Shown: positions 1-64,000 of the stretch, one piece after another
Position numbering within the stretch: the first letter of the stretch is position 1
Layout of the letters: each line of letters starts with the position of its first letter
Source: an uncultured Alistipes sp.
GTDB lineage: Bacteria > Bacteroidota > Bacteroidia > Bacteroidales > Rikenellaceae
Direction: 5' to 3'
Assembly: GCA_949288735.1 (NCBI GenBank)
Contig: CASELE010000005.1
Location: forward strand, 1 to 64,000
DNA: 64,000 nucleotides
Made by a program: the position numbers and the translations under genes
The notes under the pieces: generated by a model
Databases searched by the model: none
What the model saw: the letters and a program-made list of their open reading frames with translations, nothing else
What the model was told of the DNA's origin: nothing

Positions 1-547
1 TGACCGATAGAAGGAAGAAACCAACCGCTGCTATTGGCAGGGGCTTGAGCCTTGTTATTCTCATAATCCACAACCGCATAATAGGTGGCGGGATAACCGT
101 ATAGATCTGTGGCATTCAAATTCTCCTTGCCACCGGCGGCGGTGATGATTTTCTGTGTCCAGGTGTAGCCGCTCCAGTCGATGTCAGGTGTAGAGTAATT
201 GTTCTGTTTTCCGCTTTCATCCGTGGGGCAGCAACCCAACTCGGTTCCGAAAACGCCCCACTGACAATAACCGTTTTTGGCATCCTGCAAGGCAACGGCA
301 TAGCCGTGGCACTTCTGCTGACCGATACCGGTGGCGGAGTAATCGGAACCATCGTTTGCGTGATGACCCGCATGGAACACGATGGCGATGACGCGCCGAT
401 TTTCGGTTCTGTTTCCGTGCCGTCATAGGTGATGGTTCCTTCGTCTGTACTGGTTTCTGTGTTTTCATTTTCAGGGACAGCATTGTCCTGACAGGAATAG
501 ATTGCAAGAAAACTCAGCATCGCTGCAAGAAAGAAAATCTTTTTCAT
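1..547 (-). pseudogene. Frameshifted secreted lipoprotein, 5' part (C-terminus beyond window)
   Basis: The start at 547 opens a classic lipoprotein signal, MKKIFFLAAMLSFLAIYSC, with the lipobox cysteine at residue 19, followed by an acidic Thr/Glu-rich linker. Near base 400 the reading frame stops making sense. One base inserted in the A run (T400-403 on the plus strand) joins the linker to RRVIAIVFHAGHHANDGSDY and then a Gly/Tyr/Cys-rich region running off the window start and ending near GWFLPSIG. This second part resembles the C-terminal DUF1566/fimbrillin-like domains of Bacteroidota surface proteins, which is a family-level impression only. Without the extra base the peptide ends in nonsense 143 residues after the start. 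The frameshift lies in a homopolymer, so true decay, phase variation and assembly error are all possible. Confidence 0.6.
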
Positions 548-996
548 TGCTTTTCGTTTTTTTGTTTTTTTAATTAGAAATTTGCTAATATGATGGATGC
601 CCGAAGGCGTGTTTTAGCGATGAAATTGAGTGAAAAACCATAATTTTTCATACTCAAAATTAATCATAATCAGTTCCTGAGCTGCCGCCAAATAGAAAGA
701 GGAGGTATTTCTGGGGGTATTTTGAAATACCGCGAAATTTGAGAAATACCTACCCAAATACCCCCCCCCTGTCAAACGGTATCCGAAAAAGAGAAAATCG
801 CCCCTGACATGATCGGTATGTCATGTTAGACTACTTAACAACGATAGCCGCCCGACTTATGGCATTTGAGATGCTGATATGCCACAAATCGGGGAATGAG
901 ATGCCGTGTATTGTAAAAACAAACCATCCAGGGCAAAGATGTGGATAATCCCGAGACAGCAATAATACATTCTTGATCTGAACCAAGGTACTGATG
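548..996. other. Gene-free spacer between lipoprotein and tail module
   Basis: No credible gene was found here. The left 150 bases are AT-rich and would hold the promoter of the minus-strand lipoprotein. The middle holds a symmetrical cluster of GGTATTT motifs (704-762) followed by a run of nine C (761-769). A small inverted repeat TGACAT/ATGTCA sits at 805-823. The right part would be the 3' trailer of the tail module; no convincing terminator with a T tract was seen there. Confidence 0.6.
704..762. repeat. Dyad of GGTATTT motifs, possible regulator site
   Basis: GGTATTT occurs at 704-710 and 716-722, and its reverse complement AAATACC at 744-750 and 756-762. Each pair has the same 12-base spacing, giving an imperfect 19-base inverted repeat around a centre near 733. 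A fifth copy (AAATACC) lies between the arms at 725-731. The layout suits a multi-subunit DNA-binding protein or a recombination or origin site. No protein partner can be assigned. Confidence 0.45.
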
Positions 997-1701
997 TTAT
1001 ACCAGTACCCATCCCTTGTCGGTGGCAATGGCCTGCTGCTCGGCTGAAAGTCTTGCGAGATTCTTGGATCCGATGCGGCACTCCTTGTCGGTGACACCTG
1101 GTGCCAGCGCATTGAGCAGCGACAGCAAAGATGCGACCGTCAGTTTCGGACAGCCGTTCACGGCCACATCGGCATGAATGCTGCCGGCAAAGGTCACCTC
1201 CTCCAGTGCCGCGCAGGAGACAAATGTCGAATCAATCTGCGACTGGACGTTCGAGAAATCCAGTACGCCGCCGATACGTTGCAGATTTTTGCAGCCATGG
1301 AACATCTCCGATGCCGAGGTGATGAGCGAAGTGTCCAATCCGCCGATCTCGACTAAATTCGTACATTCATAGAAGATATACATCATGTTCCCGACAAGCG
1401 AGGTGTCGAGCGTCGGCACGCGCTCCAGGGCCGAACATCCGTAACACATCTGGTACATCGAATCAAATGATGCCGTATCGAATTCCGGAAATGCGACCAT
1501 CGTCGTATTGTTGCGGAAGAGTTGGTATCCGTTGCGGATCTGGTTCATGCCGCTCGTGCTGTCCACAAGCGAGACTTTGCCAATCAGCACGGCCAGCGAA
1601 TCGTCCGCTGCGGCATCGACACCTTTCGAGCGAAGTGTGGCGGACAGGGTCTGACGTACCGTGTCGAGCCTCGTAACAAGAGTAGTAAAGTTTGCAGCCA
1701 T
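997..1701 (-). CDS. BspA-like leucine-rich repeat (DUF285) tail-tip protein
   Basis: The protein has 234 residues. The N-terminal 50 form a helical stretch (MAANFTTLVTRLDTVRQ) of the kind that attaches phage fibre-tip proteins. From about residue 70 there are three to four DUF285/BspA-type repeats with the pattern MFxxCxxLxxIxxLDTS (for example MYQMCYGCSALERVPTLDTS). This surface-exposed leucine-rich fold is used by Bacteroidota and their phages for adhesion. The gene is last in the minus-strand tail module and starts 3 bases after the stop of the 64-residue gene. A role as receptor-binding tip is inferred from position and fold. No signal peptide is visible, which fits a virion component rather than a secreted BspA. 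Confidence 0.65.
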   Translation of the reverse strand: MAANFTTLVTRLDTVRQTLSATLRSKGVDAAADDSLAVLIGKVSLVDSTSGMNQIRNGYQLFRNNTTMVAFPEFDTASFDSMYQMCYGCSALERVPTLDTSLVGNMMYIFYECTNLVEIGGLDTSLITSASEMFHGCKNLQRIGGVLDFSNVQSQIDSTFVSCAALEEVTFAGSIHADVAVNGCPKLTVASLLSLLNALAPGVTDKECRIGSKNLARLSAEQQAIATDKGWVLV

Positions 1702-1704
1702 ATG

Positions 1705-1899
1705 CTATCCGATAATTTGTTCCAGGGCCTCCATCACGCCAGCGAGTCCGAGCGAGTCGGCCATCGCTTCGACCAGATTTACGTAACTCACGGCGGCGCC
1801 CGTGCCGTTGCGGTCGATCTCTATCAGATCATTCGCAGCCAGGGTCGTTACCTTCGGTAACTGTGAGAGCGTGATGCCCTCGATGGTTGTCTCTGCCAT
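1705..1899 (-). CDS. Small phage structural/attachment protein, 64 aa
   Basis: A 64-residue acidic protein (MAETTIEGITLSQLPKVTTL...) sits between the large fibre gene (5 bases upstream) and the DUF285 tip gene (3 bases downstream). The motif ITLSQLPKVTTLAANDLIEI resembles the short N-terminal attachment segments of tail-fibre proteins in Bacteroidota prophages, where a module of this kind is often fused to the fibre. It may therefore be an adaptor between fibre and tip, or a fibre fragment. An upstream in-frame extension to 2055 is rejected because it overlaps the fibre gene and reads as low-complexity Arg-rich nonsense. No enzymatic motif is seen. Confidence 0.55.
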   Translation of the reverse strand: MAETTIEGITLSQLPKVTTLAANDLIEIDRNGTGAAVSYVNLVEAMADSLGLAGVMEALEQIIG

Positions 1900-1904
1900 A
1901 GTGT

Positions 1905-4031
1905 TTATGCTTCGTAGATTTTGAATTCGGTCATGTATTGATACGTTACGTGCCACATGCACTTGTCGGGATAGATCGTAGGCACGGCCAGCAGTTGCAT
2001 GACCCCGCCGTAGGTCTCGATGCGCGGGACGGGTTCGAAGCCGTAAAGGCCCCATTTGAGAGTGGTTACGATTCCCGATTGCGGATCATCGGCTGCGAGA
2101 ATCAGATTGGCGGCACTGCGGGTACGGATGGGCGAATCGTAGAGGTTGAGCACGCTGCCGATGAAGTCGGCCGACGAGGGCAGATTGAGCCAAAATAGGT
2201 ACTCTTCATACCGCTCGCCGAGGATCACGAGATTGAAGTTACGGTCGACGGTGTATTTGCGGGTCGCGGCATCGTAGAGCGTACCCTCTTCGTCGAGTTG
2301 TTTGAAAAGTACCTTCGAGTAGCCGCTGAAGATGCCGCTGCCGACCTCCATGTGCCCATCCTCGTAGATGCGCGTTGTAGCCGTTGCCGCGTTGCGTATG
2401 CCGTCGGCTCCGGCGAAGAGCATCAACTTGCCGTGCTTCCCGGAGGCTGTTCCCTCCATCTCGGCCCCGGCCATGCCGGCCACAACCTTCGAATTGCCGG
2501 CATTCTTCACGCCGACGAATCCCGACAGCACCACGCCGCTCGTTCCGTCTATTTCGGTCGAAATATCGCGGAAGTTTTCCCGCAAATAGGCCAGATCACT
2601 CGCAGCCTCCGTTGCCCGGTTCAACACTCCGGCAATCTCCCGACGGGCGTCATAGTAACGCTCCAGCGCGGCGAAATCTTCGTCGATCGGGATGAACTCG
2701 GGCTCTGTCTGCGTATAGCGTTCTATGGCCGCCACAGCCGCCAGAAAAGCCTCCTCGTAGGGCGTCCACTCGTCGTTCAACAGTCGGACGACACGTCGTT
2801 GCCCGTTTGCGGTGAGCACCTTGCCATTAACAAAGCGATAGCCCGTCGTGCTGATATGCATGAGCGCCTCGGCACGGAGTTGTTCATATTCGTTACGGAT
2901 ATCCTGCCCGCGTTCGCGCAGAAACGATTTCTCGACGGGCGAAACGCAGGCATCGGAGTTGATCTGCCGCAGCACCTCCTGCGTCTCCGAGATGCTTTGC
3001 AGCAACGCATCGAAGTCGGTACCGCTGCCGGGCTTTGCCGGGTCGATGCGTCCGAGACGCAATACACCATCGCGGAACGAAACCCCGTAGCCGGTCGTGC
3101 GGTTGAAGAGCTGCATCTCGCCCGTGGCGGAATCGAACCACGAGTCGCCCGTGCGGTCGGATAGAAAACCAGTGAGATAGATATTTTTCAGATAGGCCGA
3201 ATAGCCGGTCATGTCGAGTCCGTGCGCCGCAAGGTTCGAGAGGTCGCCGAACTGTGCGGCAATGTTCTCCGTGCGAATCTTCCAATCGTTCATACCGACC
3301 AGAAAGCGCATGTAGGTGCGGGTCTCATAGCGGGAGGTCTGACGTTCCGAATCGGAGGTATTGCCGAATGCCACGAAGTGCATCGCCACCTGCGGATGGA
3401 CGGGATAACCGTCGCGTAACTCATAGCGCCATTCGCTGTAATTTATCGGGTCGAGGCACTCCACAAGACGGAAGTAGCAGGTTGTGAAGCCGGCATAGGT
3501 ACGATTGCCGAACGAGTCGTCCGAATCGACAGTGTTATCTGTTATATTGTCTGTTGCAGCATTCAGAAAGATACCCATGCAGAGGTCGTTTTCGCGGAGC
3601 GTGCCGACTTCGCCCTCCTCCAGCTTGACGGTCAGCGTGCAGACCTCCCCGGCAACCGCTGCGACAATGCCGCATCCCGGAGCCGACCACTTGTCGCCGA
3701 CGAGCGTCTCGACCCGGTTGTAACGGTATTCGGGAACCTCAAGAAATTCTTCCAGATGCAGCCGTCGCAGATAGGTGTCGCCCATGACGGAGAGATTACC
3801 CGCGATTGCGCCGCCCTTTTTGTCCAGCTTTTTCTCCAGTTCGCCGGTCAGGCCCGACACATCGGCAAGGGCATGAATATGCTGCTTGGGAGCCATTACG
3901 CCCTTGATCTCCTTGCCCGAGACCTTCATCGACGCCTCGGCCGACGGCACATCGACGATGAACTCGAACTTGTCGAATTCATCCAACTGCCCCGCGGCAC
4001 TCGTCAAATCTTTGATGCGGATGTCGTCCAT
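1905..4031 (-). CDS. Phage tail fibre / baseplate structural protein, 708 aa
   Basis: A large virion-type protein. The start MDDIRIKDLTSAAGQLDEFD is preferred over an ATG 8 codons upstream because it matches the usual opening of these fibres (xIxIKDL...). Residues 50-75 carry a KQHIHALADVSGL collar-like motif followed by a short coiled coil (LTGELEKKLDKK), the typical join between the attachment domain and the shaft. The middle holds polar beta-rich sequence, and residues 340-520 are predicted helical (many Glu/Arg heptads). The C-terminal 200 residues are again beta-rich. There is no signal peptide. It lies directly upstream of two small tip genes in the tail module. The host receptor cannot be told from the sequence. 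Confidence 0.65.
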   Translation of the reverse strand: MDDIRIKDLTSAAGQLDEFDKFEFIVDVPSAEASMKVSGKEIKGVMAPKQHIHALADVSGLTGELEKKLDKKGGAIAGNLSVMGDTYLRRLHLEEFLEVPEYRYNRVETLVGDKWSAPGCGIVAAVAGEVCTLTVKLEEGEVGTLRENDLCMGIFLNAATDNITDNTVDSDDSFGNRTYAGFTTCYFRLVECLDPINYSEWRYELRDGYPVHPQVAMHFVAFGNTSDSERQTSRYETRTYMRFLVGMNDWKIRTENIAAQFGDLSNLAAHGLDMTGYSAYLKNIYLTGFLSDRTGDSWFDSATGEMQLFNRTTGYGVSFRDGVLRLGRIDPAKPGSGTDFDALLQSISETQEVLRQINSDACVSPVEKSFLRERGQDIRNEYEQLRAEALMHISTTGYRFVNGKVLTANGQRRVVRLLNDEWTPYEEAFLAAVAAIERYTQTEPEFIPIDEDFAALERYYDARREIAGVLNRATEAASDLAYLRENFRDISTEIDGTSGVVLSGFVGVKNAGNSKVVAGMAGAEMEGTASGKHGKLMLFAGADGIRNAATATTRIYEDGHMEVGSGIFSGYSKVLFKQLDEEGTLYDAATRKYTVDRNFNLVILGERYEEYLFWLNLPSSADFIGSVLNLYDSPIRTRSAANLILAADDPQSGIVTTLKWGLYGFEPVPRIETYGGVMQLLAVPTIYPDKCMWHVTYQYMTEFKIYEA

Positions 4032-4108
4032 ATAGGGTGAATATATAAATGCCAATATAATTTATATGAAAACATTGTCCTATATTTTGAAACCTTAATA
4101 TTATTTCC

Positions 4109-4116
4109 TATATTTG
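4109..4116 (+). promoter_or_regulatory. Bacteroidota -7 box for the opposite-strand moron gene
   Basis: TATATTTG matches the Bacteroidota -7 consensus TAnnTTTG and lies 15 bases before the ATG at 4132. An in-frame TTG at 4114 falls inside the box, so it cannot be the start codon. Confidence 0.55.
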
Positions 4117-4131
4117 AAAAAAGCGCCCATT

Positions 4132-4611
4132 ATGAAATATTTTATCACTGTAATATTCCTCATGTTAGGAATATCATCTCAAGCCCAAACCTATAAATTA
4201 TACCAAACGGACAATATTCATAATCAATTACGATTGAATACAAAAACAGGTGAGGTATATCAAATTCAAGATGACGGACAAAAATTTGTCATTAACTATG
4301 CTGTAACTCCGGACAATGAATCCGCCAATAGATACATGCTTTATAAGACTCGCAATATATGGACATTTATTCTCCTTGACAGATGGACCGGGAAACTATG
4401 GCAATGTCAATTTAGTGTTGAAGGAGAAGAATATATGATTACTATCCCTATCAATACAACAGCTCTTAGTTATTCTGCAAAGCCTGTATTTAACATTGAA
4501 CCAATGACAAGCATGTTCCAATTTTATCTTATAAATGAGGAGAATGGGGAGATGTGGAAGTTTCAATGGAGTACAAAAGGTGATGATTACAGGTGGATAG
4601 AAAAAGTATAA
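4132..4611 (+). CDS. Secreted three-repeat protein, prophage moron, 159 aa
   Basis: The gene lies on the opposite strand to its phage neighbours, between fibre and tape-measure genes, and is strikingly AT-rich (about one third G+C by eye) in GC-rich surroundings. MKYFITVIFLMLGISSQAQ is a Sec signal peptide with a likely AQ/T cleavage. The mature part holds three imperfect repeats of about 38 residues. Each has the form Y-x-L-Y-x-T-x-N-I, a polar loop, then L-D-x-x-T-G-x-x-W-Q-x-Q (for example LLDRWTGKLWQCQFS, with weaker versions LNTKTGEVYQIQ and INEENGEMWKFQW). Its own promoter box sits just upstream. Gene position, base composition and independent promoter are the signs of a moron, a cargo gene expressed from a prophage. 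The function is unknown; an envelope or surface role is inferred from the signal peptide. Confidence 0.7.
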   Translation: MKYFITVIFLMLGISSQAQTYKLYQTDNIHNQLRLNTKTGEVYQIQDDGQKFVINYAVTPDNESANRYMLYKTRNIWTFILLDRWTGKLWQCQFSVEGEEYMITIPINTTALSYSAKPVFNIEPMTSMFQFYLINEENGEMWKFQWSTKGDDYRWIEKV

Positions 4612-4616
4612 TGCCT

Positions 4617-6911
4617 TTACCCACCCAACACCTCTGACTTGAAGTTCTCCTTGCCGAGAACATAGACCAGATCACGACCCTTGGCAGTTAGTTGACCGCC
4701 AAGGGTTATTTGTATCTGTTGCGTGGCTCCTGCTGTTGGGAGCATTGACTGCAATCTCGACAGAGGGGCGATGACCTCGGGGTCGGTGCGGGCATTGAGG
4801 TTATCGCCGACCATGGCGTAAGTAGGTCCGTAGGCCAGACCTCCGTTCGCAAGTGCCGGGACGCTGTCGCCGGCGTTCTTGTTGATGAGTGCCGTCATCA
4901 CGGCTGCGGCCGCCACCATCGCCGCACCGATGGCGATTGCCGCCCACGGATTCCACAGCACCGACCGCAACGCCGACTTGAAGGCCAGAATCATCACACC
5001 GAACTCGATGAGCTGCGTGCCGATGTTCTTCAGGAAGGATGCGAACTGCGTCAGAATCGCCTTCATCAACCCGCCGAATCCAAGATCCCCGGTGATAACC
5101 TGCCCGATGGCTTCGGCTGCTGCCACGATGCTGTCGGCCATGAACTTCGAGACCTGCTGGTCGAAGCGCTGCATCACCTCGGCGATGGCACCATGAACAT
5201 GTTCGAGTGCCGCGGAGAACGACCATCCCCGGGCCGTCAGCGCCGTGGTGTAGTTGTCGACCATTGCCACCGTATCGAGAAGATTCTGACCGAGATGGCT
5301 CTCCGTATCGTCGGCCCACCCGTAAAGACCTTCGCGGACCGAAGCGAACAGGAGCTGCATCTGCCGTGACCAGTCGCTCGCTACGGGTGCCAGATCGGCC
5401 ATCTTCAATTCAGGTGCGGGCAATTCGAGTTCCACACCTTCGGGGAGCAGCGGCCCGAAGGTCGGCCGGGCCAGTTGCCCGGGTGTAAGGTTTTGGATTC
5501 GCTGCAACTCTTCGCGCAGACGGGCAATCTCGGCATTTGCCGCGGCAGTATCCTCGAGCGTCGATTCGGGCAGAAGTTTGCGCTTTTCAAGGCCCTCTAT
5601 CTGCTTCTGCAGTCGTCCGATGATGCCCGTCGTCCGTTCCGTACCGTCTGCTGCCGCATTCATCGAGGCCATCAGTTCCTCGGTCTGTTGCCGGGCCTGC
5701 TCCGTGATGCGGTCCATCTCTGCCTGCGCATCGGCCGCCTTCTTCTCCGCTTCGCGCTTCTTCTCGATGGCGGCCGTCAGCAATTCATACTCCCTGCGCA
5801 ATGGAGCCAGCTGCGACTCGTCGGGAACTTTCTGGATGGTAAATCCAGCCACCAGACCGCCGAAGTTGGGCACAAGCCGCGTGCGGGTCGTTTCGTCGAT
5901 GACGGCTTTCTGCCGGGTAAGGTTGTCGCGGAGTTTGCGTTCGAGTTCTTCGAGCGAGTCGCTCTCGGCCATCTCGTCGATCATCTTCTGCTTCTCGATA
6001 CGGGCATATGCAAAGGCCGCACCCATAGCGACAATCGCCGCAACAACGAGTCCAACGGGTGAAAGCAGGGCGGTCAGTCCGGCCGAAAGCATCGGCAGCA
6101 CCTTGATAACGGCTCCGACTCCGAGCGACAGCGGTCCAATGGCTGCTGCCAGTCCCGCCACGACGACCAGCACCTGCTTCATGGCGGGCGAGAGCGGCTG
6201 CAGCATCTGCACGACGACGGTCAGCGCCCGGGTTACCTTCGTGGCAAAGGGCATCATCGCGGCGCCGATCTGTTCGAGAAAATCGCCCCAGGCGTTGTTC
6301 AACTGACGCAAGGGTCCGAGCGCCGTCTGCGCGGCACTTTCGGCGAATCCTTTATAGTTCTCGAGGATGAAGTCCACGGCCTCGCCGTTCTTCAGTTGCT
6401 CGACGGTCAGTTCCTTCAGTTTCGGGATGCTTTCACCCAGTTCGCCGGTCAGACCGCCGAAGGTCTTGGCGAGATTCTTCACGGCGCTGTCGAGCGTCAT
6501 TCCCGTAGCGGCGGACAACTGCGCCGAGGCTTCGATCACCCGGCCGATCTGCTCCTCGGTCATTCCCAGCGAAGCCAGATAGGCCTGCTGTCCGATGACC
6601 ACCTCGTCGCCCAGTACGGAGCGCGACTGCAACTCGGCCGCCTGCGCGATAAGCCGTTGCTGGATGTCCGTGCGCCCCTTGAGTGCCGTGAGCAGACGCT
6701 GCTCGGCCTGCTGCTGCGTATCGGCATTCTTCAATGCCACGGCCCCGAGTGCGGCAAGCGGTGCCGTGAGTTTCACCGATAGGGACTTGCCGAGCGAGGT
6801 CAGCCGCTTTTCGAGCGAGCCGAGGTTGCGCTCGACCTGGTGCGCCTTCTGCTGAAACTCGTAGGAGTCGGCTCCGATCTTGATAAGGAGGTCGGCGATT
6901 CTTCGGGACAT
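4617..6911 (-). CDS. Phage tail tape measure protein, 764 aa
   Basis: The start MSRRIADLLIKIGADSYEFQ (6911) is chosen because it follows the stop of the upstream gene by 7 bases and matches the usual N-terminus of tape-measure proteins; an in-frame ATG 17 codons earlier overlaps that gene. Residues 15-60 form a coiled coil. Residues 95-220 resemble the TP901-type tape-measure core (ATGMTLDSAVKNLAKTFGGL). Two hydrophobic stretches follow, near residues 230-300 and 620-680, the kind that help the tail tip cross membranes. A heptad-rich helical region lies near 300-470. In siphoviruses and myoviruses this protein sets tail length and chaperones tube assembly. The short length suggests a short tail tube. 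It appears intact although the neighbouring baseplate gene is broken. Confidence 0.8.
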   Translation of the reverse strand: MSRRIADLLIKIGADSYEFQQKAHQVERNLGSLEKRLTSLGKSLSVKLTAPLAALGAVALKNADTQQQAEQRLLTALKGRTDIQQRLIAQAAELQSRSVLGDEVVIGQQAYLASLGMTEEQIGRVIEASAQLSAATGMTLDSAVKNLAKTFGGLTGELGESIPKLKELTVEQLKNGEAVDFILENYKGFAESAAQTALGPLRQLNNAWGDFLEQIGAAMMPFATKVTRALTVVVQMLQPLSPAMKQVLVVVAGLAAAIGPLSLGVGAVIKVLPMLSAGLTALLSPVGLVVAAIVAMGAAFAYARIEKQKMIDEMAESDSLEELERKLRDNLTRQKAVIDETTRTRLVPNFGGLVAGFTIQKVPDESQLAPLRREYELLTAAIEKKREAEKKAADAQAEMDRITEQARQQTEELMASMNAAADGTERTTGIIGRLQKQIEGLEKRKLLPESTLEDTAAANAEIARLREELQRIQNLTPGQLARPTFGPLLPEGVELELPAPELKMADLAPVASDWSRQMQLLFASVREGLYGWADDTESHLGQNLLDTVAMVDNYTTALTARGWSFSAALEHVHGAIAEVMQRFDQQVSKFMADSIVAAAEAIGQVITGDLGFGGLMKAILTQFASFLKNIGTQLIEFGVMILAFKSALRSVLWNPWAAIAIGAAMVAAAAVMTALINKNAGDSVPALANGGLAYGPTYAMVGDNLNARTDPEVIAPLSRLQSMLPTAGATQQIQITLGGQLTAKGRDLVYVLGKENFKSEVLGG

Positions 6912-6918
6912 GGTGAGT

Positions 6919-7326
6919 CTATGGTTTGTGTTGAATGAAGAGTGTCCATCCGGCTTCGACATCGGACATCACGGCTTCGCGGCCGTTCTCCATGCGGCTC
7001 ATCGCCGCCACAACGGCGAGCATGGTCGCCCGGTCGTGCGTGTCGAGCGGCTCGTCCGCATCGACGCCGGACCACATGGCGACGCAGCGGATGTAGTTTT
7101 CGGTATGATTCTCCACCGGCGGAGCGTAGCGTGCGATCATCTGACGCAGGGTGCCATATCCCCGGCGACGGTAGGAGTCCAGCAGCACGAACATCGCACG
7201 GTAACCCCACGCCATCGTCTCGAACTGTTTGAAGGCTGCGTCGCGCGAAGGTGTCACCTCGCCCAGATAGCGGGTCTTCGAGCGGCGGATATTGCCCGGA
7301 TTGCGGTTGCGTAGTCCTCGTGTCAT
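6919..7326 (-). CDS. Structural protein P5 / lysozyme-like lytic enzyme, 135 aa
   Basis: The N-terminus RGLRNRNPGNIRRSKTRYLG carries the RNxNPGNIR signature of a small family annotated in Bacteroides genomes as structural protein P5. The rest, FKQFETMAWGYRAMFVLLDSY and RMIARYAPPVENHTENYI, fits the alpha-helical lysozyme-like fold of that family. By analogy it would cleave peptidoglycan during entry or release; the catalytic residue is not certain from sequence alone. It sits immediately downstream (2 bases) of a membrane-anchored coiled-coil gene and upstream of the tape measure, so it may be either a tail-associated muralytic enzyme or, with its neighbour, a lysis pair. Confidence 0.7.
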   Translation of the reverse strand: MTRGLRNRNPGNIRRSKTRYLGEVTPSRDAAFKQFETMAWGYRAMFVLLDSYRRRGYGTLRQMIARYAPPVENHTENYIRCVAMWSGVDADEPLDTHDRATMLAVVAAMSRMENGREAVMSDVEAGWTLFIQHKP

Positions 7327-7327
7327 C

Positions 7328-7705
7328 TTACGGTCGTTTCGGTTCTGCGGTATCGTGTTCCTTGCGCCGCCGCTCCATCTCGGCCCGCTTGATCAGCACG
7401 GGACAGTGTTCGGGCGGCGTGTCGCACTTGTAGGCCTGACGGATGATGATGCGGCTGCGGTCGATCTCCACATCCTTGTGCTCGATGATGATTTCGAGTT
7501 TGTCGACCTTCTCTTCGAGTTTCTCCACGCGGCCGTCCAGCCGTGTGATCTGCTCGGATTGGATGGCCACGATCTTCTCGGTGTTCTCCAACTCCGCCGA
7601 GTCGGCTTCGGCCGAGGCCTTGCGCCGTTTCGAGCGGAAGAAGAGAATGGTGCCGGCCAGTCCGCTGGCCAGCACGAAGTTCAGAATAAGGCTCAGTGTC
7701 TCCAT
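7328..7705 (-). CDS. Single-pass membrane protein with coiled coil, 125 aa (holin/spanin-like?)
   Basis: Residues 3-24 form one transmembrane helix (LSLILNFVLASGLAGTILFF) followed by a basic stop-transfer segment (RSKRRK). Residues 35-85 form a long acidic coiled coil (heptads in EQITRLDGRVEKLEEKVDKL), and a charged tail follows. Proteins with this plan are common next to lytic genes in Bacteroidota prophages and are often listed as hypothetical. A holin or spanin role is possible from position beside the lysozyme-like gene, but one helix plus a large cytosolic coiled coil is not a typical holin. The gene is packed between its neighbours with 2-3 base gaps, so it belongs to the same transcript. 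Confidence 0.6.
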   Translation of the reverse strand: METLSLILNFVLASGLAGTILFFRSKRRKASAEADSAELENTEKIVAIQSEQITRLDGRVEKLEEKVDKLEIIIEHKDVEIDRSRIIIRQAYKCDTPPEHCPVLIKRAEMERRRKEHDTAEPKRP

Positions 7706-7708
7706 GAT

Positions 7709-10453
7709 TCAGGGAATGTATTTGTGGATGGAGCGTTCGCGTATGAGGTAGAGATCGCCCCAGATATAGAAGAGTCCGGCAAGCGGCTGCCCGGCTCCTG
7801 CCCGGTTTTTCACACCGCGCAGCGAGCCGTCGTCGAGCCCGATGAGCGAGATGATGCCTTCGCGCGCTACGGCCACTTCGCTCAACGTCTGATCGGCACA
7901 GTCAACCAACCCGGCTCGGCGTTGCAGCAGCGTGCGTCCGGTAATCGAATCCCGACGATAGAGGAGAAACTCCTCGCCGAGATTCATTCCGAGAAGACGG
8001 TCCGAGATGGTTACGATCCGTGCGCCGACCTCCAACCGCTGCATCATGCAGGGCTTGTCGAAGCGGCGGTCGTGCAGATAGGCGTACTGCGAAGTATTGA
8101 TTACGAGCGTGTCGGCCGTACGTCGCAGTTCGAGGATCTCGCCCGACATGGAGGTCCCCGTGGTGTTCGGCCCACGATGGTAGGCATCGTCCTCGTCATA
8201 GGGATACTCCGGTCGGTTCAGGTAGCGGTAGGTTCGCCAACAGGTGTCGTCGGAGGCCGAAGCCGATGTGCTGCGCGGCCCGACATACTGACGGTATTCC
8301 TTCAGGATATGAAAGCAGCCGTCCATCCGCGTGGCCGGGTAGTGATACGCCTCCCCAAGATCGAGGAAATGTTGTACGACGCCCCGGCAATCGGCAAAGC
8401 ACAGCCGCGACCCCTCGACCGTGACGAACCCCTCGTCGGCCTCGTACATCGCAAAGGGTTCGTCGCGGCGGTAGATCTCGCGCACGGAGCGGGTCGCTGC
8501 ATCGAAGAGATAAACCGTTCGTTGCGAAGCGTCCTGCAACAGCAGCAGGTTGAGACAACGAATCACCTTGCCGACCGTAAACGACAACGCGGCAACCTCG
8601 ATGCAGTCGTCGCCTTCGGGCGGCGTTTCCGTCGTGAGCAACCCCGGCATCTCGACCAGTTCGCAATCGTAACTGTCGTCATTGAGTTCGAAAGAATTTA
8701 CGGCATAGGCCGCATGGAGGAACTTATCGTCGCGCACGACGGTATTCATGTCCAGATGCGCACCGGTGAAGACCTCACCCGTAATGCGGCGACTCGGCCG
8801 CTGGCGGAAGCGCAGCGCTCCCTGCACGACATGCTCCACGAGCGTTCCGAAATCGCGGCGCCCCTTCGTGTGCCACGTGCGCGTGGGGTCGCCCGCCGCA
8901 TCGAGGTAGTAGAGCGAGTAAAGCAGCCGGTCGTTCGGCACGGCCGGAATGTCGCCCACGGGGAACGTGATGCCCATATCGACATTGTTTGCCGGATTGA
9001 CCAGCGCCTCGTAATGCAGTCCGGCGTCATATCGCTCCCCGGCGTCGATCGTAAGGCTCAAGTTGCGGAAAGCGACGCTTTCGAGATGTCCCGAGGTGCG
9101 ACCCGACGTGGTACCGTCCTCCCGGTCGCCGTAGGAGGTAACGCGACCGATGAGCGTCTGCCGGAAGAAGAACTGCCACTCGCCGTCGCACGGGATGCCG
9201 TCGATCTCGATCTTCATATTCTCCTCGCTCCCGGTCTTCATCTCCCGAACTATCTCCCGGTCGCCCGCAACCCACGCTCCACCCTCGGAGAGCGAATAGG
9301 TTGCACCTTCTCCGACGATACGCACGCCGTAATGTACCTCGACGGCAACAGCCGTATTCGGATTGTGGATCACACCCAGTCCCCACTCGCTGTGATAGAC
9401 CTGCATGCCACACTCCCACGTCAGCGGGAAGTTGCATTGCTCGACGTGCTCGCCGCGGGTCGCAATCTCCACGCCCTGATGGTCGTCGTCGCCGACGAAC
9501 GATAACTCCGCAGCGCTCTTCTGCGAGATGAATCCATACGGGTCGGTCCATGCATCCCTGCGGTAGAATCCCAGATGGTCGATGAGGTTGGGCAGACTCT
9601 TGTTCTTCACGTCGATGGTCACCTGGCGCAGGGCCGGCACAATATCCAGCGTGGCTTCACCCGGAATATGCAGGTCGCCGTCCCACATGCCGTCGACTGC
9701 GGCCCGTGCGGCTGAGGTAATGACCTGCGCTCCGGTATGGATGACCAGTCGTCGTCCGCCGCCCGTGATGATCCGTCCCACGGGATACTCCGTACCGACG
9801 CGGTAGAAACTCATCGGACGCTCCGTGCGATAGAGCGACACGGCACGGCGGATATGCAGCGCACCGTTCGACTGGAAGATCTGCCCGGCGAACGGCCGCA
9901 GGGACGTAGTAGAGCCGTTCGAGGTCGAGGCAGGTCTGACGCAGCGGAGAGATGTTCTCGTCCATGCCCTCGGCATGCAGATCCATCCAGTCCGCCATGT
10001 CGAGATCGAGTTCCAACAGATCGGTACTGGCGCAGAGCAACTCCCACAGCGTGCGTCGACCCGTCGTGCCGATGCGCACAAGGTCGCGGAACGGGATGCT
10101 CGAAAGCAGGTTGAATCCATCGACGGCTTTAACCGAGACGGTATAGGGAGGCGCTGCAAAGGCCTCGGAGTAGAGATCGGCGGAGACGTAACCCCGCCAA
10201 TAAAGTTGCCCGCTGCGGAGGATGGAGACCCGAAACTGCCGCGGGTCGGAGGTGAAGAGCGAGAGGTAGCGGAAGTTTTCGCGGCAGAGGATGTTGATGG
10301 TTGCCTCCGACGCCTTGACCGGAACGTAGAACTCGTCGCCGCGCTTCTCCCAGGTGATCTGCAGCGGTGTGCCGCCATCGAAAGCCATCTCCTCGGCCGT
10401 ACCCGTAAATGCAGCTCCGCCCAGTATTTCACGCCGAATTCCGCCATACCCAT
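7709..10453 (-). pseudogene. Phage baseplate/tail protein with frameshifts
   Basis: Two frames must be joined to read this gene. The first segment (from about 10408 leftward: FTGTAEEMAFDGGTPLQITW through LERLYYV) ends near 9903. The second (LRPFAGQIFQSNGALHIRRA to the stop at 7709) is one frame over. Removing one C from the CCC run at 9901-9903 (GGG on the plus strand) gives the continuous reading ERLYYVLRPFAGQIFQSNGA. At the 5' end, MGMAEFGVKYWAEL is in yet another frame relative to FTGTAEEM, and the linking segment usual for this family seems lost, so a small deletion is likely. The full protein would have about 900 residues, beta-rich, resembling large tail proteins of Bacteroidales prophages. 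Decay of this gene argues that the module no longer makes phage, unless both changes are sequencing errors. Confidence 0.6.
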
Positions 10454-10467
10454 ATCCTCTTTCGGGA

Positions 10468-10475
10468 TAAAGGTA
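10468..10475 (-). promoter_or_regulatory. Candidate -7 box for the tail module
   Basis: On the minus strand TACCTTTA (a TAnnTTTR variant) lies 14 bases before the ATG at 10453, just ahead of the first tail gene. A promoter here would make the module a free-standing transcription unit rather than the end of a longer late operon. Confidence 0.4.
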
Positions 10476-10574
10476 GCGGCAGCGCCTTACCGCATAGGGA
10501 TACTTTGTCTCGTATTATACCGCTATGCGGACTGTCTCAACTGTTGAAACACCTATTTATCCAGTCTCAACAAC

Positions 10575-10892
10575 TCACGATGCGACTCTCCCCATTCTCA
10601 TGGCATCTATGATGGGGAGCAGGGAGCGTCCCAGCTCGGTGATGGTATATTCCGACCGGGGCGGCAATTCGGGATAGATGGTCTTTTGCACTAGTCCGTC
10701 ATCGGCCAGTTCCCGGAGTTGCATGTCGAGCACTCTGGGCGCAGCTTCGGGCAGCGCACGGTGCAGTTCGCTCGGACGCAAGGCCTTGTGTCGCAATTCG
10801 TCGAGGATGCATGATTTCCATTTTGAATCGATGAGGCTCATCGTAAGCCGCAGCGGACAGCTGAAGTCGATGGGGATTTTTCGTTCGTACAT
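10575..10892 (-). CDS. HxlR-family winged-helix regulator, 105 aa
   Basis: A typical HxlR/MarR-like domain: Cys12 in IDFSCPLRL, the DSKWKSCILDELRHKALRPS recognition region, RVLDMQLRELADDGLV and the wing PRSEYTITELGRSL. Length (105 aa) is normal for the family. Cys12 and Cys28 sit near the DNA-binding helix; thiol-sensing members such as YodB and HypR use an N-terminal cysteine, so redox or electrophile sensing is plausible but inferred. The start at 10892 is used because the promoter box (10917-10924) excludes the longer frame. The gene is divergent from an NTF2-like and two flavoprotein genes, and tandem repeats in the spacer are the likely operator, so it probably controls both directions. 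Confidence 0.85.
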   Translation of the reverse strand: MYERKIPIDFSCPLRLTMSLIDSKWKSCILDELRHKALRPSELHRALPEAAPRVLDMQLRELADDGLVQKTIYPELPPRSEYTITELGRSLLPIIDAMRMGRVAS

Positions 10893-10916
10893 GTTGCTTG
10901 CCGGATTGTTATGGTG

Positions 10917-10924
10917 CAAATTTA
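10917..10924 (-). promoter_or_regulatory. -7 box of the HxlR regulator gene
   Basis: TAAATTTG on the minus strand fits TAnnTTTG and lies 24 bases before the ATG at 10892. It rules out the longer reading frame that would start at 10997. Confidence 0.5.
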
Positions 10925-10953
10925 GGTATAATGGTCCGGAATGGATATATAGC

Positions 10954-10988
10954 GATAAAATTTTCGGTATATGATAAATTTTTCGGTA
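10954..10988. promoter_or_regulatory. Tandem operator repeats for the HxlR regulator
   Basis: GATAAAATTTTCGGTA (10954-10969) is repeated as GATAAATTTTTCGGTA (10973-10988), one mismatch, with a 19-base period (about two helical turns). The second copy abuts the -33 TTG (10990-10992) of the flavoprotein promoter, so bound regulator would block RNA polymerase. Confidence 0.55.
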
Positions 10989-10989
10989 C

Positions 10990-11020
10990 TTGTACAATAG
11001 TCATCCTTGCCATAGCTTTG
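10990..11020 (+). promoter_or_regulatory. Promoter of the NTF2-like/flavoprotein operon
   Basis: A -33 TTG at 10990-10992 and a -7 TAGCTTTG at 11013-11020, with 20 bases between, match the Bacteroidota promoter layout. The ATG of the first gene is 33 bases downstream. Confidence 0.55.
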
Positions 11021-11053
11021 CACATACAAAACAACCTGATCAACGGAGCGATT

Positions 11054-11437
11054 ATGAGAGCAAACATCGAAGAGTACAAGGCCGTCGAGGCGGCGGCCCT
11101 GAAGTTTGTAAAGAGCGTGGCCGAAGGCCGGAGTGCCTATGCACGCGAGCTATTCATCGACGAAGCAGTTCTTTTCGGCTATCTGGACGGCCGGCTCGAG
11201 CACGGCAGCATCGAGCAGTTCTACCACAACGTCGATACCGTGGCCGCAGGTCCGGATTTCAAGGCGCGCATCGACGTGCTGGATGTCGAGGAGACCCTAG
11301 CGGTAGTCCGCGTCCTGGAGGAGAAATGGGGCGGGCGCATCGACTTCACCGACTACCTGCTGTTGATGAAGATCGACGGCCAGTGGCGCTGCGTGGCGAA
11401 AGCCTACAACCAGAATTCGGACACGATCAGAAAATAG
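11054..11437 (+). CDS. NTF2-like (putative lumazine-binding) protein, 127 aa
   Basis: A small alpha+beta barrel protein of the nuclear transport factor 2 superfamily, closest in pattern to the lumazine-binding-like group: an N-terminal helix (EYKAVEAAALKFVKSVAEG), the FIDEAVLFGYLDGRLEHGS loop, then strands IDVLDVEETLAVVRVLEE and LLLMKIDGQWRCVAKAYNQN. The family is found as small-molecule-binding proteins or isomerase-like enzymes; the ligand is unknown. The start at 11054 follows a weak purine-rich site (GGAGCG) and lies downstream of the operon promoter. It is the first gene of a three-gene operon with two flavoproteins, 13 bases before the next start, and may bind the quinone or aromatic substrate those enzymes reduce. 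That link is inference. Confidence 0.75.
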   Translation: MRANIEEYKAVEAAALKFVKSVAEGRSAYARELFIDEAVLFGYLDGRLEHGSIEQFYHNVDTVAAGPDFKARIDVLDVEETLAVVRVLEEKWGGRIDFTDYLLLMKIDGQWRCVAKAYNQNSDTIRK

Positions 11438-11450
11438 GAGGAGATTCATT

Positions 11451-11990
11451 ATGAAAATCACAGTCATCACAGGGAGTCCCCGCAAACACGGCAACAGTTT
11501 TGCCATGACCGATGCGTTCATCCGCGAGGCGGAAGCGTGCGGACATACCGTCGAGCGATTTGATGCGGCCTTCATGCATGTCGGCGGATGCCACGCCTGC
11601 ATGACCTGCTACAAGAGCGGCAAGGCCTGCTCGTTCAATGCCGAATTCGATGCCGTGGCCGCGTCGATACTCACCTCCGATGCCGTTGTCTTTACCATGC
11701 CGGTCTACTGGTATTCGATACCGGCACAGATTAAGGGAATCATCGATTGCCTCTTTTCGCTGGTGGTCGGCGGCAAAGCGGTTGCCGGCAAAAAGTGTGC
11801 GCTCATCACCTGTTGCGAAGAGGAGGACCCGACGGTCTTGGATGGTGTACGCATACCGATGGAGCGCACGGCGGCCCTGCTGAAATGGGAGATGGCCGGC
11901 GAGGTGCTCGTCCCGGGAGTGCTCGACGAGGGAGACATCGAAAAGACGGACGGCTGCGCACGGGCGGCGGCTCTGGCGCATAAATTCTGA
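11451..11990 (+). CDS. Flavodoxin-fold flavoprotein with compact Cys motif, 179 aa
   Basis: The N-terminal TGSPRKHGNS is the FMN phosphate loop of NADPH-dependent FMN reductases, and FTMPVYWYSIPAQIKGIIDC is the second flavin-contact segment. Cys47, Cys50, Cys53 and Cys60 form CX2CX2CX6C, the compact motif that holds a [4Fe-4S] cluster in archaeal-type iron-sulfur flavoproteins. A further CC pair follows in LITCCEEED. The likely role is cytosolic electron transfer to a quinone, nitro compound or oxygen species. The gene starts 13 bases after the NTF2-like gene and ends 6 bases before a paralogue with cysteines at the same positions. Cluster binding is inferred from the motif; simple FMN reductases also exist with fewer cysteines. 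Confidence 0.8.
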   Translation: MKITVITGSPRKHGNSFAMTDAFIREAEACGHTVERFDAAFMHVGGCHACMTCYKSGKACSFNAEFDAVAASILTSDAVVFTMPVYWYSIPAQIKGIIDCLFSLVVGGKAVAGKKCALITCCEEEDPTVLDGVRIPMERTAALLKWEMAGEVLVPGVLDEGDIEKTDGCARAAALAHKF

Positions 11991-11996
11991 CAGGCC

Positions 11997-12626
11997 ATGA
12001 AGGTATTGCTTATCAACGGCAGCCCCAACCGCGAGGGCTGCACCCATACGGCCCTGAGCGAGGTGGCAGCGACCCTGCAGGCCAACGACATAGAGACGGA
12101 GATGCTCTATCTGGGCAAAAAGCCCATCGCCGGATGCATTGCCTGCGGCAAATGCCTCGATACGGGCTGCTGTTTTCGCGAGGATCTCATGCAGGAGATT
12201 CAACGGCGTCTCGACGAATTCGACGGTCTGGTCATCGGTTCTCCGGTCTATTACAGCGGGCCGAGCGGGCAGCTTGTCTCTTTTCTGAATCGACTTTTCT
12301 ATGCTACGGAGAGGCGGATGATGGGCAAGGTCGGGGCAGCGGTTGTCTCCTGTCGTCGCGGGGGAGCTTCGGCGACCTTCGAACAGCTCAACCAGTATTT
12401 CACCATCAGCAACATGCCCATCGTTTCGTCGCAATACTGGAACTCGGTGCATGGTTTTACGCCGGACGATGTCCTCAGGGACAAGGAGGGGCTGCAGACG
12501 ATGCGTACACTCGGACGGAATATGGCCTGGCTGTTGAAGTGCATTGCGTGCGGACGGGAGAACGGGATTGACAAACCGGTTCCGGAACCACGCCTGCGTA
12601 CTCATTTCATCCAGGACAAGTATTGA
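11997..12626 (+). CDS. Second flavodoxin-fold flavoprotein with compact Cys motif, 209 aa
   Basis: It opens with the FMN loop NGSPNREGCTHTAL. Cys47, Cys50, Cys53 and Cys58 give CX2CX2CX4C in GCIACGKCLDTGCC, again the compact motif of iron-sulfur flavoproteins, and GSPVYYSGPSGQLVSFLNRL is the second flavin segment. The C-terminal third (LGRNMAWLLKCIACGRENGI) adds a CxxC. Both flavoproteins keep the first three cysteines at residues 47, 50 and 53, so they look like diverged duplicates, possibly forming a heteromer. The start overlaps nothing and follows the previous stop by 6 bases. A strong hairpin downstream closes the operon. Substrate unknown; a divergent HxlR gene suggests induction by thiol-reactive or quinone-like compounds. 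Confidence 0.8.
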   Translation: MKVLLINGSPNREGCTHTALSEVAATLQANDIETEMLYLGKKPIAGCIACGKCLDTGCCFREDLMQEIQRRLDEFDGLVIGSPVYYSGPSGQLVSFLNRLFYATERRMMGKVGAAVVSCRRGGASATFEQLNQYFTISNMPIVSSQYWNSVHGFTPDDVLRDKEGLQTMRTLGRNMAWLLKCIACGRENGIDKPVPEPRLRTHFIQDKY

Positions 12627-12666
12627 ACAGCTATTTGTCCCGGTGACAAAAAATCGGATATTTATG

Positions 12667-12699
12667 ACAGCCGTGTAACCTCTCGGGTTACACGGCTGT
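12667..12699 (+). terminator. Terminator hairpin of the flavoprotein operon, inside the integrase 3' end
   Basis: A perfect 14-base stem (ACAGCCGTGTAACC at 12667-12680 with its complement at 12686-12699) and a 5-base loop, followed by TGTTT. The integrase stop codon (12688-12690) lies inside the right arm, so the hairpin serves two convergent units. Its arms contain GGTTACACG, which recurs upstream of the integrase. Confidence 0.65.
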
Positions 12700-14010
12700 T
12701 GTTTCGGACTGTCGAATAATCGAACGGGCGTTCAGCTTACGGGCCAGGGCCTCCATGTCGTTGTTGATCTTCGTGTCGATCACGCGGGCATAGATCTGCG
12801 TTGTCTGGATGTTCGTGTGGCCGAGCATCTTCGAAACCGTCTCGATGGGGACGCCGTTGGCCAGCGTCACCGTCGTGGCGAACGTGTGGCGGGCCATGTG
12901 GAATGTCAGATCCTTGTCGATACCGCAGAGGTCGGCAATCTCCTTCAGGTAGGAGTTCACCTTTTGATTCGACGGTACGGGGAAGAGCAGACGGCTCTTG
13001 CCCCTGACCGAACCCTTGTACCTTTCGATAAGCCGCAGCGGCGTCTCCAACAGTCGTACGTGTACCGGAATATTCGTTTTCTGCCGTTTGGTGTCGATCC
13101 ACAGGTTGCCGTCGGGCCAGCGCTGAAGCATATCGGAGGTGAGATTCTTCAGGTCGATGTAGGCCAGTCCGGTGTAGCAACTGAAGAGGAACAGGTCGCG
13201 GATGACCTCCAGACGTCGGGTAGTGAAAACCTTGCTCTCGAGACGACTCAACTCGGCATCGGTCAGATAGCCGCGGTCGACCTTCTCGAAGTGAATCTTG
13301 TAACCGGCCAGCGGGTCGTTCTTCGACCAGCCGTTCAGATGCCCGACCCGCAGCATGGTCTTCAACTGCCGCATCAGTTTCATCGTCGAGTTGTTGGTCA
13401 ACTGATAGGTGATGCGCAGCCAGCGGTCGAATTCTGCGGCAAAACGGGGCTGAATCTCCTTGACCGGAATGTCCGGCATGCGGTAGCGGTTGCGCATGAA
13501 CTCCTCGAGGCGGTTGCGCGTAAGCAGATAGCGCAGGTAGGTTTCGCGACAACACTGTTTGGTGCGCAGCAGGTCGGTATAATCCTCGATGAAGCGGTCA
13601 CAGACGCCCAGAAGTGTAGAGGTGCTCTGGTCGAGCCCGGTAATGGCGTTTTTGAGCATCGCGGCCGTGATGGTCTCCTCTCCGCGCAGCATCTGGTCGT
13701 AGCGGCGTCGTATCAGCACACGCAGTTCATCGAGCGCATCGTTGATCTGTTTCTCCTCGCGGCTCTTGCCCGCGGTGCGGGAATCCTTCGGCAGCCAGCG
13801 GTCGGGGTGAATGTACATCCGCGTGGCAAAGTGCACCATTTCGTGATTGACCGTGATGCGAGCCACGATGGGAGCCGTGCCATCCTCACGGGCCTTGCCC
13901 TTCTGGAGCACGAAGATGATGGCGAAAGTGCTCTTGCGTGTAGCGGCTGCCTCTTTTTTCGGTCGTGCGGCGACGCTCTTCGGCCGCACCTTTTTCGTTG
14001 TCTTTTCCAT
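12688..14010 (-). CDS. Tyrosine recombinase (Bacteroides/IntDOT-type integrase), 440 aa
   Basis: The basic N-terminus and an Arm-like domain (FAIIFVLQKGKAREDGTAPI, RITVNHEMVHFATRMYIHPD) are followed by a SAM-like core-binding domain (residues 125-225) and a catalytic domain. His371, Arg374 (HMARHTF), His398 (LGHTNIQTTQIYARV) and the nucleophile Tyr407 are in place. The usual Arg I position in SCYTGLAYIDL is Ala283; loss of this arginine is known in CTnDOT-type integrases and does not mean the enzyme is dead. It would integrate and excise the accessory block. The 5' end faces tRNA-Asp about 300 bases away, with phased GGTTAC repeats between, so tRNA-Asp is the likely attachment site. The gene looks intact. 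Confidence 0.9.
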   Translation of the reverse strand: MEKTTKKVRPKSVAARPKKEAAATRKSTFAIIFVLQKGKAREDGTAPIVARITVNHEMVHFATRMYIHPDRWLPKDSRTAGKSREEKQINDALDELRVLIRRRYDQMLRGEETITAAMLKNAITGLDQSTSTLLGVCDRFIEDYTDLLRTKQCCRETYLRYLLTRNRLEEFMRNRYRMPDIPVKEIQPRFAAEFDRWLRITYQLTNNSTMKLMRQLKTMLRVGHLNGWSKNDPLAGYKIHFEKVDRGYLTDAELSRLESKVFTTRRLEVIRDLFLFSCYTGLAYIDLKNLTSDMLQRWPDGNLWIDTKRQKTNIPVHVRLLETPLRLIERYKGSVRGKSRLLFPVPSNQKVNSYLKEIADLCGIDKDLTFHMARHTFATTVTLANGVPIETVSKMLGHTNIQTTQIYARVIDTKINNDMEALARKLNARSIIRQSETTAV

Positions 14011-14115
14011 GACGATACCTTAACTTTATCCGTTGTACAAAAATAGTCATGCGCAACTGTTTGACTGACAAACAGGTAAAGTCAATAAAGGACATGGTAG
14101 GGACAAGCGTGTGCA

Positions 14116-14155
14116 AGGTTACACGTACGTCGGAGCGAGGTTACGCGCAGGTTAC
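14116..14155 (+). repeat. Three phased AGGTTAC direct repeats (arm-type site candidates)
   Basis: AGGTTAC begins at 14116, 14138 and 14149, so the steps are 22 and 11 bases, two turns and one turn of the helix. All copies would face the same side of the DNA, as integrase arm-type sites often do. The first copy extends to GGTTACACG, also found in the hairpin at the other end of the integrase gene. Confidence 0.45.
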
Positions 14156-14275
14156 GTTTCGGTGTCCCGGAATGTCTCCGGGATCGGAACCAGAACCCGG
14201 CGTCGAGCGACGCAAGCAGTCATTCGGAACCCGTGCAACGTTTTGATTTTCCGCTTGATAGTGGATAAATAAAAG

Positions 14276-14308
14276 AAAACGAGACGGTTGCTGTAACCAT
14301 CTCGTTTT
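14276..14308 (-). terminator. Terminator of tRNA-Asp
   Basis: A 14-base stem (14276-14289 with 14295-14308, one mismatch, 5-base loop GCTGT). On the minus strand it ends in TCTCGTTTTCTTTT, a usable T tract, 10 bases after the mature tRNA 3' end. Confidence 0.65.
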
Positions 14309-14317
14309 CTCGTTCTG

Positions 14318-14391
14318 CGGTGCGTAGGGGACTCGAACCCCTGACCCCGTGCGTGACAGGCACGTATTCTAACCAGCTGAACTAACGCACC
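14318..14391 (-). tRNA. tRNA-Asp (GTC)
   Basis: On the minus strand a complete 74-base cloverleaf: acceptor GGTGCGT pairs with ACGCACC, discriminator G, anticodon stem CGTGC/GCACG with loop CTGTCAC (anticodon GTC), and T arm AGGGG-TTCGAGT-CCCCT. CCA is not encoded. Its 3' end faces the integrase gene, the usual geometry for an integration target. A -7 box lies 19 bases upstream and a hairpin terminator just downstream. Confidence 0.95.
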
Positions 14392-14409
14392 GTTTGCTGA
14401 TTGCGAATG

Positions 14410-14417
14410 CAAAGGTA
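14410..14417 (-). promoter_or_regulatory. -7 box of tRNA-Asp
   Basis: TACCTTTG on the minus strand fits the Bacteroidota -7 consensus and lies 18 bases before the mature tRNA 5' end, leaving a short leader for RNase P. Confidence 0.55.
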
Positions 14418-14456
14418 GTACAAAAATCCGAAACTCCAAAGATTGCTGCGATTTTT

Positions 14457-14993
14457 TTAACCTTTTTTGAAGAATGAAAAATGTACGCTACCGTATACTC
14501 TTGATTGCCAGAATAGAGCGTGCTCCTCGAAATTGCGGCTGCCCGAGTGCTCGAAGATCAGCATGCCGTCCGGCCGCAACAGGTTGCCCTCGAAAACCAG
14601 GTCGATTACCGTATCGCTCCCCTCCAGGTCGTAGGGTGCGTCCGAAAAGATGAGATCGAACTGTTTGGGGCAACTGCGCAGATAGAGAAAAACGTTGGCC
14701 TTGACCGGATAGAAGTGTTCGAATCCGAGCGTGCGTGCGGTTTGCCGGATGAAGTTGTAATGCACCGGGTTGAGCTCTACGGCGGTGACGCTGCGGGCGC
14801 CGCGCGAGGCGAATTCGTACCCGATCGAACCCGTGCCGGCGAAGAGGTCGAGTACGTCGGTTTCCTCGTAGTCGATGAGATTGTTCAGCACGTTGAAGAG
14901 GTTCTCCTTCGCGAAGTCGGTCGTCGGCCGCGCCCGCAGATTGCGGGGCGGCACGATGGTTCGGCCGCGGTGTGTGCCGCTGATTATGCGCAT
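14457..14993 (-). CDS. rsmD: 16S rRNA (guanine966-N2)-methyltransferase RsmD
   Basis: A class I SAM-dependent methyltransferase of 178 residues, the usual size for RsmD. MRIISGTHRGRTIVPPRNLR is the characteristic N-terminus, VLDLFAGTGSIGYEFASRGA the SAM loop and SDAPYDL the variant DPPY catalytic motif IV. It methylates G966 of 16S rRNA on the assembled 30S subunit. The start overlaps the DUF3822 gene by 10 bases, and together with the membrane protein upstream the three form one minus-strand operon. The Ala in DAPY in place of the usual Pro is a common variant in Bacteroidota. Confidence 0.9.
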   Translation of the reverse strand: MRIISGTHRGRTIVPPRNLRARPTTDFAKENLFNVLNNLIDYEETDVLDLFAGTGSIGYEFASRGARSVTAVELNPVHYNFIRQTARTLGFEHFYPVKANVFLYLRSCPKQFDLIFSDAPYDLEGSDTVIDLVFEGNLLRPDGMLIFEHSGSRNFEEHALFWQSRVYGSVHFSFFKKG

Positions 14994-15727
14994 ACGATTC
15001 GTCTGAAATAGGGTTTCAGTCTCTTGCGGAGTTCCGGGATCTCGGCACCCGAGAGCCGGAGTGTCGAGTCTCCGAGTGCCGGAAAGGTGTCGCGCAGCCG
15101 CTCCATGAGATAGCGCAGGTCCTCTTCGCCGTCGCAGCGGAGCGCCTCGGCGAACTGCAGCCCGCCGTCGTACACTTTAATATATAAGAGTCCGCTCTTT
15201 TCGGCCCGGATAGATACCGCCCGTTCTCCGGTCGCGGCCTCCTCCCTGTCGTCCAGCAACGGCGAGGTGTGGTGCAGCCGAACGTGCGGACGGCTCTCCA
15301 ACGCGCGCAGCGTCTCGCTGCGGACTGCCATGACGGCAATCCGCCCCTGCACGGGTCCGCTCCACACGATCTCCTCGCCGGTCGCCGGCGCGATGCCGGC
15401 AATCCGCAGCAGCGACGCCGCCAGACGGTACGCGGCGCTGCTGTCGGACAGCATCCCGCCCGGGAGATCCGTCGAGATACTCCGGCCATTCGCCGTCGTA
15501 TCCTCCCCTGCCGGGTCGGGCAGGGTGTCGAAGAGCTCCTGCGGTGCGAGCGTCGTCTTCTCCGTCAGCCAGCACACCTGCACATCGACCGCCGGGCCGC
15601 TGCCATGCACCGCCTCGTCGAGCGGTGCGAGTGCCTCCTCTGAAAAAGAGTGTCCACTCAACGCAAGCTGAATGGACACCTTTTCGATCGTAGGGGAGGG
15701 GCTAGTCTTCCCAGTTGCCCGCTTCAT
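14984..15727 (-). CDS. DUF3822 family protein, 247 aa
   Basis: A conserved Bacteroidota protein of unknown function that regularly precedes rsmD. The opening KVSIQLALSGHSFSEEAL and the closing LSGAEIPELRKRLKPYFRRI fit the family, whose fold is thought to be actin/ASKHA-like from distant similarity. No signal peptide or membrane segment is visible. The start overlaps the end of the upstream gene by 26 bases and its stop overlaps rsmD, so translation is probably coupled. Several Arg/Glu-rich stretches in the middle are more divergent than the ends. A link to ribosome maturation is only inferred from the constant pairing with rsmD. Confidence 0.7.
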   Translation of the reverse strand: MKRATGKTSPSPTIEKVSIQLALSGHSFSEEALAPLDEAVHGSGPAVDVQVCWLTEKTTLAPQELFDTLPDPAGEDTTANGRSISTDLPGGMLSDSSAAYRLAASLLRIAGIAPATGEEIVWSGPVQGRIAVMAVRSETLRALESRPHVRLHHTSPLLDDREEAATGERAVSIRAEKSGLLYIKVYDGGLQFAEALRCDGEEDLRYLMERLRDTFPALGDSTLRLSGAEIPELRKRLKPYFRRIVCA

Positions 15728-16340
15728 TGTTCGGAGCCTCCATCGAGCCGAACTTGATGCCGGCGTAACGGTTGTAGTTGTTGATCTGGTCGTCGATGTA
15801 GTTCACCACATCCTGATGGTAGGTCACCGTGTCGAGGAAGTGCTTGTAGGGTGCGCGGCACTCAACGACCGGAACCTGCACGTTGCCCGTCATTACCGTA
15901 CCGGCCTCGAGAATGAATTCCACCCGGTTGTCGGTATAGGGGATATAACGCAGATCGTATACCTGCTGGGCCGTCAGACGACGGGGGGCGAAGATGGTGT
16001 CGATCACGGCAATGTTGAACTGCTCCACATTCTTCAGTCCCAGCTGCTTGAGCCGGGCCATGGCGACCGAATCATCCTCGTCGACCAGTCGACGCTCCAT
16101 GGTGAGGCTGTCGTTCAGAATGAAGTGGGCGAGCGTGTCGAAGTCGGCGGTAAAGCGCTGATACTTGGACTTGAACGCACGCTCTGCCGAACGGATGTCC
16201 TTGATGCGATCGATAACGACGGCCGAGCGCTGCTTGAGTTCGTCTTCGAACTTGATCGGGGTGGAAATCTGCTTGTATACGACGTATACGAGCCCGATAA
16301 TTACCAGACCGAGAATGATTTGGAAGATTTTCTTTACCAT
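15702..16340 (-). CDS. Conserved Bacteroidota single-pass membrane protein, 212 aa
   Basis: Residues 4-22 form one N-terminal transmembrane helix (KIFQIILGLVIIGLVYVVY), and the remainder would face the periplasm or cytosol. The segment AVVIDRIKDIRSAERAFKSK followed by FTADFDTLAHFILNDSL is the hallmark of an orthologous group found upstream of DUF3822 and rsmD in Bacteroidales. The plan, a helix running straight into an amphipathic helix, recalls type IV pilin-like proteins, but the pilin cleavage site is missing. The start at 16340 is preferred; an apparent extension to 17939 is the antisense shadow of a helicase gene. It shares a 39-base spacer and a 16-base palindrome with the divergent helicase gene. 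Confidence 0.7.
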   Translation of the reverse strand: MVKKIFQIILGLVIIGLVYVVYKQISTPIKFEDELKQRSAVVIDRIKDIRSAERAFKSKYQRFTADFDTLAHFILNDSLTMERRLVDEDDSVAMARLKQLGLKNVEQFNIAVIDTIFAPRRLTAQQVYDLRYIPYTDNRVEFILEAGTVMTGNVQVPVVECRAPYKHFLDTVTYHQDVVNYIDDQINNYNRYAGIKFGSMEAPNNEAGNWED

Positions 16341-16356
16341 GTGGATATTTGTTATT

Positions 16357-16372
16357 AAGTTTGTACAAACTT
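16357..16372. promoter_or_regulatory. Perfect 16-base palindrome between divergent genes
   Basis: AAGTTTGTACAAACTT is a perfect palindrome lying in the 39-base spacer between the membrane protein (start 16340, minus) and the RecD-like helicase (start 16380, plus). A GATATTTG -7-like box for the plus gene lies at 16344-16351, so a protein bound to the palindrome would overlap its transcription start. Confidence 0.5.
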
Positions 16373-16379
16373 TTGTCCG

Positions 16380-17801
16380 ATGTTTCCTGCGGATATTGCG
16401 ACCCAAATTTACGCCAAAATTCGTTTCGACGCAACGGTTGGCCAAAAAAAAATCGTCGACATGCTCTCCCGCTTCGCCGCTTCGGAGGCGGACGGGCATA
16501 TTTTTGTGCTCAACGGGTACGCCGGCACGGGCAAGACGACCCTCATAGCGGCCTTCGTCGCGGCGCTCCGCACGCTGGGCGTGCCGAGCGTGCTGCTGGC
16601 TCCCACGGGTCGGGCCGCCAAGGTGTTGGCCCGCTACTCGGGCGTGCAGGCGCTGACGATCCACAAGCGCATCTACCGTCAGCGGGTCAATGCCTCGTAC
16701 GAGTCGCGTTTCTCGCTTGCGCCCAACATGGAGCGGGGGGCGGTGTTCATCGTCGACGAGGCCTCGATGCTCTCCGACGGCCCGTCGGACGGAGCCCTTT
16801 TCGGCAGCGGCTCGCTGCTGGCCGATCTGGTGGAGTATGTGCGCAGCGGCCGAGGCTGCCGGCTCGTGCTGGTGGGCGACAGCGCCCAGCTGCCACCCGT
16901 GGGGCGCGATACCAGTCCGGCGCTCGACCCTGCGGCGCTCGCCTCCTACGGCGGGCCGGTCTGTGCGACGCTCGACGAAGTGGTGCGTCAGGAGGCCGGT
17001 TCGGGTATTCTCTTCAATGCCACGCTGGTGCGCTGCATGCTCGGGCGCGGTCTGTTCGAGGTGCCGCGGTTCGACCTGGGCTATCCCGATTTCGAGCGGC
17101 TCGAGGGAGGCGAGTTTCTCGAACGGCTCGAGGAGTGCTACTGCCGTTACGGACGTGACGAGACCATCGTCGTCACCCGTTCGAACAAGCGTGCCAACCG
17201 CTACAACGAGGGGATCCGCCGCCACGTGTTGGGCGCCGAGGAGGAGATCGAGAGCGGCGACCTGCTGATGGTGGTCAAGAACAACTACTACTTTGCCGAA
17301 CATACGGAGGGGTCTCCGATGAACTTCATTGCCAACGGCGACATCGCGCGTCTGAAGAAGATCCGCCGCTTCGAAGAGTTCTACGGATTCCGCTTCGCCG
17401 ATGCCGTGCTTTCGTTCGGCGACTACGACGATGCGGAGATCCCGTGCCGCATCCTGCTCGATACGCTCGCCTCCGAGTCGCCTTCGCTGACGCGCGAGGA
17501 GTCGGCGCGTCTTTTCGACGAGGTGGAGAAGGACTACATGGAGATCGGGAGCCGCATCAAGCGCTTTCGGGCGATCCGCGAGAATCCGCACTACAATGCC
17601 CTGCAGGTTAAGTTCGCCTATGCCGTTACCTGCCACAAGGCGCAGGGCGGTCAGTGGCGGGCGGTCTTCGTGGACCGCTGCCTCTTCGGCGACGAACCGA
17701 TGACGGCCGATCTGATGCGATGGCTCTATACGGCGCTTACGCGCGCTACCGAAAAGGTCTATCTGGTCAACTTCGACGAACGCTTCTATGACGAACCGTA
17801 A
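16380..17801 (+). CDS. RecD-like ATP-dependent DNA helicase (superfamily 1), 473 aa
   Basis: A compact SF1B helicase: Walker A GYAGTGKTT at about residues 45-53, motif Ia LLAPTGRAAKVL, Walker B VFIVDEASMLS, motif III LVLVGDSAQLPP and the C-terminal motif FAYAVTCHKAQGGQW with YTALTRA at the end. It lacks the N-terminal extension of RecD2 and matches the short RecD/Pif1-like helicases widespread in Bacteroidota. Likely 5'-3' unwinding in repair or recombination. The stop overlaps the following glycosylase gene by 14 bases, so the two DNA-repair genes are probably co-translated. Confidence 0.85.
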   Translation: MFPADIATQIYAKIRFDATVGQKKIVDMLSRFAASEADGHIFVLNGYAGTGKTTLIAAFVAALRTLGVPSVLLAPTGRAAKVLARYSGVQALTIHKRIYRQRVNASYESRFSLAPNMERGAVFIVDEASMLSDGPSDGALFGSGSLLADLVEYVRSGRGCRLVLVGDSAQLPPVGRDTSPALDPAALASYGGPVCATLDEVVRQEAGSGILFNATLVRCMLGRGLFEVPRFDLGYPDFERLEGGEFLERLEECYCRYGRDETIVVTRSNKRANRYNEGIRRHVLGAEEEIESGDLLMVVKNNYYFAEHTEGSPMNFIANGDIARLKKIRRFEEFYGFRFADAVLSFGDYDDAEIPCRILLDTLASESPSLTREESARLFDEVEKDYMEIGSRIKRFRAIRENPHYNALQVKFAYAVTCHKAQGGQWRAVFVDRCLFGDEPMTADLMRWLYTALTRATEKVYLVNFDERFYDEP

Positions 17802-18417
17802 CCGTGACGATCTCCGGCCGGAAGAGGCGGCCGCCGGGGCGGGTCCGGTCGAACGCCATCCGCTCGCGCCGTTTCTTCCGCCGCGGGCGCGCGTGCTCCT
17901 GCTGGGCAGCTTTCCGCCGCCGCGGCGCCGCTGGTGCATGGAGTTCTACTATCCCAATCCGCAGAACGACATGTGGCGGATTGCGGGGCTGCTCTTCTTC
18001 GGCGACAAGGGGTATTTTCTCGATCCGTCGCTCCGCGGTTTCGACCGCGACCGTATCGTCTCCTTCTGCCGCGAGCGGGGTATTGCGCTTCACGATACGG
18101 CGGCCGAGGTGGTGCGGTTGCGCGACAACGCCTCGGACGACCTGCTGCACGTGGTGCGCGAGAGCGACCTCGGGGCGCTTCTCCGGCAGCTGCCCGAGTG
18201 CCGTGCGGTGGCCGCCACGGGCGGCAAGGCGGCCGATACGCTCGTCCGGCGCCTCGGCTGTGACTCCCCGGCCGTGGGCGGAGCTGTGCGATTCTCTCTG
18301 GATGGCCGGCCGATGTCTCTGTGGCGCATGCCCTCCACCTCGCGCGCCTATCCGCGGCCGATCGAGTGGAAAGCCGAACATTACGGCCGGCTGTTCGCGG
18401 CGTGCGGTCTTCTGTGA
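17788..18417 (+). CDS. Uracil-DNA glycosylase superfamily protein, 209 aa
   Basis: VLLLGSFPPPRRRWCMEFYY followed by NPQNDMWRIAG is the signature of the Mug/UdgX-like branch of the uracil-DNA glycosylase superfamily (GSxPG...YYxNPxNxFWRI in Mug). C-terminal MPSTSRAYPRPIEWKAEHY supplies the second active-site segment (MPSTS, cf. LPSTSxA). It would remove damaged or mismatched pyrimidines from DNA. The start overlaps the helicase gene by 14 bases and mutS follows about 90 bases downstream with its own promoter, forming a repair neighbourhood. The N-terminal 20 residues are Glu/Ala-rich and probably unstructured. Substrate preference cannot be read from sequence. Confidence 0.8.
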   Translation: MTNRNRDDLRPEEAAAGAGPVERHPLAPFLPPRARVLLLGSFPPPRRRWCMEFYYPNPQNDMWRIAGLLFFGDKGYFLDPSLRGFDRDRIVSFCRERGIALHDTAAEVVRLRDNASDDLLHVVRESDLGALLRQLPECRAVAATGGKAADTLVRRLGCDSPAVGGAVRFSLDGRPMSLWRMPSTSRAYPRPIEWKAEHYGRLFAACGLL

Positions 18418-18473
18418 AGATGCGCGGATGAAAAAAGGGTATCTGCGCGACCGCTCCGAACGCGGCTTTTGCG

Positions 18474-18481
18474 TATCTTTG
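18474..18481 (+). promoter_or_regulatory. -7 box of mutS
   Basis: TATCTTTG, a perfect TAnnTTTG match, lies 28 bases before the TTG start of mutS. Confidence 0.6.
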
Positions 18482-18509
18482 CGGACGCATAACCCATATC
18501 CGATCAGAA

Positions 18510-21188
18510 TTGGCTGCTGACAAGAAATATGTGGAGACCCCGCTGATGAAGCAGTACTATGCCATCAAGGCGGTCCATCCCGACGCGATTCTGCTTTTCC
18601 GCGTAGGCGACTTCTATGAAACCTTTGGCGAGGATGCCATCCGCGCGAGTTCCATCCTGGGCATCACGCTCACGCGGCGCGCCAACGGCGCCGCCTCGTT
18701 CGTCGAACTGGCGGGCTTCCCCTATCACGCCGTCGACACCTATCTGCCCAAGCTGGTCCGGGCGGGCGAGCGGGTGGCCATCTGCGAGCAGCTCGAAGAT
18801 CCCAAACTGGTCAGGGGGCTCGTCAAGCGGGGCGTGATCGAATTGGTTACCCCCGGGGTGGTGATGGGCGACAACATACTCTCCAACAAGGAGAATACCT
18901 ATCTTGCCGCCGTTTCGTTCGGCCGGCGATGCACGGGAGTCTCGTTTCTCGATATCTCGACGGGCGAGTTCTATGTGGCCGAAGGCACGGATGCCTATGT
19001 CGACAAACTGGTATCGAACCTCAATCCCAAGGAGATTGTCTATTCGCGCAGCTGCGAGGAGCGTTTCGGCAACCTCTTCGGGTCGCGCTATTACAGCTAC
19101 CGTCTCGACGACTGGGTCTTCTCCGAGGAGAGCTGCCGCGAGAAGCTCTGCCGCCAGTTCGGCACCTCCACGCTCAAGGGCTTCGGTGTCGACGGCATGA
19201 CGAGCGGCATCTCGGCGGCGGGGGCCATACTCCATTACCTCGAATTCACCGAGCACCGCCGGACGGGACATATCCTCTCCATCGCGCGGATCGATTCGGA
19301 CGACTACGTATGGATCGACCGTTTTACAATCCGCAATCTGGAGCTCTTCGCCTCGAACGGCGGCGACGGACGCGGCGGATTTGTCGGCGCCATCGACCGG
19401 ACACAGACCCCCATGGGCGGGCGTCTGCTCAAGCGCTGGATCGCCATGCCGCTGGTCGATACGCAACGTATCGGCCGGCGGCTCGATGCGGTGGAGCGCT
19501 TCACGGCCGACGCCGGACTGGCCGATGCACTGGGCGAACAGGTGGCCTTCATCGGCGATCTGGAGCGCATCGCTTCGCGTGTGGCGGCCGCCCGGGTCGC
19601 ACCGCGCGAACTGGTGCAGCTGAAGAATTCGCTCGCGGCAGCCGGGACGCTGCGTGCCATACTCGAGTCGACCGCCGACGAGGAGCTGCATCGGCTGGCC
19701 GCCGACATCGATCCGCTCGAGAGCGTGCGCGAGCGCATTGCCCGCGAAATATGGCCCGACCCGCAGAACAATCAGATCCAGAAGGGAGGCGTGATAGCCG
19801 ACGGGGTCGACGCCGAACTGGACGACCTGCGCCGCATCGCGCTTCACGGCAAGGATGTGCTGGCGCAGATCCAGCAGCGCGAGAGCGAAGCGACGGGCAT
19901 CCCGTCGCTCAAGATCAGCTACAACAACGTCTTCGGCTACTACATCGAGGTGCGCAATGCCCACCGGGAGAAGGTTCCCGAATCGTGGGTCCGCAAGCAG
20001 ACGCTCGCCAATGCCGAGCGCTACGTGACGGCCGAGCTGAAGGAGTACGAGGAGAAGATTCTGGGTGCCGAGGAGAAGATGCTCCAGATCGAGCAGCGCA
20101 TCTACGCCGAACTGGTGCAGTTCGTCGCCGGTTCGCTTCGGGAGCTGCTGCGCGACGCGGCGGCGGTCGCCCGTATCGACTGCCTGCTCTCCTTCGCCCG
20201 CATTGCCTGCGAACGCCGCTACGTGCGCCCGGTGCTCGACGACGGCAAGCGCATCGATATCCGCCAGGGACGACATCCGGTCATCGAGACGATGCTTCCC
20301 GTGGGCGAGGAGTATGTGCCGAACGACGTGATGCTCGACGACAGCGAGCAGCAGATCATGATGATTACCGGCCCCAACATGTCGGGTAAGTCGGCTCTGC
20401 TGCGGCAGACGGCGCTCATCGTGCTCATGGCCCAGATGGGGTCGTTCGTGCCGGCCGAATCGGCCCGCATCGGCGTGGTGGACAAGATTTTCACCCGGGT
20501 AGGCGCTTCGGACAACATATCGCAGGGCGAATCGACCTTCATGGTCGAGATGCTCGAGTCTGCCAGTATCCTGAACAACGTATCCGACCGCAGCATCGTG
20601 CTGCTCGACGAGATAGGCCGCGGTACGAGTACCTACGACGGCATATCGATTGCCTGGGCCATGGTCGAGTACCTGCACGACCATCCGAAGGCCCGGGCCC
20701 GCACGCTCTTCGCCACGCACTACCATGAGCTCAACGAGATGGAGCAGCACTGTCCGCGTGTGAAGAACTACCACGTGAGCGTGAAGGAGGTGGACAATAC
20801 GATTGTCTTCCTGCGCAAACTCGAACGGGGCGGTACGGAGCATTCGTTCGGTATCCATGTGGCGCGCATGGCCGGCATGCCCGCATCGGTAGTGGCGCGT
20901 GCGGGCGAGATTTTGCGCAGTTTCGAGCAGGCCGAGGCGGAGTGCGCGCCGGATGCCGCGACCTGCTCCGCGCAGTCGCCCGCGCGGCGGCATGGCCGTG
21001 CCGCACATCGTGCGGTCGGCAAGGCCGGTGCGGCATCGCGGCAGGGGATTCAGCTCTCCATGTTCCGGCTCGACGATCCGGTACTCATGCAGATCCGTGA
21101 CCGCATCCGCGATCTCGACATCGATTCGCTTACGCCGCTCGAGGCGCTCAATACGCTCAATGAAATCAAGAAGATTGCCGAGCTTTGA
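18510..21188 (+). CDS. mutS: DNA mismatch repair protein MutS, 892 aa
   Basis: All MutS domains are present: mismatch-binding domain I with [17 protein letters not shown] (the Phe-x-Glu wedge in DFYETF), connector, lever and clamp ([17 protein letters not shown]-like helices at residues 500-540) and the C-terminal ATPase with Walker A GPNMSGKS near residue 621, STFMVEM, Walker [15 protein letters not shown] and [10 protein letters not shown]. The start is a TTG at 18510; it gives the expected N-terminus ([20 protein letters not shown]), whereas the first in-frame ATG is 12 codons inside it. The region near residue 815-850 is Ala/Arg-rich and low complexity. The protein recognises mismatches and recruits MutL. 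A strong hairpin ends the gene. Confidence 0.95.
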
Positions 21189-21234
21189 CTCCGGCCGGAC
21201 GCATGCGGGGCTCTCTCCCGATGCCGCGTCCGAT

Positions 21235-21277
21235 ACGACGCACGGGCCTCACCTTTCGGGTGGGGCCCGTGCGTCGT
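21235..21277. terminator. Bidirectional hairpin between mutS and the efflux operon
   Basis: A 19-base stem (21235-21253 with 21259-21277, one mismatch, loop TTTCG) stands between two convergent genes. It lacks a strong T tract, so it may act by blocking RNA polymerase or protecting 3' ends. Confidence 0.6.
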
Positions 21278-21305
21278 CGTGTCGTTCTGCGGGACCTGCT
21301 GCGGA

Positions 21306-22613
21306 CTATCGGAGCTGTCCTGTAGTCCGCAGATATTCGGTACGGTAGATGCGGTATTGCGTCTGTGCCTCGATATAGTTGCTCTGTGCCTGCTGCCACT
21401 GTGCCTGGGCATCGAGCAGGTCGGTCAGCGATGCCATCGAGGCGGCGTGGCGGTTCTGCATGACACGCAGGCTCTCCTCGGCCTGCCGCAGGGCGACGGC
21501 CGCAGCCTCGATGAAGCGGTATCCGTCCTCCACGTTCCGGATGGCCTGCTGCGCTTCGAGATCCATCAGCCGCGAGTTGCGCTCCAGATCGAGCCGGGCA
21601 TTCTCCAGGTCGAGCCGTGCTCGGCGCGTCTTCTTGCGTCCTTCGCCCCAGTGGAATATCGGAATCCGCACGGCGAGCATGGCCAGACCCATGCCGTCGC
21701 GAAACTCCTGCGTGTAGGAGTAGGGCGTGCCGTCGGGCAGCTGGGTGGAGCCGTGTAGCTTGATATTGCCGAAATAGGAGTAGCCTGCGCTGAGACCGAT
21801 CTGAGGCAGATAGTCGGCGCGCGTCATGCGGATCTGCTCTTCGCTTGCCTCAAGTTGCCGTTCGAGCAGATGGAGTTCGGGCCGGGCGCTGATGTCGCCG
21901 TCGAGTCTTCCCGGCGCTTCGGCTTCGAGAAGCGTGTCGGTCGGTACGATGCGCGTGTCGGGCCCGACACCGATGATGCGGCAGAGCGACATGCGGCACA
22001 GGTCGGCGCCGTTGCGGGCGCGGTGCAGCTGGTAGAGGATTTCGCTGCGGCGCGCTTCGACACGCAGCCGGTCGTTGTCCAGGGCCATGCCGCTCCGTAC
22101 CGAGGCCAGTGTCTGGTTCAGCAGCGTATCCATCAGCGTCATGTAACGTTCGGTCATGCGTACCTTGCGTTCCACGGCAACAAGGGTCCAGTAGGCGTTG
22201 TCGGCTTCGGAGAGTACCTCGGCCCTCGTCATCTGCAGCTGCTCCTCGGCCGCCTCGGCGCCGATACGCGCCAGCCGTTGAGCCGCCGTGATCTTGCCGC
22301 CCGCATAGATGGGCTGCGTCAGCGTGATGCCGGCCATATAGCTCCCCCGCATGCGCAGTTCGGTGCCCATCATGTCGAAGTCGGGCAGCATGTAGGCTCC
22401 CATGGCCGAACCTTCGAGCGAAGGCAGCGAGGCCGTCGTGGCGATTTTCCGGTCGAGCTCCGCCTGCTGGAGTGCGTTGCCGGCCTTGCGGAGCTCTTCG
22501 CTGTGGGCGACGGCCATTTCGCGGCAGCGCTCCGGCGTGAGCTCGAGCGTCTGGGCCGGGGTCTCCGTACAGAGCAGGAGTCCGGCGAAGAGAGGCAGGA
22601 TGTATCTTTTCAT
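21306..22613 (-). CDS. TolC-family outer membrane efflux protein, 435 aa
   Basis: A Sec signal peptide (MKRYILPLFAGLLLCTETPAQ) is followed by two outer membrane efflux repeats rich in long amphipathic helices (QQAELDRKIATTASLPSLEG; ALRQAEESLRVMQNRHAASM), the TolC pattern. It forms the outer-membrane exit duct of a tripartite pump. The gene is third of a minus-strand operon after the membrane-fusion protein and RND pump genes, 8 bases after the pump stop. The helix breaks SAGYSYFGNIKLHG and RIPIFHWGEGRKKTRRARLD mark the second repeat, where the barrel strands lie. Length is normal for the family. Confidence 0.85.
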   Translation of the reverse strand: MKRYILPLFAGLLLCTETPAQTLELTPERCREMAVAHSEELRKAGNALQQAELDRKIATTASLPSLEGSAMGAYMLPDFDMMGTELRMRGSYMAGITLTQPIYAGGKITAAQRLARIGAEAAEEQLQMTRAEVLSEADNAYWTLVAVERKVRMTERYMTLMDTLLNQTLASVRSGMALDNDRLRVEARRSEILYQLHRARNGADLCRMSLCRIIGVGPDTRIVPTDTLLEAEAPGRLDGDISARPELHLLERQLEASEEQIRMTRADYLPQIGLSAGYSYFGNIKLHGSTQLPDGTPYSYTQEFRDGMGLAMLAVRIPIFHWGEGRKKTRRARLDLENARLDLERNSRLMDLEAQQAIRNVEDGYRFIEAAAVALRQAEESLRVMQNRHAASMASLTDLLDAQAQWQQAQSNYIEAQTQYRIYRTEYLRTTGQLR

Positions 22614-22621
22614 GACAGTGG

Positions 22622-25600
22622 CTATCTTTGGATGGGTGAGACGGTCTGTGCGGGTTTGCCTACGCGGAACATGGCCGTATAGAAGAGCGGGAGCAGCATG
22701 AGCGTGATGAGGGTACCGACCGTCAGGCCGCCCATGATGCAGATGGCCATCGAACCGTACATCGGGTCGCCCACGAGCGGTACCATTCCGACGATGGTGG
22801 TCAGCGAGGCCATCAGTACGGGCCTTACGCGCGATACGGTGGCTTCGATGACGGCGTGATAGGGGTCGACATGTTCCTCTGTCTGGAGCCGGTTGATCTC
22901 ATCGACCAGGACGATGGCATTCTTGACCATCATGCCGATCAGACCCATCATGCCGATGATGGCCATGAAGGTAAAGGGCTGGCCCGTGACGAGCAGCGCC
23001 GGCGTGATGCCGCAGATGACGAAGGGGAAACAGAGCAGGATGAGCGCCACCTTGCGCCAGCTGTTGAAGAGGAACAGCAGGATGACAAGAATCAGGAAGA
23101 TGGTGAGGGGCAGGTTCTTCATCACGTTGCCGGTCGCCTCTTTCTGCAGTTCGCCCTCACCGACCCAGCGCATGGCGTAGCCGTCGGGCAGCGGAATCGA
23201 CTCGATCCGGTCGCGGATGGAGGCTACGACCTTGGCCGGTGTGGCGTCGTCGAGGTCGGGGTTGGGGTCGCACTCCGCCTCGATGGCGCGTCGGCCGTTG
23301 AGCCGGTGCACCACCTCTTCGTCCCAGTCGAGCCTGATGTCGTCCACGACGCTGCTCAGGGGTGTGGTGCGGAAGAGTTCGTCGCTCAGTTCGTTCAGAT
23401 TGACTCCTCCGCCGAGTATCGATTGCAGCTCATCCGCCCCGAACCGCAGGTTCGCCATGCTCCATACGGGGATGTCGTCGAGATCGGTGATGCGGCTGCC
23501 ATCGTTGTCGCGCACCTGCAGCTGTACCGTCAGCATGCGGTCCTGGTCGGTCAGTACGCCCACGGGCATGCCGTCGGTGGCGGCAAGCAGGGCGTTGCCT
23601 ACGTCGTTGCGGCCGATGCCGGCACGCAGGGCATTGGACTGGAGATATTCGGCGACGAGCACCTTGCCCGTCGGCTTCCAGTTGTTCTGGACCGAATAGG
23701 GATCCACGTAGGGGCAGTCGCGCATCACCTCTTCGGCCCGGGCGCTCAGCTGCCGCAATACGGCGGGATCGGGACCCGTGAACTCCACTTCGACCGTATG
23801 CGAGGTCGAAATCGAGAAGTTGTACTTGCGGAAGCGGATGTAGGCGTCGGGATAGCGTTCGCGCAGCATGCGCCGGATGCCGGGTATCTGCTCCACGACG
23901 GTGCGGTAGTCCTTGCAGTCGACCGTCAGTTCGCCGTAGCAGTCGCCGCCCGCGGTCACCGGCCGCACCAGGCAGTAGCGGGCCGGGGCTCCGCCCATGC
24001 TGGCGGCCACCCGCTCGACGGCCGGATTTTCGGCCAGCAGTCCGCTGATTTCGAGCAGGTCTTCGCGTACGCGGTCGGGCGAGCTCTGCTCGGGCAGGTA
24101 GTATTCGATGACGAACTGCCTGTAGTCGAAGTCGGGGAAGAAGAGATTCTTTACGTGCGTCAGACCGAATATGCAGAGGGCCAGAAGCATGACGGCTGTA
24201 GCGATGGTCGTCTTCTTGTGGTCGATGAGCAGGGCGACGGTGCGTCGCACGAAACGGTGCACGGGCGAATTCATCACGCCGTTCTCTTTCCCGTCCCTGC
24301 GCCTTTCGCGGGCCGGAAGCCAGCTCTTTGCACAGACGGGGACCTGCACGAGTGCCAGTACCCAGCTGGCCAGCAGACTGATGCAGAGCACCAGGAAGAG
24401 ATCTCCGGCATACTCGCCCGCCGAATCGGGCGAGAGATATATGCAGATGAAGGTGGCCGCGGCGATGACGGTGGCTCCCAGAAGCGGAAGCGCCGTATTA
24501 TGCCCGATGCGGTAGAGATACGTCTTCGGGGCGAGCCCCCGCTTCTTGTCCACCAGGATGCCGTCCATGATCACCACGGCGTTGTCCACGAGCATGCCCA
24601 TCGCGACGATGAAGGCACCCAGCGAAATACGCTGCAGCGTGGTGCCGCAGACGAACAGCAGCGGAAACGATACGGCGACGGTCAGCACCAGTCCGAAACC
24701 GATGATAAGACCGCTGCGCAGCCCCATGGTGAAGACGAGCACGAGGATGACGATGAGGACCGATTCGAGCAGGTTCCACATGAACGAGGCTATGGCGTCG
24801 CTTACCATGTCGGGCTGGAAGAAGATCTTCTGCATATGCATGCCGGCCGGCACCGACTCCATCGTCTCGGCCAGCCGGGCGTCGACCGCCCTGCCGACAT
24901 CGGGGACTATGGCGTCCTCCTCCATGGCCACGCAGATGGCCAGCGCCGGCTTTCCGCCGACGAAGAAGCCGTTGCGCTGCGGCTCGGCATAGCCGCGCTC
25001 CACGCGGGCCACGTCGCCCAGCCGGATCTGTTTGCCTTCGGGCGTGGCGATGAGCAGGTCGCGCAGGTCCGATTCGTCCGCTATGTCCGAGTCGACGCTC
25101 AGCCGGATGCGCTCCCCGTCGACGGTGTAGTCGCCTGCTCCGACAGGCTTGCCGACCGACTGTAGCGCGGCCATGAGCCGCACGGGGATAAGGCCGTTGC
25201 GGGCGAGATCCTCTTTCGATACCACCACGTTGATCGTCTCGTCGCGGTTGCCGACGATGAGGATGCGCTTGACCCCCTTTACGTCGAGCAGCTGCCGCCG
25301 GATGAACTTGGCGTAGCGGTACATCTCGGGATAGTCGTATCCGTCGGCCGTCAGGGCGTAGAAGATGCCGTAGACATCCATCATGTCGTCGATGACGACC
25401 GGAGCGTAGCACCCGGCCGGAAGCAGGGGCGCCAGATCGTTCACCTTGCGGCGCAGCAGGTCGAAGTGCTGCTCCAGCTCGTCGATGAGTACCGTCATCT
25501 CGAATTCGACGGTGACGAGCGCCTGCCCGTTGTGGCATTCCGAACGCACCTTCTTTACGTTGGGCAGTGTGCGCAACTGCTCTTCGAGGGGCTGCGCCAC

Positions 25601-25789
25601 CTTCAGCTCCACCTCGTGTGCGCTCGCTCCGGGATAGGGGACCACGACCATCGCCTGTTTCACCGGGACGGCCGGGTCCTCCAGCTTGGGCATGCTCAGG
25701 AACGAAAGCACGCCGGCAATCAGAATTCCGGCTATCAGCGACCAAAAGAGTACCGGCCGCTGCATGAAGAATCGGGCGATGCGTGTCAT
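22622..25789 (-). CDS. RND efflux transporter permease (AcrB/HAE1 superfamily), 1055 aa
   Basis: A full-length RND pump with 12 predicted helices and two large periplasmic loops. The first helix is FWSLIAGILIAGVLSFLSMP, and the pore and transmembrane motifs are RISLGAFIVAMGMLVDNAVV (TM4, with the proton-relay Asp in VDNAV; the second Asp is Asn) and GLIGMMVKNAIVLVDEI (TM10, with the Lys). The periplasmic loops carry the usual docking segments. It exports hydrophobic drugs or metabolites using the proton gradient. It overlaps the adaptor gene by 4 bases (ATGA) and precedes the TolC gene, so the operon encodes a complete tripartite pump. Substrate is unknown. Confidence 0.9.
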   Translation of the reverse strand: MTRIARFFMQRPVLFWSLIAGILIAGVLSFLSMPKLEDPAVPVKQAMVVVPYPGASAHEVELKVAQPLEEQLRTLPNVKKVRSECHNGQALVTVEFEMTVLIDELEQHFDLLRRKVNDLAPLLPAGCYAPVVIDDMMDVYGIFYALTADGYDYPEMYRYAKFIRRQLLDVKGVKRILIVGNRDETINVVVSKEDLARNGLIPVRLMAALQSVGKPVGAGDYTVDGERIRLSVDSDIADESDLRDLLIATPEGKQIRLGDVARVERGYAEPQRNGFFVGGKPALAICVAMEEDAIVPDVGRAVDARLAETMESVPAGMHMQKIFFQPDMVSDAIASFMWNLLESVLIVILVLVFTMGLRSGLIIGFGLVLTVAVSFPLLFVCGTTLQRISLGAFIVAMGMLVDNAVVIMDGILVDKKRGLAPKTYLYRIGHNTALPLLGATVIAAATFICIYLSPDSAGEYAGDLFLVLCISLLASWVLALVQVPVCAKSWLPARERRRDGKENGVMNSPVHRFVRRTVALLIDHKKTTIATAVMLLALCIFGLTHVKNLFFPDFDYRQFVIEYYLPEQSSPDRVREDLLEISGLLAENPAVERVAASMGGAPARYCLVRPVTAGGDCYGELTVDCKDYRTVVEQIPGIRRMLRERYPDAYIRFRKYNFSISTSHTVEVEFTGPDPAVLRQLSARAEEVMRDCPYVDPYSVQNNWKPTGKVLVAEYLQSNALRAGIGRNDVGNALLAATDGMPVGVLTDQDRMLTVQLQVRDNDGSRITDLDDIPVWSMANLRFGADELQSILGGGVNLNELSDELFRTTPLSSVVDDIRLDWDEEVVHRLNGRRAIEAECDPNPDLDDATPAKVVASIRDRIESIPLPDGYAMRWVGEGELQKEATGNVMKNLPLTIFLILVILLFLFNSWRKVALILLCFPFVICGITPALLVTGQPFTFMAIIGMMGLIGMMVKNAIVLVDEINRLQTEEHVDPYHAVIEATVSRVRPVLMASLTTIVGMVPLVGDPMYGSMAICIMGGLTVGTLITLMLLPLFYTAMFRVGKPAQTVSPIQR

Positions 25790-26847
25790 AGGATGCCTCC
25801 GGCGTTGGTTCGGCTCGGGGTGCCGATGATGCGTACCCGGTCGCCTTCATGCAGGGCCGAGACCCCGCCCGTTACGACCTGTTCATCTCCCGCAAGACCC
25901 GAGCGGACGACGGCCCGCCCCTCGGCGTCGGTATTTTCAGCCGTTACGGGCCGGCATTCGACCGTCGAGTCGGGACGCACTACCCAGACGGCGCTCTTTC
26001 CGTCGTGCCGGAAGAGCGTGCGCAGCGGCAGCGTGAAGCCTTCGCCTGTCCCGGCGGCTGCGAGACGGAGCGTCACGTTGGCGTTCATGCCGGCGGTAAT
26101 CCGTTCGTCGGGACCCTCCTCGAAGGCGAGACGCATGCGGTAGAGCTGGTTGGCATCGGCGCGCGGCACGATGTTCAGCAGGCGCAGAGGCATCGTCTTG
26201 TCGCCCGTATAGGGCGTGGTGCATGCGTAGGATTCGATGCGGTGCCGCTCGACATAGAGCGAGGCCGGAATGTCGATCTCCACCTCGGGCCGCGTCGTGT
26301 CGAGCAGCGTGCAGAAGGGTGTGCCGGCATCGACCATCTCGGCCGTCGAGAAGCTCACGTGCTGCACGTAGCCGTCGATCGGCGAGTGGAGTTTCGTGTA
26401 CTCCACCCGGTTGCGTTCGTTCTGCAGCTGTATGCCCAACTGGCGCAGTCCGGCCGTCGCCTTTTCGTAATCGTTGGGCGACAGGCTCTTTTCACGGTAG
26501 AGCTGCGTCATTCGTTCCACCTCGTCGTGCATGCGGTCGTACTGAATCTGTGCCGCTTCGAGCGCCAGCAGATAGTCGCTGTCGTCCAGCTCGGCCAGCA
26601 GCTGTCCCTGTCGCACGAAGTCGCCTTCGGCCACATGGACGCGCTCGATCTGTCCGGCGGTCTTGAATCCGAGTCCGATTTCGTGCGCTTCGCGTACGAT
26701 ACCCGAATAGACGCGTGTTTCGCCCTGTCCGGCCGGGAGGGGCCGGGTCACGGTGACACAGCGCAGCGGCGCCTCCGCACGGCGTTCCCCTCCGCAGGCG
26801 GCCAGAAGCGGAAGCAGCGCCGCCGCCCATAGAAATTTTCCGTTCAT
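25786..26847 (-). CDS. RND efflux periplasmic adaptor (membrane fusion protein), 353 aa
   Basis: The start at 26847 opens a lipoprotein signal, MNGKFLWAAALLPLLAACGG, with the lipobox cysteine at 18; an ATG 31 codons upstream gives no signal peptide. The body has the adaptor order: barrel-sandwich hybrid, alpha-hairpin (QIQYDRMHDEVERMTQLYRE, with SLSPNDYEKATAGLRQLGIQ), lipoyl-like return (YTKLHSPIDGYVQHVSFSTA) and a C-terminal beta-barrel (DEQVVTGGVSALHEGDRVRI). It bridges the inner-membrane pump and the TolC duct. It is first of the three-gene efflux operon, which is divergent from an AraC-type regulator. Confidence 0.9.
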   Translation of the reverse strand: MNGKFLWAAALLPLLAACGGERRAEAPLRCVTVTRPLPAGQGETRVYSGIVREAHEIGLGFKTAGQIERVHVAEGDFVRQGQLLAELDDSDYLLALEAAQIQYDRMHDEVERMTQLYREKSLSPNDYEKATAGLRQLGIQLQNERNRVEYTKLHSPIDGYVQHVSFSTAEMVDAGTPFCTLLDTTRPEVEIDIPASLYVERHRIESYACTTPYTGDKTMPLRLLNIVPRADANQLYRMRLAFEEGPDERITAGMNANVTLRLAAAGTGEGFTLPLRTLFRHDGKSAVWVVRPDSTVECRPVTAENTDAEGRAVVRSGLAGDEQVVTGGVSALHEGDRVRIIGTPSRTNAGGIL

Positions 26848-26971
26848 ATGTTTGCCTCTTTCGTTTGGTTTCCTGTACGGATGCAAAGTTCCGTATTTTT
26901 CACTCCCGTTCATGTCCGATTCTTCAATGGTATTGTTCATAAGGATGATTCCATGACCTGTTTTGATGATA

Positions 26972-26995
26972 AATCGAACCGTTGCATGTTCGATT
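26972..26995. promoter_or_regulatory. Inverted repeat between efflux operon and AraC gene
   Basis: AATCGAAC (26972-26979) and GTTCGATT (26988-26995) are perfect 8-base arms around an 8-base spacer, ending 4 bases before the AraC-gene -7 box. It is a likely autoregulatory or efflux-controlling operator. Confidence 0.45.
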
Positions 26996-26998
26996 ATG

Positions 26999-27006
26999 TA
27001 TATTTG
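26999..27006 (+). promoter_or_regulatory. -7 box of the AraC-type gene
   Basis: TATATTTG lies 29 bases before the ATG at 27036 and directly downstream of the inverted repeat. Confidence 0.55.
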
Positions 27007-27035
27007 TGCGGCAAAAGATAGAAAAACGCGCTGTC

Positions 27036-27983
27036 ATGAAAAATACGGACCTATATACCCAACTTTCGCTGGGCATGCTCCCGATCGACGAGCATTACGT
27101 GGTGTCGGGCAATGATTTCCTTATTATGGACAACTTCGACTTCCCGACGGTGGGTGATGCCTCCGATCAGGTTGTCGCCCAGTTCATCGCTCCGCACATG
27201 CCGTTCAAGATCCGGTTCCATCTTTTGCTCTTCTGCGTAGGGGGATTCATGCGGTTTCAGGTCAACCTGAGCGAATACGAGCTGCGTCGGAACGAGGTTC
27301 TCATCCTGTCGTCGGATACGATCGGGCAGTGCATGGAGTTTTCACCCGATTGCCGGATTGTCCTGATGGCCTTTAACTCAAATGCCTACAGCAACATGTC
27401 GAATACCGAGGGAATGGTCGTTATCCGCCGCTTTCTCTCGCTGCGGCCGACGCTTCCGGTGGAGGAGCAGACGATGGAGGATCTGACAGGTATCTATCGG
27501 TTCTTGCGCCGGAAGATCGCGTCGCCCGGGTTCCGCTACGGACGCGAGATGATCGCAGCCTGCATGCAGCTGATTTTTGCCGAACTCTGCCAGCACATGA
27601 TCCCCTATGTGGAGGGTGCCGCCGCATCGGTGGGCGACCGCAAACGCCAGCTCTACGACGGCTTCATGCAGATGCTCTCCGAGCATTGCGGTTCGCAGCG
27701 GAGCATATCCTTCTACGCCGAACGGCTCTGTGTCACTCCTAAGTATCTGTCGCAGGTGGTTCAGACCGTGAGCGGCCGCCATGCGGGTGCATGGATACGC
27801 GACTATGTGATTCTGGAGGCCAAGGTGCTGCTGCGCAACCGCAACCTTACGGTGCAGCAGATAAGCGACCGCCTCAATTTCCCGAACCAGTCCTTTTTCG
27901 GATCCTATTTCAAACGCTCCGTGGGGTGTTCGCCCAAGGCCTATCGCACGGGTCACTTCGAGGGCCCGCATAAACTCCGGTGA
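27036..27983 (+). CDS. AraC-family transcriptional regulator, 315 aa
   Basis: The C-terminal 100 residues hold the two helix-turn-helix units of AraC/XylS: SFYAERLCVTPKYLSQVVQT with GRHAGAWIRDYVILEAKVLL, and the second LTVQQISDRLNFPNQSFFGS ending in GCSPKAYR. The N-terminal 180 residues form a cupin-like sensing domain (FKIRFHLLLFCVGGFMRFQV and LSEYELRRNEVLIL). The start at 27036 follows the promoter box. It is divergent from the RND efflux operon, so it probably responds to a pump substrate and activates or represses the operon. The ligand is unknown. Confidence 0.85.
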   Translation: MKNTDLYTQLSLGMLPIDEHYVVSGNDFLIMDNFDFPTVGDASDQVVAQFIAPHMPFKIRFHLLLFCVGGFMRFQVNLSEYELRRNEVLILSSDTIGQCMEFSPDCRIVLMAFNSNAYSNMSNTEGMVVIRRFLSLRPTLPVEEQTMEDLTGIYRFLRRKIASPGFRYGREMIAACMQLIFAELCQHMIPYVEGAAASVGDRKRQLYDGFMQMLSEHCGSQRSISFYAERLCVTPKYLSQVVQTVSGRHAGAWIRDYVILEAKVLLRNRNLTVQQISDRLNFPNQSFFGSYFKRSVGCSPKAYRTGHFEGPHKLR

Positions 27984-28028
27984 GATACGACTCCGTGTGC
28001 AGCCTCCTCCAGAGGCGGGCAGGCAGGT

Positions 28029-28652
28029 CTATCGGCTCCTGTCGATGAGCGAACGGATGTTCTGTATGAGCATCGCCACGGCTACCGAATTGAAACCGCC
28101 TTCGGGGATGATGACGTCGGCATACTTCTTCGACGGCTCGACGAACTCCTCGTGCATGGGCTTGACCGTGGTGAGGTATTGCGTGATGACCGACTGCATG
28201 GTGCGCCCGCGTTCGCATACGTCGCGCAGGATGCGCCGGGCGAGCCGCACGTCGGCATCTGTGTCGACATATACCTTGATGTCCATCAGGTCGCGCAGCT
28301 CCCTGTTCTCGAAGATCAGAATCCCGTCCACGATGATGACGCGCGACGGTTTGACCGTGACCGTCTCCGCCATGCGGTCGTGCTCGACGAACGAATAGAC
28401 GGGGTGGGCGACGGGGACGTTCTCCTTCAGCGTGCGGATGTGTTCCACGAGCATCTGCGTGTCGAAGGCCTGCGGATGGTCGTAGTTGAGCTTCGTGCGC
28501 TCTTCGTAGGTCAGTTCGGGATGGGCCTTGTAGTAGAAGTCGTGGCAGAGCGTCGCCACGTCGTCTTCGGCGAAGGCCTCCTGCAGCCGTTTGACGAGCG
28601 TCGATTTGCCCGATCCCGTGCCGCCCGCGACGCCGATTACCGTTACGTCCAT
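28029..28652 (-). CDS. udk: Uridine kinase
   Basis: Of 207 residues, normal for bacterial Udk. Walker A GVAGGTGSGKST at residues 7-18, catalytic region LCHDFYYKAHPELTYEERTK with NYDHPQAFD, and the RRILRDVCERGRT lid that binds ATP. It phosphorylates uridine and cytidine to UMP and CMP in pyrimidine salvage. It sits alone on the minus strand between the convergent AraC gene and gyrB; the spacer to gyrB holds a strong hairpin (28688-28716), so udk probably has its own promoter just upstream. Confidence 0.95.
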   Translation of the reverse strand: MDVTVIGVAGGTGSGKSTLVKRLQEAFAEDDVATLCHDFYYKAHPELTYEERTKLNYDHPQAFDTQMLVEHIRTLKENVPVAHPVYSFVEHDRMAETVTVKPSRVIIVDGILIFENRELRDLMDIKVYVDTDADVRLARRILRDVCERGRTMQSVITQYLTTVKPMHEEFVEPSKKYADVIIPEGGFNSVAVAMLIQNIRSLIDRSR

Positions 28653-28687
28653 GTTTGAGGTTTGTAGTGGGTTGGTGTTTATGCAGT

Positions 28688-28716
28688 GAGCGGGACCGGT
28701 TCGGCCGGTCCCGCTC
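28688..28716 (-). terminator. Hairpin after gyrB
   Basis: GAGCGGGACCGG at 28688-28699 pairs perfectly with CCGGTCCCGCTC at 28705-28716 around a 5-base loop, just downstream of the gyrB stop. No long T tract follows. Confidence 0.5.
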
Positions 28717-28721
28717 TCCTG

Positions 28722-31582
<2,861 letters not shown>

Positions 31583-31607
31583 GGGAGGCATCTGATTTTG
31601 ATTCGGA

Positions 31608-31615
31608 CAAAGATA
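31608..31615 (-). promoter_or_regulatory. -7 box of ftsE
   Basis: TATCTTTG on the minus strand, 25 bases before the ATG at 31582. Confidence 0.55.
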
Positions 31616-31700
31616 CGAAAATCCGGCGTGCCGGGCTCTCTCCGGCAATGTTTTTTTGTGTTTCGGGCGGCGGAAGCGGTATCATCCGACAAAATTTCAC

Positions 31701-31708
31701 TATCTTTG
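31701..31708 (+). promoter_or_regulatory. -7 box of the tmRNA gene
   Basis: TATCTTTG lies 22 bases before the mature tmRNA 5' end at 31731. Confidence 0.6.
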
Positions 31709-31730
31709 CACCGTTCTTACATCCGAACTC

Positions 31731-32131
31731 GGGGCTGACCGGTTTTGACAGCAGGCAGGGTTTGTCGGTAAGCACGCCGAGCGCTGTGTGGCGGCTCGTT
31801 AATCCCGACGCTCAACAATCAAATGGCAATAACAGCTACGCACTCGCTGCCTAATTTTCAAGGAAAATTGGCTTAATCGCGTGGCCCCAGGTGGTCGTGC
31901 GACGAGTATCCCGAACGGCGGTTCCGCCCTTTAATCGCTGTTCATACGGGGTATCATCTCTTTAGGGATAGTCCGTCGGAGCGCTCCGGCCGGCGGGCGA
32001 AATAAGGGAGCTGGGTCCCGTGGTTTGGCTGCCGCCTGCCGTGCCCGGGAAGGAGGACGAAACGGCGGCTAAGCGTGTAGAAAGCCTTCGGGCTCCCTGT
32101 TTGGACGCGGGTTCGACTCCCGCCAGCTCCA
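31731..32131 (+). ncRNA. ssrA: Transfer-messenger RNA (tmRNA, SsrA)
   Basis: The 5' end GGGGCTGACCGGTTTTGACA and the 3' end CGGGTTCGACTCCCGCCAGC followed by TCCA form the tRNA-like domain: GGGGCTG pairs with CAGCTCC and the T arm GCGGG-TTCGACT-CCCGC is complete. The tag reading frame at 31825-31854 gives GNNSYALAA and stop TAA; GENNYALAA-like tags are usual in Bacteroidota, and the ALAA end is the degradation signal. About 401 bases, a normal length. It rescues ribosomes stalled on broken mRNAs with SmpB. Pseudoknot details were not resolved by eye. CCA is not encoded. Confidence 0.95.
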
Positions 32132-32301
32132 CGGAATGCGGGCGGACACCGGCAAGGTGTCCGCCCGTCTCTCTTTTTCCTGCACCCCGGTTACCGTGCG
32201 GGCGGATGTTCCGTACCGCGCTCTGCGGCGAAGACTGCCGAAAACCGGCGCGGAGATCTCATTTCCCGCTTTCGGCGTGAACAAGTTCGCCGATTGTTTC
32301 C

Positions 32302-32309
32302 TACCTTTG
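32302..32309 (+). promoter_or_regulatory. -7 box of lrgA
   Basis: TACCTTTG ends 8 bases before the ATG at 32318, so the mRNA would start at or a few bases before the start codon. This also rules out an upstream start at 32294. Confidence 0.55.
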
Positions 32310-32317
32310 CGTCCGCA

Positions 32318-32683
32318 ATGGCCGGACTCTTCTGCATACTGCTTTGTTGGCTCCTGGGCAACGCGTTGAGTTATTGTACCGGAGGTTACGTGTCGGGCAA
32401 TATCGTGGGGATGGTGCTTCTCTTCGCGGCGCTCTGTCTGCATTGGGTGCGTCCCGAGACGGTGCGTCCGGCGGCCCGCTTCCTGCTGGGATCGATGGCA
32501 CTCTTTTTCGTGCCCTTCGGCGTGGGGTTGATGGTCTCTTACCGCGTCATTGCGGACAATCTGTGGGCCATCGTCGTTTCGGGCATCGTCAGCACGATCG
32601 TCGTGCTGGTGAGCGTGGGATGGACCTTCCAGTCGTTCAATCGCCGCAGACGGAAAAACGATGATACGGTATATCGTTCATAG
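32318..32683 (+). CDS. lrgA: CidA/LrgA family membrane protein, 121 aa
   Basis: Four predicted helices, starting AGLFCILLCWLLGNALSYCT and including GGYVSGNIVGMVLLFAALCL and MALFFVPFGVGLMVSYRVIA, are the holin-like pattern of CidA/LrgA. These proteins oligomerise in the inner membrane and are linked to control of murein hydrolase activity and metabolite export (pyruvate in LrgAB). The 23-base overlap with lrgB indicates co-translation. The very short or absent leader is unusual. The C-terminal tail RRRRKNDD is basic. Confidence 0.8.
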   Translation: MAGLFCILLCWLLGNALSYCTGGYVSGNIVGMVLLFAALCLHWVRPETVRPAARFLLGSMALFFVPFGVGLMVSYRVIADNLWAIVVSGIVSTIVVLVSVGWTFQSFNRRRRKNDDTVYRS

Positions 32684-33356
32684 CGAACTCTTTCTGCTCA
32701 CGGCCACCGTGGGTCTCTACTGTCTCGGTACGGCGCTCTACCGCCGGGTCCATACGCCGCTGCTGCATCCCGTGCTGCTCACCTTCGTGGCGATGATCGG
32801 CGTGCTCCGTCTCTGCGGCGTCGATTACGGCGAGTACCGCGAAGCCACGGACATACTCGAATTCGCGCTGGGTCTCTCGGTCGTATCGCTCGGCTACCTC
32901 ATGTACGAACAGATGGGGCAGATCCGCGGACGTCTCGTGCCCGTGGTCGTCTCGACGCTGGTCGGCTGTGTGTTCGGCGTGCTGAGCGTGGTTTATATTG
33001 CCGGGGCCTTCGGGGCCGAGCGGCAGATACTCACTTCACTTGCTCCCAAGTCGGTCACGGTTCCCATTGCCGTCTCGGTAGCCGAACCTCTCGGCGGCAT
33101 CGTGCCGCTCACGTCGGTGGTGGTCTTCTGCGTCGGCATCTTCGGCAGCATCTTCGGCGAGTGGGTGCTGCGCCGCTGCGGCGTACGCGACCCCATGGCC
33201 CGCGGTTTTGCGCTCGGTTCGGCGGCCCATGGCATCGGCACGGCGCGTGCCATCGAAATCGGAGCCGTCGAAGGGGCCCTTTCGGGTCTGGCCATGGCGC
33301 TGATGGGTCTGGCCACGGCGCTGCTTCTGCCCCTCATGGAGCGCTATCTTTACTGA
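32661..33356 (+). CDS. lrgB: LrgB family membrane protein, 231 aa
   Basis: About 7 helices with the family signature APKSVTVPIAVSVAEPLGGI followed by GFALGSAAHGIGTARAIEIG. LrgB partners LrgA in the inner membrane; LrgAB transports pyruvate in some Firmicutes and affects lysis in others. It overlaps lrgA by 23 bases. A GC-rich hairpin with a T tract (33374-33409) follows, so the pair is a two-gene operon. The nearby AspT-like transporter has a separate promoter. Confidence 0.85.
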   Translation: MIRYIVHSELFLLTATVGLYCLGTALYRRVHTPLLHPVLLTFVAMIGVLRLCGVDYGEYREATDILEFALGLSVVSLGYLMYEQMGQIRGRLVPVVVSTLVGCVFGVLSVVYIAGAFGAERQILTSLAPKSVTVPIAVSVAEPLGGIVPLTSVVVFCVGIFGSIFGEWVLRRCGVRDPMARGFALGSAAHGIGTARAIEIGAVEGALSGLAMALMGLATALLLPLMERYLY

Positions 33357-33373
33357 TGCCCGTCGCGGCAGCG

Positions 33374-33409
33374 GCCCCTTTTGTCCGAAAAAGGGGCTTT
33401 GTGTTTTTT
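33374..33409 (+). terminator. Terminator of lrgAB
   Basis: Stem GCCCCTTTT (33374-33382) with AAAAGGGGC (33389-33397), 6-base loop, then TTTGTGTTTTTT, a good rho-independent terminator. Confidence 0.75.
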
Positions 33410-33426
33410 ATCTATCGGAAAAATAT

Positions 33427-33434
33427 TACTTTTG
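33427..33434 (+). promoter_or_regulatory. -7 box of the AspT-like transporter gene
   Basis: TACTTTTG lies 37 bases before the ATG at 33472, directly after the lrgAB terminator. Confidence 0.5.
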
Positions 33435-33471
33435 CGGACCCTTAAACGACTGACCTGACAAAACCGACCTT

Positions 33472-35139
33472 ATGGAGTGGATCTATTCTCTCTTCCTCGG
33501 AGGCGGCGTGGCCCATGCCGTGCTGACCTTCGCCCTCACGATTACGCTCGGCATCCTGCTGGGCAAGGTGAAGGTGGGCGGCATATCGTTCGGCATCACG
33601 TGGGTGCTCTTCGTCGGGATTCTCCTCAGCCATTTCGGCATGACGGTCGACTCCCAGACCAGGCACTTCATCCAGGAGTTCGGACTGATTCTCTTCGTCT
33701 ACTCCATCGGCCTGCAGGTGGGCCCCGGTTTCTTCTCCCTGTTCCGACAGGGCGGGTTGAAACTCGTGGGATGCTCCACGGCCATCGTGCTGCTGGGTGT
33801 CGCCGTCGCCTGGCTCGTACACGTATGTACGGATACGCCGATACCGACGGTGGTCGGCATCCTTTCGGGCGCCGTGACCAATACGCCCGGACTGGGTGCC
33901 GCGCAGCAGGCTTATACCGATGCTTCGGGGATCGCCGATCCCTCGATCGCCATGGGCTACGCCGTGGCCTACCCGCTGGGTGTGGTGGGTATCATTCTCT
34001 CGATGATCATCGTCCGCTATACGCTGCGCGTGAAGTTCGAGAAGGAGGACGAGGCGCTGAAGGCGTTATCCACCGAGCACAAGCTGGCTGACAAGGTGTC
34101 GATCGAGTTCACCAATACGCTGCTCGACGGCCGCACGGTGGAGTACATGCGCGATCTGGTGAAACGGCAGTTCGTCATCTCGCGCATCATGCATACGGAC
34201 GGCTCCATCGTCATGGCCGATGCCGACAGTACGATACGGCTCGGCGACCGTCTCTGGGTCATTGCCGATGCGGCCGACATCCCCGCCATCGTCGCCTTCT
34301 TCGGTCATGAGGTCGAAGGGATGGACGATGTCGCCTGGCACAACAATACGGCCGATTCCGAGCTGGTGTCGCGCCGTATCCTGGTGACGCGTTCCGAAAT
34401 CAACGGCAAAAAGTTTTCCGACCTGCGTCTGCGTACGCGTTACGGCGTGAACATTACGCGTGTCAACCGTGCCGGTCTCGACCTGATTCCCTATCCCGGT
34501 CTCGAACTGCAGATCGGCGACCGCGTGATGGTCGTCGGCCCGAAGGCGGCCGTGCAGCAGACGGCCAAGGTGCTCGGCAACTCGCTCAAGAAGCTCAACG
34601 AGCCCAACCTGATCACGATTTTCGTCGGCATCGCCCTCGGTGTGCTGCTCGGTTCGGTGCCTCTGTTCAACGTCCCGCAGCCCGTGAAGCTGGGCCTTGC
34701 GGGCGGCCCGCTCATCGTGGCCATTCTCATCGGCCGCTTCGGTACCCACTTCCATCTGGTCACCTACACCACGCAGAGTGCTAACCTTATGCTGCGCGAG
34801 ATTGGCATCGCTCTCTTCCTGGCGGCTGTGGGACTCGGCGCGGGCGAAGGATTCGTCGATGCGGTCGTTAACGGCGGTTACCGCTGGATCGGCTACGGCG
34901 TGCTGATCACGATGATACCTCTGCTCATCGTCGCCTTTGCGGCACGTATCTGGCTCAAGATGAACTACTATACGCTCATGGGTCTGATAGCCGGCAGTAC
35001 GACCGATCCTCCGGCGCTGGCCTATGCCAATGCGACGGCGGGCAACGACATGCCGTCCGTGGGCTACTCGACGGTCTATCCCGTGGCCATGTTCCTGCGG
35101 GTGCTGACAGCGCAGATATTCATCCTGTTCGCGCTCTGA
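33472..35139 (+). CDS. AspT/YidE-type putative transporter with two TrkA-C domains, 555 aa
   Basis: An N-terminal membrane half (helices from residue 10 on) and a C-terminal membrane half flank two RCK_C/TrkA-C domains at about residues 205-375 (VEYMRDLVKRQFVISRIMHT; RRILVTRSEINGKKFSDLRL). The motif NTPGLGAAQQAYTDASG and the related TDPPALAYANATAGNDMPSV are the paired GAxTxTPxL repeats of the aspartate-alanine exchanger family (AAEx), which includes AspT and YidE. The substrate is uncertain; aspartate/alanine antiport and other dicarboxylates have been proposed for relatives. A strong terminator follows at 35156-35205. Confidence 0.85.
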   Translation: MEWIYSLFLGGGVAHAVLTFALTITLGILLGKVKVGGISFGITWVLFVGILLSHFGMTVDSQTRHFIQEFGLILFVYSIGLQVGPGFFSLFRQGGLKLVGCSTAIVLLGVAVAWLVHVCTDTPIPTVVGILSGAVTNTPGLGAAQQAYTDASGIADPSIAMGYAVAYPLGVVGIILSMIIVRYTLRVKFEKEDEALKALSTEHKLADKVSIEFTNTLLDGRTVEYMRDLVKRQFVISRIMHTDGSIVMADADSTIRLGDRLWVIADAADIPAIVAFFGHEVEGMDDVAWHNNTADSELVSRRILVTRSEINGKKFSDLRLRTRYGVNITRVNRAGLDLIPYPGLELQIGDRVMVVGPKAAVQQTAKVLGNSLKKLNEPNLITIFVGIALGVLLGSVPLFNVPQPVKLGLAGGPLIVAILIGRFGTHFHLVTYTTQSANLMLREIGIALFLAAVGLGAGEGFVDAVVNGGYRWIGYGVLITMIPLLIVAFAARIWLKMNYYTLMGLIAGSTTDPPALAYANATAGNDMPSVGYSTVYPVAMFLRVLTAQIFILFAL

Positions 35140-35155
35140 CGCCGGAGCGCAGCCG

Positions 35156-35205
35156 AAGAGAGAGCGCCCCGCAGGGATCCGGATCCGTGCGGGGCGCTCT
35201 CTCTT
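35156..35205. terminator. Hairpin between the AspT-like gene and the feo locus
   Basis: A perfect 18-base stem (35156-35173 with 35188-35205) around a 14-base loop, at the junction of convergent genes. It can stop transcription from both sides. Confidence 0.7.
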
Positions 35206-35229
35206 CCGTCTTTCACGCGGTCCGGGACG

Positions 35230-35415
35230 TTACCGCCGTCGATTCTCCCGCTCTCCGCATCCGTCGCACCGGCGGCGGCACTCCGGGCGGGATCCGCCGC
35301 ACGAGGCGCAGCCGTTCCGTTTGCCGCGTACGATGCGTATGACGCGCACGATGGCGGCTGCAACGGCCGCCGTGCAGATGCATCCGACGGCTATCTCCTG
35401 CCAGTAGCTCTCCAT
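35230..35415 (-). CDS. FeoB-associated Cys-rich membrane protein, 61 aa
   Basis: A single helix (IAVGCICTAAVAAAIVRVIR) is followed by a basic stop and a Cys-rich tail with CASCGG and a second cluster near the end (CRRRCDGCGE). This is the pattern of the small FeoB-associated family found right after feoB in Bacteroidota and some Firmicutes. It may stabilise FeoB or act as a redox or iron-sulfur element, like FeoC in enterobacteria; that role is inferred. It starts 33 bases after the feoAB stop in the same operon. Confidence 0.75.
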   Translation of the reverse strand: MESYWQEIAVGCICTAAVAAAIVRVIRIVRGKRNGCASCGGSRPECRRRCDGCGERENRRR

Positions 35416-35448
35416 CTTCGTTCCGTGTCGTTCCGGCCGCTCCGCAGG

Positions 35449-37941
35449 TCAGCCGAAGAGTTGTGCGATGTGGTAGGCGACATATCCCAATATCCAGGCC
35501 AGGGCCGTGCTGTAGACCACGCTGCCCAGTGCCCACTTCCATCCCGATTCGGCGGCGATGGCCGCCACGGTCGCCAGGCAGGGGAAGTAGATGAGTATGA
35601 AGACGAGGAATCCGACCGCAGCGGCAGTCGTCAGGTCGCCGCTTGACAACAGCCGTTGCGACAGTCCGGCGGTCTCCTCGTCGGCGGTTGCCGCTCCGGT
35701 CGAAGCCTCCTCTCCTGCGTCGGAATTCGCTGCATGTGCCTCTGCGGCCGTACCGTCGCCGCTGCCGGATGGTGCCGGCAAGCCCTCGTCGGCCGTCGTC
35801 GGAGTGTCGGCATAGAGGACGCCTAGTGTGCTGACGACGATCTCTTTTGCCGCCACGCCCGAGAGGATCGCCACGCTCGATTTCCAGTTGAGTCCCAGCG
35901 GCTCGAATACGGGCTCGCACGCCTTGCCCACGCGGCCGAGGTAGGAGTTCTCGTAATGCTGTTCGCTGCTCTGTCCCTCGGTGGCACGCGGATAATAGCT
36001 GAGCATCCATACGATGATCGAGGCCACGAGAATCAGGCCTCCCATCTTGCGCAGGTACTGCGCGCATTTGTCCCACATGTGCGAGAGGGTGGCCCTCCAG
36101 GTCGGCATGCGGTAGGGCGGGAGCTCCATGACGAAGGGCGTCTCGTCCACCTTGAAGAAGAAGCGGCGCATGAGGCGTGCCGTCGCGACGGCGACCAGAA
36201 TACCGAGCAGGTAGAGTCCGAAGAATACCCAGCCGGCATGGTCGGGGAAGAAGGTGGCGGCGAGCAGCAGGTAGATCGGAAGCCGTGCGCTGCACGACAT
36301 GAAGGGTGTGATGAGTACCGTGATGAGGCGGCTGCTGCGGCTTTCGATGGTGCGCGTGGCCATGATGGCCGGTACGTTGCAGCCGAAGCCCATAATGAGC
36401 GGGATGAACGATTTGCCGTGAAGCCCGATGCGGTGCATCACCTTGTCCATGATGAAGGCGGCACGTGCCAGATAGCCCGAATCCTCCATGAAGGAGATGA
36501 AGAGGTAGAGAATCATGATCTGCGGCAGGAAGACGATTACGCTTCCGACGCCTCCGATCACGCCGTCCACGAGCAGGTCCTTGAGCGCTCCGTCGGGGAT
36601 CCAGTGCCTGATACCGTCGCCGAGCCATCCCACGAACGACTCGATCCACTCCTGTGGATAGGCTCCGAGACTGAAGGTGCAGTAGAACATGAGCCACATG
36701 AGGAAGAAGAAGATGGGGAAGCCCCACAGCCGGTGCGTGACGAAGGCGTCGATGGTCGCCGTCACACCCGTCTCCTCCTGCGGCCCAGGGGTATAAGTCT
36801 CCTTGAGCGCACCCGATATGAAGCCGTATTTACGGTTCGAGAGAGCCGTCTCTACATCCTCGCCCAGGGTCTCCTCGATGCGTTTCGCCTCGCGGTCGCG
36901 TATGGCTGCCCAGCGTCCGTAGCTCGGACAGTCGCGCAGGGTCGACTCGATCTGTTCGTCGCGTTCGAGCAGCTTGAGCGAGAAATAGCGTGGCGGGAAG
37001 TACTGCGGCAGTTCGGTGCGGTGGGCGCTGAGATCGCCGTTCAGCTCGTGCAGGCTCGCCTCGATAACGGGCCCTTCGTTGATATGGATGTGGCGTACGC
37101 GGCGGTCGCGGTTTTCGTAGACGGCTATCACCGTGTCAAGCAGCGCGTCGATGCCTCGGCCGCTGCGGGCCACGACGGGGACCATCGGGACACCGAGCAT
37201 GCTGCCGAGGCTCTCGTAATCGAGCCGTGCACCGCTCTCTTCCAGTTCGTCGTACATGTTGAGCGCTACGACCATGCGTTGGCTCAGGTCGATCAGTTCG
37301 GTGGTGAGGTAGAGGTTGCGCTCGAGATTCGAGGCGACGACCGCGTTGATGATTACGTCGGGCGTCTGTTCGGCCAGGTGCCGCCGTACGTAGAGCTCTT
37401 CGGGCGTGTAGGCCGAAAGGGCGTACGTACCCGGCAGGTCGGTGATTTCGAAGCGGTAGCCCTTGTAGGTGGTGTAGCCGCGTTTGGCGTCGACCGTGAC
37501 GCCGCTGTAGTTGCCCACGTGTTCGCGGCTTCCCGATATGGCGTTGAAGAGCGAGGTCTTGCCGCTGTTGGGATTGCCGACCAGCGCCACGCAGATGGTC
37601 TCCTCCGTGGCCGCCGCCGTCCGCCCGTGCTCTTCGGTGTCGGGCGTCTCGTCGCAGTTGCAGAGGCTCGCCTCCTGCTGCATCGTATCGCGGACAAGCC
37701 GGTAACGCTCGGCCTCTTCGGCGGGCACTACCACTACCATCTCGGCCTCGCTGCGGCGCAGCGAGATGTCGTAACCCATGATTCGATATTCGATAGGGTC
37801 GCGCAGGGGGGCGTTGAGTACCACCTCCACGTGTTGTCCGCGCACGAACCCCATCTCCATGATACGGCGGCGGAATCCGCCGTGCCCCGTCACCTTGAGA
37901 ATCGTCGCCGATTCGCCCGTCTTGAGTTCGGATAGACGCAT
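35449..37941 (-). CDS. feoAB: Fused FeoA-FeoB ferrous iron transporter, 830 aa
   Basis: Residues 1-75 are a FeoA SH3-like domain (MRLSELKTGESATILKVTGH). From about residue 117 comes the FeoB GTPase: G1 VGNPNSGKTS at 121-130, G3 TDLPGTYALS, G4 LNMYDE, then a helical domain. The membrane core has gate motifs GSVIVFLPQIMILYLFISFM and SCSARLPIYLLLAATFF. It imports Fe2+ under low-oxygen conditions. Fusion of FeoA to FeoB is usual in Bacteroidota. The start at 37941 is set by the promoter box just upstream. An Ala/Thr/Glu-rich low-complexity insert lies at residues 711-760 between membrane helices. A 16-base dyad upstream may be an iron operator. Confidence 0.95.
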   Translation of the reverse strand: MRLSELKTGESATILKVTGHGGFRRRIMEMGFVRGQHVEVVLNAPLRDPIEYRIMGYDISLRRSEAEMVVVVPAEEAERYRLVRDTMQQEASLCNCDETPDTEEHGRTAAATEETICVALVGNPNSGKTSLFNAISGSREHVGNYSGVTVDAKRGYTTYKGYRFEITDLPGTYALSAYTPEELYVRRHLAEQTPDVIINAVVASNLERNLYLTTELIDLSQRMVVALNMYDELEESGARLDYESLGSMLGVPMVPVVARSGRGIDALLDTVIAVYENRDRRVRHIHINEGPVIEASLHELNGDLSAHRTELPQYFPPRYFSLKLLERDEQIESTLRDCPSYGRWAAIRDREAKRIEETLGEDVETALSNRKYGFISGALKETYTPGPQEETGVTATIDAFVTHRLWGFPIFFFLMWLMFYCTFSLGAYPQEWIESFVGWLGDGIRHWIPDGALKDLLVDGVIGGVGSVIVFLPQIMILYLFISFMEDSGYLARAAFIMDKVMHRIGLHGKSFIPLIMGFGCNVPAIMATRTIESRSSRLITVLITPFMSCSARLPIYLLLAATFFPDHAGWVFFGLYLLGILVAVATARLMRRFFFKVDETPFVMELPPYRMPTWRATLSHMWDKCAQYLRKMGGLILVASIIVWMLSYYPRATEGQSSEQHYENSYLGRVGKACEPVFEPLGLNWKSSVAILSGVAAKEIVVSTLGVLYADTPTTADEGLPAPSGSGDGTAAEAHAANSDAGEEASTGAATADEETAGLSQRLLSSGDLTTAAAVGFLVFILIYFPCLATVAAIAAESGWKWALGSVVYSTALAWILGYVAYHIAQLFG

Positions 37942-37966
37942 GTAGAATCGTATGTTTTTGCCGCAG

Positions 37967-37974
37967 CAAAGATA
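37967..37974 (-). promoter_or_regulatory. -7 box of feoAB
   Basis: TATCTTTG on the minus strand, 25 bases before the ATG at 37941. Confidence 0.55.
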
Positions 37975-38001
37975 GCGATTCGTGCCGTTCGGCGTATCCC
38001 C

Positions 38002-38017
38002 ACAAATAGGTATTTGT
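38002..38017. promoter_or_regulatory. Dyad upstream of feoAB
   Basis: ACAAATA (38002-38008) and TATTTGT (38011-38017) form a 16-base dyad with a 2-base centre, 27 bases upstream of the feoAB -7 box and so next to its expected -33 element. It could bind an iron or redox regulator. It does not match the E. coli Fur box. Confidence 0.45.
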
Positions 38018-38091
38018 CGTGCCTGTCGCGCCGTATGCCGGGTGCGGATACGTTTTTTTCGGGAAAAGGGCGGCGGAAGGGATTTTTTTCT

Positions 38092-38099
38092 TACTTTTG
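38092..38099 (+). promoter_or_regulatory. -7 box of the histone H1-like gene
   Basis: TACTTTTG preceded by a T-rich stretch, 37 bases before the ATG at 38137. Confidence 0.55.
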
Positions 38100-38136
38100 C
38101 CGTTAGGAAGATAAAACCCAATCAAATCACAAAATT

Positions 38137-38310
38137 ATGAAAGAACTGGTAGAACAGATCAAGGCACAGTACGACGCGTTCCTCGAGAATGCTGAGGCTC
38201 AGGTTGAGAAGGGCAACAAGGCTGCCGGCACCCGCGCCCGCAAGGCTGCGCTGGAGCTCTCGAAACTGATGAAGGAGTTCCGCAAGATCTCGGTCGAGGC
38301 ATCCAAGTAG
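38137..38310 (+). CDS. Histone H1-like DNA-binding protein, 57 aa
   Basis: A short, Lys/Ala-rich helical protein: MKELVEQIKAQYDAFLENAE, then EKGNKAAGTRARKAALELSK and MKEFRKISVEASK. This is the pattern of the small histone H1 (Hc1-like) proteins of Bacteroides, which bind DNA non-specifically and compact the nucleoid. It is short enough to be missed by automatic ORF calls. It has its own promoter box and a strong terminator, and codon use matches its neighbours. It is divergent from feoAB. Confidence 0.85.
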   Translation: MKELVEQIKAQYDAFLENAEAQVEKGNKAAGTRARKAALELSKLMKEFRKISVEASK

Positions 38311-38327
38311 GAGACTCTTCGAATACG

Positions 38328-38365
38328 GGAGCGGAGGCGCATCGGCGCCTCCGCTCCTCTTTTTT
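38328..38365 (+). terminator. Terminator of the histone H1-like gene
   Basis: A perfect 13-base stem (38328-38340 with 38345-38357), a 4-base loop, then TCTTTTTT; a textbook rho-independent terminator. Confidence 0.85.
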
Positions 38366-38433
38366 GCTGCCGGTCTTTGTCTTGCGGGTATTCGCGGCCG
38401 GCATCCGTACTCCGGTCACGGCCGAACAGAACG

Positions 38434-38967
38434 CTATCGATAGAGATCCACGATACGGTAGAACTCTTCGGCATCCTCGGCCGACATTTCGCCCTTGTGC
38501 ACGTAGACCAGTTCGCCCTCTTTCGATACGAGCAGCAGGACGAAGAGGTTGTTGCAGTCGCCCAGACCCCATGCCGTGCTCAGGACCCGGTCCTGGTCGG
38601 CCAGGATGACGGCGTGGTTCGACTCGGTCCGTTTGCGGGCGATGTTGCGGGCCATGCCGTTGGGGACCAGAGGGGCATCCTTGAGATTCATCACGCCGAG
38701 GCCGTAGATGTTCTTGCCCTGGGCGCGGCGCGTACGTTCGAGATCGTCGGTAAAGGACTCGCCCTGTTTCGGATGGTCGGGATCGACGTAGAAGATCATC
38801 AGGTTCTTTTCGCCGAAGTGGGGCAGCCGGGACGGCCGGCCGTCGAGGCTGACGATCTCTACATTCTCTACCTTGCGCGGCAGTTGCTCCTGTGCGGCGA
38901 GCGGTGCGGTGCCGCACAGGGCGGCAAGCATCAGAGCGGTGCGTTGTTTCCGGTTCAGCGTCATCAT
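38434..38967 (-). CDS. Periplasmic thioredoxin-fold (YtfJ-like) protein, 177 aa
   Basis: The start at 38967 gives a signal peptide (MMTLNRKQRTALMLAALCGT with cleavage at LAAQE) and lies downstream of a -7 box at 39026-39033; a longer frame crosses that box. The mature protein has strands SLDGRPSRLPHFGEKNLMIF and YVDPDHPKQGESFTDDLERT as in YtfJ/redoxin-like folds, plus NHAVILADQDRVLSTAWGLG. A catalytic CxxC is absent, so it is not a classical thiol-disulfide reductase. The function in Bacteroidota is not established. It is divergent from the tyrosine phosphatase gene with about 250 bases between. Confidence 0.7.
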   Translation of the reverse strand: MMTLNRKQRTALMLAALCGTAPLAAQEQLPRKVENVEIVSLDGRPSRLPHFGEKNLMIFYVDPDHPKQGESFTDDLERTRRAQGKNIYGLGVMNLKDAPLVPNGMARNIARKRTESNHAVILADQDRVLSTAWGLGDCNNLFVLLLVSKEGELVYVHKGEMSAEDAEEFYRIVDLYR

Positions 38968-39025
38968 CTCTCTATTCGTTCTTCTCGTTATCGGTCGCTG
39001 TTCGGCCCGATGCGGGTTCCGGACA

Positions 39026-39033
39026 CAAAGGTA
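39026..39033 (-). promoter_or_regulatory. -7 box of the YtfJ-like gene
   Basis: TACCTTTG on the minus strand, 58 bases before the ATG at 38967. It excludes the longer frame starting at 39057. Confidence 0.5.
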
Positions 39034-39165
39034 GGGATAAATTCGGGAATCGCGCATCCTTCTCCGAGCCGTAATAGTGTTCTATAACTCCGAATTTTCC
39101 TGTCGGCAAAGGTTTCGTGCGGCGACAGCGGGTTCCGGTACGGATGGATTTACGGAATCGTTTGA

Positions 39166-39173
39166 GTATCTTT
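39166..39173 (+). promoter_or_regulatory. -7 box of the tyrosine phosphatase gene
   Basis: TATCTTTG lies 42 bases before the ATG at 39216 and rules out an upstream in-frame start at 39117. Confidence 0.55.
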
Positions 39174-39215
39174 GCCGGCGCTTCGGCCCGTCGCCGGAGC
39201 GACAGAGAAGAAGCG

Positions 39216-39701
39216 ATGAGCGAGAAATACCGTATTCTGTTCGTCTGTCTCGGCAATATCTGCCGTTCGCCGGCCGCCGAGGGGATTATGCGCAGCATGC
39301 TTGCTGCCGAAGGGCTCGATTCGACGGTCGAGGTAGATTCTGCCGGCACCTATGCGGGCCATGCGGGCGATCTGCCCGATCCGCGCATGCGGCGGGCTGC
39401 AGCCCGCCGCGGCTATGAACTGACGCATCGTGCCCGTCCGTTGCGGAGCGACGATTTCGAACGCTTCGACCGCATCGTCGTGATGGACGATGCCAACTAC
39501 GAGGCGGCGCACCGGCTGGCTCCGTCGCGTGCTGCGGCCGAGCGCATCTTCCGGATGGTCGAATTCTGTCCGGAGAGCGGCCGTACCTATGTGCCCGATC
39601 CCTATTACGAGGGGCACGAGGGGTTCGAACTGGTGCTCGATCTGCTCGAGGAGGGGTGCGCCACGCTCGTGTCGGAACTCAGAAGTCGAAACCGAAACTG
39701 A
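39216..39701 (+). CDS. Low-molecular-weight protein tyrosine phosphatase, 161 aa
   Basis: The P-loop VCLGNICRSPAAEGIMRSM near the N-terminus contains the C-x5-R-S motif with the nucleophile Cys, and DPYYEGHEGFE near the C-terminus supplies the general-acid Asp of the DPY loop. It dephosphorylates protein tyrosines, often a partner of capsule or exopolysaccharide kinases. Length is typical for the family. The 3' end overlaps the convergent PorV/PorQ gene by 23 bases, so transcripts from both sides run into each other. Confidence 0.9.
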   Translation: MSEKYRILFVCLGNICRSPAAEGIMRSMLAAEGLDSTVEVDSAGTYAGHAGDLPDPRMRRAAARRGYELTHRARPLRSDDFERFDRIVVMDDANYEAAHRLAPSRAAAERIFRMVEFCPESGRTYVPDPYYEGHEGFELVLDLLEEGCATLVSELRSRNRN

Positions 39702-40563
39702 GATTCCACAGATTGTGGCGCCACGTGTCGCGTCCGGCAAGAAGATAGGCGAAATCGAGCCTCAGATGCAGGAACCGCATTCCGGCACCCACGGAGACGT
39801 AGTCGGGGTCGACTGAACGTTCGCCATAGTGGTATCCGCACCGTATCTGTATGAGCTGCATGAGGTTGTATTCGATACCCGCCGAGCATCCGAATCCTCG
39901 TGCGGCCGTCTCCCCGAAGGCGTAGTCCAGATCGACGGCAACGGTCACCCCGTGGGCGTCGGTGATGAAGGAGCCGACAGCGGCGCCGGCCGTAAGGGTC
40001 ACGGGAAGTTCATAGGCCGAATCGCCGAGATATCCGCCCAGATTGGCGAGTTTTGCTCCGATGCGCAGCGAGTTGCGTTCCGAAGCGCCGAAGGGCATCA
40101 TGTAGAGGGCGCTCAGGTCGACGGCAAGCGCATCCTCGGGGGCCTGTGCCCGCCGAAGGTGGGTGTAGCGGCCGGTAAGAGCCGCCGCCCAGCGCTCTCC
40201 CGGACGGAAGGCGTAGGCTGCGTCGACCATCATGTCGCCGATGCCCCGTGCATGGCGGAACTGTCGCCATCCGGCCAGCACGGAGTGCCGCGGGGCGATG
40301 TTGTAATATCCCGATACGGCATAGCCGTCCTTGCCGTTCGGTGCGCAGTAGCTGCTTGATAGCTGCATCCGTACGGGTTGGAAGGGCGTTACCGCCGCAT
40401 TGTTGTAGAGCGTGTGCGATGCGGAGAACTGCGTGACGGCGACGCCGCCCATCGCGAGGCTCTTTGCGTCGGGCGAGAATCCGGAGAGTTCCTGTTCCTG
40501 TGCGCGGACTCCGGCAGCCGCGAGACATCCGGCCAGGACGAGAAGAGTTGTCAGGCGCTTCAT
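39679..40563 (-). CDS. PorV/PorQ-family outer membrane protein, 294 aa
   Basis: A signal peptide (MKRLTTLLVLAGCLAAAGVR, cleavage near AQE) is followed by LAMGGVAVTQFSASHTLYNN, the usual N-terminal motif of the UPF0164/PorV-PorQ group. The mature part is a beta-barrel with alternating strands (ALTGRYTHLRRAQ; GAGMRFLHLRLDFAYLLAG) and a final Phe (NLSFGFDF), the outer-membrane sorting signal. PorV and PorQ shuttle cargo for type IX secretion in related species; a role here is inferred from family only. The -7 box ends 5 bases before the ATG, so the mRNA is nearly leaderless. Confidence 0.75.
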   Translation of the reverse strand: MKRLTTLLVLAGCLAAAGVRAQEQELSGFSPDAKSLAMGGVAVTQFSASHTLYNNAAVTPFQPVRMQLSSSYCAPNGKDGYAVSGYYNIAPRHSVLAGWRQFRHARGIGDMMVDAAYAFRPGERWAAALTGRYTHLRRAQAPEDALAVDLSALYMMPFGASERNSLRIGAKLANLGGYLGDSAYELPVTLTAGAAVGSFITDAHGVTVAVDLDYAFGETAARGFGCSAGIEYNLMQLIQIRCGYHYGERSVDPDYVSVGAGMRFLHLRLDFAYLLAGRDTWRHNLWNLSFGFDF

Positions 40564-40568
40564 AGGGG

Positions 40569-40576
40569 CAAATATA
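40569..40576 (-). promoter_or_regulatory. -7 box of the PorV/PorQ gene, almost touching the start codon
   Basis: TATATTTG on the minus strand ends 5 bases before the ATG at 40563. With Bacteroidota transcription starting 4-8 bases after the box, the leader would be absent or a base or two. Confidence 0.5.
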
Positions 40577-40589
40577 ATAAAAATGTGAA

Positions 40590-40625
40590 AAAGGAACGGG
40601 AGACAGGCATTTTGCCCGTCTCCCG
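40590..40625 (-). terminator. Terminator of the dipeptidase/glmM operon
   Basis: Stem CGGGAGAC (40597-40604) with GTCTCCCG (40618-40625) and an inner GGC/GCC. The minus strand continues into TTCCTTTTTC. It ends the unit containing glmM and the M20 peptidase. Confidence 0.65.
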
Positions 40626-40646
40626 CTGTCCGTACGCCCCGCGCGG

Positions 40647-42014
40647 CTATTTCGTCTCGGCGAAGTATTTGTAGAAGTAGGGGATGGTCTCGATTCCGCG
40701 ATAGAACTGGTCGAGGCCGTAGCTCTCGTTGGGCGAATGGATGGCATCCTGTGCCAGGCCGAAGCCGATGAGCAGCGACTTGATGCCCAGTATCGATTCG
40801 AATCCGCTGATAATCGGAATCGAGCCGCCCGAGTAGAAGGGAAGCGGCTTCTTCCCGAAGGTGGCGACGATGGCCTTTTCGGCAGCGCGGTAGGCGGGCA
40901 TGTCGGTCGGGGCCACATAGGGCATGCCCCCGTGGAGGAAGCGCACCTTCACCTTCACGCTGCGCGGGGCCACGGTGCGGAAGTGCTTTTCGAAGAGTCT
41001 GGCGATCTTGCGGAAATCCTGGTTCGGTACCAGGCGCATCGAGATCTTGGCCGATGCCTTCGAGGGTATGACCGTCTTGGTCCCCTCTTCGATGTAGCCG
41101 CCCCAGATGCCGTTCACGTCGAGCGAAGGGCGTATGCCCGTGCGTTCGATGGTCGTGTAGCCCGCTTCACCCTCCACGTCGCCGAGCGAAAGCGAACGTT
41201 TGTAGGCCGCCAGGCTGAAGGGGGCACGGTTGAAGGCGCGCCGTTCGGCCGGAGTGAGCTCGCGCACGTCGTCGTAGAATCCGGGGATGGTGATGTGCCC
41301 GTTCTCGTCGGTGAGCCCGGCGATGAGGCGTGCCAGTACGTTGGCCGGGTTGGCTACGGCACCGCCGAAGAGACCCGAGTGGAGATCCTTGTCAGGTCCG
41401 GTCACCTCCACCTCCATATAGGTCAGACCGCGCAGTCCGCATGTGATCGAGGGGGTGTCGAGCCCGATCATCGAGGTGTCCGATACGAGGATGATGTCCG
41501 CCTTGAGCAGGCGTTTGTTCTTGCGGCAGAAGCCGTAGAGGCTGGCCGAACCGATCTCCTCTTCGCCTTCGAGCATGAACTTCACGTTGCATGGCAGCGT
41601 GCCGGTGGCGCACATCGCCTCGAAGGCCGCCACGTGCATGAAGAGCTGTCCCTTGTCGTCGTCGGCACCGCGGCCCCAGATGCGGCCGTCGCGGACGACG
41701 GGCTCGAAGGGCTCGGTGTTCCACTCCTCGCGCGGATCTACGGGCATCACGTCGTAGTGGCCATAGACGAGTACGGTTTTCGCTTTGGGGTCGACCATCT
41801 TTTCGGCGTAGACCACCGGATTGCCCTCGGTGGGCATTACCTCGGCGCGGTCGGCTCCCGCCTCGACGAGCCGTTTGGCCAGATGCTCCGCGCAGCGGAC
41901 CATGTCGGCCTTGTGTTCGGTCTGGGCGCTGATCGACGGAATGCGCAGCACCTCGAAGAGCGAGCGGAGGAACTCCTCGCGGTGGCTCTCGATGTAGTTC
42001 TTTACCTGTTCCAT
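40647..42014 (-). CDS. M20-family dipeptidase, 455 aa
   Basis: Zinc-peptidase signatures are clear: VYGHYDVMPVDP (first metal ligand), GRGADDDKGQLFMH (bridging Asp), EGEEEIGSASL (catalytic and bridging Glu) and a C-terminal His near GLAQDAIHSPNESY. A dimerisation lid domain sits between at about residues 200-320. Matches the large M20 dipeptidases of Bacteroidales (about 450 aa), which process dipeptides from a peptide-rich diet. It starts 39 bases after the glmM stop on the same strand and ends before a terminator. Confidence 0.9.
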   Translation of the reverse strand: MEQVKNYIESHREEFLRSLFEVLRIPSISAQTEHKADMVRCAEHLAKRLVEAGADRAEVMPTEGNPVVYAEKMVDPKAKTVLVYGHYDVMPVDPREEWNTEPFEPVVRDGRIWGRGADDDKGQLFMHVAAFEAMCATGTLPCNVKFMLEGEEEIGSASLYGFCRKNKRLLKADIILVSDTSMIGLDTPSITCGLRGLTYMEVEVTGPDKDLHSGLFGGAVANPANVLARLIAGLTDENGHITIPGFYDDVRELTPAERRAFNRAPFSLAAYKRSLSLGDVEGEAGYTTIERTGIRPSLDVNGIWGGYIEEGTKTVIPSKASAKISMRLVPNQDFRKIARLFEKHFRTVAPRSVKVKVRFLHGGMPYVAPTDMPAYRAAEKAIVATFGKKPLPFYSGGSIPIISGFESILGIKSLLIGFGLAQDAIHSPNESYGLDQFYRGIETIPYFYKYFAETK

Positions 42015-42053
42015 GTTATTTCGTGTGTTTGTTCGGGGTCGGATTCGGTCTTT

Positions 42054-43442
42054 CTATTGAGCACAGAGCGCATGCACTTCGTCGATGAAGCGCTCGGCCA
42101 GCGCGTCGGCCTCGGCCTGCGTGCGCGCTTCGGTGTAGATACGTACGATCGGCTCCGTGTTCGAACGGCGCAGATGGACCCAGCATTCCGGGAAGTCGAT
42201 CTTCAGCCCGTCCCGGTCGTCGGTGCGCTCGCCGGCATAGCGGCTCTTCAGTTCGTGCAGGATCCGCTCCACGTCGATGGAGGGGGTGAGCTCTATCTTG
42301 TTCTTCGAGGCGTAGTAGGCCGGATAGGTGCGACGCAGTTCGGTCATCTTCATGCCCGTATGCGCCAGGTGGGTGAGGAACAGGGCCGTGCCGACCAGAG
42401 CGTCGCGGCCGTAGTGCAGTTCGGGGTAGATGACCCCGCCGTTGCCTTCGCCGCCGATGACGGCGCCCGTCTGCTTCATCGTCTTCACGACGTTCACTTC
42501 ACCCACGGCCGAGGCGTGGTAGCGGCCGCCGTGTCGTTCGGTCACGTCGCGCAGCGCACGCGACGAGCTGAGGTTCGATACCGTGTCGCCGGGCGTGCGC
42601 GAGAGGATGTAGTCGGCCACGGCGACGAGCGTGTACTCCTCGACGAACATGCTTCCGTCTTCGCAGACGAAGGCCAGCCGGTCCACGTCGGGATCGACCG
42701 CTATGCCGAGATTGGCCCCGTTGCTTACGACCGCCTGCGACAGTCCGGCGAGATGGGCGGGCAGCGGTTCGGGGTTGTGGGCGAATTCGCCCGTGGGAGC
42801 GCAGTTGAGTTCCACGACGTCGCAGCCCAATGCCCGCAGCAGGGCGGGCATCACCGTTCCGCCCACCGAGTTGACCGCATCGACGACCACGCGGAAGCCT
42901 CTCTGCCGCACTGCTTCGGTGTCGACCGCCGGCAGGGCCAGCACCTGTCCGATGTGCCGCTCGTTGCATCCGGGATCGGTCGTCGTCCGTCCCAGCGCAT
43001 CGACCGGAGGGTAGGGCGCCGAATCTCCGTCGGCCAGCTCCAGCAGGCGTGCCCCCTCTTCGGCGGAGAGGAATTCACCGTGTTCGTCGAGCAGTTTGAG
43101 CGCATTCCACTGGCGGGGGTTATGCGAGGCCGTGATGATGATGCCGCCGTCGGCGCCGTGGTGCGTCACGGCCAGCTCCGTGCCCGGAGTGGTGCAGAGC
43201 CCGAGCCGCACGACGTCGACGCCGCACCCCGTGAGCGTCCCCGCGACGATCTCTTCGACCATGGGGCCCGACAGGCGGGCGTCGCGGCCGATGACGACGA
43301 GAAGCCGTTTGTCCGGCCGTTTTTCGGCGAGAAGCCGCACGTAGGCGGTCGTGAAGCGTACGATGTCGGGCGGAGTCAGATTGTCTCCCGCGGCTCCTCC
43401 GATGGTACCGCGGATGCCCGATATGGATTTGATGAGCGCCAT
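42054..43442 (-). CDS. glmM: Phosphoglucosamine mutase
   Basis: Alpha-D-phosphohexomutase of 462 residues. The start MALIKSISGIRGTIGGAAGD and the substrate motifs RLSGPMVEEI, TASHNPRQWNALKL (phosphoserine loop: Ser in TASHNP), VDPDVDRLAF (metal-binding DxDxDR) and GGEGNGGVIYPELHYGRDAL (sugar-binding loop) are all present, and C-terminal RRSNTEPIVRIYTEA binds phosphate. GlmM converts glucosamine-6-P to glucosamine-1-P for cell-wall UDP-GlcNAc; phosphomannomutase activity cannot be excluded. It is first of a two-gene unit with the dipeptidase. Confidence 0.85.
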   Translation of the reverse strand: MALIKSISGIRGTIGGAAGDNLTPPDIVRFTTAYVRLLAEKRPDKRLLVVIGRDARLSGPMVEEIVAGTLTGCGVDVVRLGLCTTPGTELAVTHHGADGGIIITASHNPRQWNALKLLDEHGEFLSAEEGARLLELADGDSAPYPPVDALGRTTTDPGCNERHIGQVLALPAVDTEAVRQRGFRVVVDAVNSVGGTVMPALLRALGCDVVELNCAPTGEFAHNPEPLPAHLAGLSQAVVSNGANLGIAVDPDVDRLAFVCEDGSMFVEEYTLVAVADYILSRTPGDTVSNLSSSRALRDVTERHGGRYHASAVGEVNVVKTMKQTGAVIGGEGNGGVIYPELHYGRDALVGTALFLTHLAHTGMKMTELRRTYPAYYASKNKIELTPSIDVERILHELKSRYAGERTDDRDGLKIDFPECWVHLRRSNTEPIVRIYTEARTQAEADALAERFIDEVHALCAQ

Positions 43443-43519
43443 AGCAGGTGTCGAAAAATGGATACCTATATTAAAATAGGAAAAACGGATCGATTTTTTG
43501 TTATTCGACGTAAATATAT

Positions 43520-43527
43520 TACTTTTA
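43520..43527 (+). promoter_or_regulatory. -7 box of the nucleoside phosphorylase gene
   Basis: TACTTTTA (TAnnTTTR variant) lies 31 bases before the ATG at 43559. Confidence 0.4.
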
Positions 43528-43558
43528 TGCCAATTATGGAAATGAAAATAGCTGCCGT

Positions 43559-44434
43559 ATGAGAACGATACCCTCTTCCGAGCTGATTATCAACGATGAT
43601 GGCTCCGTATTCCATTTGCATTTGCGGCCCGAACAGCTGGCCGATACGGTGATTCTCGTGGGTGATCCCGGGCGTGTGGCCCTCATTGCCGCCCATTTCG
43701 ACCGGATCGAATGCCGGGTATCGAACCGTGAGTTCAACACCGTGACGGGTTATTTCGGCGGGAAGCGTCTCACGGTGCTCTCGACGGGTATCGGCATCGG
43801 CAACATCGACATCTGCGTTACGGAACTCGATGCCCTGGCCAACGTGGACTTCGCCACGCGGCAGGAGCGGAGCGAGAAACGCCGGCTGACGCTGTTGCGG
43901 CTCGGTACGTCGGGGGCCGTCCAGCCCGACATCCGTGTGGGCGAACTGCTCTTCGCGCGCACTTCGGTCGGTTTCGACGGCCTGCTCAATTTCTACGAGG
44001 GGCGCGATGCCGTCTGCGATCTTGCGCTGGAGCGCGCCTTCGTGGCCCATACGGGATGGAACCCCCAGCTCCCGAGTCCCTATTTCATTGATGCCGACCG
44101 GTCGCTGCTGGAACTCTTCCGCGACGTGACGCGCGAGGGCATCACGATTGCCGCACCCGGGTTCTACGGCCCGCAAGGGCGGTGGGTGCGGCTGCGTCCG
44201 CAGGATCCGCATCTGAACGAGAAGATCGAATCGTTCGAATACGACGGCCGGCGCATCACCAACTTCGAGATGGAGAGCTCGGCTCTCGCCGGCCTTTCGG
44301 CCCTGATGGGACACCGTGCCGCCACGATCTGCACGATCATCGCGCAGCGTGTCGCCCTCGAAGCCGAGACGGACTACAGGCCCTTTGTCGAGCGGATGAT
44401 CCGCACGGCGCTCGAACGGCTCGCCTCCTGCTGA
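43559..44434 (+). CDS. Nucleoside phosphorylase (uridine phosphorylase-like), 291 aa
   Basis: PNP/UDP superfamily signatures: ADTVILVGDPGRVALIAAHF (phosphate and ribose site), STGIGIGNIDICVTEL, RLGTSGAVQPDIRVGEL and the C-terminal RITNFEMESSALAGLSALMG with the catalytic Asp/Glu region. It phosphorolyses nucleosides in salvage; uridine is likely from the general pattern, but purine nucleosides cannot be ruled out. It stands divergent from glmM, 116 bases apart, and precedes dnaN by about 60 bases. Confidence 0.8.
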   Translation: MRTIPSSELIINDDGSVFHLHLRPEQLADTVILVGDPGRVALIAAHFDRIECRVSNREFNTVTGYFGGKRLTVLSTGIGIGNIDICVTELDALANVDFATRQERSEKRRLTLLRLGTSGAVQPDIRVGELLFARTSVGFDGLLNFYEGRDAVCDLALERAFVAHTGWNPQLPSPYFIDADRSLLELFRDVTREGITIAAPGFYGPQGRWVRLRPQDPHLNEKIESFEYDGRRITNFEMESSALAGLSALMGHRAATICTIIAQRVALEAETDYRPFVERMIRTALERLASC

Positions 44435-44494
44435 GCGGGCCGGACGGAGTCGGAAAACAGAAGCAAACAGATTGAAGACTGAAGATAGAAAAAG

Positions 44495-45622
44495 ATGAAA
44501 TTCACCGTATCAAGTTCGGCCCTGCTGGCACTGCTCGCCGCCGAGGGCAAGGTTATCGGAAACAGCAGAAACACGCTGCCCATTCTCAATTCGTTCCTCA
44601 TGGAGCTCAAGGAGGGCGAACTGAAGGTTACGGCGACCGATCTCGACACCACGCTCGTGGGGACGCTGCCGGTCGACTCCGTGGAACGGGAAGGTGCGGT
44701 AGCCGCCCCCTCCAAACTGATGCTCGAATCGCTGAAGGAGTTTTCGGATATTCCGCTGACGATCGACGTGGACGAGAAGACGTGGGAGATCCGTATCGGC
44801 TGGGCGTCGGGATCGCTCTCCATTCCGGGAGACAATCCCGTGGGCTATCCCGTCATGCAGCAGCCCGGAACCGACCGCAAGGAGCTGAAACTCGACGTGG
44901 ACCTGCTGATGGGCGGTATCAACAAGACCATATTCGCCACGAGCGACGATGACCAGCGCTACGTGCAGATGCGGGGCATCTACGTGGTCTTCGACGAGAA
45001 GACGGTGACTTTCGTGGGTACCGATTCGCACAAACTGGTGAAGTTCGTCTCCGAGACGCCCGCAGGCATGAAGGCTTCGTTCATCCTCCCGAAAAAGTCG
45101 GCCAATCTGCTGCGTTCGATGCTCGTACGCGAAGAGGAGCCCGTCACGGTGCTCTTCGATGAGACGATGGCCTCTTTCGCCCTGAAGAACCATACGCTCG
45201 TCTGCCGTCTGACCGAAGGGAACTATCCCAATTACGAACGCGTGATTCCGGAGGACAATCCCGACAAGGTGCTCGTGGACCGCATCGGACTGCTGAATGC
45301 CATCAAACGCGTTTCGGTCTGCTCGAGCGTGGCGACGAATCTCATTCGCATGGAGATATCGACAAACAGCATTCGTCTCGAAGCCAAGGATATCGACTTC
45401 TCTACCTCGGCCTACGAGCACATCGCCTGCAGCTACGAGGGCGGGGGCGTCGAGGTGGGTTTCAAGTCCACCTATCTGGTCGAGATTCTCTCCAATCTAG
45501 AGACACCGACCGTGCTCATCGAGCTGGGCGACCTCTCGCGTGCGGGCGTCTTCAAGCCTGTCTACGACGAACGGCAGAACAGCTCGACGCTGATGCTGCT
45601 CATGCCCATGACCATCAATTGA
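44495..45622 (+). CDS. dnaN: DNA polymerase III sliding clamp (beta subunit)
   Basis: 375 residues in three repeated clamp domains (about 120 residues each). Typical landmarks are SRNTLPILNSFLMELKEGEL, MGGINKTIFATSDDDQRYVQ, NYPNYERVIPED and the C-terminal LMLLMPMTIN, the pocket that binds polymerases and other partners. It encircles DNA and tethers PolIII. It is first of a six-gene run (dnaN, exonuclease, LysM protein, rex, FAD synthetase-like, thioesterase) with gaps of 16 bases or small overlaps. In Bacteroidota dnaN is commonly away from dnaA. Confidence 0.95.
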   Translation: MKFTVSSSALLALLAAEGKVIGNSRNTLPILNSFLMELKEGELKVTATDLDTTLVGTLPVDSVEREGAVAAPSKLMLESLKEFSDIPLTIDVDEKTWEIRIGWASGSLSIPGDNPVGYPVMQQPGTDRKELKLDVDLLMGGINKTIFATSDDDQRYVQMRGIYVVFDEKTVTFVGTDSHKLVKFVSETPAGMKASFILPKKSANLLRSMLVREEEPVTVLFDETMASFALKNHTLVCRLTEGNYPNYERVIPEDNPDKVLVDRIGLLNAIKRVSVCSSVATNLIRMEISTNSIRLEAKDIDFSTSAYEHIACSYEGGGVEVGFKSTYLVEILSNLETPTVLIELGDLSRAGVFKPVYDERQNSSTLMLLMPMTIN

Positions 45623-45638
45623 CGGAAACTCTCCGCAG

Positions 45639-46445
45639 ATGAAGCTGAAACTCAAACGGCCGATAGTATTTTTCGATCTCGAGACCACCGGCGTGGATAC
45701 GGCACGCGACCGTATCGTCGAGATATCGATGATCAAGGTCATGCCCGACGGCGAGGAGATCACCAAGACGCGCAAGCTCAACCCCGGGATGCATATCCCG
45801 GCCGAAGCTACGGCCATTCACGGTATTACGGACGATGACGTGAAGGATTGCCCCACCTTTGCGCAGGTGGCACGTTCGCTCGAGCAGTTCATCCGCGGCT
45901 GTGATTTCGGCGGATTCAACTCCAACCGGTTCGACCTGCCGGTGCTCGTCGAGGAGTTCATGCGCGCGGGTATCGACGTGGATTTCAAGCGCCGTCGTTT
46001 CATCGACGTGCAGAATATCTTCCACCGTAAGGAGCAGCGTACATTGGTGGCGGCCTACCGTTTCTACTGCGGTAAGGAGCTCGAGGATGCCCACTCGGCC
46101 GCGGCCGATACGGCGGCTACCTACGAGGTGCTGCAGGCGCAGCTCGACCGCTATCCCGACCTGGAGAACGACGTGGAGGCCTTGGCCGAATACTCGGCCC
46201 GCGGCGAGACGGTGGACTATGCCGGCCGTATCGTCTACAACGAGCGGGGCGTGGAGGTCTTCGGATTCGGCAAGCACAAGGGGCGTCCCGTATGCGAGGT
46301 TTTCGAGGAGGAGCCGAGCTACTATTCGTGGATGATGAACGGCGACTTTCCGCTCTATACCAAGAAGGTCATCACCGAACTGCGTATCCGCGGCCGCGAT
46401 GCCACGAGGCAGCCGTCTGCGGCGCCGCACAAACCGACAAGATGA
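45639..46445 (+). CDS. DEDDh 3'-5' exonuclease (DnaQ/epsilon-like), 268 aa
   Basis: ExoI VFFDLETTGVDTARDRIVEI, ExoII GGFNSNRFDLPVLVEEF, ExoIII with HSAAADTAATYEVL; the metal-binding DEDDh set is complete. A C-terminal extension (residues 200-250, GFGKHKGRPVCEVFEEEPSY with SWMMNGDF) is the second domain common in Bacteroidota homologues. Its position directly after dnaN, 16 bases away, suggests a proofreading or repair role beside the clamp, but it may act alone. The stop overlaps the next start (ATGA). Confidence 0.85.
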   Translation: MKLKLKRPIVFFDLETTGVDTARDRIVEISMIKVMPDGEEITKTRKLNPGMHIPAEATAIHGITDDDVKDCPTFAQVARSLEQFIRGCDFGGFNSNRFDLPVLVEEFMRAGIDVDFKRRRFIDVQNIFHRKEQRTLVAAYRFYCGKELEDAHSAAADTAATYEVLQAQLDRYPDLENDVEALAEYSARGETVDYAGRIVYNERGVEVFGFGKHKGRPVCEVFEEEPSYYSWMMNGDFPLYTKKVITELRIRGRDATRQPSAAPHKPTR

Positions 46446-48361
46446 AAAGAGTCCTCTGTCTGACGCTGCTCCTCTTCTGGAGCACCGTGCTTCTGGCCGG
46501 CGGCCGGTCGCGTACGATCGTGGTGATCGACGGCGCGAAGTACTACATCCATACCGTCGACAGCGGCGAGACGCTCTACGGTCTCGCCCGCAGCTACGGG
46601 GTGGGCGAACAGGTGATCGTCGGACTCAATCCGACGGCTGCCGAGGGCCTGCGGGCCGGCGACCGGCTGAAGATACCCTGCACGGCGGCCGTATCCGTAC
46701 CGCCTACCGAGCGTAAGCTGCGCCGCACCTTCGACCTGCATACGGTTGCCGAGGGGGAGACGCTCTACGCCATCTCACGGCGTTACGCCCTGTCGCTCGG
46801 GACGGTTATCGAGGATAATCCCGAAGTCGATCCCATCCGGCTGCATCCAGGCGAGCGCATTCTCATCCGGCGCAAGGAGCGCGGTACGACCGCTCCCGAC
46901 GCCGTGCAGGCGCAATGGGAGCGTTACCGCGACGATCTGAACAGCGTCATGACGGACGGAACCTCCTATCATCTGGTGCAGCGGGGCGAGACGCTCTACG
47001 GCCTTGCCCGCCGCTACGGTACGACCGTGGAGCGTATCTCGGCACTCAACGCGGGGCTGACGCCCGAGTCTCTCAAGGCCGGCGCCATTATCCGCATCCC
47101 CTCCTCCGGTGCGGCATCCGTGCCGGTCGACGTACCGGTCGACATACCGCGGGCCGAAGAATCCCGGACGTCCTCCGAGAAGCCGCTCTTCGCCGAGCTG
47201 CCCCGCACGGAGTCCGAAGAGAGTGCCCGATACGGACAACCGGCCGATACCTCCGCACGCCGCGTCATGCGGTCTCTGCAGACCTTCGATCCTTCGCATG
47301 AACTGCGTGTGGCGCTTCTGCTGCCGCTCTCGGCGGGCGGACGCTCCAACCCCAACTACCTCGAATTCTATCAGGGGTTCCTGCTGGGCCTCGACAGCGT
47401 GAAACGGGCGGGCTACTCCGTGCATGTGGACCTCTTCAATACGGAGCGCAGTGCCGAGACGACACGCCGCATCGTCGAGGAGGACCCCGCTTTCCGAGCC
47501 GCCGATCTTATCGTCGGACCCGTCTACGAAGAGCCGATGTGGCAGGTGCTCCGTCATGCCGAGACGCGCGGCGTGCCCGTAGTGAGCCCTCTGGCCGACA
47601 TCGCGCACCTTTCGAGCGACGTGCTTTTCCAGATGGCTCCTCCGGCCGACCGGAAGTACGACAAGGCCCGGGCGCTGGTGGACAGCTGCGAGCGCATCAC
47701 CTTCATCTATTCCGAAGAGGGCACCGATGCGGAGTTCGAGCGCGAGATGCGGGCGCTGGCGGCCGGACGCTCCTGCCGCACGCACCGCTACCGCTACGAA
47801 CACGCCTCGGAGATCGAGGCCCGCGGCGACCGCAGCGTCAGTCCGAGCGATCTGACGCCTCTGCTGCATAACCGCGACCGCAATCTCTTCGTGATTCTGT
47901 CCGACAACGAGCTCGAAGTGGACCGCATTCTTGCCGCCCTTGCATCGGCCCATACGAGCATCGTGTCGCGCGGCTATACTCCGCCGCGTTTCGTCGTACT
48001 GGGCAATGCTCGCTGGAACCGTTACAACAATATCAGCCGCGAGATATTTTTCAAGGACCACGTAGTCTTCTTTTCGACCTATCATGCCAAGCGTGACTCG
48101 GAACGCATCTGCCGTTTCGACAGCGACTACGTCCGTGCCTTCGGCGCTCTGCCGACGCTCTACTCCTACCGCGGGTACGATGCGGCGCTTATCTTTGCCC
48201 CTGCCATGTTCGGTGCGATTGCCGACCGCTTGGAGGGGCAGAGCTACACGCCGCTGCAGACGACCTACCGGTTCGGCCGCGCTGCCGTGGGTAGTACGAC
48301 GGTCAACGGTAACTGGACCCGCGTGAACTACAACGACGACTTCTCGATAACGGTCGAGTGA
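46442..48361 (+). CDS. Secreted LysM protein with a periplasmic-binding-like domain, 639 aa
   Basis: A signal peptide (MKRVLCLTLLLFWSTVLLAG) is followed by three LysM domains at about residues 30-80 (HTVDSGETLYGLARSYG), 98-143 (HTVAEGETLYAISRRYA) and 178-220 (HLVQRGETLYGLARRYG). A Glu/Ser-rich linker follows, and the last 330 residues form a receptor-type ligand-binding fold (ELRVALLLPLSAGGRSNPNY, ADLIVGPVYEEPMWQVL), like the LpoA/BMP group. LysM binds peptidoglycan; the C-terminal domain may sense a ligand or regulate synthases. The start ATG overlaps the exonuclease stop. It is conserved in Bacteroidales but its ligand is unknown. Confidence 0.8.
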   Translation: MKRVLCLTLLLFWSTVLLAGGRSRTIVVIDGAKYYIHTVDSGETLYGLARSYGVGEQVIVGLNPTAAEGLRAGDRLKIPCTAAVSVPPTERKLRRTFDLHTVAEGETLYAISRRYALSLGTVIEDNPEVDPIRLHPGERILIRRKERGTTAPDAVQAQWERYRDDLNSVMTDGTSYHLVQRGETLYGLARRYGTTVERISALNAGLTPESLKAGAIIRIPSSGAASVPVDVPVDIPRAEESRTSSEKPLFAELPRTESEESARYGQPADTSARRVMRSLQTFDPSHELRVALLLPLSAGGRSNPNYLEFYQGFLLGLDSVKRAGYSVHVDLFNTERSAETTRRIVEEDPAFRAADLIVGPVYEEPMWQVLRHAETRGVPVVSPLADIAHLSSDVLFQMAPPADRKYDKARALVDSCERITFIYSEEGTDAEFEREMRALAAGRSCRTHRYRYEHASEIEARGDRSVSPSDLTPLLHNRDRNLFVILSDNELEVDRILAALASAHTSIVSRGYTPPRFVVLGNARWNRYNNISREIFFKDHVVFFSTYHAKRDSERICRFDSDYVRAFGALPTLYSYRGYDAALIFAPAMFGAIADRLEGQSYTPLQTTYRFGRAAVGSTTVNGNWTRVNYNDDFSITVE

Positions 48362-48387
48362 CCGGTTCCGAAGACCTCCGAACGAAC

Positions 48388-49032
48388 ATGGAACACGCCA
48401 TACCCGAAAAGACCATCGAGCGGCTGAGCGAATACCGCCGGACCTTGCGGTCCTGTCTCAGACAGGGCATTACGCATATCTTCTCGCACGTGCTGGCGGG
48501 CATCCACGGCATTACGGCCGTGCAGGTGCGCCGTGACCTGATGCTCATCGGATTTTCGAGCGATACGAAGAAGGGGTACGACGTGAAGGTGCTCATCGAC
48601 TTCATCGGCCGAATCCTCGACAGCGCCGAGCCGATGAATATCGCCGTGCTCGGCATGGGGCATCTCGGACAGGCTATCACCAAATACTTCAACGGCAAGG
48701 GGCTGAAACTGCGTATCACGGCCGCATTCGATGTCGATCCGGCAAAAGTGGGACACACGATCGACGGTATCTGCTGTTACCACATGGACCGTTTCGAGGA
48801 GATGGCCGAGGAGCTGGATATCAGCATCGTGATAGTCTCGTCCCCCACGTCGGTAGCGCCGCAGCTGGTTCTCCCCATCATCAATGCCGGCATCAGGGGC
48901 GTGCTCAACTTCACCTCGACGCCGCTCAACTTCCCGCAGGGTATCGTCGTGGAGAACTACGACATCACGACACTGCTCGAAAAGGTGGCCTACTTTGTCA
49001 AGGAGAGCGAGGATAACGTGCAGGGCTCATGA
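48388..49032 (+). CDS. rex: Redox-sensing transcriptional repressor Rex, 214 aa
   Basis: Winged-helix domain (IPEKTIERLSEYRRTLRSCL, GITAVQVRRDLMLIGFSS) followed by a Rossmann fold: NIAVLGMGHLGQAITKYFNG binds NAD(H), and DISIVIVSSPTSVAPQLVLP completes the domain. Rex represses fermentative and respiratory genes when NADH/NAD+ is low. The ATG at 48388 is preferred to a GTG at 48358, because MEHAIPEKTIERL is the usual Rex N-terminus. It overlaps the next gene by 4 bases (ATGA). Confidence 0.9.
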   Translation: MEHAIPEKTIERLSEYRRTLRSCLRQGITHIFSHVLAGIHGITAVQVRRDLMLIGFSSDTKKGYDVKVLIDFIGRILDSAEPMNIAVLGMGHLGQAITKYFNGKGLKLRITAAFDVDPAKVGHTIDGICCYHMDRFEEMAEELDISIVIVSSPTSVAPQLVLPIINAGIRGVLNFTSTPLNFPQGIVVENYDITTLLEKVAYFVKESEDNVQGS

Positions 49033-49820
49033 AGAGATGCTGCGGTCTTGACAATCTCCCCCGGCTTTGTCACCCGGCCGTTACGGTGGGCTCGTTCGAC
49101 GGAGTACATGGCGGCCACAGGCAGCTGCTCGACCGGGTGGTGGCCGAAGCGCGTGCCGCCGGAGGCGAGAGCGTAGTACTCACCTTCGAACCCCATCCGC
49201 GCGTGACGCTCGGCCGGGCCGACGGCCTGCGGCTCCTCTCCTCGACCGAAGAGAAGGCCTGGCTGCTCGAACGGGCCGGCATCGACTGCATGCTGGTCGT
49301 CCCCTTCGACCAGGATTTCAGCCGTATGACCCCCGAAGCCTTTGTCGGGGATCTGCTCGTAGATCGTCTGGGCGCCGAGACGCTCGTCGTGGGCTACAAC
49401 CACCGCTTCGGTCGGGGCAATGCGGGTGACTACGATTTTCTCGAGCGTCTGCGGCTCTCTCGCGGCTTCCGTGTGGTGCGGGTGGCCGAATACGGCACCG
49501 GGACGGAGCGCGTGAGCTCCACGACGCTGCGAGGCCTTGTCGCTGCCGGACAGATGGCGCGGGCCGCGCGGATGCTTACACATCCATATCTTCTTATCGG
49601 CGAGGTACGTGCGGAGGTGCTCCGCAACCCCGAGCCGTTGAAGCTGTTGCCGCCGTCCGGCACCTATGCCGTGAGAGTCGACGGGCGGGCCGCCGGTCTG
49701 CACATCGATGCTGCGGGTACGGTACGTCTCCCGGGTGCGGACGATGGACCGGCGGTCGTCGAATTCACGGGCGACGGCTCTCCGGATATTCCGACCGACA
49801 ACAAACCGATGAAGCCATGA
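49029..49820 (+). CDS. FAD synthetase-like protein (RibF N-domain, riboflavin-kinase part incomplete), 263 aa
   Basis: The nucleotidyltransferase half is clear: TVGSFDGVHGGHRQLLDRVV (HxGH-like motif), VLTFEPHPRVTL, GYNHRFGRGNAGDYDFL and the SSTTLRGLV end (S/T-S-T-x-I-R in RibF). The kinase half is shorter than usual: after HPYLLIGEV the PTAN-type riboflavin-kinase signature is missing, although PPSGTYAVRVDGRAAGL recalls the barrel. Normal RibF has about 310 residues. It may make FAD from FMN only; a full RibF should exist elsewhere in the genome if so. Overlaps rex and the thioesterase by 4 bases each. Confidence 0.7.
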   Translation: MKRCCGLDNLPRLCHPAVTVGSFDGVHGGHRQLLDRVVAEARAAGGESVVLTFEPHPRVTLGRADGLRLLSSTEEKAWLLERAGIDCMLVVPFDQDFSRMTPEAFVGDLLVDRLGAETLVVGYNHRFGRGNAGDYDFLERLRLSRGFRVVRVAEYGTGTERVSSTTLRGLVAAGQMARAARMLTHPYLLIGEVRAEVLRNPEPLKLLPPSGTYAVRVDGRAAGLHIDAAGTVRLPGADDGPAVVEFTGDGSPDIPTDNKPMKP

Positions 49821-50227
49821 TCGCATATGAATGCAAACTCCGTGTCTGGTACGAACATACGGATCAGATGGGTATTGTCCACCACTCGAACTACATCGTC
49901 TATTACGAAGCGGCGCGCAGTGAATTCCTGCGCGAGGCGTGCGGCATGTCGTTCGCCGAGGTCGAGCGGCGCGGCATCATGATGCCGATTCTGGAGGTCC
50001 ACTCCCGATATGTGAAACCGGCACTCTACGACGAATTGCTTACCGTGCGCATCCGCATCGAGGAGATGCCCCGTGCACGCATTACCTTCCTTTACGAAAT
50101 CAGCAACGAGCGCGGCGAGCTGCTCAATACGGGTTCGACCGTACTGGGCTTCATCCACAGCGATACACGGCGTCCTTGCCGCTGTCCCGTATGGTTCGTG
50201 CAGATGCTCGAAGAGCGCTGGCGGTAG
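49817..50227 (+). CDS. Acyl-CoA thioesterase, YbgC/4HBT family, 136 aa
   Basis: A hotdog-fold protein with VWYEHTDQMGIVHHSNYIVY, whose Asp (HTDQMG) is the catalytic residue of 4-hydroxybenzoyl-CoA-type thioesterases, followed by YEAARSEFLREACGMSFAEV. Length 136 is standard for YbgC. It hydrolyses short-chain acyl-CoA or acyl-ACP thioesters. It is last in the dnaN operon, overlapping the previous gene by 4 bases, and is followed by a GC-rich terminator hairpin. Confidence 0.85.
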   Translation: MIAYECKLRVWYEHTDQMGIVHHSNYIVYYEAARSEFLREACGMSFAEVERRGIMMPILEVHSRYVKPALYDELLTVRIRIEEMPRARITFLYEISNERGELLNTGSTVLGFIHSDTRRPCRCPVWFVQMLEERWR

Positions 50228-50242
50228 CGCTTTCTGACGGAT

Positions 50243-50276
50243 AGCGGCGGGACGGCTTCAGGGCTGTCCCGCCGCT
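50243..50276 (+). terminator. Hairpin ending the dnaN operon
   Basis: AGCGGCGGGAC (50243-50253) pairs with GTCCCGCCGCT (50266-50276) around a 12-base loop, just after the thioesterase stop. No T tract. Confidence 0.6.
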
Positions 50277-50339
50277 ACTCAGTCGTACCGGTATCCGTTC
50301 AGTCGTACCCGTGCTTCGGGTACAGGCGAAGCGACGGGC

Positions 50340-50373
50340 AGAAAAAGAGAGCGGCCGCACTGCGGCCGCTCTC
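50340..50373 (-). terminator. Terminator of htpG
   Basis: GAGAGCGGCCGCA (50347-50359) pairs with TGCGGCCGCTCTC (50361-50373); on the minus strand the stem is followed by TCTTTTTCTG, a T tract. It lies 25 bases after the htpG stop. Confidence 0.75.
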
Positions 50374-50397
50374 CGATTCCGACGGTAGAGGTCGCCG

Positions 50398-52458
50398 TTA
50401 CTTCTCGATGAGAGCAATCGAACGCTGGATGAACTCGGAGAGATGTTTGCCCTTCAGCATGCCGTTCGAGAGCAGCGCGAGGTCGATGATCTGACGGACC
50501 AGCCGATTCTGACTCCCGATCTCGGTGAGACGCTGCGTGCGCTCGTCGCGCAGCGTGACGATCTTTTTCGACAGCTCTTCGCGCATCGATTTCTCCTCGG
50601 ATGTGAGTTCCTCCTCCTTCTTTCCCTTTACGGTCTCGTCGAAACGCTTCTCCTCGGCTACGGCCGCGTCGATCTTCTTGGTGATGGTCTTCAACTTGTC
50701 GCCGTACTCCTTCTCCACGTCGGCCAGTACGTCGATGACGATGGGGTGGTTGCCGTTTACGGCGATGGTGAACTGGTCGGGCATCTGGCCGTAGAACTGG
50801 CTCATGCCGCCGCCGCCCGCCGCCGCCATCTCCTTCATGCGGCGCATGAATTCGTTTTGCGTGATGACGACGGGAGCTTCGTCTGCGCTCATCGGCTCGA
50901 ACGAGATGCTGTAGTGTATCTTCTCCTCGCGGGGCATCTGGCTCTCGAATACGGGGCGCAGCAGCTCCTGCTGAGCTTCCGTGAGCGACATCTTGAGATT
51001 CTCCTCCTTCGAGATGAGTTTCTCGACCACGTCGCTGTCCACCCGGGCGAAACGCTCCTCCTTGTGGCCGTTCTCGTACCAGCCCATGTAGTGACTGTCG
51101 AGCTGGCCGTCCATGACGAGCACGTCGTATCCCTTGCTGCGGGCCGTCTCGACGAACGACGACTTCTCCACCGGATCGTCCACGTAGAGATAGACCACCG
51201 TCTTGTTCTTGTCGGTCTGCTGCCCCTTGACGAGCTCGCCGTACTCCTTCGAGGTGAAGTACTTGCCTTCGGTATTTTTCCAGAGCATGAAGTTTCCGGC
51301 CTTCTCGGCGAACTTCTCGTCGGTCAGAATGCCGTATTCGATGAAGATCTTCAAATCGTCCCACTTCTCTTCGTAGTCCTTGCGCATCGTATTGAAGAGT
51401 TCCTGCAGACGGTCGGCCACCTTGCGCGTAATGTAGCTCGAGATCTTCTTCACGTTCGAGTCGCTCTGCAGGTAGCTGCGCGAGACGTTGAGCGGGATGT
51501 CGGGCGAGTCGATCACGCCGTGCAGCAGCGTGAGGTACTCCGGTACGACGCCCTCTACCTGATCGGTCACGAAGACCTGGTTCGAGTAGAGCTGGATCTT
51601 GTTCTTCTGGATCTCGAAGTTGTTGTGAATCTTCGGGAAGTAGAGGATACCGGTCAGGTGGAACGGATAGTCGATGTTCAGATGGATGTAGAAGAGCGGA
51701 TCGTCGGCCAGCGGATAGAGCTCGCGGTAGAACTCCTTGTACTGCTCCTCGGTGATGTCGGTCGGCTTGCGCGTCCAGAGCGGGTCGGTGTTGTTGACGA
51801 TTTCGTCCTTCTCTGTGTCGACGTACTTGCCATCCTTCCACTCCTTGACTTTGCCGCAGGCGATGGGCACGGGGAGGAAGCGGCAGTATTTGCGTAGCAG
51901 TTCGCGTATGCGAGCCTCGTCCGCAAATTCGAGGCAATCCTCCGAGAGGTGCAGGATGATTGACGTCCCGCGGTCGTGCGCCTCGTCGATCTCCTCCATC
52001 TCGAATTCGGGCGATCCGTTACAACTCCAGTGTACGGCCTTGGCCTCCGGCTTGTACGATCTGGAGATGATCTCGACCTTGTCGGCCACCATGAACGACG
52101 AGTAGAAACCCAGACCGAAGTGCCCGATGATGGCCTGGTTCTGGTACTTGGCCATGAACTCCTCGGCGCCCGAGAAGGCGATCTGGTTGATGTACTTGTC
52201 CACCTCGTCCATCGTCATGCCCATGCCGCGGTCGGTGACGGTGAGCGTGCGGGCCTCCTTGTCGACCTCGATGCGGATTGTCAGGTCGCCCAACTCCTCC
52301 TTCATCTCGCCCGTCGAGGCGAGCGTGCGCAACTTCTGCGTGGCGTCAACGGCGTTCGATACGAGTTCGCGCAGGAAGATTTCGTGGTCGGAGTAGAGAA
52401 ATTTCTTGATTACGGGGAAGATGTTTTCGGTTGTCACCCCGATTTTTCCGTTTTTCAT
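50398..52458 (-). CDS. htpG: Chaperone HtpG (Hsp90 family), 686 aa
   Basis: N-terminal ATPase of the GHKL fold: SDHEIFLRELVSNAVDAT, VTDRGMGMTMDEVDKYINQI and GHFGLGFYSSFMVADKVE. Middle domain with GVIDSPDIPLNVSRSYLQSD (catalytic-loop Arg region) and the C-terminal dimerisation domain (GGGMSQFYGQMPDQFTIAVN). It remodels client proteins during stress. The start MKNGKIGVTTENIFPVIKKF at 52458 is normal for Bacteroidales HtpG; a frame starting upstream adds an improbable extension. trxA lies 167 bases upstream, with a hairpin between. Confidence 0.95.
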   Translation of the reverse strand: MKNGKIGVTTENIFPVIKKFLYSDHEIFLRELVSNAVDATQKLRTLASTGEMKEELGDLTIRIEVDKEARTLTVTDRGMGMTMDEVDKYINQIAFSGAEEFMAKYQNQAIIGHFGLGFYSSFMVADKVEIISRSYKPEAKAVHWSCNGSPEFEMEEIDEAHDRGTSIILHLSEDCLEFADEARIRELLRKYCRFLPVPIACGKVKEWKDGKYVDTEKDEIVNNTDPLWTRKPTDITEEQYKEFYRELYPLADDPLFYIHLNIDYPFHLTGILYFPKIHNNFEIQKNKIQLYSNQVFVTDQVEGVVPEYLTLLHGVIDSPDIPLNVSRSYLQSDSNVKKISSYITRKVADRLQELFNTMRKDYEEKWDDLKIFIEYGILTDEKFAEKAGNFMLWKNTEGKYFTSKEYGELVKGQQTDKNKTVVYLYVDDPVEKSSFVETARSKGYDVLVMDGQLDSHYMGWYENGHKEERFARVDSDVVEKLISKEENLKMSLTEAQQELLRPVFESQMPREEKIHYSISFEPMSADEAPVVITQNEFMRRMKEMAAAGGGGMSQFYGQMPDQFTIAVNGNHPIVIDVLADVEKEYGDKLKTITKKIDAAVAEEKRFDETVKGKKEEELTSEEKSMREELSKKIVTLRDERTQRLTEIGSQNRLVRQIIDLALLSNGMLKGKHLSEFIQRSIALIEK

Positions 52459-52569
52459 AATCCGTGTATCGTGTTTTGGTATTTTCCGCCCCAAGGGGAA
52501 CAAACGGTGTGCCATTTCTCCGCATCCGACATAATGTCAGTCGGGCCTGCCATCCGCGCGGCAAATGGA

Positions 52570-52598
52570 ACGCCCCGGCCTGCTTCGGGCCGGGGCGT
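52570..52598 (-). terminator. Hairpin after trxA
   Basis: ACGCCCCGGCC (52570-52580) pairs with GGCCGGGGCGT (52588-52598), perfect 11-base stem with a 7-base loop, in the spacer between trxA and htpG. No T tract. Confidence 0.55.
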
Positions 52599-52625
52599 CG
52601 CACGTCTGGAGCGAGAAGCCTCTCC

Positions 52626-52940
52626 TTAGAGCAGTTTCTCGAGCTTTGCCACGAGGTCGCCCTTCTTGCAGGCACCCACCTGCTTGTCGACTACCTCTCC
52701 GTTCTTGAGGAAGATGACGGTCGGGATGTTGCGCACGCCGAACTTTGCGGCGATCTCGTCGGCACCCTCGACGTCGCACTTGCCGATCACGGCCTTGCCT
52801 TCGTACTCCGCGGCCATCTCTTCGATAATGGGGGTCAGCATGCGGCAGGGCCCGCACCACTCGGCCCAGAAATCGATAACGACAGGCTGATCCGTCGCAA
52901 TGATCTCGTTGTAGTTCTCATTCGTGATTGCTAAAGCCAT
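52626..52940 (-). CDS. trxA: Thioredoxin
   Basis: 104 residues with the active site WCGPC (Cys29, Cys32), the buried Asp in IDFWAEW and the cis-Pro in VRNIPTVIFLKNG. It reduces disulfides in ribonucleotide reductase, peroxiredoxins and others. It lies between dnaE and htpG on the minus strand, each with its own control signals, and is closest to the dnaE stop (31 bases). Confidence 0.95.
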   Translation of the reverse strand: MALAITNENYNEIIATDQPVVIDFWAEWCGPCRMLTPIIEEMAAEYEGKAVIGKCDVEGADEIAAKFGVRNIPTVIFLKNGEVVDKQVGACKKGDLVAKLEKLL

Positions 52941-52971
52941 AACAGTAAAGATTTAAGGTGAGTAATTGGTT

Positions 52972-55900
52972 TTACATGATTTTATACTTTATCTCGTTTC
53001 CGTCGAGCCACTCGATGAGAGGTGAACTCAGGCTCACCTTGTATTTCTTCGAGTACAGATTCAGCCCGACCTGCGTTATCGGGTCATACAGACTCAGATG
53101 CAGTACGGTCGGTCCGGACGACTCCTTGACCTTTTCGGTCAGCTCGCCGATCAGCTGGTCCGTGATGCGGTCGATGGTGAGTTGGATGTGCATCTCGCGG
53201 ATCATCGTGTCGCGAAGCTCTTGCAGCTGTACCATCGACACGATTTTCAGTTCGAGCTCCTTCTCGTTGTAGGGCCGGGGCTGTATGCGGGCGCGGATGA
53301 AGAGAAAATAGTCCGTGTAGAGGTATTTGCGGAAGTTTTCGTAATCCTTTCCGAAGAGGGTGAACTCGTGTGTGCCGTTGTAGTCCTCGAGCGTGAACCG
53401 CCCCCAGGGTTTTCCCGTCTTGGTCGTCAGGTTCTGCACCGCGGTGACCATGCCTGCAACTGCCACCTCCTGTCCGCGAAGTTCGTCCAGGTGTTCGAGT
53501 TGCCCGAGTTCGGTCTTGCACATGTGGTCGATGATCGTCTTGTAGTCGTCGAGCGGGTGGGCCGAGAGGTAGAGTCCCACCGTCTCGCGCTCCTTGGTCA
53601 GAGTCTCGAGCGGATTCCAGTCGGGGCAGACGGGCACGGCGGGGCGCTGGATGTCGACCTCGCCGTTGCCGCCGAAGAGGCTTTGCTGCGCGCTGTTCTT
53701 CTCGCTCTGGTAGCGCTGTCCGTAGCGGATGAGCTGCTCGATATAGGTGGCTCCGTTCGGATCGCGCGTGTCGGTCCCGAAGAATTTGCTGCGGTGGAAC
53801 CCCGCTATCGAGTCGAATGCCCCGGCATAGGCCAGATTCTCCAGGCATTTGCGGTTTACGAGCGAGTAGTTCAAGCGTTCCATGAGGTCGTACGCATCCT
53901 TGAAGCGGCCGTTGCGCTCGCGTTCGGCGATGATGCTTTCGACGGCTGCTTCGCCGACCCCCTTGACTGCGGCGAGCCCGAATCGGACATCGCCTTCGCG
54001 GTTGGCAGAAAAGGTCTGTTGCGATTCGTTTATGTCAGGACCGAGCACGCTGATACCCATTCGTTTACATTCGTTCATGTAAATCGTCAACTGATCCACG
54101 TTCGCAAGGTTGCGGCTCAGCACGGCTGCCATGTATTCCGACGGATAGTTCGCCTTGAGATAGGCCGTCTGGAAGGCGACCCACGAATAGCAGGTGGCGT
54201 GCGACTTGTTGAAGGCGTAGGAGGCGAACTTCTCCCAGTCACTCCATATTTTTTCAAGCACCTTCGGGTCGTATCCGTTCTGCTGTCCGCCGTGGATGAA
54301 TTTGGGCTTTAGGGCGTCGAGCTTGTCCTTGAGCTTCTTGCCCATCGCCTTGCGCAGCGTGTCCGACTCGCCGCGCGTGAAGCCTGCAAGCAGGCGTGAG
54401 AGGAGCATCACCTGCTCCTGATAGACCGTCACGCCGTAGGTGTCCTTCAGGTACTTCTCCATCACCGGAATGTCGTACACAATCGGACTCCGGCCGTGCT
54501 TTCGGGCGATGAAGTCGGGGATATAGTCCATCGGCCCCGGTCGGTAGAGGGCGTTCATGGCGATCAGGTCCTCGAAGGTGGTGGGCTGCAGTTCGCGCAG
54601 GTATTTCTGCATGCCGGCAGACTCGAACTGGAAGGTGCCGACCGTGCGTCCCTCGCTGTAGAGCCGGTAGGTGGCCGGGTCATCGATGATGGAGAAGTCG
54701 TCGATGTCGATCTTGCGGCCCGTTGTCCGGCGAATGTTCTCCACCGCGTCCTTGATGATCGACAGGGTCTTAAGACCGAGGAAGTCCATCTTGATGAGCC
54801 CCGTCTCCTCGATGACAGAACCTTCGTACTGTGTGACGAGTATCTTTTCGCCCGTCTCTTTGTCATCGGCCGTCGACACGGGGACCCAGTCGGTGATGTC
54901 GTCGCGGCAGATGATTGTGCCGCAGGCGTGTACGCCCGTGTTACGTACGTTGCCCTCGAGCATCTTCGCATAGCGGATTGTATCGCGCAGTATGGGGTTG
55001 TCCGACTCTTCGGCCTCCTTCAGCTCGGGCACGTAGTCGATGGCATTCTGCAGCGTGGGCTTTTTGTCCGGTATGCGGTCCGGAACGAGCTTGCAGAGCC
55101 GGTCCGATTCGGAGAGCGGCAGCCGCTGTACGCGTGCCACGTCCTTGATGGCCAGCTTCGCGGCCATCGTGCCGTAGGTGATGATATGGGCCACCTTCTC
55201 CCTGCCGTATTTCTGCGTCACCCAGTTCAGAACACGTCCGCGCCCGTCGTCGTCGAAGTCGACGTCGATATCGGGCAGCGAAATGCGGTCCGGATTGAGG
55301 AATCGCTCGAACAGAAGATCATAGGCGATGGGGTCGATTTGCGTGATTCCCAGGCAGTATGCTACGGCCGATCCGGCGGCCGATCCACGGCCGGGGCCCA
55401 CCGATACGTCGAGCTCTTCACGGGCTGCGCGGATGAAGTCCTGCACGATGAGAAAGTAACCCGGGAAGCCCATCGTCTTCATTATGTGAAGCTCGAACCG
55501 GAGACGTTCTACTACCTCGTCTCCAAGTTGTTCTCCATAGCGCTTGCGTGCTCCTTCCATCGTGAGCTTGGCAAGATAGTCGGCCTCCAGCTTGATGCGG
55601 TAGAGCTTGTCGTATCCGCCGAGCTTCTCTATTTTCTTGCGACCCTCCTCTTCGGTGAGGACCACGTTGCCGTGTTCGTCGCGCGTGAACTCGTCATACA
55701 GCTCCTGCTCGCTCAGACGGGCGCGGTACTCCTCTTCGGTCCCGAAGTCGGCGGGAATGCCGAAGGTGGGCATGATGGGGGCGTGATCGATGGAGTAGTG
55801 CTCTACGCTGTTGCAGATATCGACGGTCGTGGCCATGGCCTCCGGGTCCGTCTCTCCGAAGACGGCGGCCATTTCGGCCGTAGTCTTCAGCCACTCCTGC

Positions 55901-56919
55901 TTGGAGTAGAGCATCCGCTTCGGGTCGTCGAGATCCTTGCCCGTCGAAAGGCATATGAGGCGGTCGTGCGCCTCGGCGTTGTCTTCGTCCACGAAGTGCA
56001 CGTCGTTCGTGCAGACGGTGCGTATTCCGTGCTTGGCCGCCAGTTCACGCAGATGGCGGTTTACCTCCAGCTGCATGGGGTAGGCTTCGTGATTGGCCCG
56101 TTCGACGGTCGCACGGTGCAGCTGGAGCTCCAAATAGTAGTCGTCGCCGAAGAGGTTCTTGTGCCAGAGTATGGCCTCCTCGGCCCGGGCCAGGTCGCCG
56201 GCCGTGATGGCGCGCGGCACCTCTCCGGCCAGACAAGCCGAGCAGCAGATGAGCCCTTCGTGGTACCGCTCCAGCTCGCTGCGGTCGGTGCGCGGACGCA
56301 TGTAGAATCCGTCGGTCCACGCCCTCGATACGATCTTGACCAGATTGTGGTAACCCTTGAGGTTCTTGGCCAGCAGGATGAGATGGTATCCGCTCTGGTC
56401 GGGCTTCCCCTCCTTGTCCTGCATCCGCCGCCGTGCCACGTAGACTTCGCACCCGATGATGGGCTTGAAGTCGGGTTTTGCCATGAGTCCGGCAATCAGT
56501 TCGCTGGCACGTTCGGGATCGAACCCGAATTCGCGCTCCATTTCGGCCACTTCGTCTGCCCGGCTGCGTGCCGCGGCATGGCGTTCGGCCGCCTCGGGCG
56601 AAGCGTTCTTCTGCTTCCCGAGAGCCTCGGCCTCGGCGCGCAGACGGGCCAGGTATCCCCGGGGATCCGCTTCGCCCGCAAGCAGTTCGTCGAGTGCCGT
56701 GCGCAGGTGCTCGAGCCGTTTGATCCGGGCATGCTTCTTGTCGTTCTGCTTCTTGACATAATTGTAGAACTCCTTGATGCCGAACATGTTTCCGTGATCC
56801 GTCACGGCGATGCCCGGCTGTCCGTCGGCCATGGCCTTGTCGACGAGACGCTGCACGCTGGCCTGGCCGTCGAGGATGGAGTACTGTGTATGTACGTGAA
56901 GATGTACGAACTGCGACAT
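52972..56919 (-). CDS. dnaE: DNA polymerase III alpha subunit, 1315 aa
   Basis: An N-terminal PHP domain (FVHLHVHTQYSILDGQASVQ, VTDHGNMFGIKEF) is followed by the C-family polymerase core with PGRGSAAGSAVAYCLGI and the catalytic SLPDIDVDFDD, then the tandem helix-hairpin-helix, OB-fold (EVAVAGMVTAVQNLTTK) and C-terminal tail (KYKVSLSSPLIEWLDGNEIK). It copies DNA in the replisome. The start is set at 56919 because a -7 box (TACCTTTG) ends one base before the ATG at 56949, so that codon cannot be in the mRNA. A charged helical insertion lies in the PHP domain at residues 58-150. Confidence 0.95.
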   Translation of the reverse strand: MSQFVHLHVHTQYSILDGQASVQRLVDKAMADGQPGIAVTDHGNMFGIKEFYNYVKKQNDKKHARIKRLEHLRTALDELLAGEADPRGYLARLRAEAEALGKQKNASPEAAERHAAARSRADEVAEMEREFGFDPERASELIAGLMAKPDFKPIIGCEVYVARRRMQDKEGKPDQSGYHLILLAKNLKGYHNLVKIVSRAWTDGFYMRPRTDRSELERYHEGLICCSACLAGEVPRAITAGDLARAEEAILWHKNLFGDDYYLELQLHRATVERANHEAYPMQLEVNRHLRELAAKHGIRTVCTNDVHFVDEDNAEAHDRLICLSTGKDLDDPKRMLYSKQEWLKTTAEMAAVFGETDPEAMATTVDICNSVEHYSIDHAPIMPTFGIPADFGTEEEYRARLSEQELYDEFTRDEHGNVVLTEEEGRKKIEKLGGYDKLYRIKLEADYLAKLTMEGARKRYGEQLGDEVVERLRFELHIMKTMGFPGYFLIVQDFIRAAREELDVSVGPGRGSAAGSAVAYCLGITQIDPIAYDLLFERFLNPDRISLPDIDVDFDDDGRGRVLNWVTQKYGREKVAHIITYGTMAAKLAIKDVARVQRLPLSESDRLCKLVPDRIPDKKPTLQNAIDYVPELKEAEESDNPILRDTIRYAKMLEGNVRNTGVHACGTIICRDDITDWVPVSTADDKETGEKILVTQYEGSVIEETGLIKMDFLGLKTLSIIKDAVENIRRTTGRKIDIDDFSIIDDPATYRLYSEGRTVGTFQFESAGMQKYLRELQPTTFEDLIAMNALYRPGPMDYIPDFIARKHGRSPIVYDIPVMEKYLKDTYGVTVYQEQVMLLSRLLAGFTRGESDTLRKAMGKKLKDKLDALKPKFIHGGQQNGYDPKVLEKIWSDWEKFASYAFNKSHATCYSWVAFQTAYLKANYPSEYMAAVLSRNLANVDQLTIYMNECKRMGISVLGPDINESQQTFSANREGDVRFGLAAVKGVGEAAVESIIAERERNGRFKDAYDLMERLNYSLVNRKCLENLAYAGAFDSIAGFHRSKFFGTDTRDPNGATYIEQLIRYGQRYQSEKNSAQQSLFGGNGEVDIQRPAVPVCPDWNPLETLTKERETVGLYLSAHPLDDYKTIIDHMCKTELGQLEHLDELRGQEVAVAGMVTAVQNLTTKTGKPWGRFTLEDYNGTHEFTLFGKDYENFRKYLYTDYFLFIRARIQPRPYNEKELELKIVSMVQLQELRDTMIREMHIQLTIDRITDQLIGELTEKVKESSGPTVLHLSLYDPITQVGLNLYSKKYKVSLSSPLIEWLDGNEIKYKIM

Positions 56920-56950
56920 GAAGGGACGGAAACTCGTTAGTAAATCCATA

Positions 56951-56958
56951 CAAAGGTA
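56951..56958 (-). promoter_or_regulatory. -7 box of dnaE
   Basis: TACCTTTG on the minus strand, ending one base before the upstream ATG (56949) and 31 bases before the true start at 56919. It decides the start. Confidence 0.55.
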
Positions 56959-57015
56959 GCAATAAATCCCGAAAAAAAAGAGGGGGACATGTTTGCTTTT
57001 TTCGGGCGCAATGGC

Positions 57016-57023
57016 TAACTTTA
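57016..57023 (+). promoter_or_regulatory. -7 box of the DUF2007 gene
   Basis: TAACTTTA (TAnnTTTR variant) lies 29 bases before the ATG at 57053. Confidence 0.4.
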
Positions 57024-57052
57024 TACAGCCGATAACCTAAAACCGCAATACC

Positions 57053-57259
57053 ATGAAAGACGAAACGCTGGTTGTACTGGAAGAGTACAATACTCTTGCC
57101 GAAGCACAGATCGCCAAGTCGATTCTCGGCAGCGCGGGAATCGAATCCATGATCCGCAACGAATGCATGTCCATGAATTTCCCGGTCGCCACGCCGGCTC
57201 AGCTCGTCGTGAGCGAATCGGATGTGGAGCGGGCCCGGGCCCTGCTGCGTCACAGCTGA
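57053..57259 (+). CDS. DUF2007 domain protein, 68 aa
   Basis: A small alpha/beta protein with LVVLEEYNTLAEAQIAKSIL and GIESMIRNECMSMNFPVA, which fits DUF2007 (putative signal transducing protein). Such proteins are single ferredoxin-like domains of unknown role; C-terminal ESDVERARALLRHS is typical. It has its own promoter box and a terminator overlapping the end of the convergent aroE gene. Confidence 0.75.
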   Translation: MKDETLVVLEEYNTLAEAQIAKSILGSAGIESMIRNECMSMNFPVATPAQLVVSESDVERARALLRHS

Positions 57260-57281
57260 TTCCGGGAGTGAGCCCCTCTCG

Positions 57282-57321
57282 TGCCGGAGCGCGCGTCAGA
57301 CCGTGCGCTCCGGCATTTTTT
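57282..57321 (+). terminator. Terminator between the DUF2007 gene and aroE
   Basis: TGCCGGAGCGC (57282-57292) pairs with GCGCTCCGGCA (57305-57315), then TTTTTT on the plus strand. The stop codon of aroE (57296-57298) lies inside the loop. Confidence 0.75.
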
Positions 57322-58072
57322 CGTCCGTCTGCGCTCTGCCGGAGTTCCATGTCGTCCACGAGGCTTCGGCCTGCGTGCGGAACATGACGGCGCCGTTCAG
57401 TATGCGGGCGCCCCTTTCGCGTCCGAGCGCGAGGAAGCGGGTGAGCGGCGGGTTGTAGACGAGATCGAGCAGCCGGTGCCGCGGCCCGATAAGGTCATAG
57501 CGGAGCCCGGGAGCCTCCTCCGTGCGGGGCCACATGCCGAGCGGGGTAGCCTGTACGATAAGCGGTGTGCCGGCCACCTCTTCGGGCCGGAGCGTACCGT
57601 AGGTGCAGTCGCCGCGCGCGGGGTCGCGCGAAACGATGCGTGCGGCGATGCCCCGTTCGGCCAGTACGTGGATTACGGCGCGGGCCGCGCCGCCGCTTCC
57701 GAGTACGAGGGCCCTTTCGGGCCGCTCTTCTCCGAGCAGACTGTCGAACGATGCCCGCAGTCCGGCCGCATCGGTGTTGTAGCCCGTGAGGCGCGAGCCG
57801 TCGCGCCTCACGCAGTTTACGGCACCGATGCGTGCGGCTTCGGGGGAGAGCCGGTCGAGCAGCGGGATGATCGCCCTCTTGTAGGGGATGGTCACGTTGA
57901 AGCCGCACAGTTCGGGCAGCTCCTCGAGCAACTTGGGCAGTTCATCGATGGAGCCGAGTTCGAAGGCGTCGTAGCGGGCGTCGGCAATCCCTTCGCGGGC
58001 GAACTTCTCCGCGAAGTATCGGGCCGACGCCGAGTGGGCCAGCGGCCGTCCGATCACACCGTACCGTCTCAT
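57296..58072 (-). CDS. aroE: Shikimate dehydrogenase
   Basis: 258 residues. YGVIGRPLAHSASARYFAEK (shikimate site), GFNVTIPYKRAIIPLLD (the Lys and Asp pair), GYNTDAAGLRASFDSLL and the nucleotide loop ALVLGSGGAARAVIHVLAER. It reduces 3-dehydroshikimate to shikimate in aromatic amino acid synthesis, using NADPH. It overlaps the DUF368 gene by 4 bases (ATGA). C-terminal QTDEKMPERTV is an extra tail. Confidence 0.9.
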   Translation of the reverse strand: MRRYGVIGRPLAHSASARYFAEKFAREGIADARYDAFELGSIDELPKLLEELPELCGFNVTIPYKRAIIPLLDRLSPEAARIGAVNCVRRDGSRLTGYNTDAAGLRASFDSLLGEERPERALVLGSGGAARAVIHVLAERGIAARIVSRDPARGDCTYGTLRPEEVAGTPLIVQATPLGMWPRTEEAPGLRYDLIGPRHRLLDLVYNPPLTRFLALGRERGARILNGAVMFRTQAEASWTTWNSGRAQTDEKMPERTV

Positions 58073-59007
58073 CCCCGCCGCTTGACGACGTAGGCGGCCA
58101 GAGCCTCGATGGCAAAGATGAGCGCAAAGCCGACAGCCACGAAGAGCACGGCGCCCCAGACGTGGGCGTCACTGCCCGTGATACGTTCGAATGCATCGGG
58201 CAGGATGTTGCGTTCGACGATCGGATGGACCTCGCCGTGGCTGTCCACATAGGTCTCGACGGCGGTTTTCCAGGGCCATACCTTGTTGAGCGAGCCGATC
58301 ATGAAGCCCATCAGAAGGGCGATGGTGCAGTCGTGCCAATGCTTGAGCATCCACGACAGTACGTGCGAGAAGGCTATGATGCCAGACACGGCTCCCAGGG
58401 CGAAGAGCAGCAGGATGGGGATGTTCAGATCGGCGACAGCCTGCATGATGTAGTGGTATTTGCCCATCAGCAGCAGGATGAAGGCCCCCGAGATGCCGGG
58501 CAGAATCATGGCACAGATGGCGATGGCCCCCGAGAGGATGATGAACCACCAGTCGTCGGGCGTCTGCGTGGGCGATACCACCGTGATCCACCAGGCCACG
58601 GCGATGCCGACGACGAGCGAGACCAGCCGTTTCCAGTCCCATTGTGCCACTTCGCGCGCCACGAGCAGTGCCGAAGCGACTATCAGTCCGAAGAAGAAGG
58701 ACCATATTTCGATGGGATGGTTCGTAAGCAGATAGGTCATCAGCCGTGCGAGCGAGAAGATGGAGATGCCGATGCCGAGCAGTACCGAGCAGAGAAAAGC
58801 TCCGTTTACATGGCGCCACAACGCGGCGAAGCGGCCCCGGAAGAGCAGCCGGAGCGCTTCGAGGTTGAAACGGCGGATCGAATCGAGCAGTTCCTCGTAG
58901 ATGCCCGATATGAAGGCGATGGTGCCGCCCGAGACGCCCGGTACGACGTCTGCCATGCCCATGGCGCACCCCTTGAGGGTGAGCAACGGATAGCGCGAAA
59001 GTTTCAT
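58069..59007 (-). CDS. DUF368 membrane protein, 312 aa
   Basis: Nine or more helices with ADVVPGVSGGTIAFISGIYE and MILPGISGAFILLLMGKYHY, the two glycine-proline repeats of the DUF368 family; related families have been proposed to flip undecaprenyl phosphate in the inner membrane. The paired repeats suggest an inverted-topology transporter. It begins at 59007 with a -7 box 24 bases upstream and shares its stop region with aroE. A polyprenyl-phosphate role is inferred from the relatives. Confidence 0.85.
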   Translation of the reverse strand: MKLSRYPLLTLKGCAMGMADVVPGVSGGTIAFISGIYEELLDSIRRFNLEALRLLFRGRFAALWRHVNGAFLCSVLLGIGISIFSLARLMTYLLTNHPIEIWSFFFGLIVASALLVAREVAQWDWKRLVSLVVGIAVAWWITVVSPTQTPDDWWFIILSGAIAICAMILPGISGAFILLLMGKYHYIMQAVADLNIPILLLFALGAVSGIIAFSHVLSWMLKHWHDCTIALLMGFMIGSLNKVWPWKTAVETYVDSHGEVHPIVERNILPDAFERITGSDAHVWGAVLFVAVGFALIFAIEALAAYVVKRRG

Positions 59008-59030
59008 GTACGGAAACGAATTGGTCCGTG

Positions 59031-59038
59031 CAAAGATA
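59031..59038 (-). promoter_or_regulatory. -7 box of the DUF368 gene
   Basis: TATCTTTG on the minus strand, 23 bases before the ATG at 59007. Confidence 0.55.
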
Positions 59039-59139
59039 ATGCAAAGGTGTCACATCGGCAAGTTGTCCGCCTCTCCGGCCGGTATCGGGGGGGGGGAGAC
59101 TCCGTTCCGTGACATCGCGCGCCCGGACAGGGCGGGGGA

Positions 59140-59502
59140 TCAGAGTGCGGCGAACTCTTCGTCGAGCTGCTGTTCGGCTTCGATCAGCTCCTGCCGTTCG
59201 AAAAATTCGGGTTTGCTGCGTCTGATGAAGTCGATGACTTCGTGGAATCCGTTGCCGAACTTGGCGAAGTCCTCCTTGTAAAGGAATATCTTGTGCCGAT
59301 CGTAGGCGATGCTTCCGTCCGGATGGGTGATCTTACGGCTCTCCGTGATGGTCAGGAAGTAGTCGCCGGCACGCGTCGATCGTACGTCGAAGAAATAGGT
59401 TCGTCGTCCGGCCTTTACGGCCTTGGACAGGATTTGTTCTCCGAGCTCTTCGCCTCCCTTCTCCGATGCCGGATTCATGGGTGATGCCATGCAGTGGTTC
59501 AA
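59140..59502 (-). CDS. DUF3276 (PUR-alpha-like) nucleic-acid-binding protein, 120 aa
   Basis: The core KAVKAGRRTYFFDVRSTRAG with DYFLTITESRK and RHKIFLYKEDFAKFGNGFHE fits the PUR repeat of DUF3276, related to the Borrelia DNA/RNA-binding protein BpuR. It probably binds nucleic acid as a dimer. Starts at 59502, 59490 or 59478 are all in frame; the first lies about 17 bases after the predicted transcription start from a TATATTCG box (59526-59533) and is listed. The C-terminus is acidic (EAEQQLDEEFAAL). Confidence 0.8.
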   Translation of the reverse strand: MNHCMASPMNPASEKGGEELGEQILSKAVKAGRRTYFFDVRSTRAGDYFLTITESRKITHPDGSIAYDRHKIFLYKEDFAKFGNGFHEVIDFIRRSKPEFFERQELIEAEQQLDEEFAAL

Positions 59503-59566
59503 ATGTTAGTGGTCCGTTGGTATGACGAATATACGGACAATCCGGCAATCGAGCAAATTTCAGCGG

Positions 59567-61159
59567 TTATTTTTCGTATCCGATGAGTTTCTTACCCTCT
59601 GTATTCCAGGCTTCGAGCAGCTTTATAGAGCGCTTGTATACCATTGTATCTGTGTTGTTTGCGATACGAATAGCCCCCTCCGTTCCATAGAGCAGCCGGG
59701 CCAGTTCGATTGCGACGAGCCGACGCAGCCGGGGCGCCGACCGCGACTCCTCGGCCACGGAGCGGGGCAGACCGCGCGTGGCGCCGAATGCAGCGAGGTC
59801 GTCGAGCATCGTTCCGTCGACGGCAAACTTCGCGGCGAAGCACCCGGCGTCGGGGTAGAGCCGCAGGAGCTCCCCGCGCTGCCGGTCGACGATGCCGAGC
59901 AGGAAGGCCTCGAGGGCGCCGTTGCGCACGAGCCGCGACAGCCAGGGTGTCGTGGCGGCCGTGTCGGGCGCCGTGAGCAGGTCGGGCAGGATACCGCCGC
60001 CGCCGAATACAGGACGCCCCGTGCGGAGTGTCCGAAAACGCGGAGCTCCGGTCGTTAGGCTGTCGGGCGGGAGCGTGTTGCGGCGCATGAAATCGTGCAG
60101 GTATCTTTCGCGTTCCCCTTCGGTATAGGGGCGCTGGATTATGCGTCCCGAAGGGGTGTGATAGCGGGCTATCGTGAGCCGCAGCGCCGAACCATCGGAT
60201 AGTGTGAATTGTCTTTGTACAAGACCTTTGCCAAAACTCGGACGGCCGATGATTACGCCGCGGTCCCAATCCTGCAACGCTCCGGCGACTATTTCGCTGG
60301 CCGAAGCCGACCCTTCGTCGATCAGTACGGCGAGCGGTCCGTCGGTGAGCGTTCCGCCCTTTTTCGCTTCGTAAATCGTTTCGGGTATGGCACGTCCCTC
60401 GACCGAGAGGAGCCGGTTGCCGCGCGAAAGGAAGAACTCTGCCAGGGCGAGGGCTTCTCCGAGCAGTCCGCCGCCGTTGCCGCGCAGGTCGAGGATGAGG
60501 GCCCGCGGTGAACCCAGCCGTTCATAGGCAGCGTGAAACTCCTCCGTCGTGGTGCGGCCGAATCGGCCGACATGTATGTATCCGATTCCCGGCGCTGCTT
60601 CGTAGGCAGCATCGACGGTGCGGAGCGGAATCCGGTCGCGTATAACAGTGAAGCATACCGGTTTATCCGCTCCGTGGCGTAGCGTTTCGATACGGACCCG
60701 GGTGCCGCGCCGGCCGCGCAGCAGAGACGGGATGTCCGTCGGTACAGCCCCCGCGACACGGCAGGAGTCGATCGTTACGATGCGGTCGCTGGCCCTTATC
60801 CCCGCCTGTTCGGCCGGCCCGCCCGGCAAGGGCCGGATTACGACGGGTGTGTCGGCGATCACTCCGAATTCGATGCCGATGCCGTCGAACGAGCCTTCGA
60901 TACGCTCCCTTGCGCTGCGCATCTCCTCGGCCGTAAGATAGGCCGAGTGGGGGTCGAGTTCGGAAAGAATGGCCCGCACGGCCGTCTCGGCGAGAGATCC
61001 GGGGTCGGGCGTATCGACATAATAGGCGTTCAGATAGCGGAATACACGGTCGAATTTCTGCTGCGCGGTCACGGCGTCCCGTGCATTGCGGGGAGTCTGG
61101 GCCGTACAGCAGAGTGCGACGGACATCGCGACGGCGAGAAGCGGCAGGTGCGGACGCAT
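59567..61159 (-). CDS. S41-family C-terminal processing protease, 530 aa
   Basis: A signal peptide (MRPHLPLLAVAMSVALCCTA), an N-terminal helical region with KFDRVFRYLNAYYVDTPDPG, a PDZ domain (VIRPLPGGPAEQAGIRASDR) and the peptidase S41 domain with the catalytic Ser in DEGSASASEIVAGALQD and Lys in PSFGKGLVQRQFT. It acts in the periplasm, trimming or degrading proteins by their C-termini (CtpA/Tsp). It starts 12 bases after the hisS stop, so it shares that operon. The last 130 residues are a variable C-terminal domain. Confidence 0.85.
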   Translation of the reverse strand: MRPHLPLLAVAMSVALCCTAQTPRNARDAVTAQQKFDRVFRYLNAYYVDTPDPGSLAETAVRAILSELDPHSAYLTAEEMRSARERIEGSFDGIGIEFGVIADTPVVIRPLPGGPAEQAGIRASDRIVTIDSCRVAGAVPTDIPSLLRGRRGTRVRIETLRHGADKPVCFTVIRDRIPLRTVDAAYEAAPGIGYIHVGRFGRTTTEEFHAAYERLGSPRALILDLRGNGGGLLGEALALAEFFLSRGNRLLSVEGRAIPETIYEAKKGGTLTDGPLAVLIDEGSASASEIVAGALQDWDRGVIIGRPSFGKGLVQRQFTLSDGSALRLTIARYHTPSGRIIQRPYTEGERERYLHDFMRRNTLPPDSLTTGAPRFRTLRTGRPVFGGGGILPDLLTAPDTAATTPWLSRLVRNGALEAFLLGIVDRQRGELLRLYPDAGCFAAKFAVDGTMLDDLAAFGATRGLPRSVAEESRSAPRLRRLVAIELARLLYGTEGAIRIANNTDTMVYKRSIKLLEAWNTEGKKLIGYEK

Positions 61160-61171
61160 GTCCGGAACGCG

Positions 61172-62518
61172 CTACCCGGCGATGTGAGCCGTCAGTTCGT
61201 CGAACGGGACCTCGTACTGTTCGCCCGTCTGCATCCGGCGGAGCGTGACGACGCCGCGGGCCAGTTCGTCGCTGCCCACGATGGCCACCAGAGGTACGGC
61301 ACGGCGGTCGGCATACTCGAACTGTTTCTTCATCCGTACGGCTTCGGGATAGATTTCGGCCGCAATGCCCGCGTCGCGCAGCTGCCCGAGCAGTCGCAGC
61401 GAGGCGCTCTCCTCCTCTGTCCCCAGATTGACGAAGAGCACCTCGATCGAGCTGTCGAGCCCGGCGGGGAAGAGCCCGAGTCCGGTCATCACGTCGTAGA
61501 TGCGGTCCGCACCGAACGAAATGCCGACGCCCGGCGTGTCGGGCAGACCGAAGATGCCCGTCAGATCGTCGTATCGGCCGCCTCCGCAGATCGAACCGAT
61601 GGCGTAGTCGAGCGCCTTTACCTCGAAGATGGCCCCGGTGTAGTAGTTCAGTCCGCGGGCGAGCGAGAGGTCGAGCTCCACGTCAAGCTCCACACCCATC
61701 CGGGCAGCGTAGCCGAAGAGGGTGCGCATCTCGTCGATGCCCCGTTGTCCCGTCTCCGAGCCGGCGAGTATGTCGGCCAGCCGGTCGAGCTTCTCCGCGT
61801 TCGAGCCGCTCAGTTCGAGTATGGGCTGAAGCCGGGCGATGGCCTCGTCGCCGAGTCCCCGTTCGCGCAGCTCCTCCTTCACGCGGTCGAGGCCGATCTT
61901 CTCGAGCTTGTCGATGGCTACGGTGATGTCGGTCATCTTGTCGGCGTGGCCGATTGTCTCGGCGATACCGTAGAGTATCTTGCGGTTGTTCACCTTCAGA
62001 AGAATGCGGATGCCGAGCGCCCGGAAGACGCGGGCCACGATATCCATCAGTTCCGCCTCGCAGAGAAGCGAGCGCGAACCCACGACATCGACGTCGCACT
62101 GGTAGAACTCGCGGTAGCGTCCCTTCTGCGGCCGGTCGGCCCGCCATACGGGCTGTATCTGATAGCGCTTGAAGGGAAGGGTCAACTCGCCCCGGTGCTG
62201 TACCACGTAGCGGGCGAAGGGGACCGTGAGGTCGTAGCGGAGCCCCTTTTCGGAGATTTTCGTCGCCTGACGCACCTCCTCGTCCGAAAGGCCGGCGGCG
62301 TAGTCTCCCGAATTGAGGATGCGGAAGAGAAGCCGGTCGCCCTCGTCGCCGTACTTGCCCAGCAGCGTGGAGAGGTTCTCCATGGCCGGGGTTTCGAGCG
62401 GTGCATATCCGAAGGAGCGGAAGATGCGGCGGATGGTGTCGAATATGTAGTTGCGGCGCAGCATCTCCACCGGAGAGAAGTCGCGCGTGCCCTTGGGCAG
62501 GGTGGGTTTTTGTGCCAT
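61172..62518 (-). CDS. hisS: Histidyl-tRNA synthetase
   Basis: A class II synthetase of 448 residues: motif 1 [20 protein letters not shown], motif 2 [20 protein letters not shown], histidine motifs [14 protein letters not shown] and [19 protein letters not shown] (motif 3), and a C-terminal anticodon domain ([20 protein letters not shown]). It charges tRNA-His. It is first of a two-gene unit with the S41 protease. A GC-rich hairpin upstream (62536-62576) separates it from the ABC-F gene. Confidence 0.95.
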
Positions 62519-62535
62519 CGGTTCGTGTCTCGGTC

Positions 62536-62576
62536 ATGCGGTGCGGTCGGCGGAGTGCCGCGCTGTCGCACCGCAT
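62536..62576 (-). terminator. Hairpin between the ABC-F gene and hisS
   Basis: ATGCGGTGCG (62536-62545) pairs with CGCACCGCAT (62567-62576), with an inner CGGC/GCCG. No T tract; it may attenuate read-through from the ABC-F gene. Confidence 0.45.
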
Positions 62577-62581
62577 TGGGT

Positions 62582-64000
62582 TTATTCCATCAGTTTGCGG
62601 TATTTCACGCGGTGGGGCGTGACGTCTTCGCCCTGGGCGCGCTTCCAGGCCTCGTACTCGCTGTAGGAGCCTTCGTAGAAAACCACTTTCGAATCCCCCT
62701 CGAACGAGAGAATATGGGTGGCTACACGGTCGAGGAACCAGCGGTCGTGCGAGATGACGACGGCGCAGCCGGCAAAGTTCTCGAGACCCTCCTCCAGTGC
62801 GCGGAGCGTATTGACGTCGATGTCGTTGGTAGGCTCGTCGAGCAGCAGCACGTTGCCCTCCTCCTTCAGGGCGAGGGCCAGATGCAGACGGTTGCGTTCG
62901 CCGCCCGAAAGCATGCCGCACTTCTTCTCCTGGTCGGCTCCCGTGAAGTTGAACCGGGCGACATAGGCGCGGGCGTTGACCTGTCGGTTGCCCAGCGTGA
63001 TGAGGTCGGCACCCTGCGAAATTACCTCGTAGACAGTCTTTTCAGGATCGATCGACTGGTGCTGCTGGTCCACGTAGGCCAGTTTCACGGTGGGGCCTAC
63101 GCGGAACGAACCGCTCGTGGGCTCCTCCAGCCCCATGATCATGCGGAAAAGCGTGGTCTTGCCCGTGCCGTTGGGGCCGATGACGCCCACGATGCCGGCC
63201 GGCGGCAGCGAAAAGTCGAGGTGTTCGTAGAGCAGCCGGTCGCCGAATGCCTTCGAGACGTCGTGCGCCTCGATCACCACATCGCCCAGACGGGGACCGT
63301 TCGGAATGAATATTTCGAGTTTCTCCTCCTTCTGCTTCGCATCCTCATTCATCATCTTGTCGTAGGCCGACAGACGGGCCTTCGACTTGGCGTGACGGCC
63401 CGAAGGCGACATGCGCACCCACTCCAGCTCGCGCTCGAGGGTCTTGCGGCGCTTCGACTCCTGCTTCTCCTCGAGAGCCATGCGCTGGGTCTTCTGCTCG
63501 AGCCAGCCCGAGTAGTTGCCCTTCCAGGGGATTCCCTCGCCGCGGTCGAGCTCGAGAATCCAGCCCGCCACGTTGTCGAGGAAGTAGCGGTCGTGCGTCA
63601 CGGCGATGACCGTACCCTTGTACTGCTGCAGGTGCTGTTCGAGCCAGTCGATCGACTCGGCGTCGAGGTGGTTCGTCGGCTCGTCGAGCAGCAGCACGTC
63701 GGGCTGCTGGAGCAGCAGGCGGCACAGTGCCACGCGGCGGCGCTCGCCTCCCGAGAGCACCTTCACGCTCTGGTCGGGATCGGGGCAGCGCAGGGCGTCC
63801 ATGGCCCGCTCGAGCACGCTGTCGAGCTCCCAGCCGTTCACGTGGTCGATCTGCTCGTAGAGTTCGCCCTGACGCTCGATGAGCCGGGCCATCGCCTCGT
63901 CGTCCATCGGCTCGCAGAGTTTCTGGTTGATCTCCTCGTACTCCTTGAGCAGTGCGACCGTTGCGGCGCACCCCTCCTCGACGACCTCCTTTACGGTCTT
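62582..64000 (-). CDS. ettA: ABC-F ATPase, EttA-type (partial, 5' end beyond window)
   Basis: Only the C-terminal 472 residues are in the window, and the frame is still open at base 64000. Two ABC cassettes: the first gives SGGERRRVALCRLLLQQPDV with LLLDEPTNHLDAESIDWL; the second has Walker A IGPNGTGKTTLF and signature SGGERNRLHLALALKEEGN with LLLDEPTNDID. Between them lies the linker WVRMSPSGRHAKSKARLSAY, the P-site tRNA interaction motif of EttA, and the arm region MALEEKQESKRRKTLERELE. EttA gates the first steps of translation elongation in response to ATP/ADP ratio. C-terminal VTPHRVKYRKLME is typical. Confidence 0.9.
   Translation of the reverse strand, partial: KTVKEVVEEGCAATVALLKEYEEINQKLCEPMDDEAMARLIERQGELYEQIDHVNGWELDSVLERAMDALRCPDPDQSVKVLSGGERRRVALCRLLLQQPDVLLLDEPTNHLDAESIDWLEQHLQQYKGTVIAVTHDRYFLDNVAGWILELDRGEGIPWKGNYSGWLEQKTQRMALEEKQESKRRKTLERELEWVRMSPSGRHAKSKARLSAYDKMMNEDAKQKEEKLEIFIPNGPRLGDVVIEAHDVSKAFGDRLLYEHLDFSLPPAGIVGVIGPNGTGKTTLFRMIMGLEEPTSGSFRVGPTVKLAYVDQQHQSIDPEKTVYEVISQGADLITLGNRQVNARAYVARFNFTGADQEKKCGMLSGGERNRLHLALALKEEGNVLLLDEPTNDIDVNTLRALEEGLENFAGCAVVISHDRWFLDRVATHILSFEGDSKVVFYEGSYSEYEAWKRAQGEDVTPHRVKYRKLME

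Follow-up and report, generated by a model that had tools for sequence, protein, structure and literature searches.

A candidate anti-phage moron with a predicted partial beta-propeller fold in a cargo slot of an Alistipes prophage

Morons and prophage-encoded defence are known as such; the function of most morons is not. Ltp, which the Streptococcus phage TP-J34 encodes as a prophage, is an exported lipoprotein and prevents DNA injection. It contains internal repeats, is transcribed in the prophage state and belongs to the lysogeny module of Gram-positive phages (PMC3952083). Judging from its title, a paper cited in this context (Bebeacua 2013) identifies the tape measure as the target of Ltp. 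Tha of Staphylococcus phages is the product of a prophage accessory gene and protects the lysogen from other phages. This RNase has a HEPN domain; tail proteins switch it on, and an antisense gene that overlaps its own encodes its inhibitor (PMC11087260). Here, we describe a gene of an uncultured Alistipes sp. that may act to a similar end with a different protein.

A cargo slot between the tape-measure and fibre genes

The window, i.e. the whole 64-kb stretch analysed, lay at the start of a contig of 89 kb in a genome of 1.66 Mb; the relatives found pointed to the Bacteroidota. Its prophage part ran from position 1 to about 14 kb and included genes for a tape measure and an integrase, together with tail and endolysin-like genes. 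The region contained the following features:

1905–4031, minus strand: conserved tail or fibre-like gene, first flank of the slot; weak PHROG matches, one of them to a tail-fibre PHROG (E = 6e-4)
4026–4623: cargo slot, where the ~95% identical phage L025 has a different gene and no shared sequence
4086–4116, plus strand: putative Bacteroides-type promoter, TTTG-N19-TATATTTG, an exact match to the consensus
4132–4611, plus strand: gene of the predicted exported three-blade protein; intact ORF of 159 codons (159 aa) with an ATG start
4617–6962, minus strand: tape-measure gene, second flank of the slot, matching PHROG tape-measure families
12688–14010, minus strand: prophage integrase, adjoining tRNA-Asp at 14317–14391

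The initial annotation had described 4132–4611 as an AT-rich moron on the opposite strand, between fibre and tape measure and with a promoter and signal peptide of its own. The analysis confirmed this observation, with tape-measure PHROG matches on one side and the weak matches, one of them to a tail fibre, on the other. Strand and composition were as described: the gene ran against its neighbours, and its GC content of 0.34 was the lowest among the selected ORFs of the window (next lowest 0.51), compared with 0.57 and 0.61 for the flanking genes. It ended 5 bp from the stop of the convergent tape-measure gene, and a simple scan found no terminator for it. Near the contig end, a minus-strand ORF (116–547) had a lipoprotein-like N-terminus (MKKIFFLAAMLSFLAIYSC) and no PHROG match.

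The Bacteroides-type promoter consensus is TTTG-N19-TAnnTTTG. Its match at 4086–4116 ended 15 bp from the ATG. There were three matches in the 64-kb window versus 0.18 expected from shuffling, and the chance of a match within the local 100 nt was approximately 0.6% under a first-order Markov model. The match agrees with the annotated promoter and suggests that the gene is transcribed independently of the late genes.

The moron assignment was supported by related phages, in which the flanking genes are adjacent or enclose other genes. In the IMG/VR contig L025, the slot flanks were ~95% identical to the window at the DNA level and a different gene lay inside. A comparison of tape-measure relatives with a fibre gene next door gave nine distinct occupied slots, the window included, and several empty ones. 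The empty junctions measured 61 bp in L098, 5 bp in L109 and a few bp in L030 and L034; other cargo occupied the same junction in L025, L097 and further contigs. Four of the eight other occupied slots held known defence or toxin-antitoxin genes: an AbiGi-like gene (Pfam 7e-6, PADLOC 1.6e-6), a DUF262 gene (PADLOC NsnA 1e-56, PD-T4-2_A 2e-53) paired with HEPN_MAE_28990 (8e-26), a putative AbiC (putAbiC, 4e-14) and a HigBA pair of a HigB-like protein and an HTH antitoxin (6e-13 and 2e-13). The remaining four encoded a small membrane protein, a 485-aa protein, a small GTPase-like protein and an unknown. The 485-aa protein (L113, 4882–6599) had no family match and carried, towards its C-terminus, a HEPN-like RNKFLH motif. 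Cargo was oriented opposite to the tail genes in all nine occupied slots, and TAnnTTTG occurred within the first 100 nt at the cargo-start side in seven of them. No metabolic genes were seen among the occupied slots compared. The junction is thus a cargo slot that has repeatedly taken defence or toxin-antitoxin genes. As to an integron-cassette origin of the insert, no attC-like boundary motif was seen: the classical core motif was absent from 4026–4623, a weak test because the motif was also absent from the cassette-like array on contig L001.

Leader, repeats and predicted fold

The encoded protein was divided as follows:

4132–4188, plus strand: putative signal peptide MKYFITVIFLMLGISSQAQ, SPI-like, without a lipobox and ending in AQ, as read by eye
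4189–4323, plus strand: predicted blade 1, residues ~20–64 (strands 21–25, 31–36, 42–46 and 51–55)
4324–4467, plus strand: predicted blade 2, residues ~65–112 (strands 68–72, 78–83, 89–93 and 103–108)
4468–4608, plus strand: predicted blade 3, an end blade with the conserved WSTKGDDYRWIEK, residues ~113–159 (strands 120–127, 130–135, 141–145 and 154–158)

Inspection of the leader agreed with the clean signal peptide annotated initially, and similar hydrophobic N-terminal leaders occurred in 30 of the 31 members of the family alignment described below, with a lipobox in several. The three repeats said to fill the mature protein were also recovered. Repeat 2 resembled repeats 1 and 3 (scores of 56 and 58) at a level reached by none of 1000 shuffles; the similarity of repeats 1 and 3 was weak (27 of 1000 shuffles reached its score), and the repeats were obvious in relatives. 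The proposed motif YxLYxTxNI...LDxxTGxxWQxQ fitted blade 2 best, with blades 1 and 3 as divergent versions.

The protein was modelled with AlphaFold and an alignment of ten related sequences. The best model (pLDDT 82.9, pTM 0.79) contained 12 strands that fell into three groups of four. The pLDDT of the five models ranged from 44 to 83; since the other four scored 44–79, we regard the model as good, not overwhelming. The best VIA-align match was 2p4o, a lactonase-like protein (Z 11.1, rmsd 3.6, 126 aligned residues), with many near-ties. Foldseek placed the model onto parts of beta-propellers (best E 0.005), and identity to the propeller matches was about 3–12%. The model aligned onto part of larger propeller rings, and modelling of a four-blade relative gave an arc of the same type (Foldseek E values as low as 9e-5). 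The strand sets and the propeller matches indicate that an open arc of three blades, half a beta-propeller, is the most likely form of the window protein. The earlier propeller suggestion was right about the blades, which are consecutive, four-stranded and antiparallel in the model, but a full propeller closes into a ring with four to twelve blades per chain and the model has three. A beta-trefoil, also 3 × 4 strands, was rejected: the fold matches were propellers, and relatives with two and four repeats argue against it. Self-association of the arc into a ring is plausible by analogy, since engineered three-blade WD40 fragments form trimeric rings (PMC6805158).

A mobile family with two, three or four blades

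The window protein had no Pfam match and no NCBIfam match near a cut-off, and none of the PADLOC 2.0.0 defence models matched it or the four-blade proteins. Matches to PHROG 30813 (E 0.052) and to the AlgG and methylamine-dehydrogenase NCBIfam models (far below their cut-offs) were too weak to use, and a sequence profile search of the PDB gave nothing significant. The literature search found no paper describing this family or this slot. Judged from these libraries and the literature, the family is undescribed, in line with the initial annotation, which recognised no named domain for the repeat. The family alignment comprised 31 members with two, three or four blades. The viral contigs yielded no relative with the window protein as a single query; with an alignment as the query, further viral contigs, of a Bacteroidota type, proved to carry homologues. 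Thus, neither of the two outcomes set beforehand as refuting, a match to a characterised family and the absence of homologues from other Bacteroidota prophages, occurred.

When three- and four-blade members were compared, the first and last blades matched the window protein at 73–86% and the middle at 55–61%. The extra blade of the four-blade form was of the middle type, with 25 of 50 residues identical to the second blade versus 8 and 11 to the first and last. The family appears to conserve its end blades and to vary the number of middle blades. From its sequences, it can be described as an unnamed Bacteroidota family nearly always provided with a predicted export leader. Of 200 genomes from the window's taxonomic family, 27 had a member, as did 10 of 395 genomes drawn across the phylum; each figure includes the genome of the window. 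The family is mobile: carriers included viral contigs and phages, conjugative-type elements, plasmids, a cassette-like array and chromosomes. Many relatives were plain, single, low-GC chromosomal genes.

Some neighbourhoods were rich in defence genes; they were hand-picked as interesting and serve as illustrations, not statistics. In L025, a second variable place after an LRR tail gene held a two-blade member, with a candidate PDC-S11 defence gene two genes on. The second slot of L103 (about 3835–6423) encoded a two-blade relative of 170 aa, a 254-aa protein and a PDC-S11 candidate; a PADLOC match to PDC-S11 near a two-blade member reached 5e-141. A 100% identical 170-aa protein was found at a contig start in another genome (L084, 195–707; G491). 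On the mobile element L104, a member lay among PDC-S26, an MmeI-type restriction enzyme and an FRG-domain (PDC-S15) gene. Five related conjugative-type elements (L022, L067, L068, L069 and L100) had a four-blade gene immediately upstream of the gene for a large UvrD-like helicase; this helicase carries a membrane segment at its N-terminus and resembles the GajB and RTasHel profiles.

In three genomes (L070, L088 and L093), members of the 170-aa type followed immediately downstream of a similar HTH/WYL-type regulator, with a preceding RhuM (PDC-S05) gene in L088. The cassette-like array, in a Croceivirga genome bin, included a member with 68% identity. In this array (L001, 1500–9600), small genes on the same strand, glyoxalase-, GNAT- and beta-lactamase-like by eye, alternated with repeats that had inverted ends specific to each cassette (GTTGTGCGC ... 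GCGCACAAC) and a CTATAATTCA block in common. The classical RYYYAAC/GTTRRRY pair (attC core) was not matched, and the array only looks like a series of gene cassettes.

In an unbiased sample of chromosomal neighbours (134 proteins versus 125 control proteins), 141 PADLOC families were matched versus four in the control, most of them by a few proteins, namely UvrD-like helicases, WYL regulators and one RhuM. Because the raw family counts were inflated in this way, defence enrichment near chromosomal relatives is not established.

Proposed function and comparison with known systems

We tentatively propose, at a little under an even chance, that 4132–4611 is a prophage moron that acts in the envelope of the lysogen against superinfecting phages. 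Its placement in a dedicated cargo slot, its promoter and its orientation all suggest reading in the lysogen, from a promoter of host type that does not depend on the silent tail genes. The company in the slot suggests a role in defence or element stability, and the leader suggests an envelope location. The predicted export product would fold into the open three-blade arc, and copies of it would probably pair to form a ring. Once in the envelope, the product may bind a component of the tail or injection machinery of an arriving phage, or a surface glycan or protein used by phages, which would lower infection by competing phages. Together, the expected reading in the lysogen, the slot company and the leader point to superinfection exclusion, an Ltp-like effect with another fold. 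It is the defence genes of related phages at the same spot that make the window protein a candidate envelope-level shield. This argument is one of guilt by association over nine occupied slots, and the known defence occupants look cytoplasmic, so they give no pointer to an envelope mechanism. A wider role of the exported partial propellers as an anti-phage envelope shield of mobile elements throughout the Bacteroidota, perhaps via self-associated rings, is a possibility that we rate as rather unlikely.

The many chromosomal relatives, together with a neighbour test in which enrichment was not established, make a host-fitness role a real alternative, although a doubtful one. The half-propeller might bind glycans, nutrients or host molecules, or buffer envelope stress, unrelated to phages. 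Such a role would suit the wide spread of single low-GC chromosomal members in both genome samples, the members on conjugative-type elements and in an array with metabolic-type genes, and the likeness to Bacteroides lactonase-like and nutrient-binding propellers, which is one of shared fold only. The slot argues the other way, as it repeatedly has defence or toxin-antitoxin genes and metabolic genes were not seen there.

The helicase-linked four-blade genes would fit a multi-component defence in which the blades sense phage damage to the envelope and work with a partner. The resemblance of this helicase to GajB and RTasHel is in its favour, but GajB profiles are matched non-specifically by UvrD helicases, the helicase neighbour was seen in only one kind of element and the window gene has no adjoining partner; we consider this improbable for the window protein. 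Even less probable is a secreted antibacterial or signalling protein aimed at other bacteria. The leader and the many types of carrier are compatible with it, whereas this small blade protein has neither an adjoining immunity gene nor a toxin-like domain. Least of all do we expect a structural or lysis-related phage protein. The gene sits amid tail genes, and phage structural proteins include beta-propellers, but it lies on the opposite strand and has a predicted signal peptide and a putative promoter of its own. Otherwise near-identical phages lack it and have unrelated genes or nothing instead, and homologues occur on non-phage elements.

The superinfection-exclusion proposal provides a compact, testable candidate and a precise tape-measure/fibre cargo slot in a phage group of these bacteria. 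The unnamed occupants (the 485-aa protein, the small GTPase-like protein and the small membrane protein) become defence candidates too, since they are located in the same slot as known defence genes. The other occupants (AbiGi-like, DUF262 with HEPN, putAbiC and HigBA) share position and orientation with the window gene, are AT-rich and mostly have a promoter-like element. Their proteins are unrelated to the window protein and apparently cytoplasmic or membrane-anchored rather than exported blades. With beta-propellers such as the lactonase-like 2p4o and Hsv2 (4av8), the predicted window protein has four-stranded blades in an arc in common, but it has three blades, is open and shares about 3–12% identity. 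The engineered three-blade WD40 trimers (PMC6805158) are an analogy, not a relative. Like Tha, the window protein would be the product of a prophage accessory gene that protects the lysogen; the HEPN RNase and the overlapping antisense inhibitor of Tha were not seen for the window gene. The lipobox cysteine of the Ltp family is missing from the window protein, which is also set apart from Ltp, as described, by its predicted all-beta fold and by a gene between tail genes. With Ltp it shares its nature as a prophage-encoded, predicted exported envelope protein with internal repeats; transcription in the lysogen is likewise expected, and the effect proposed for it is the same.
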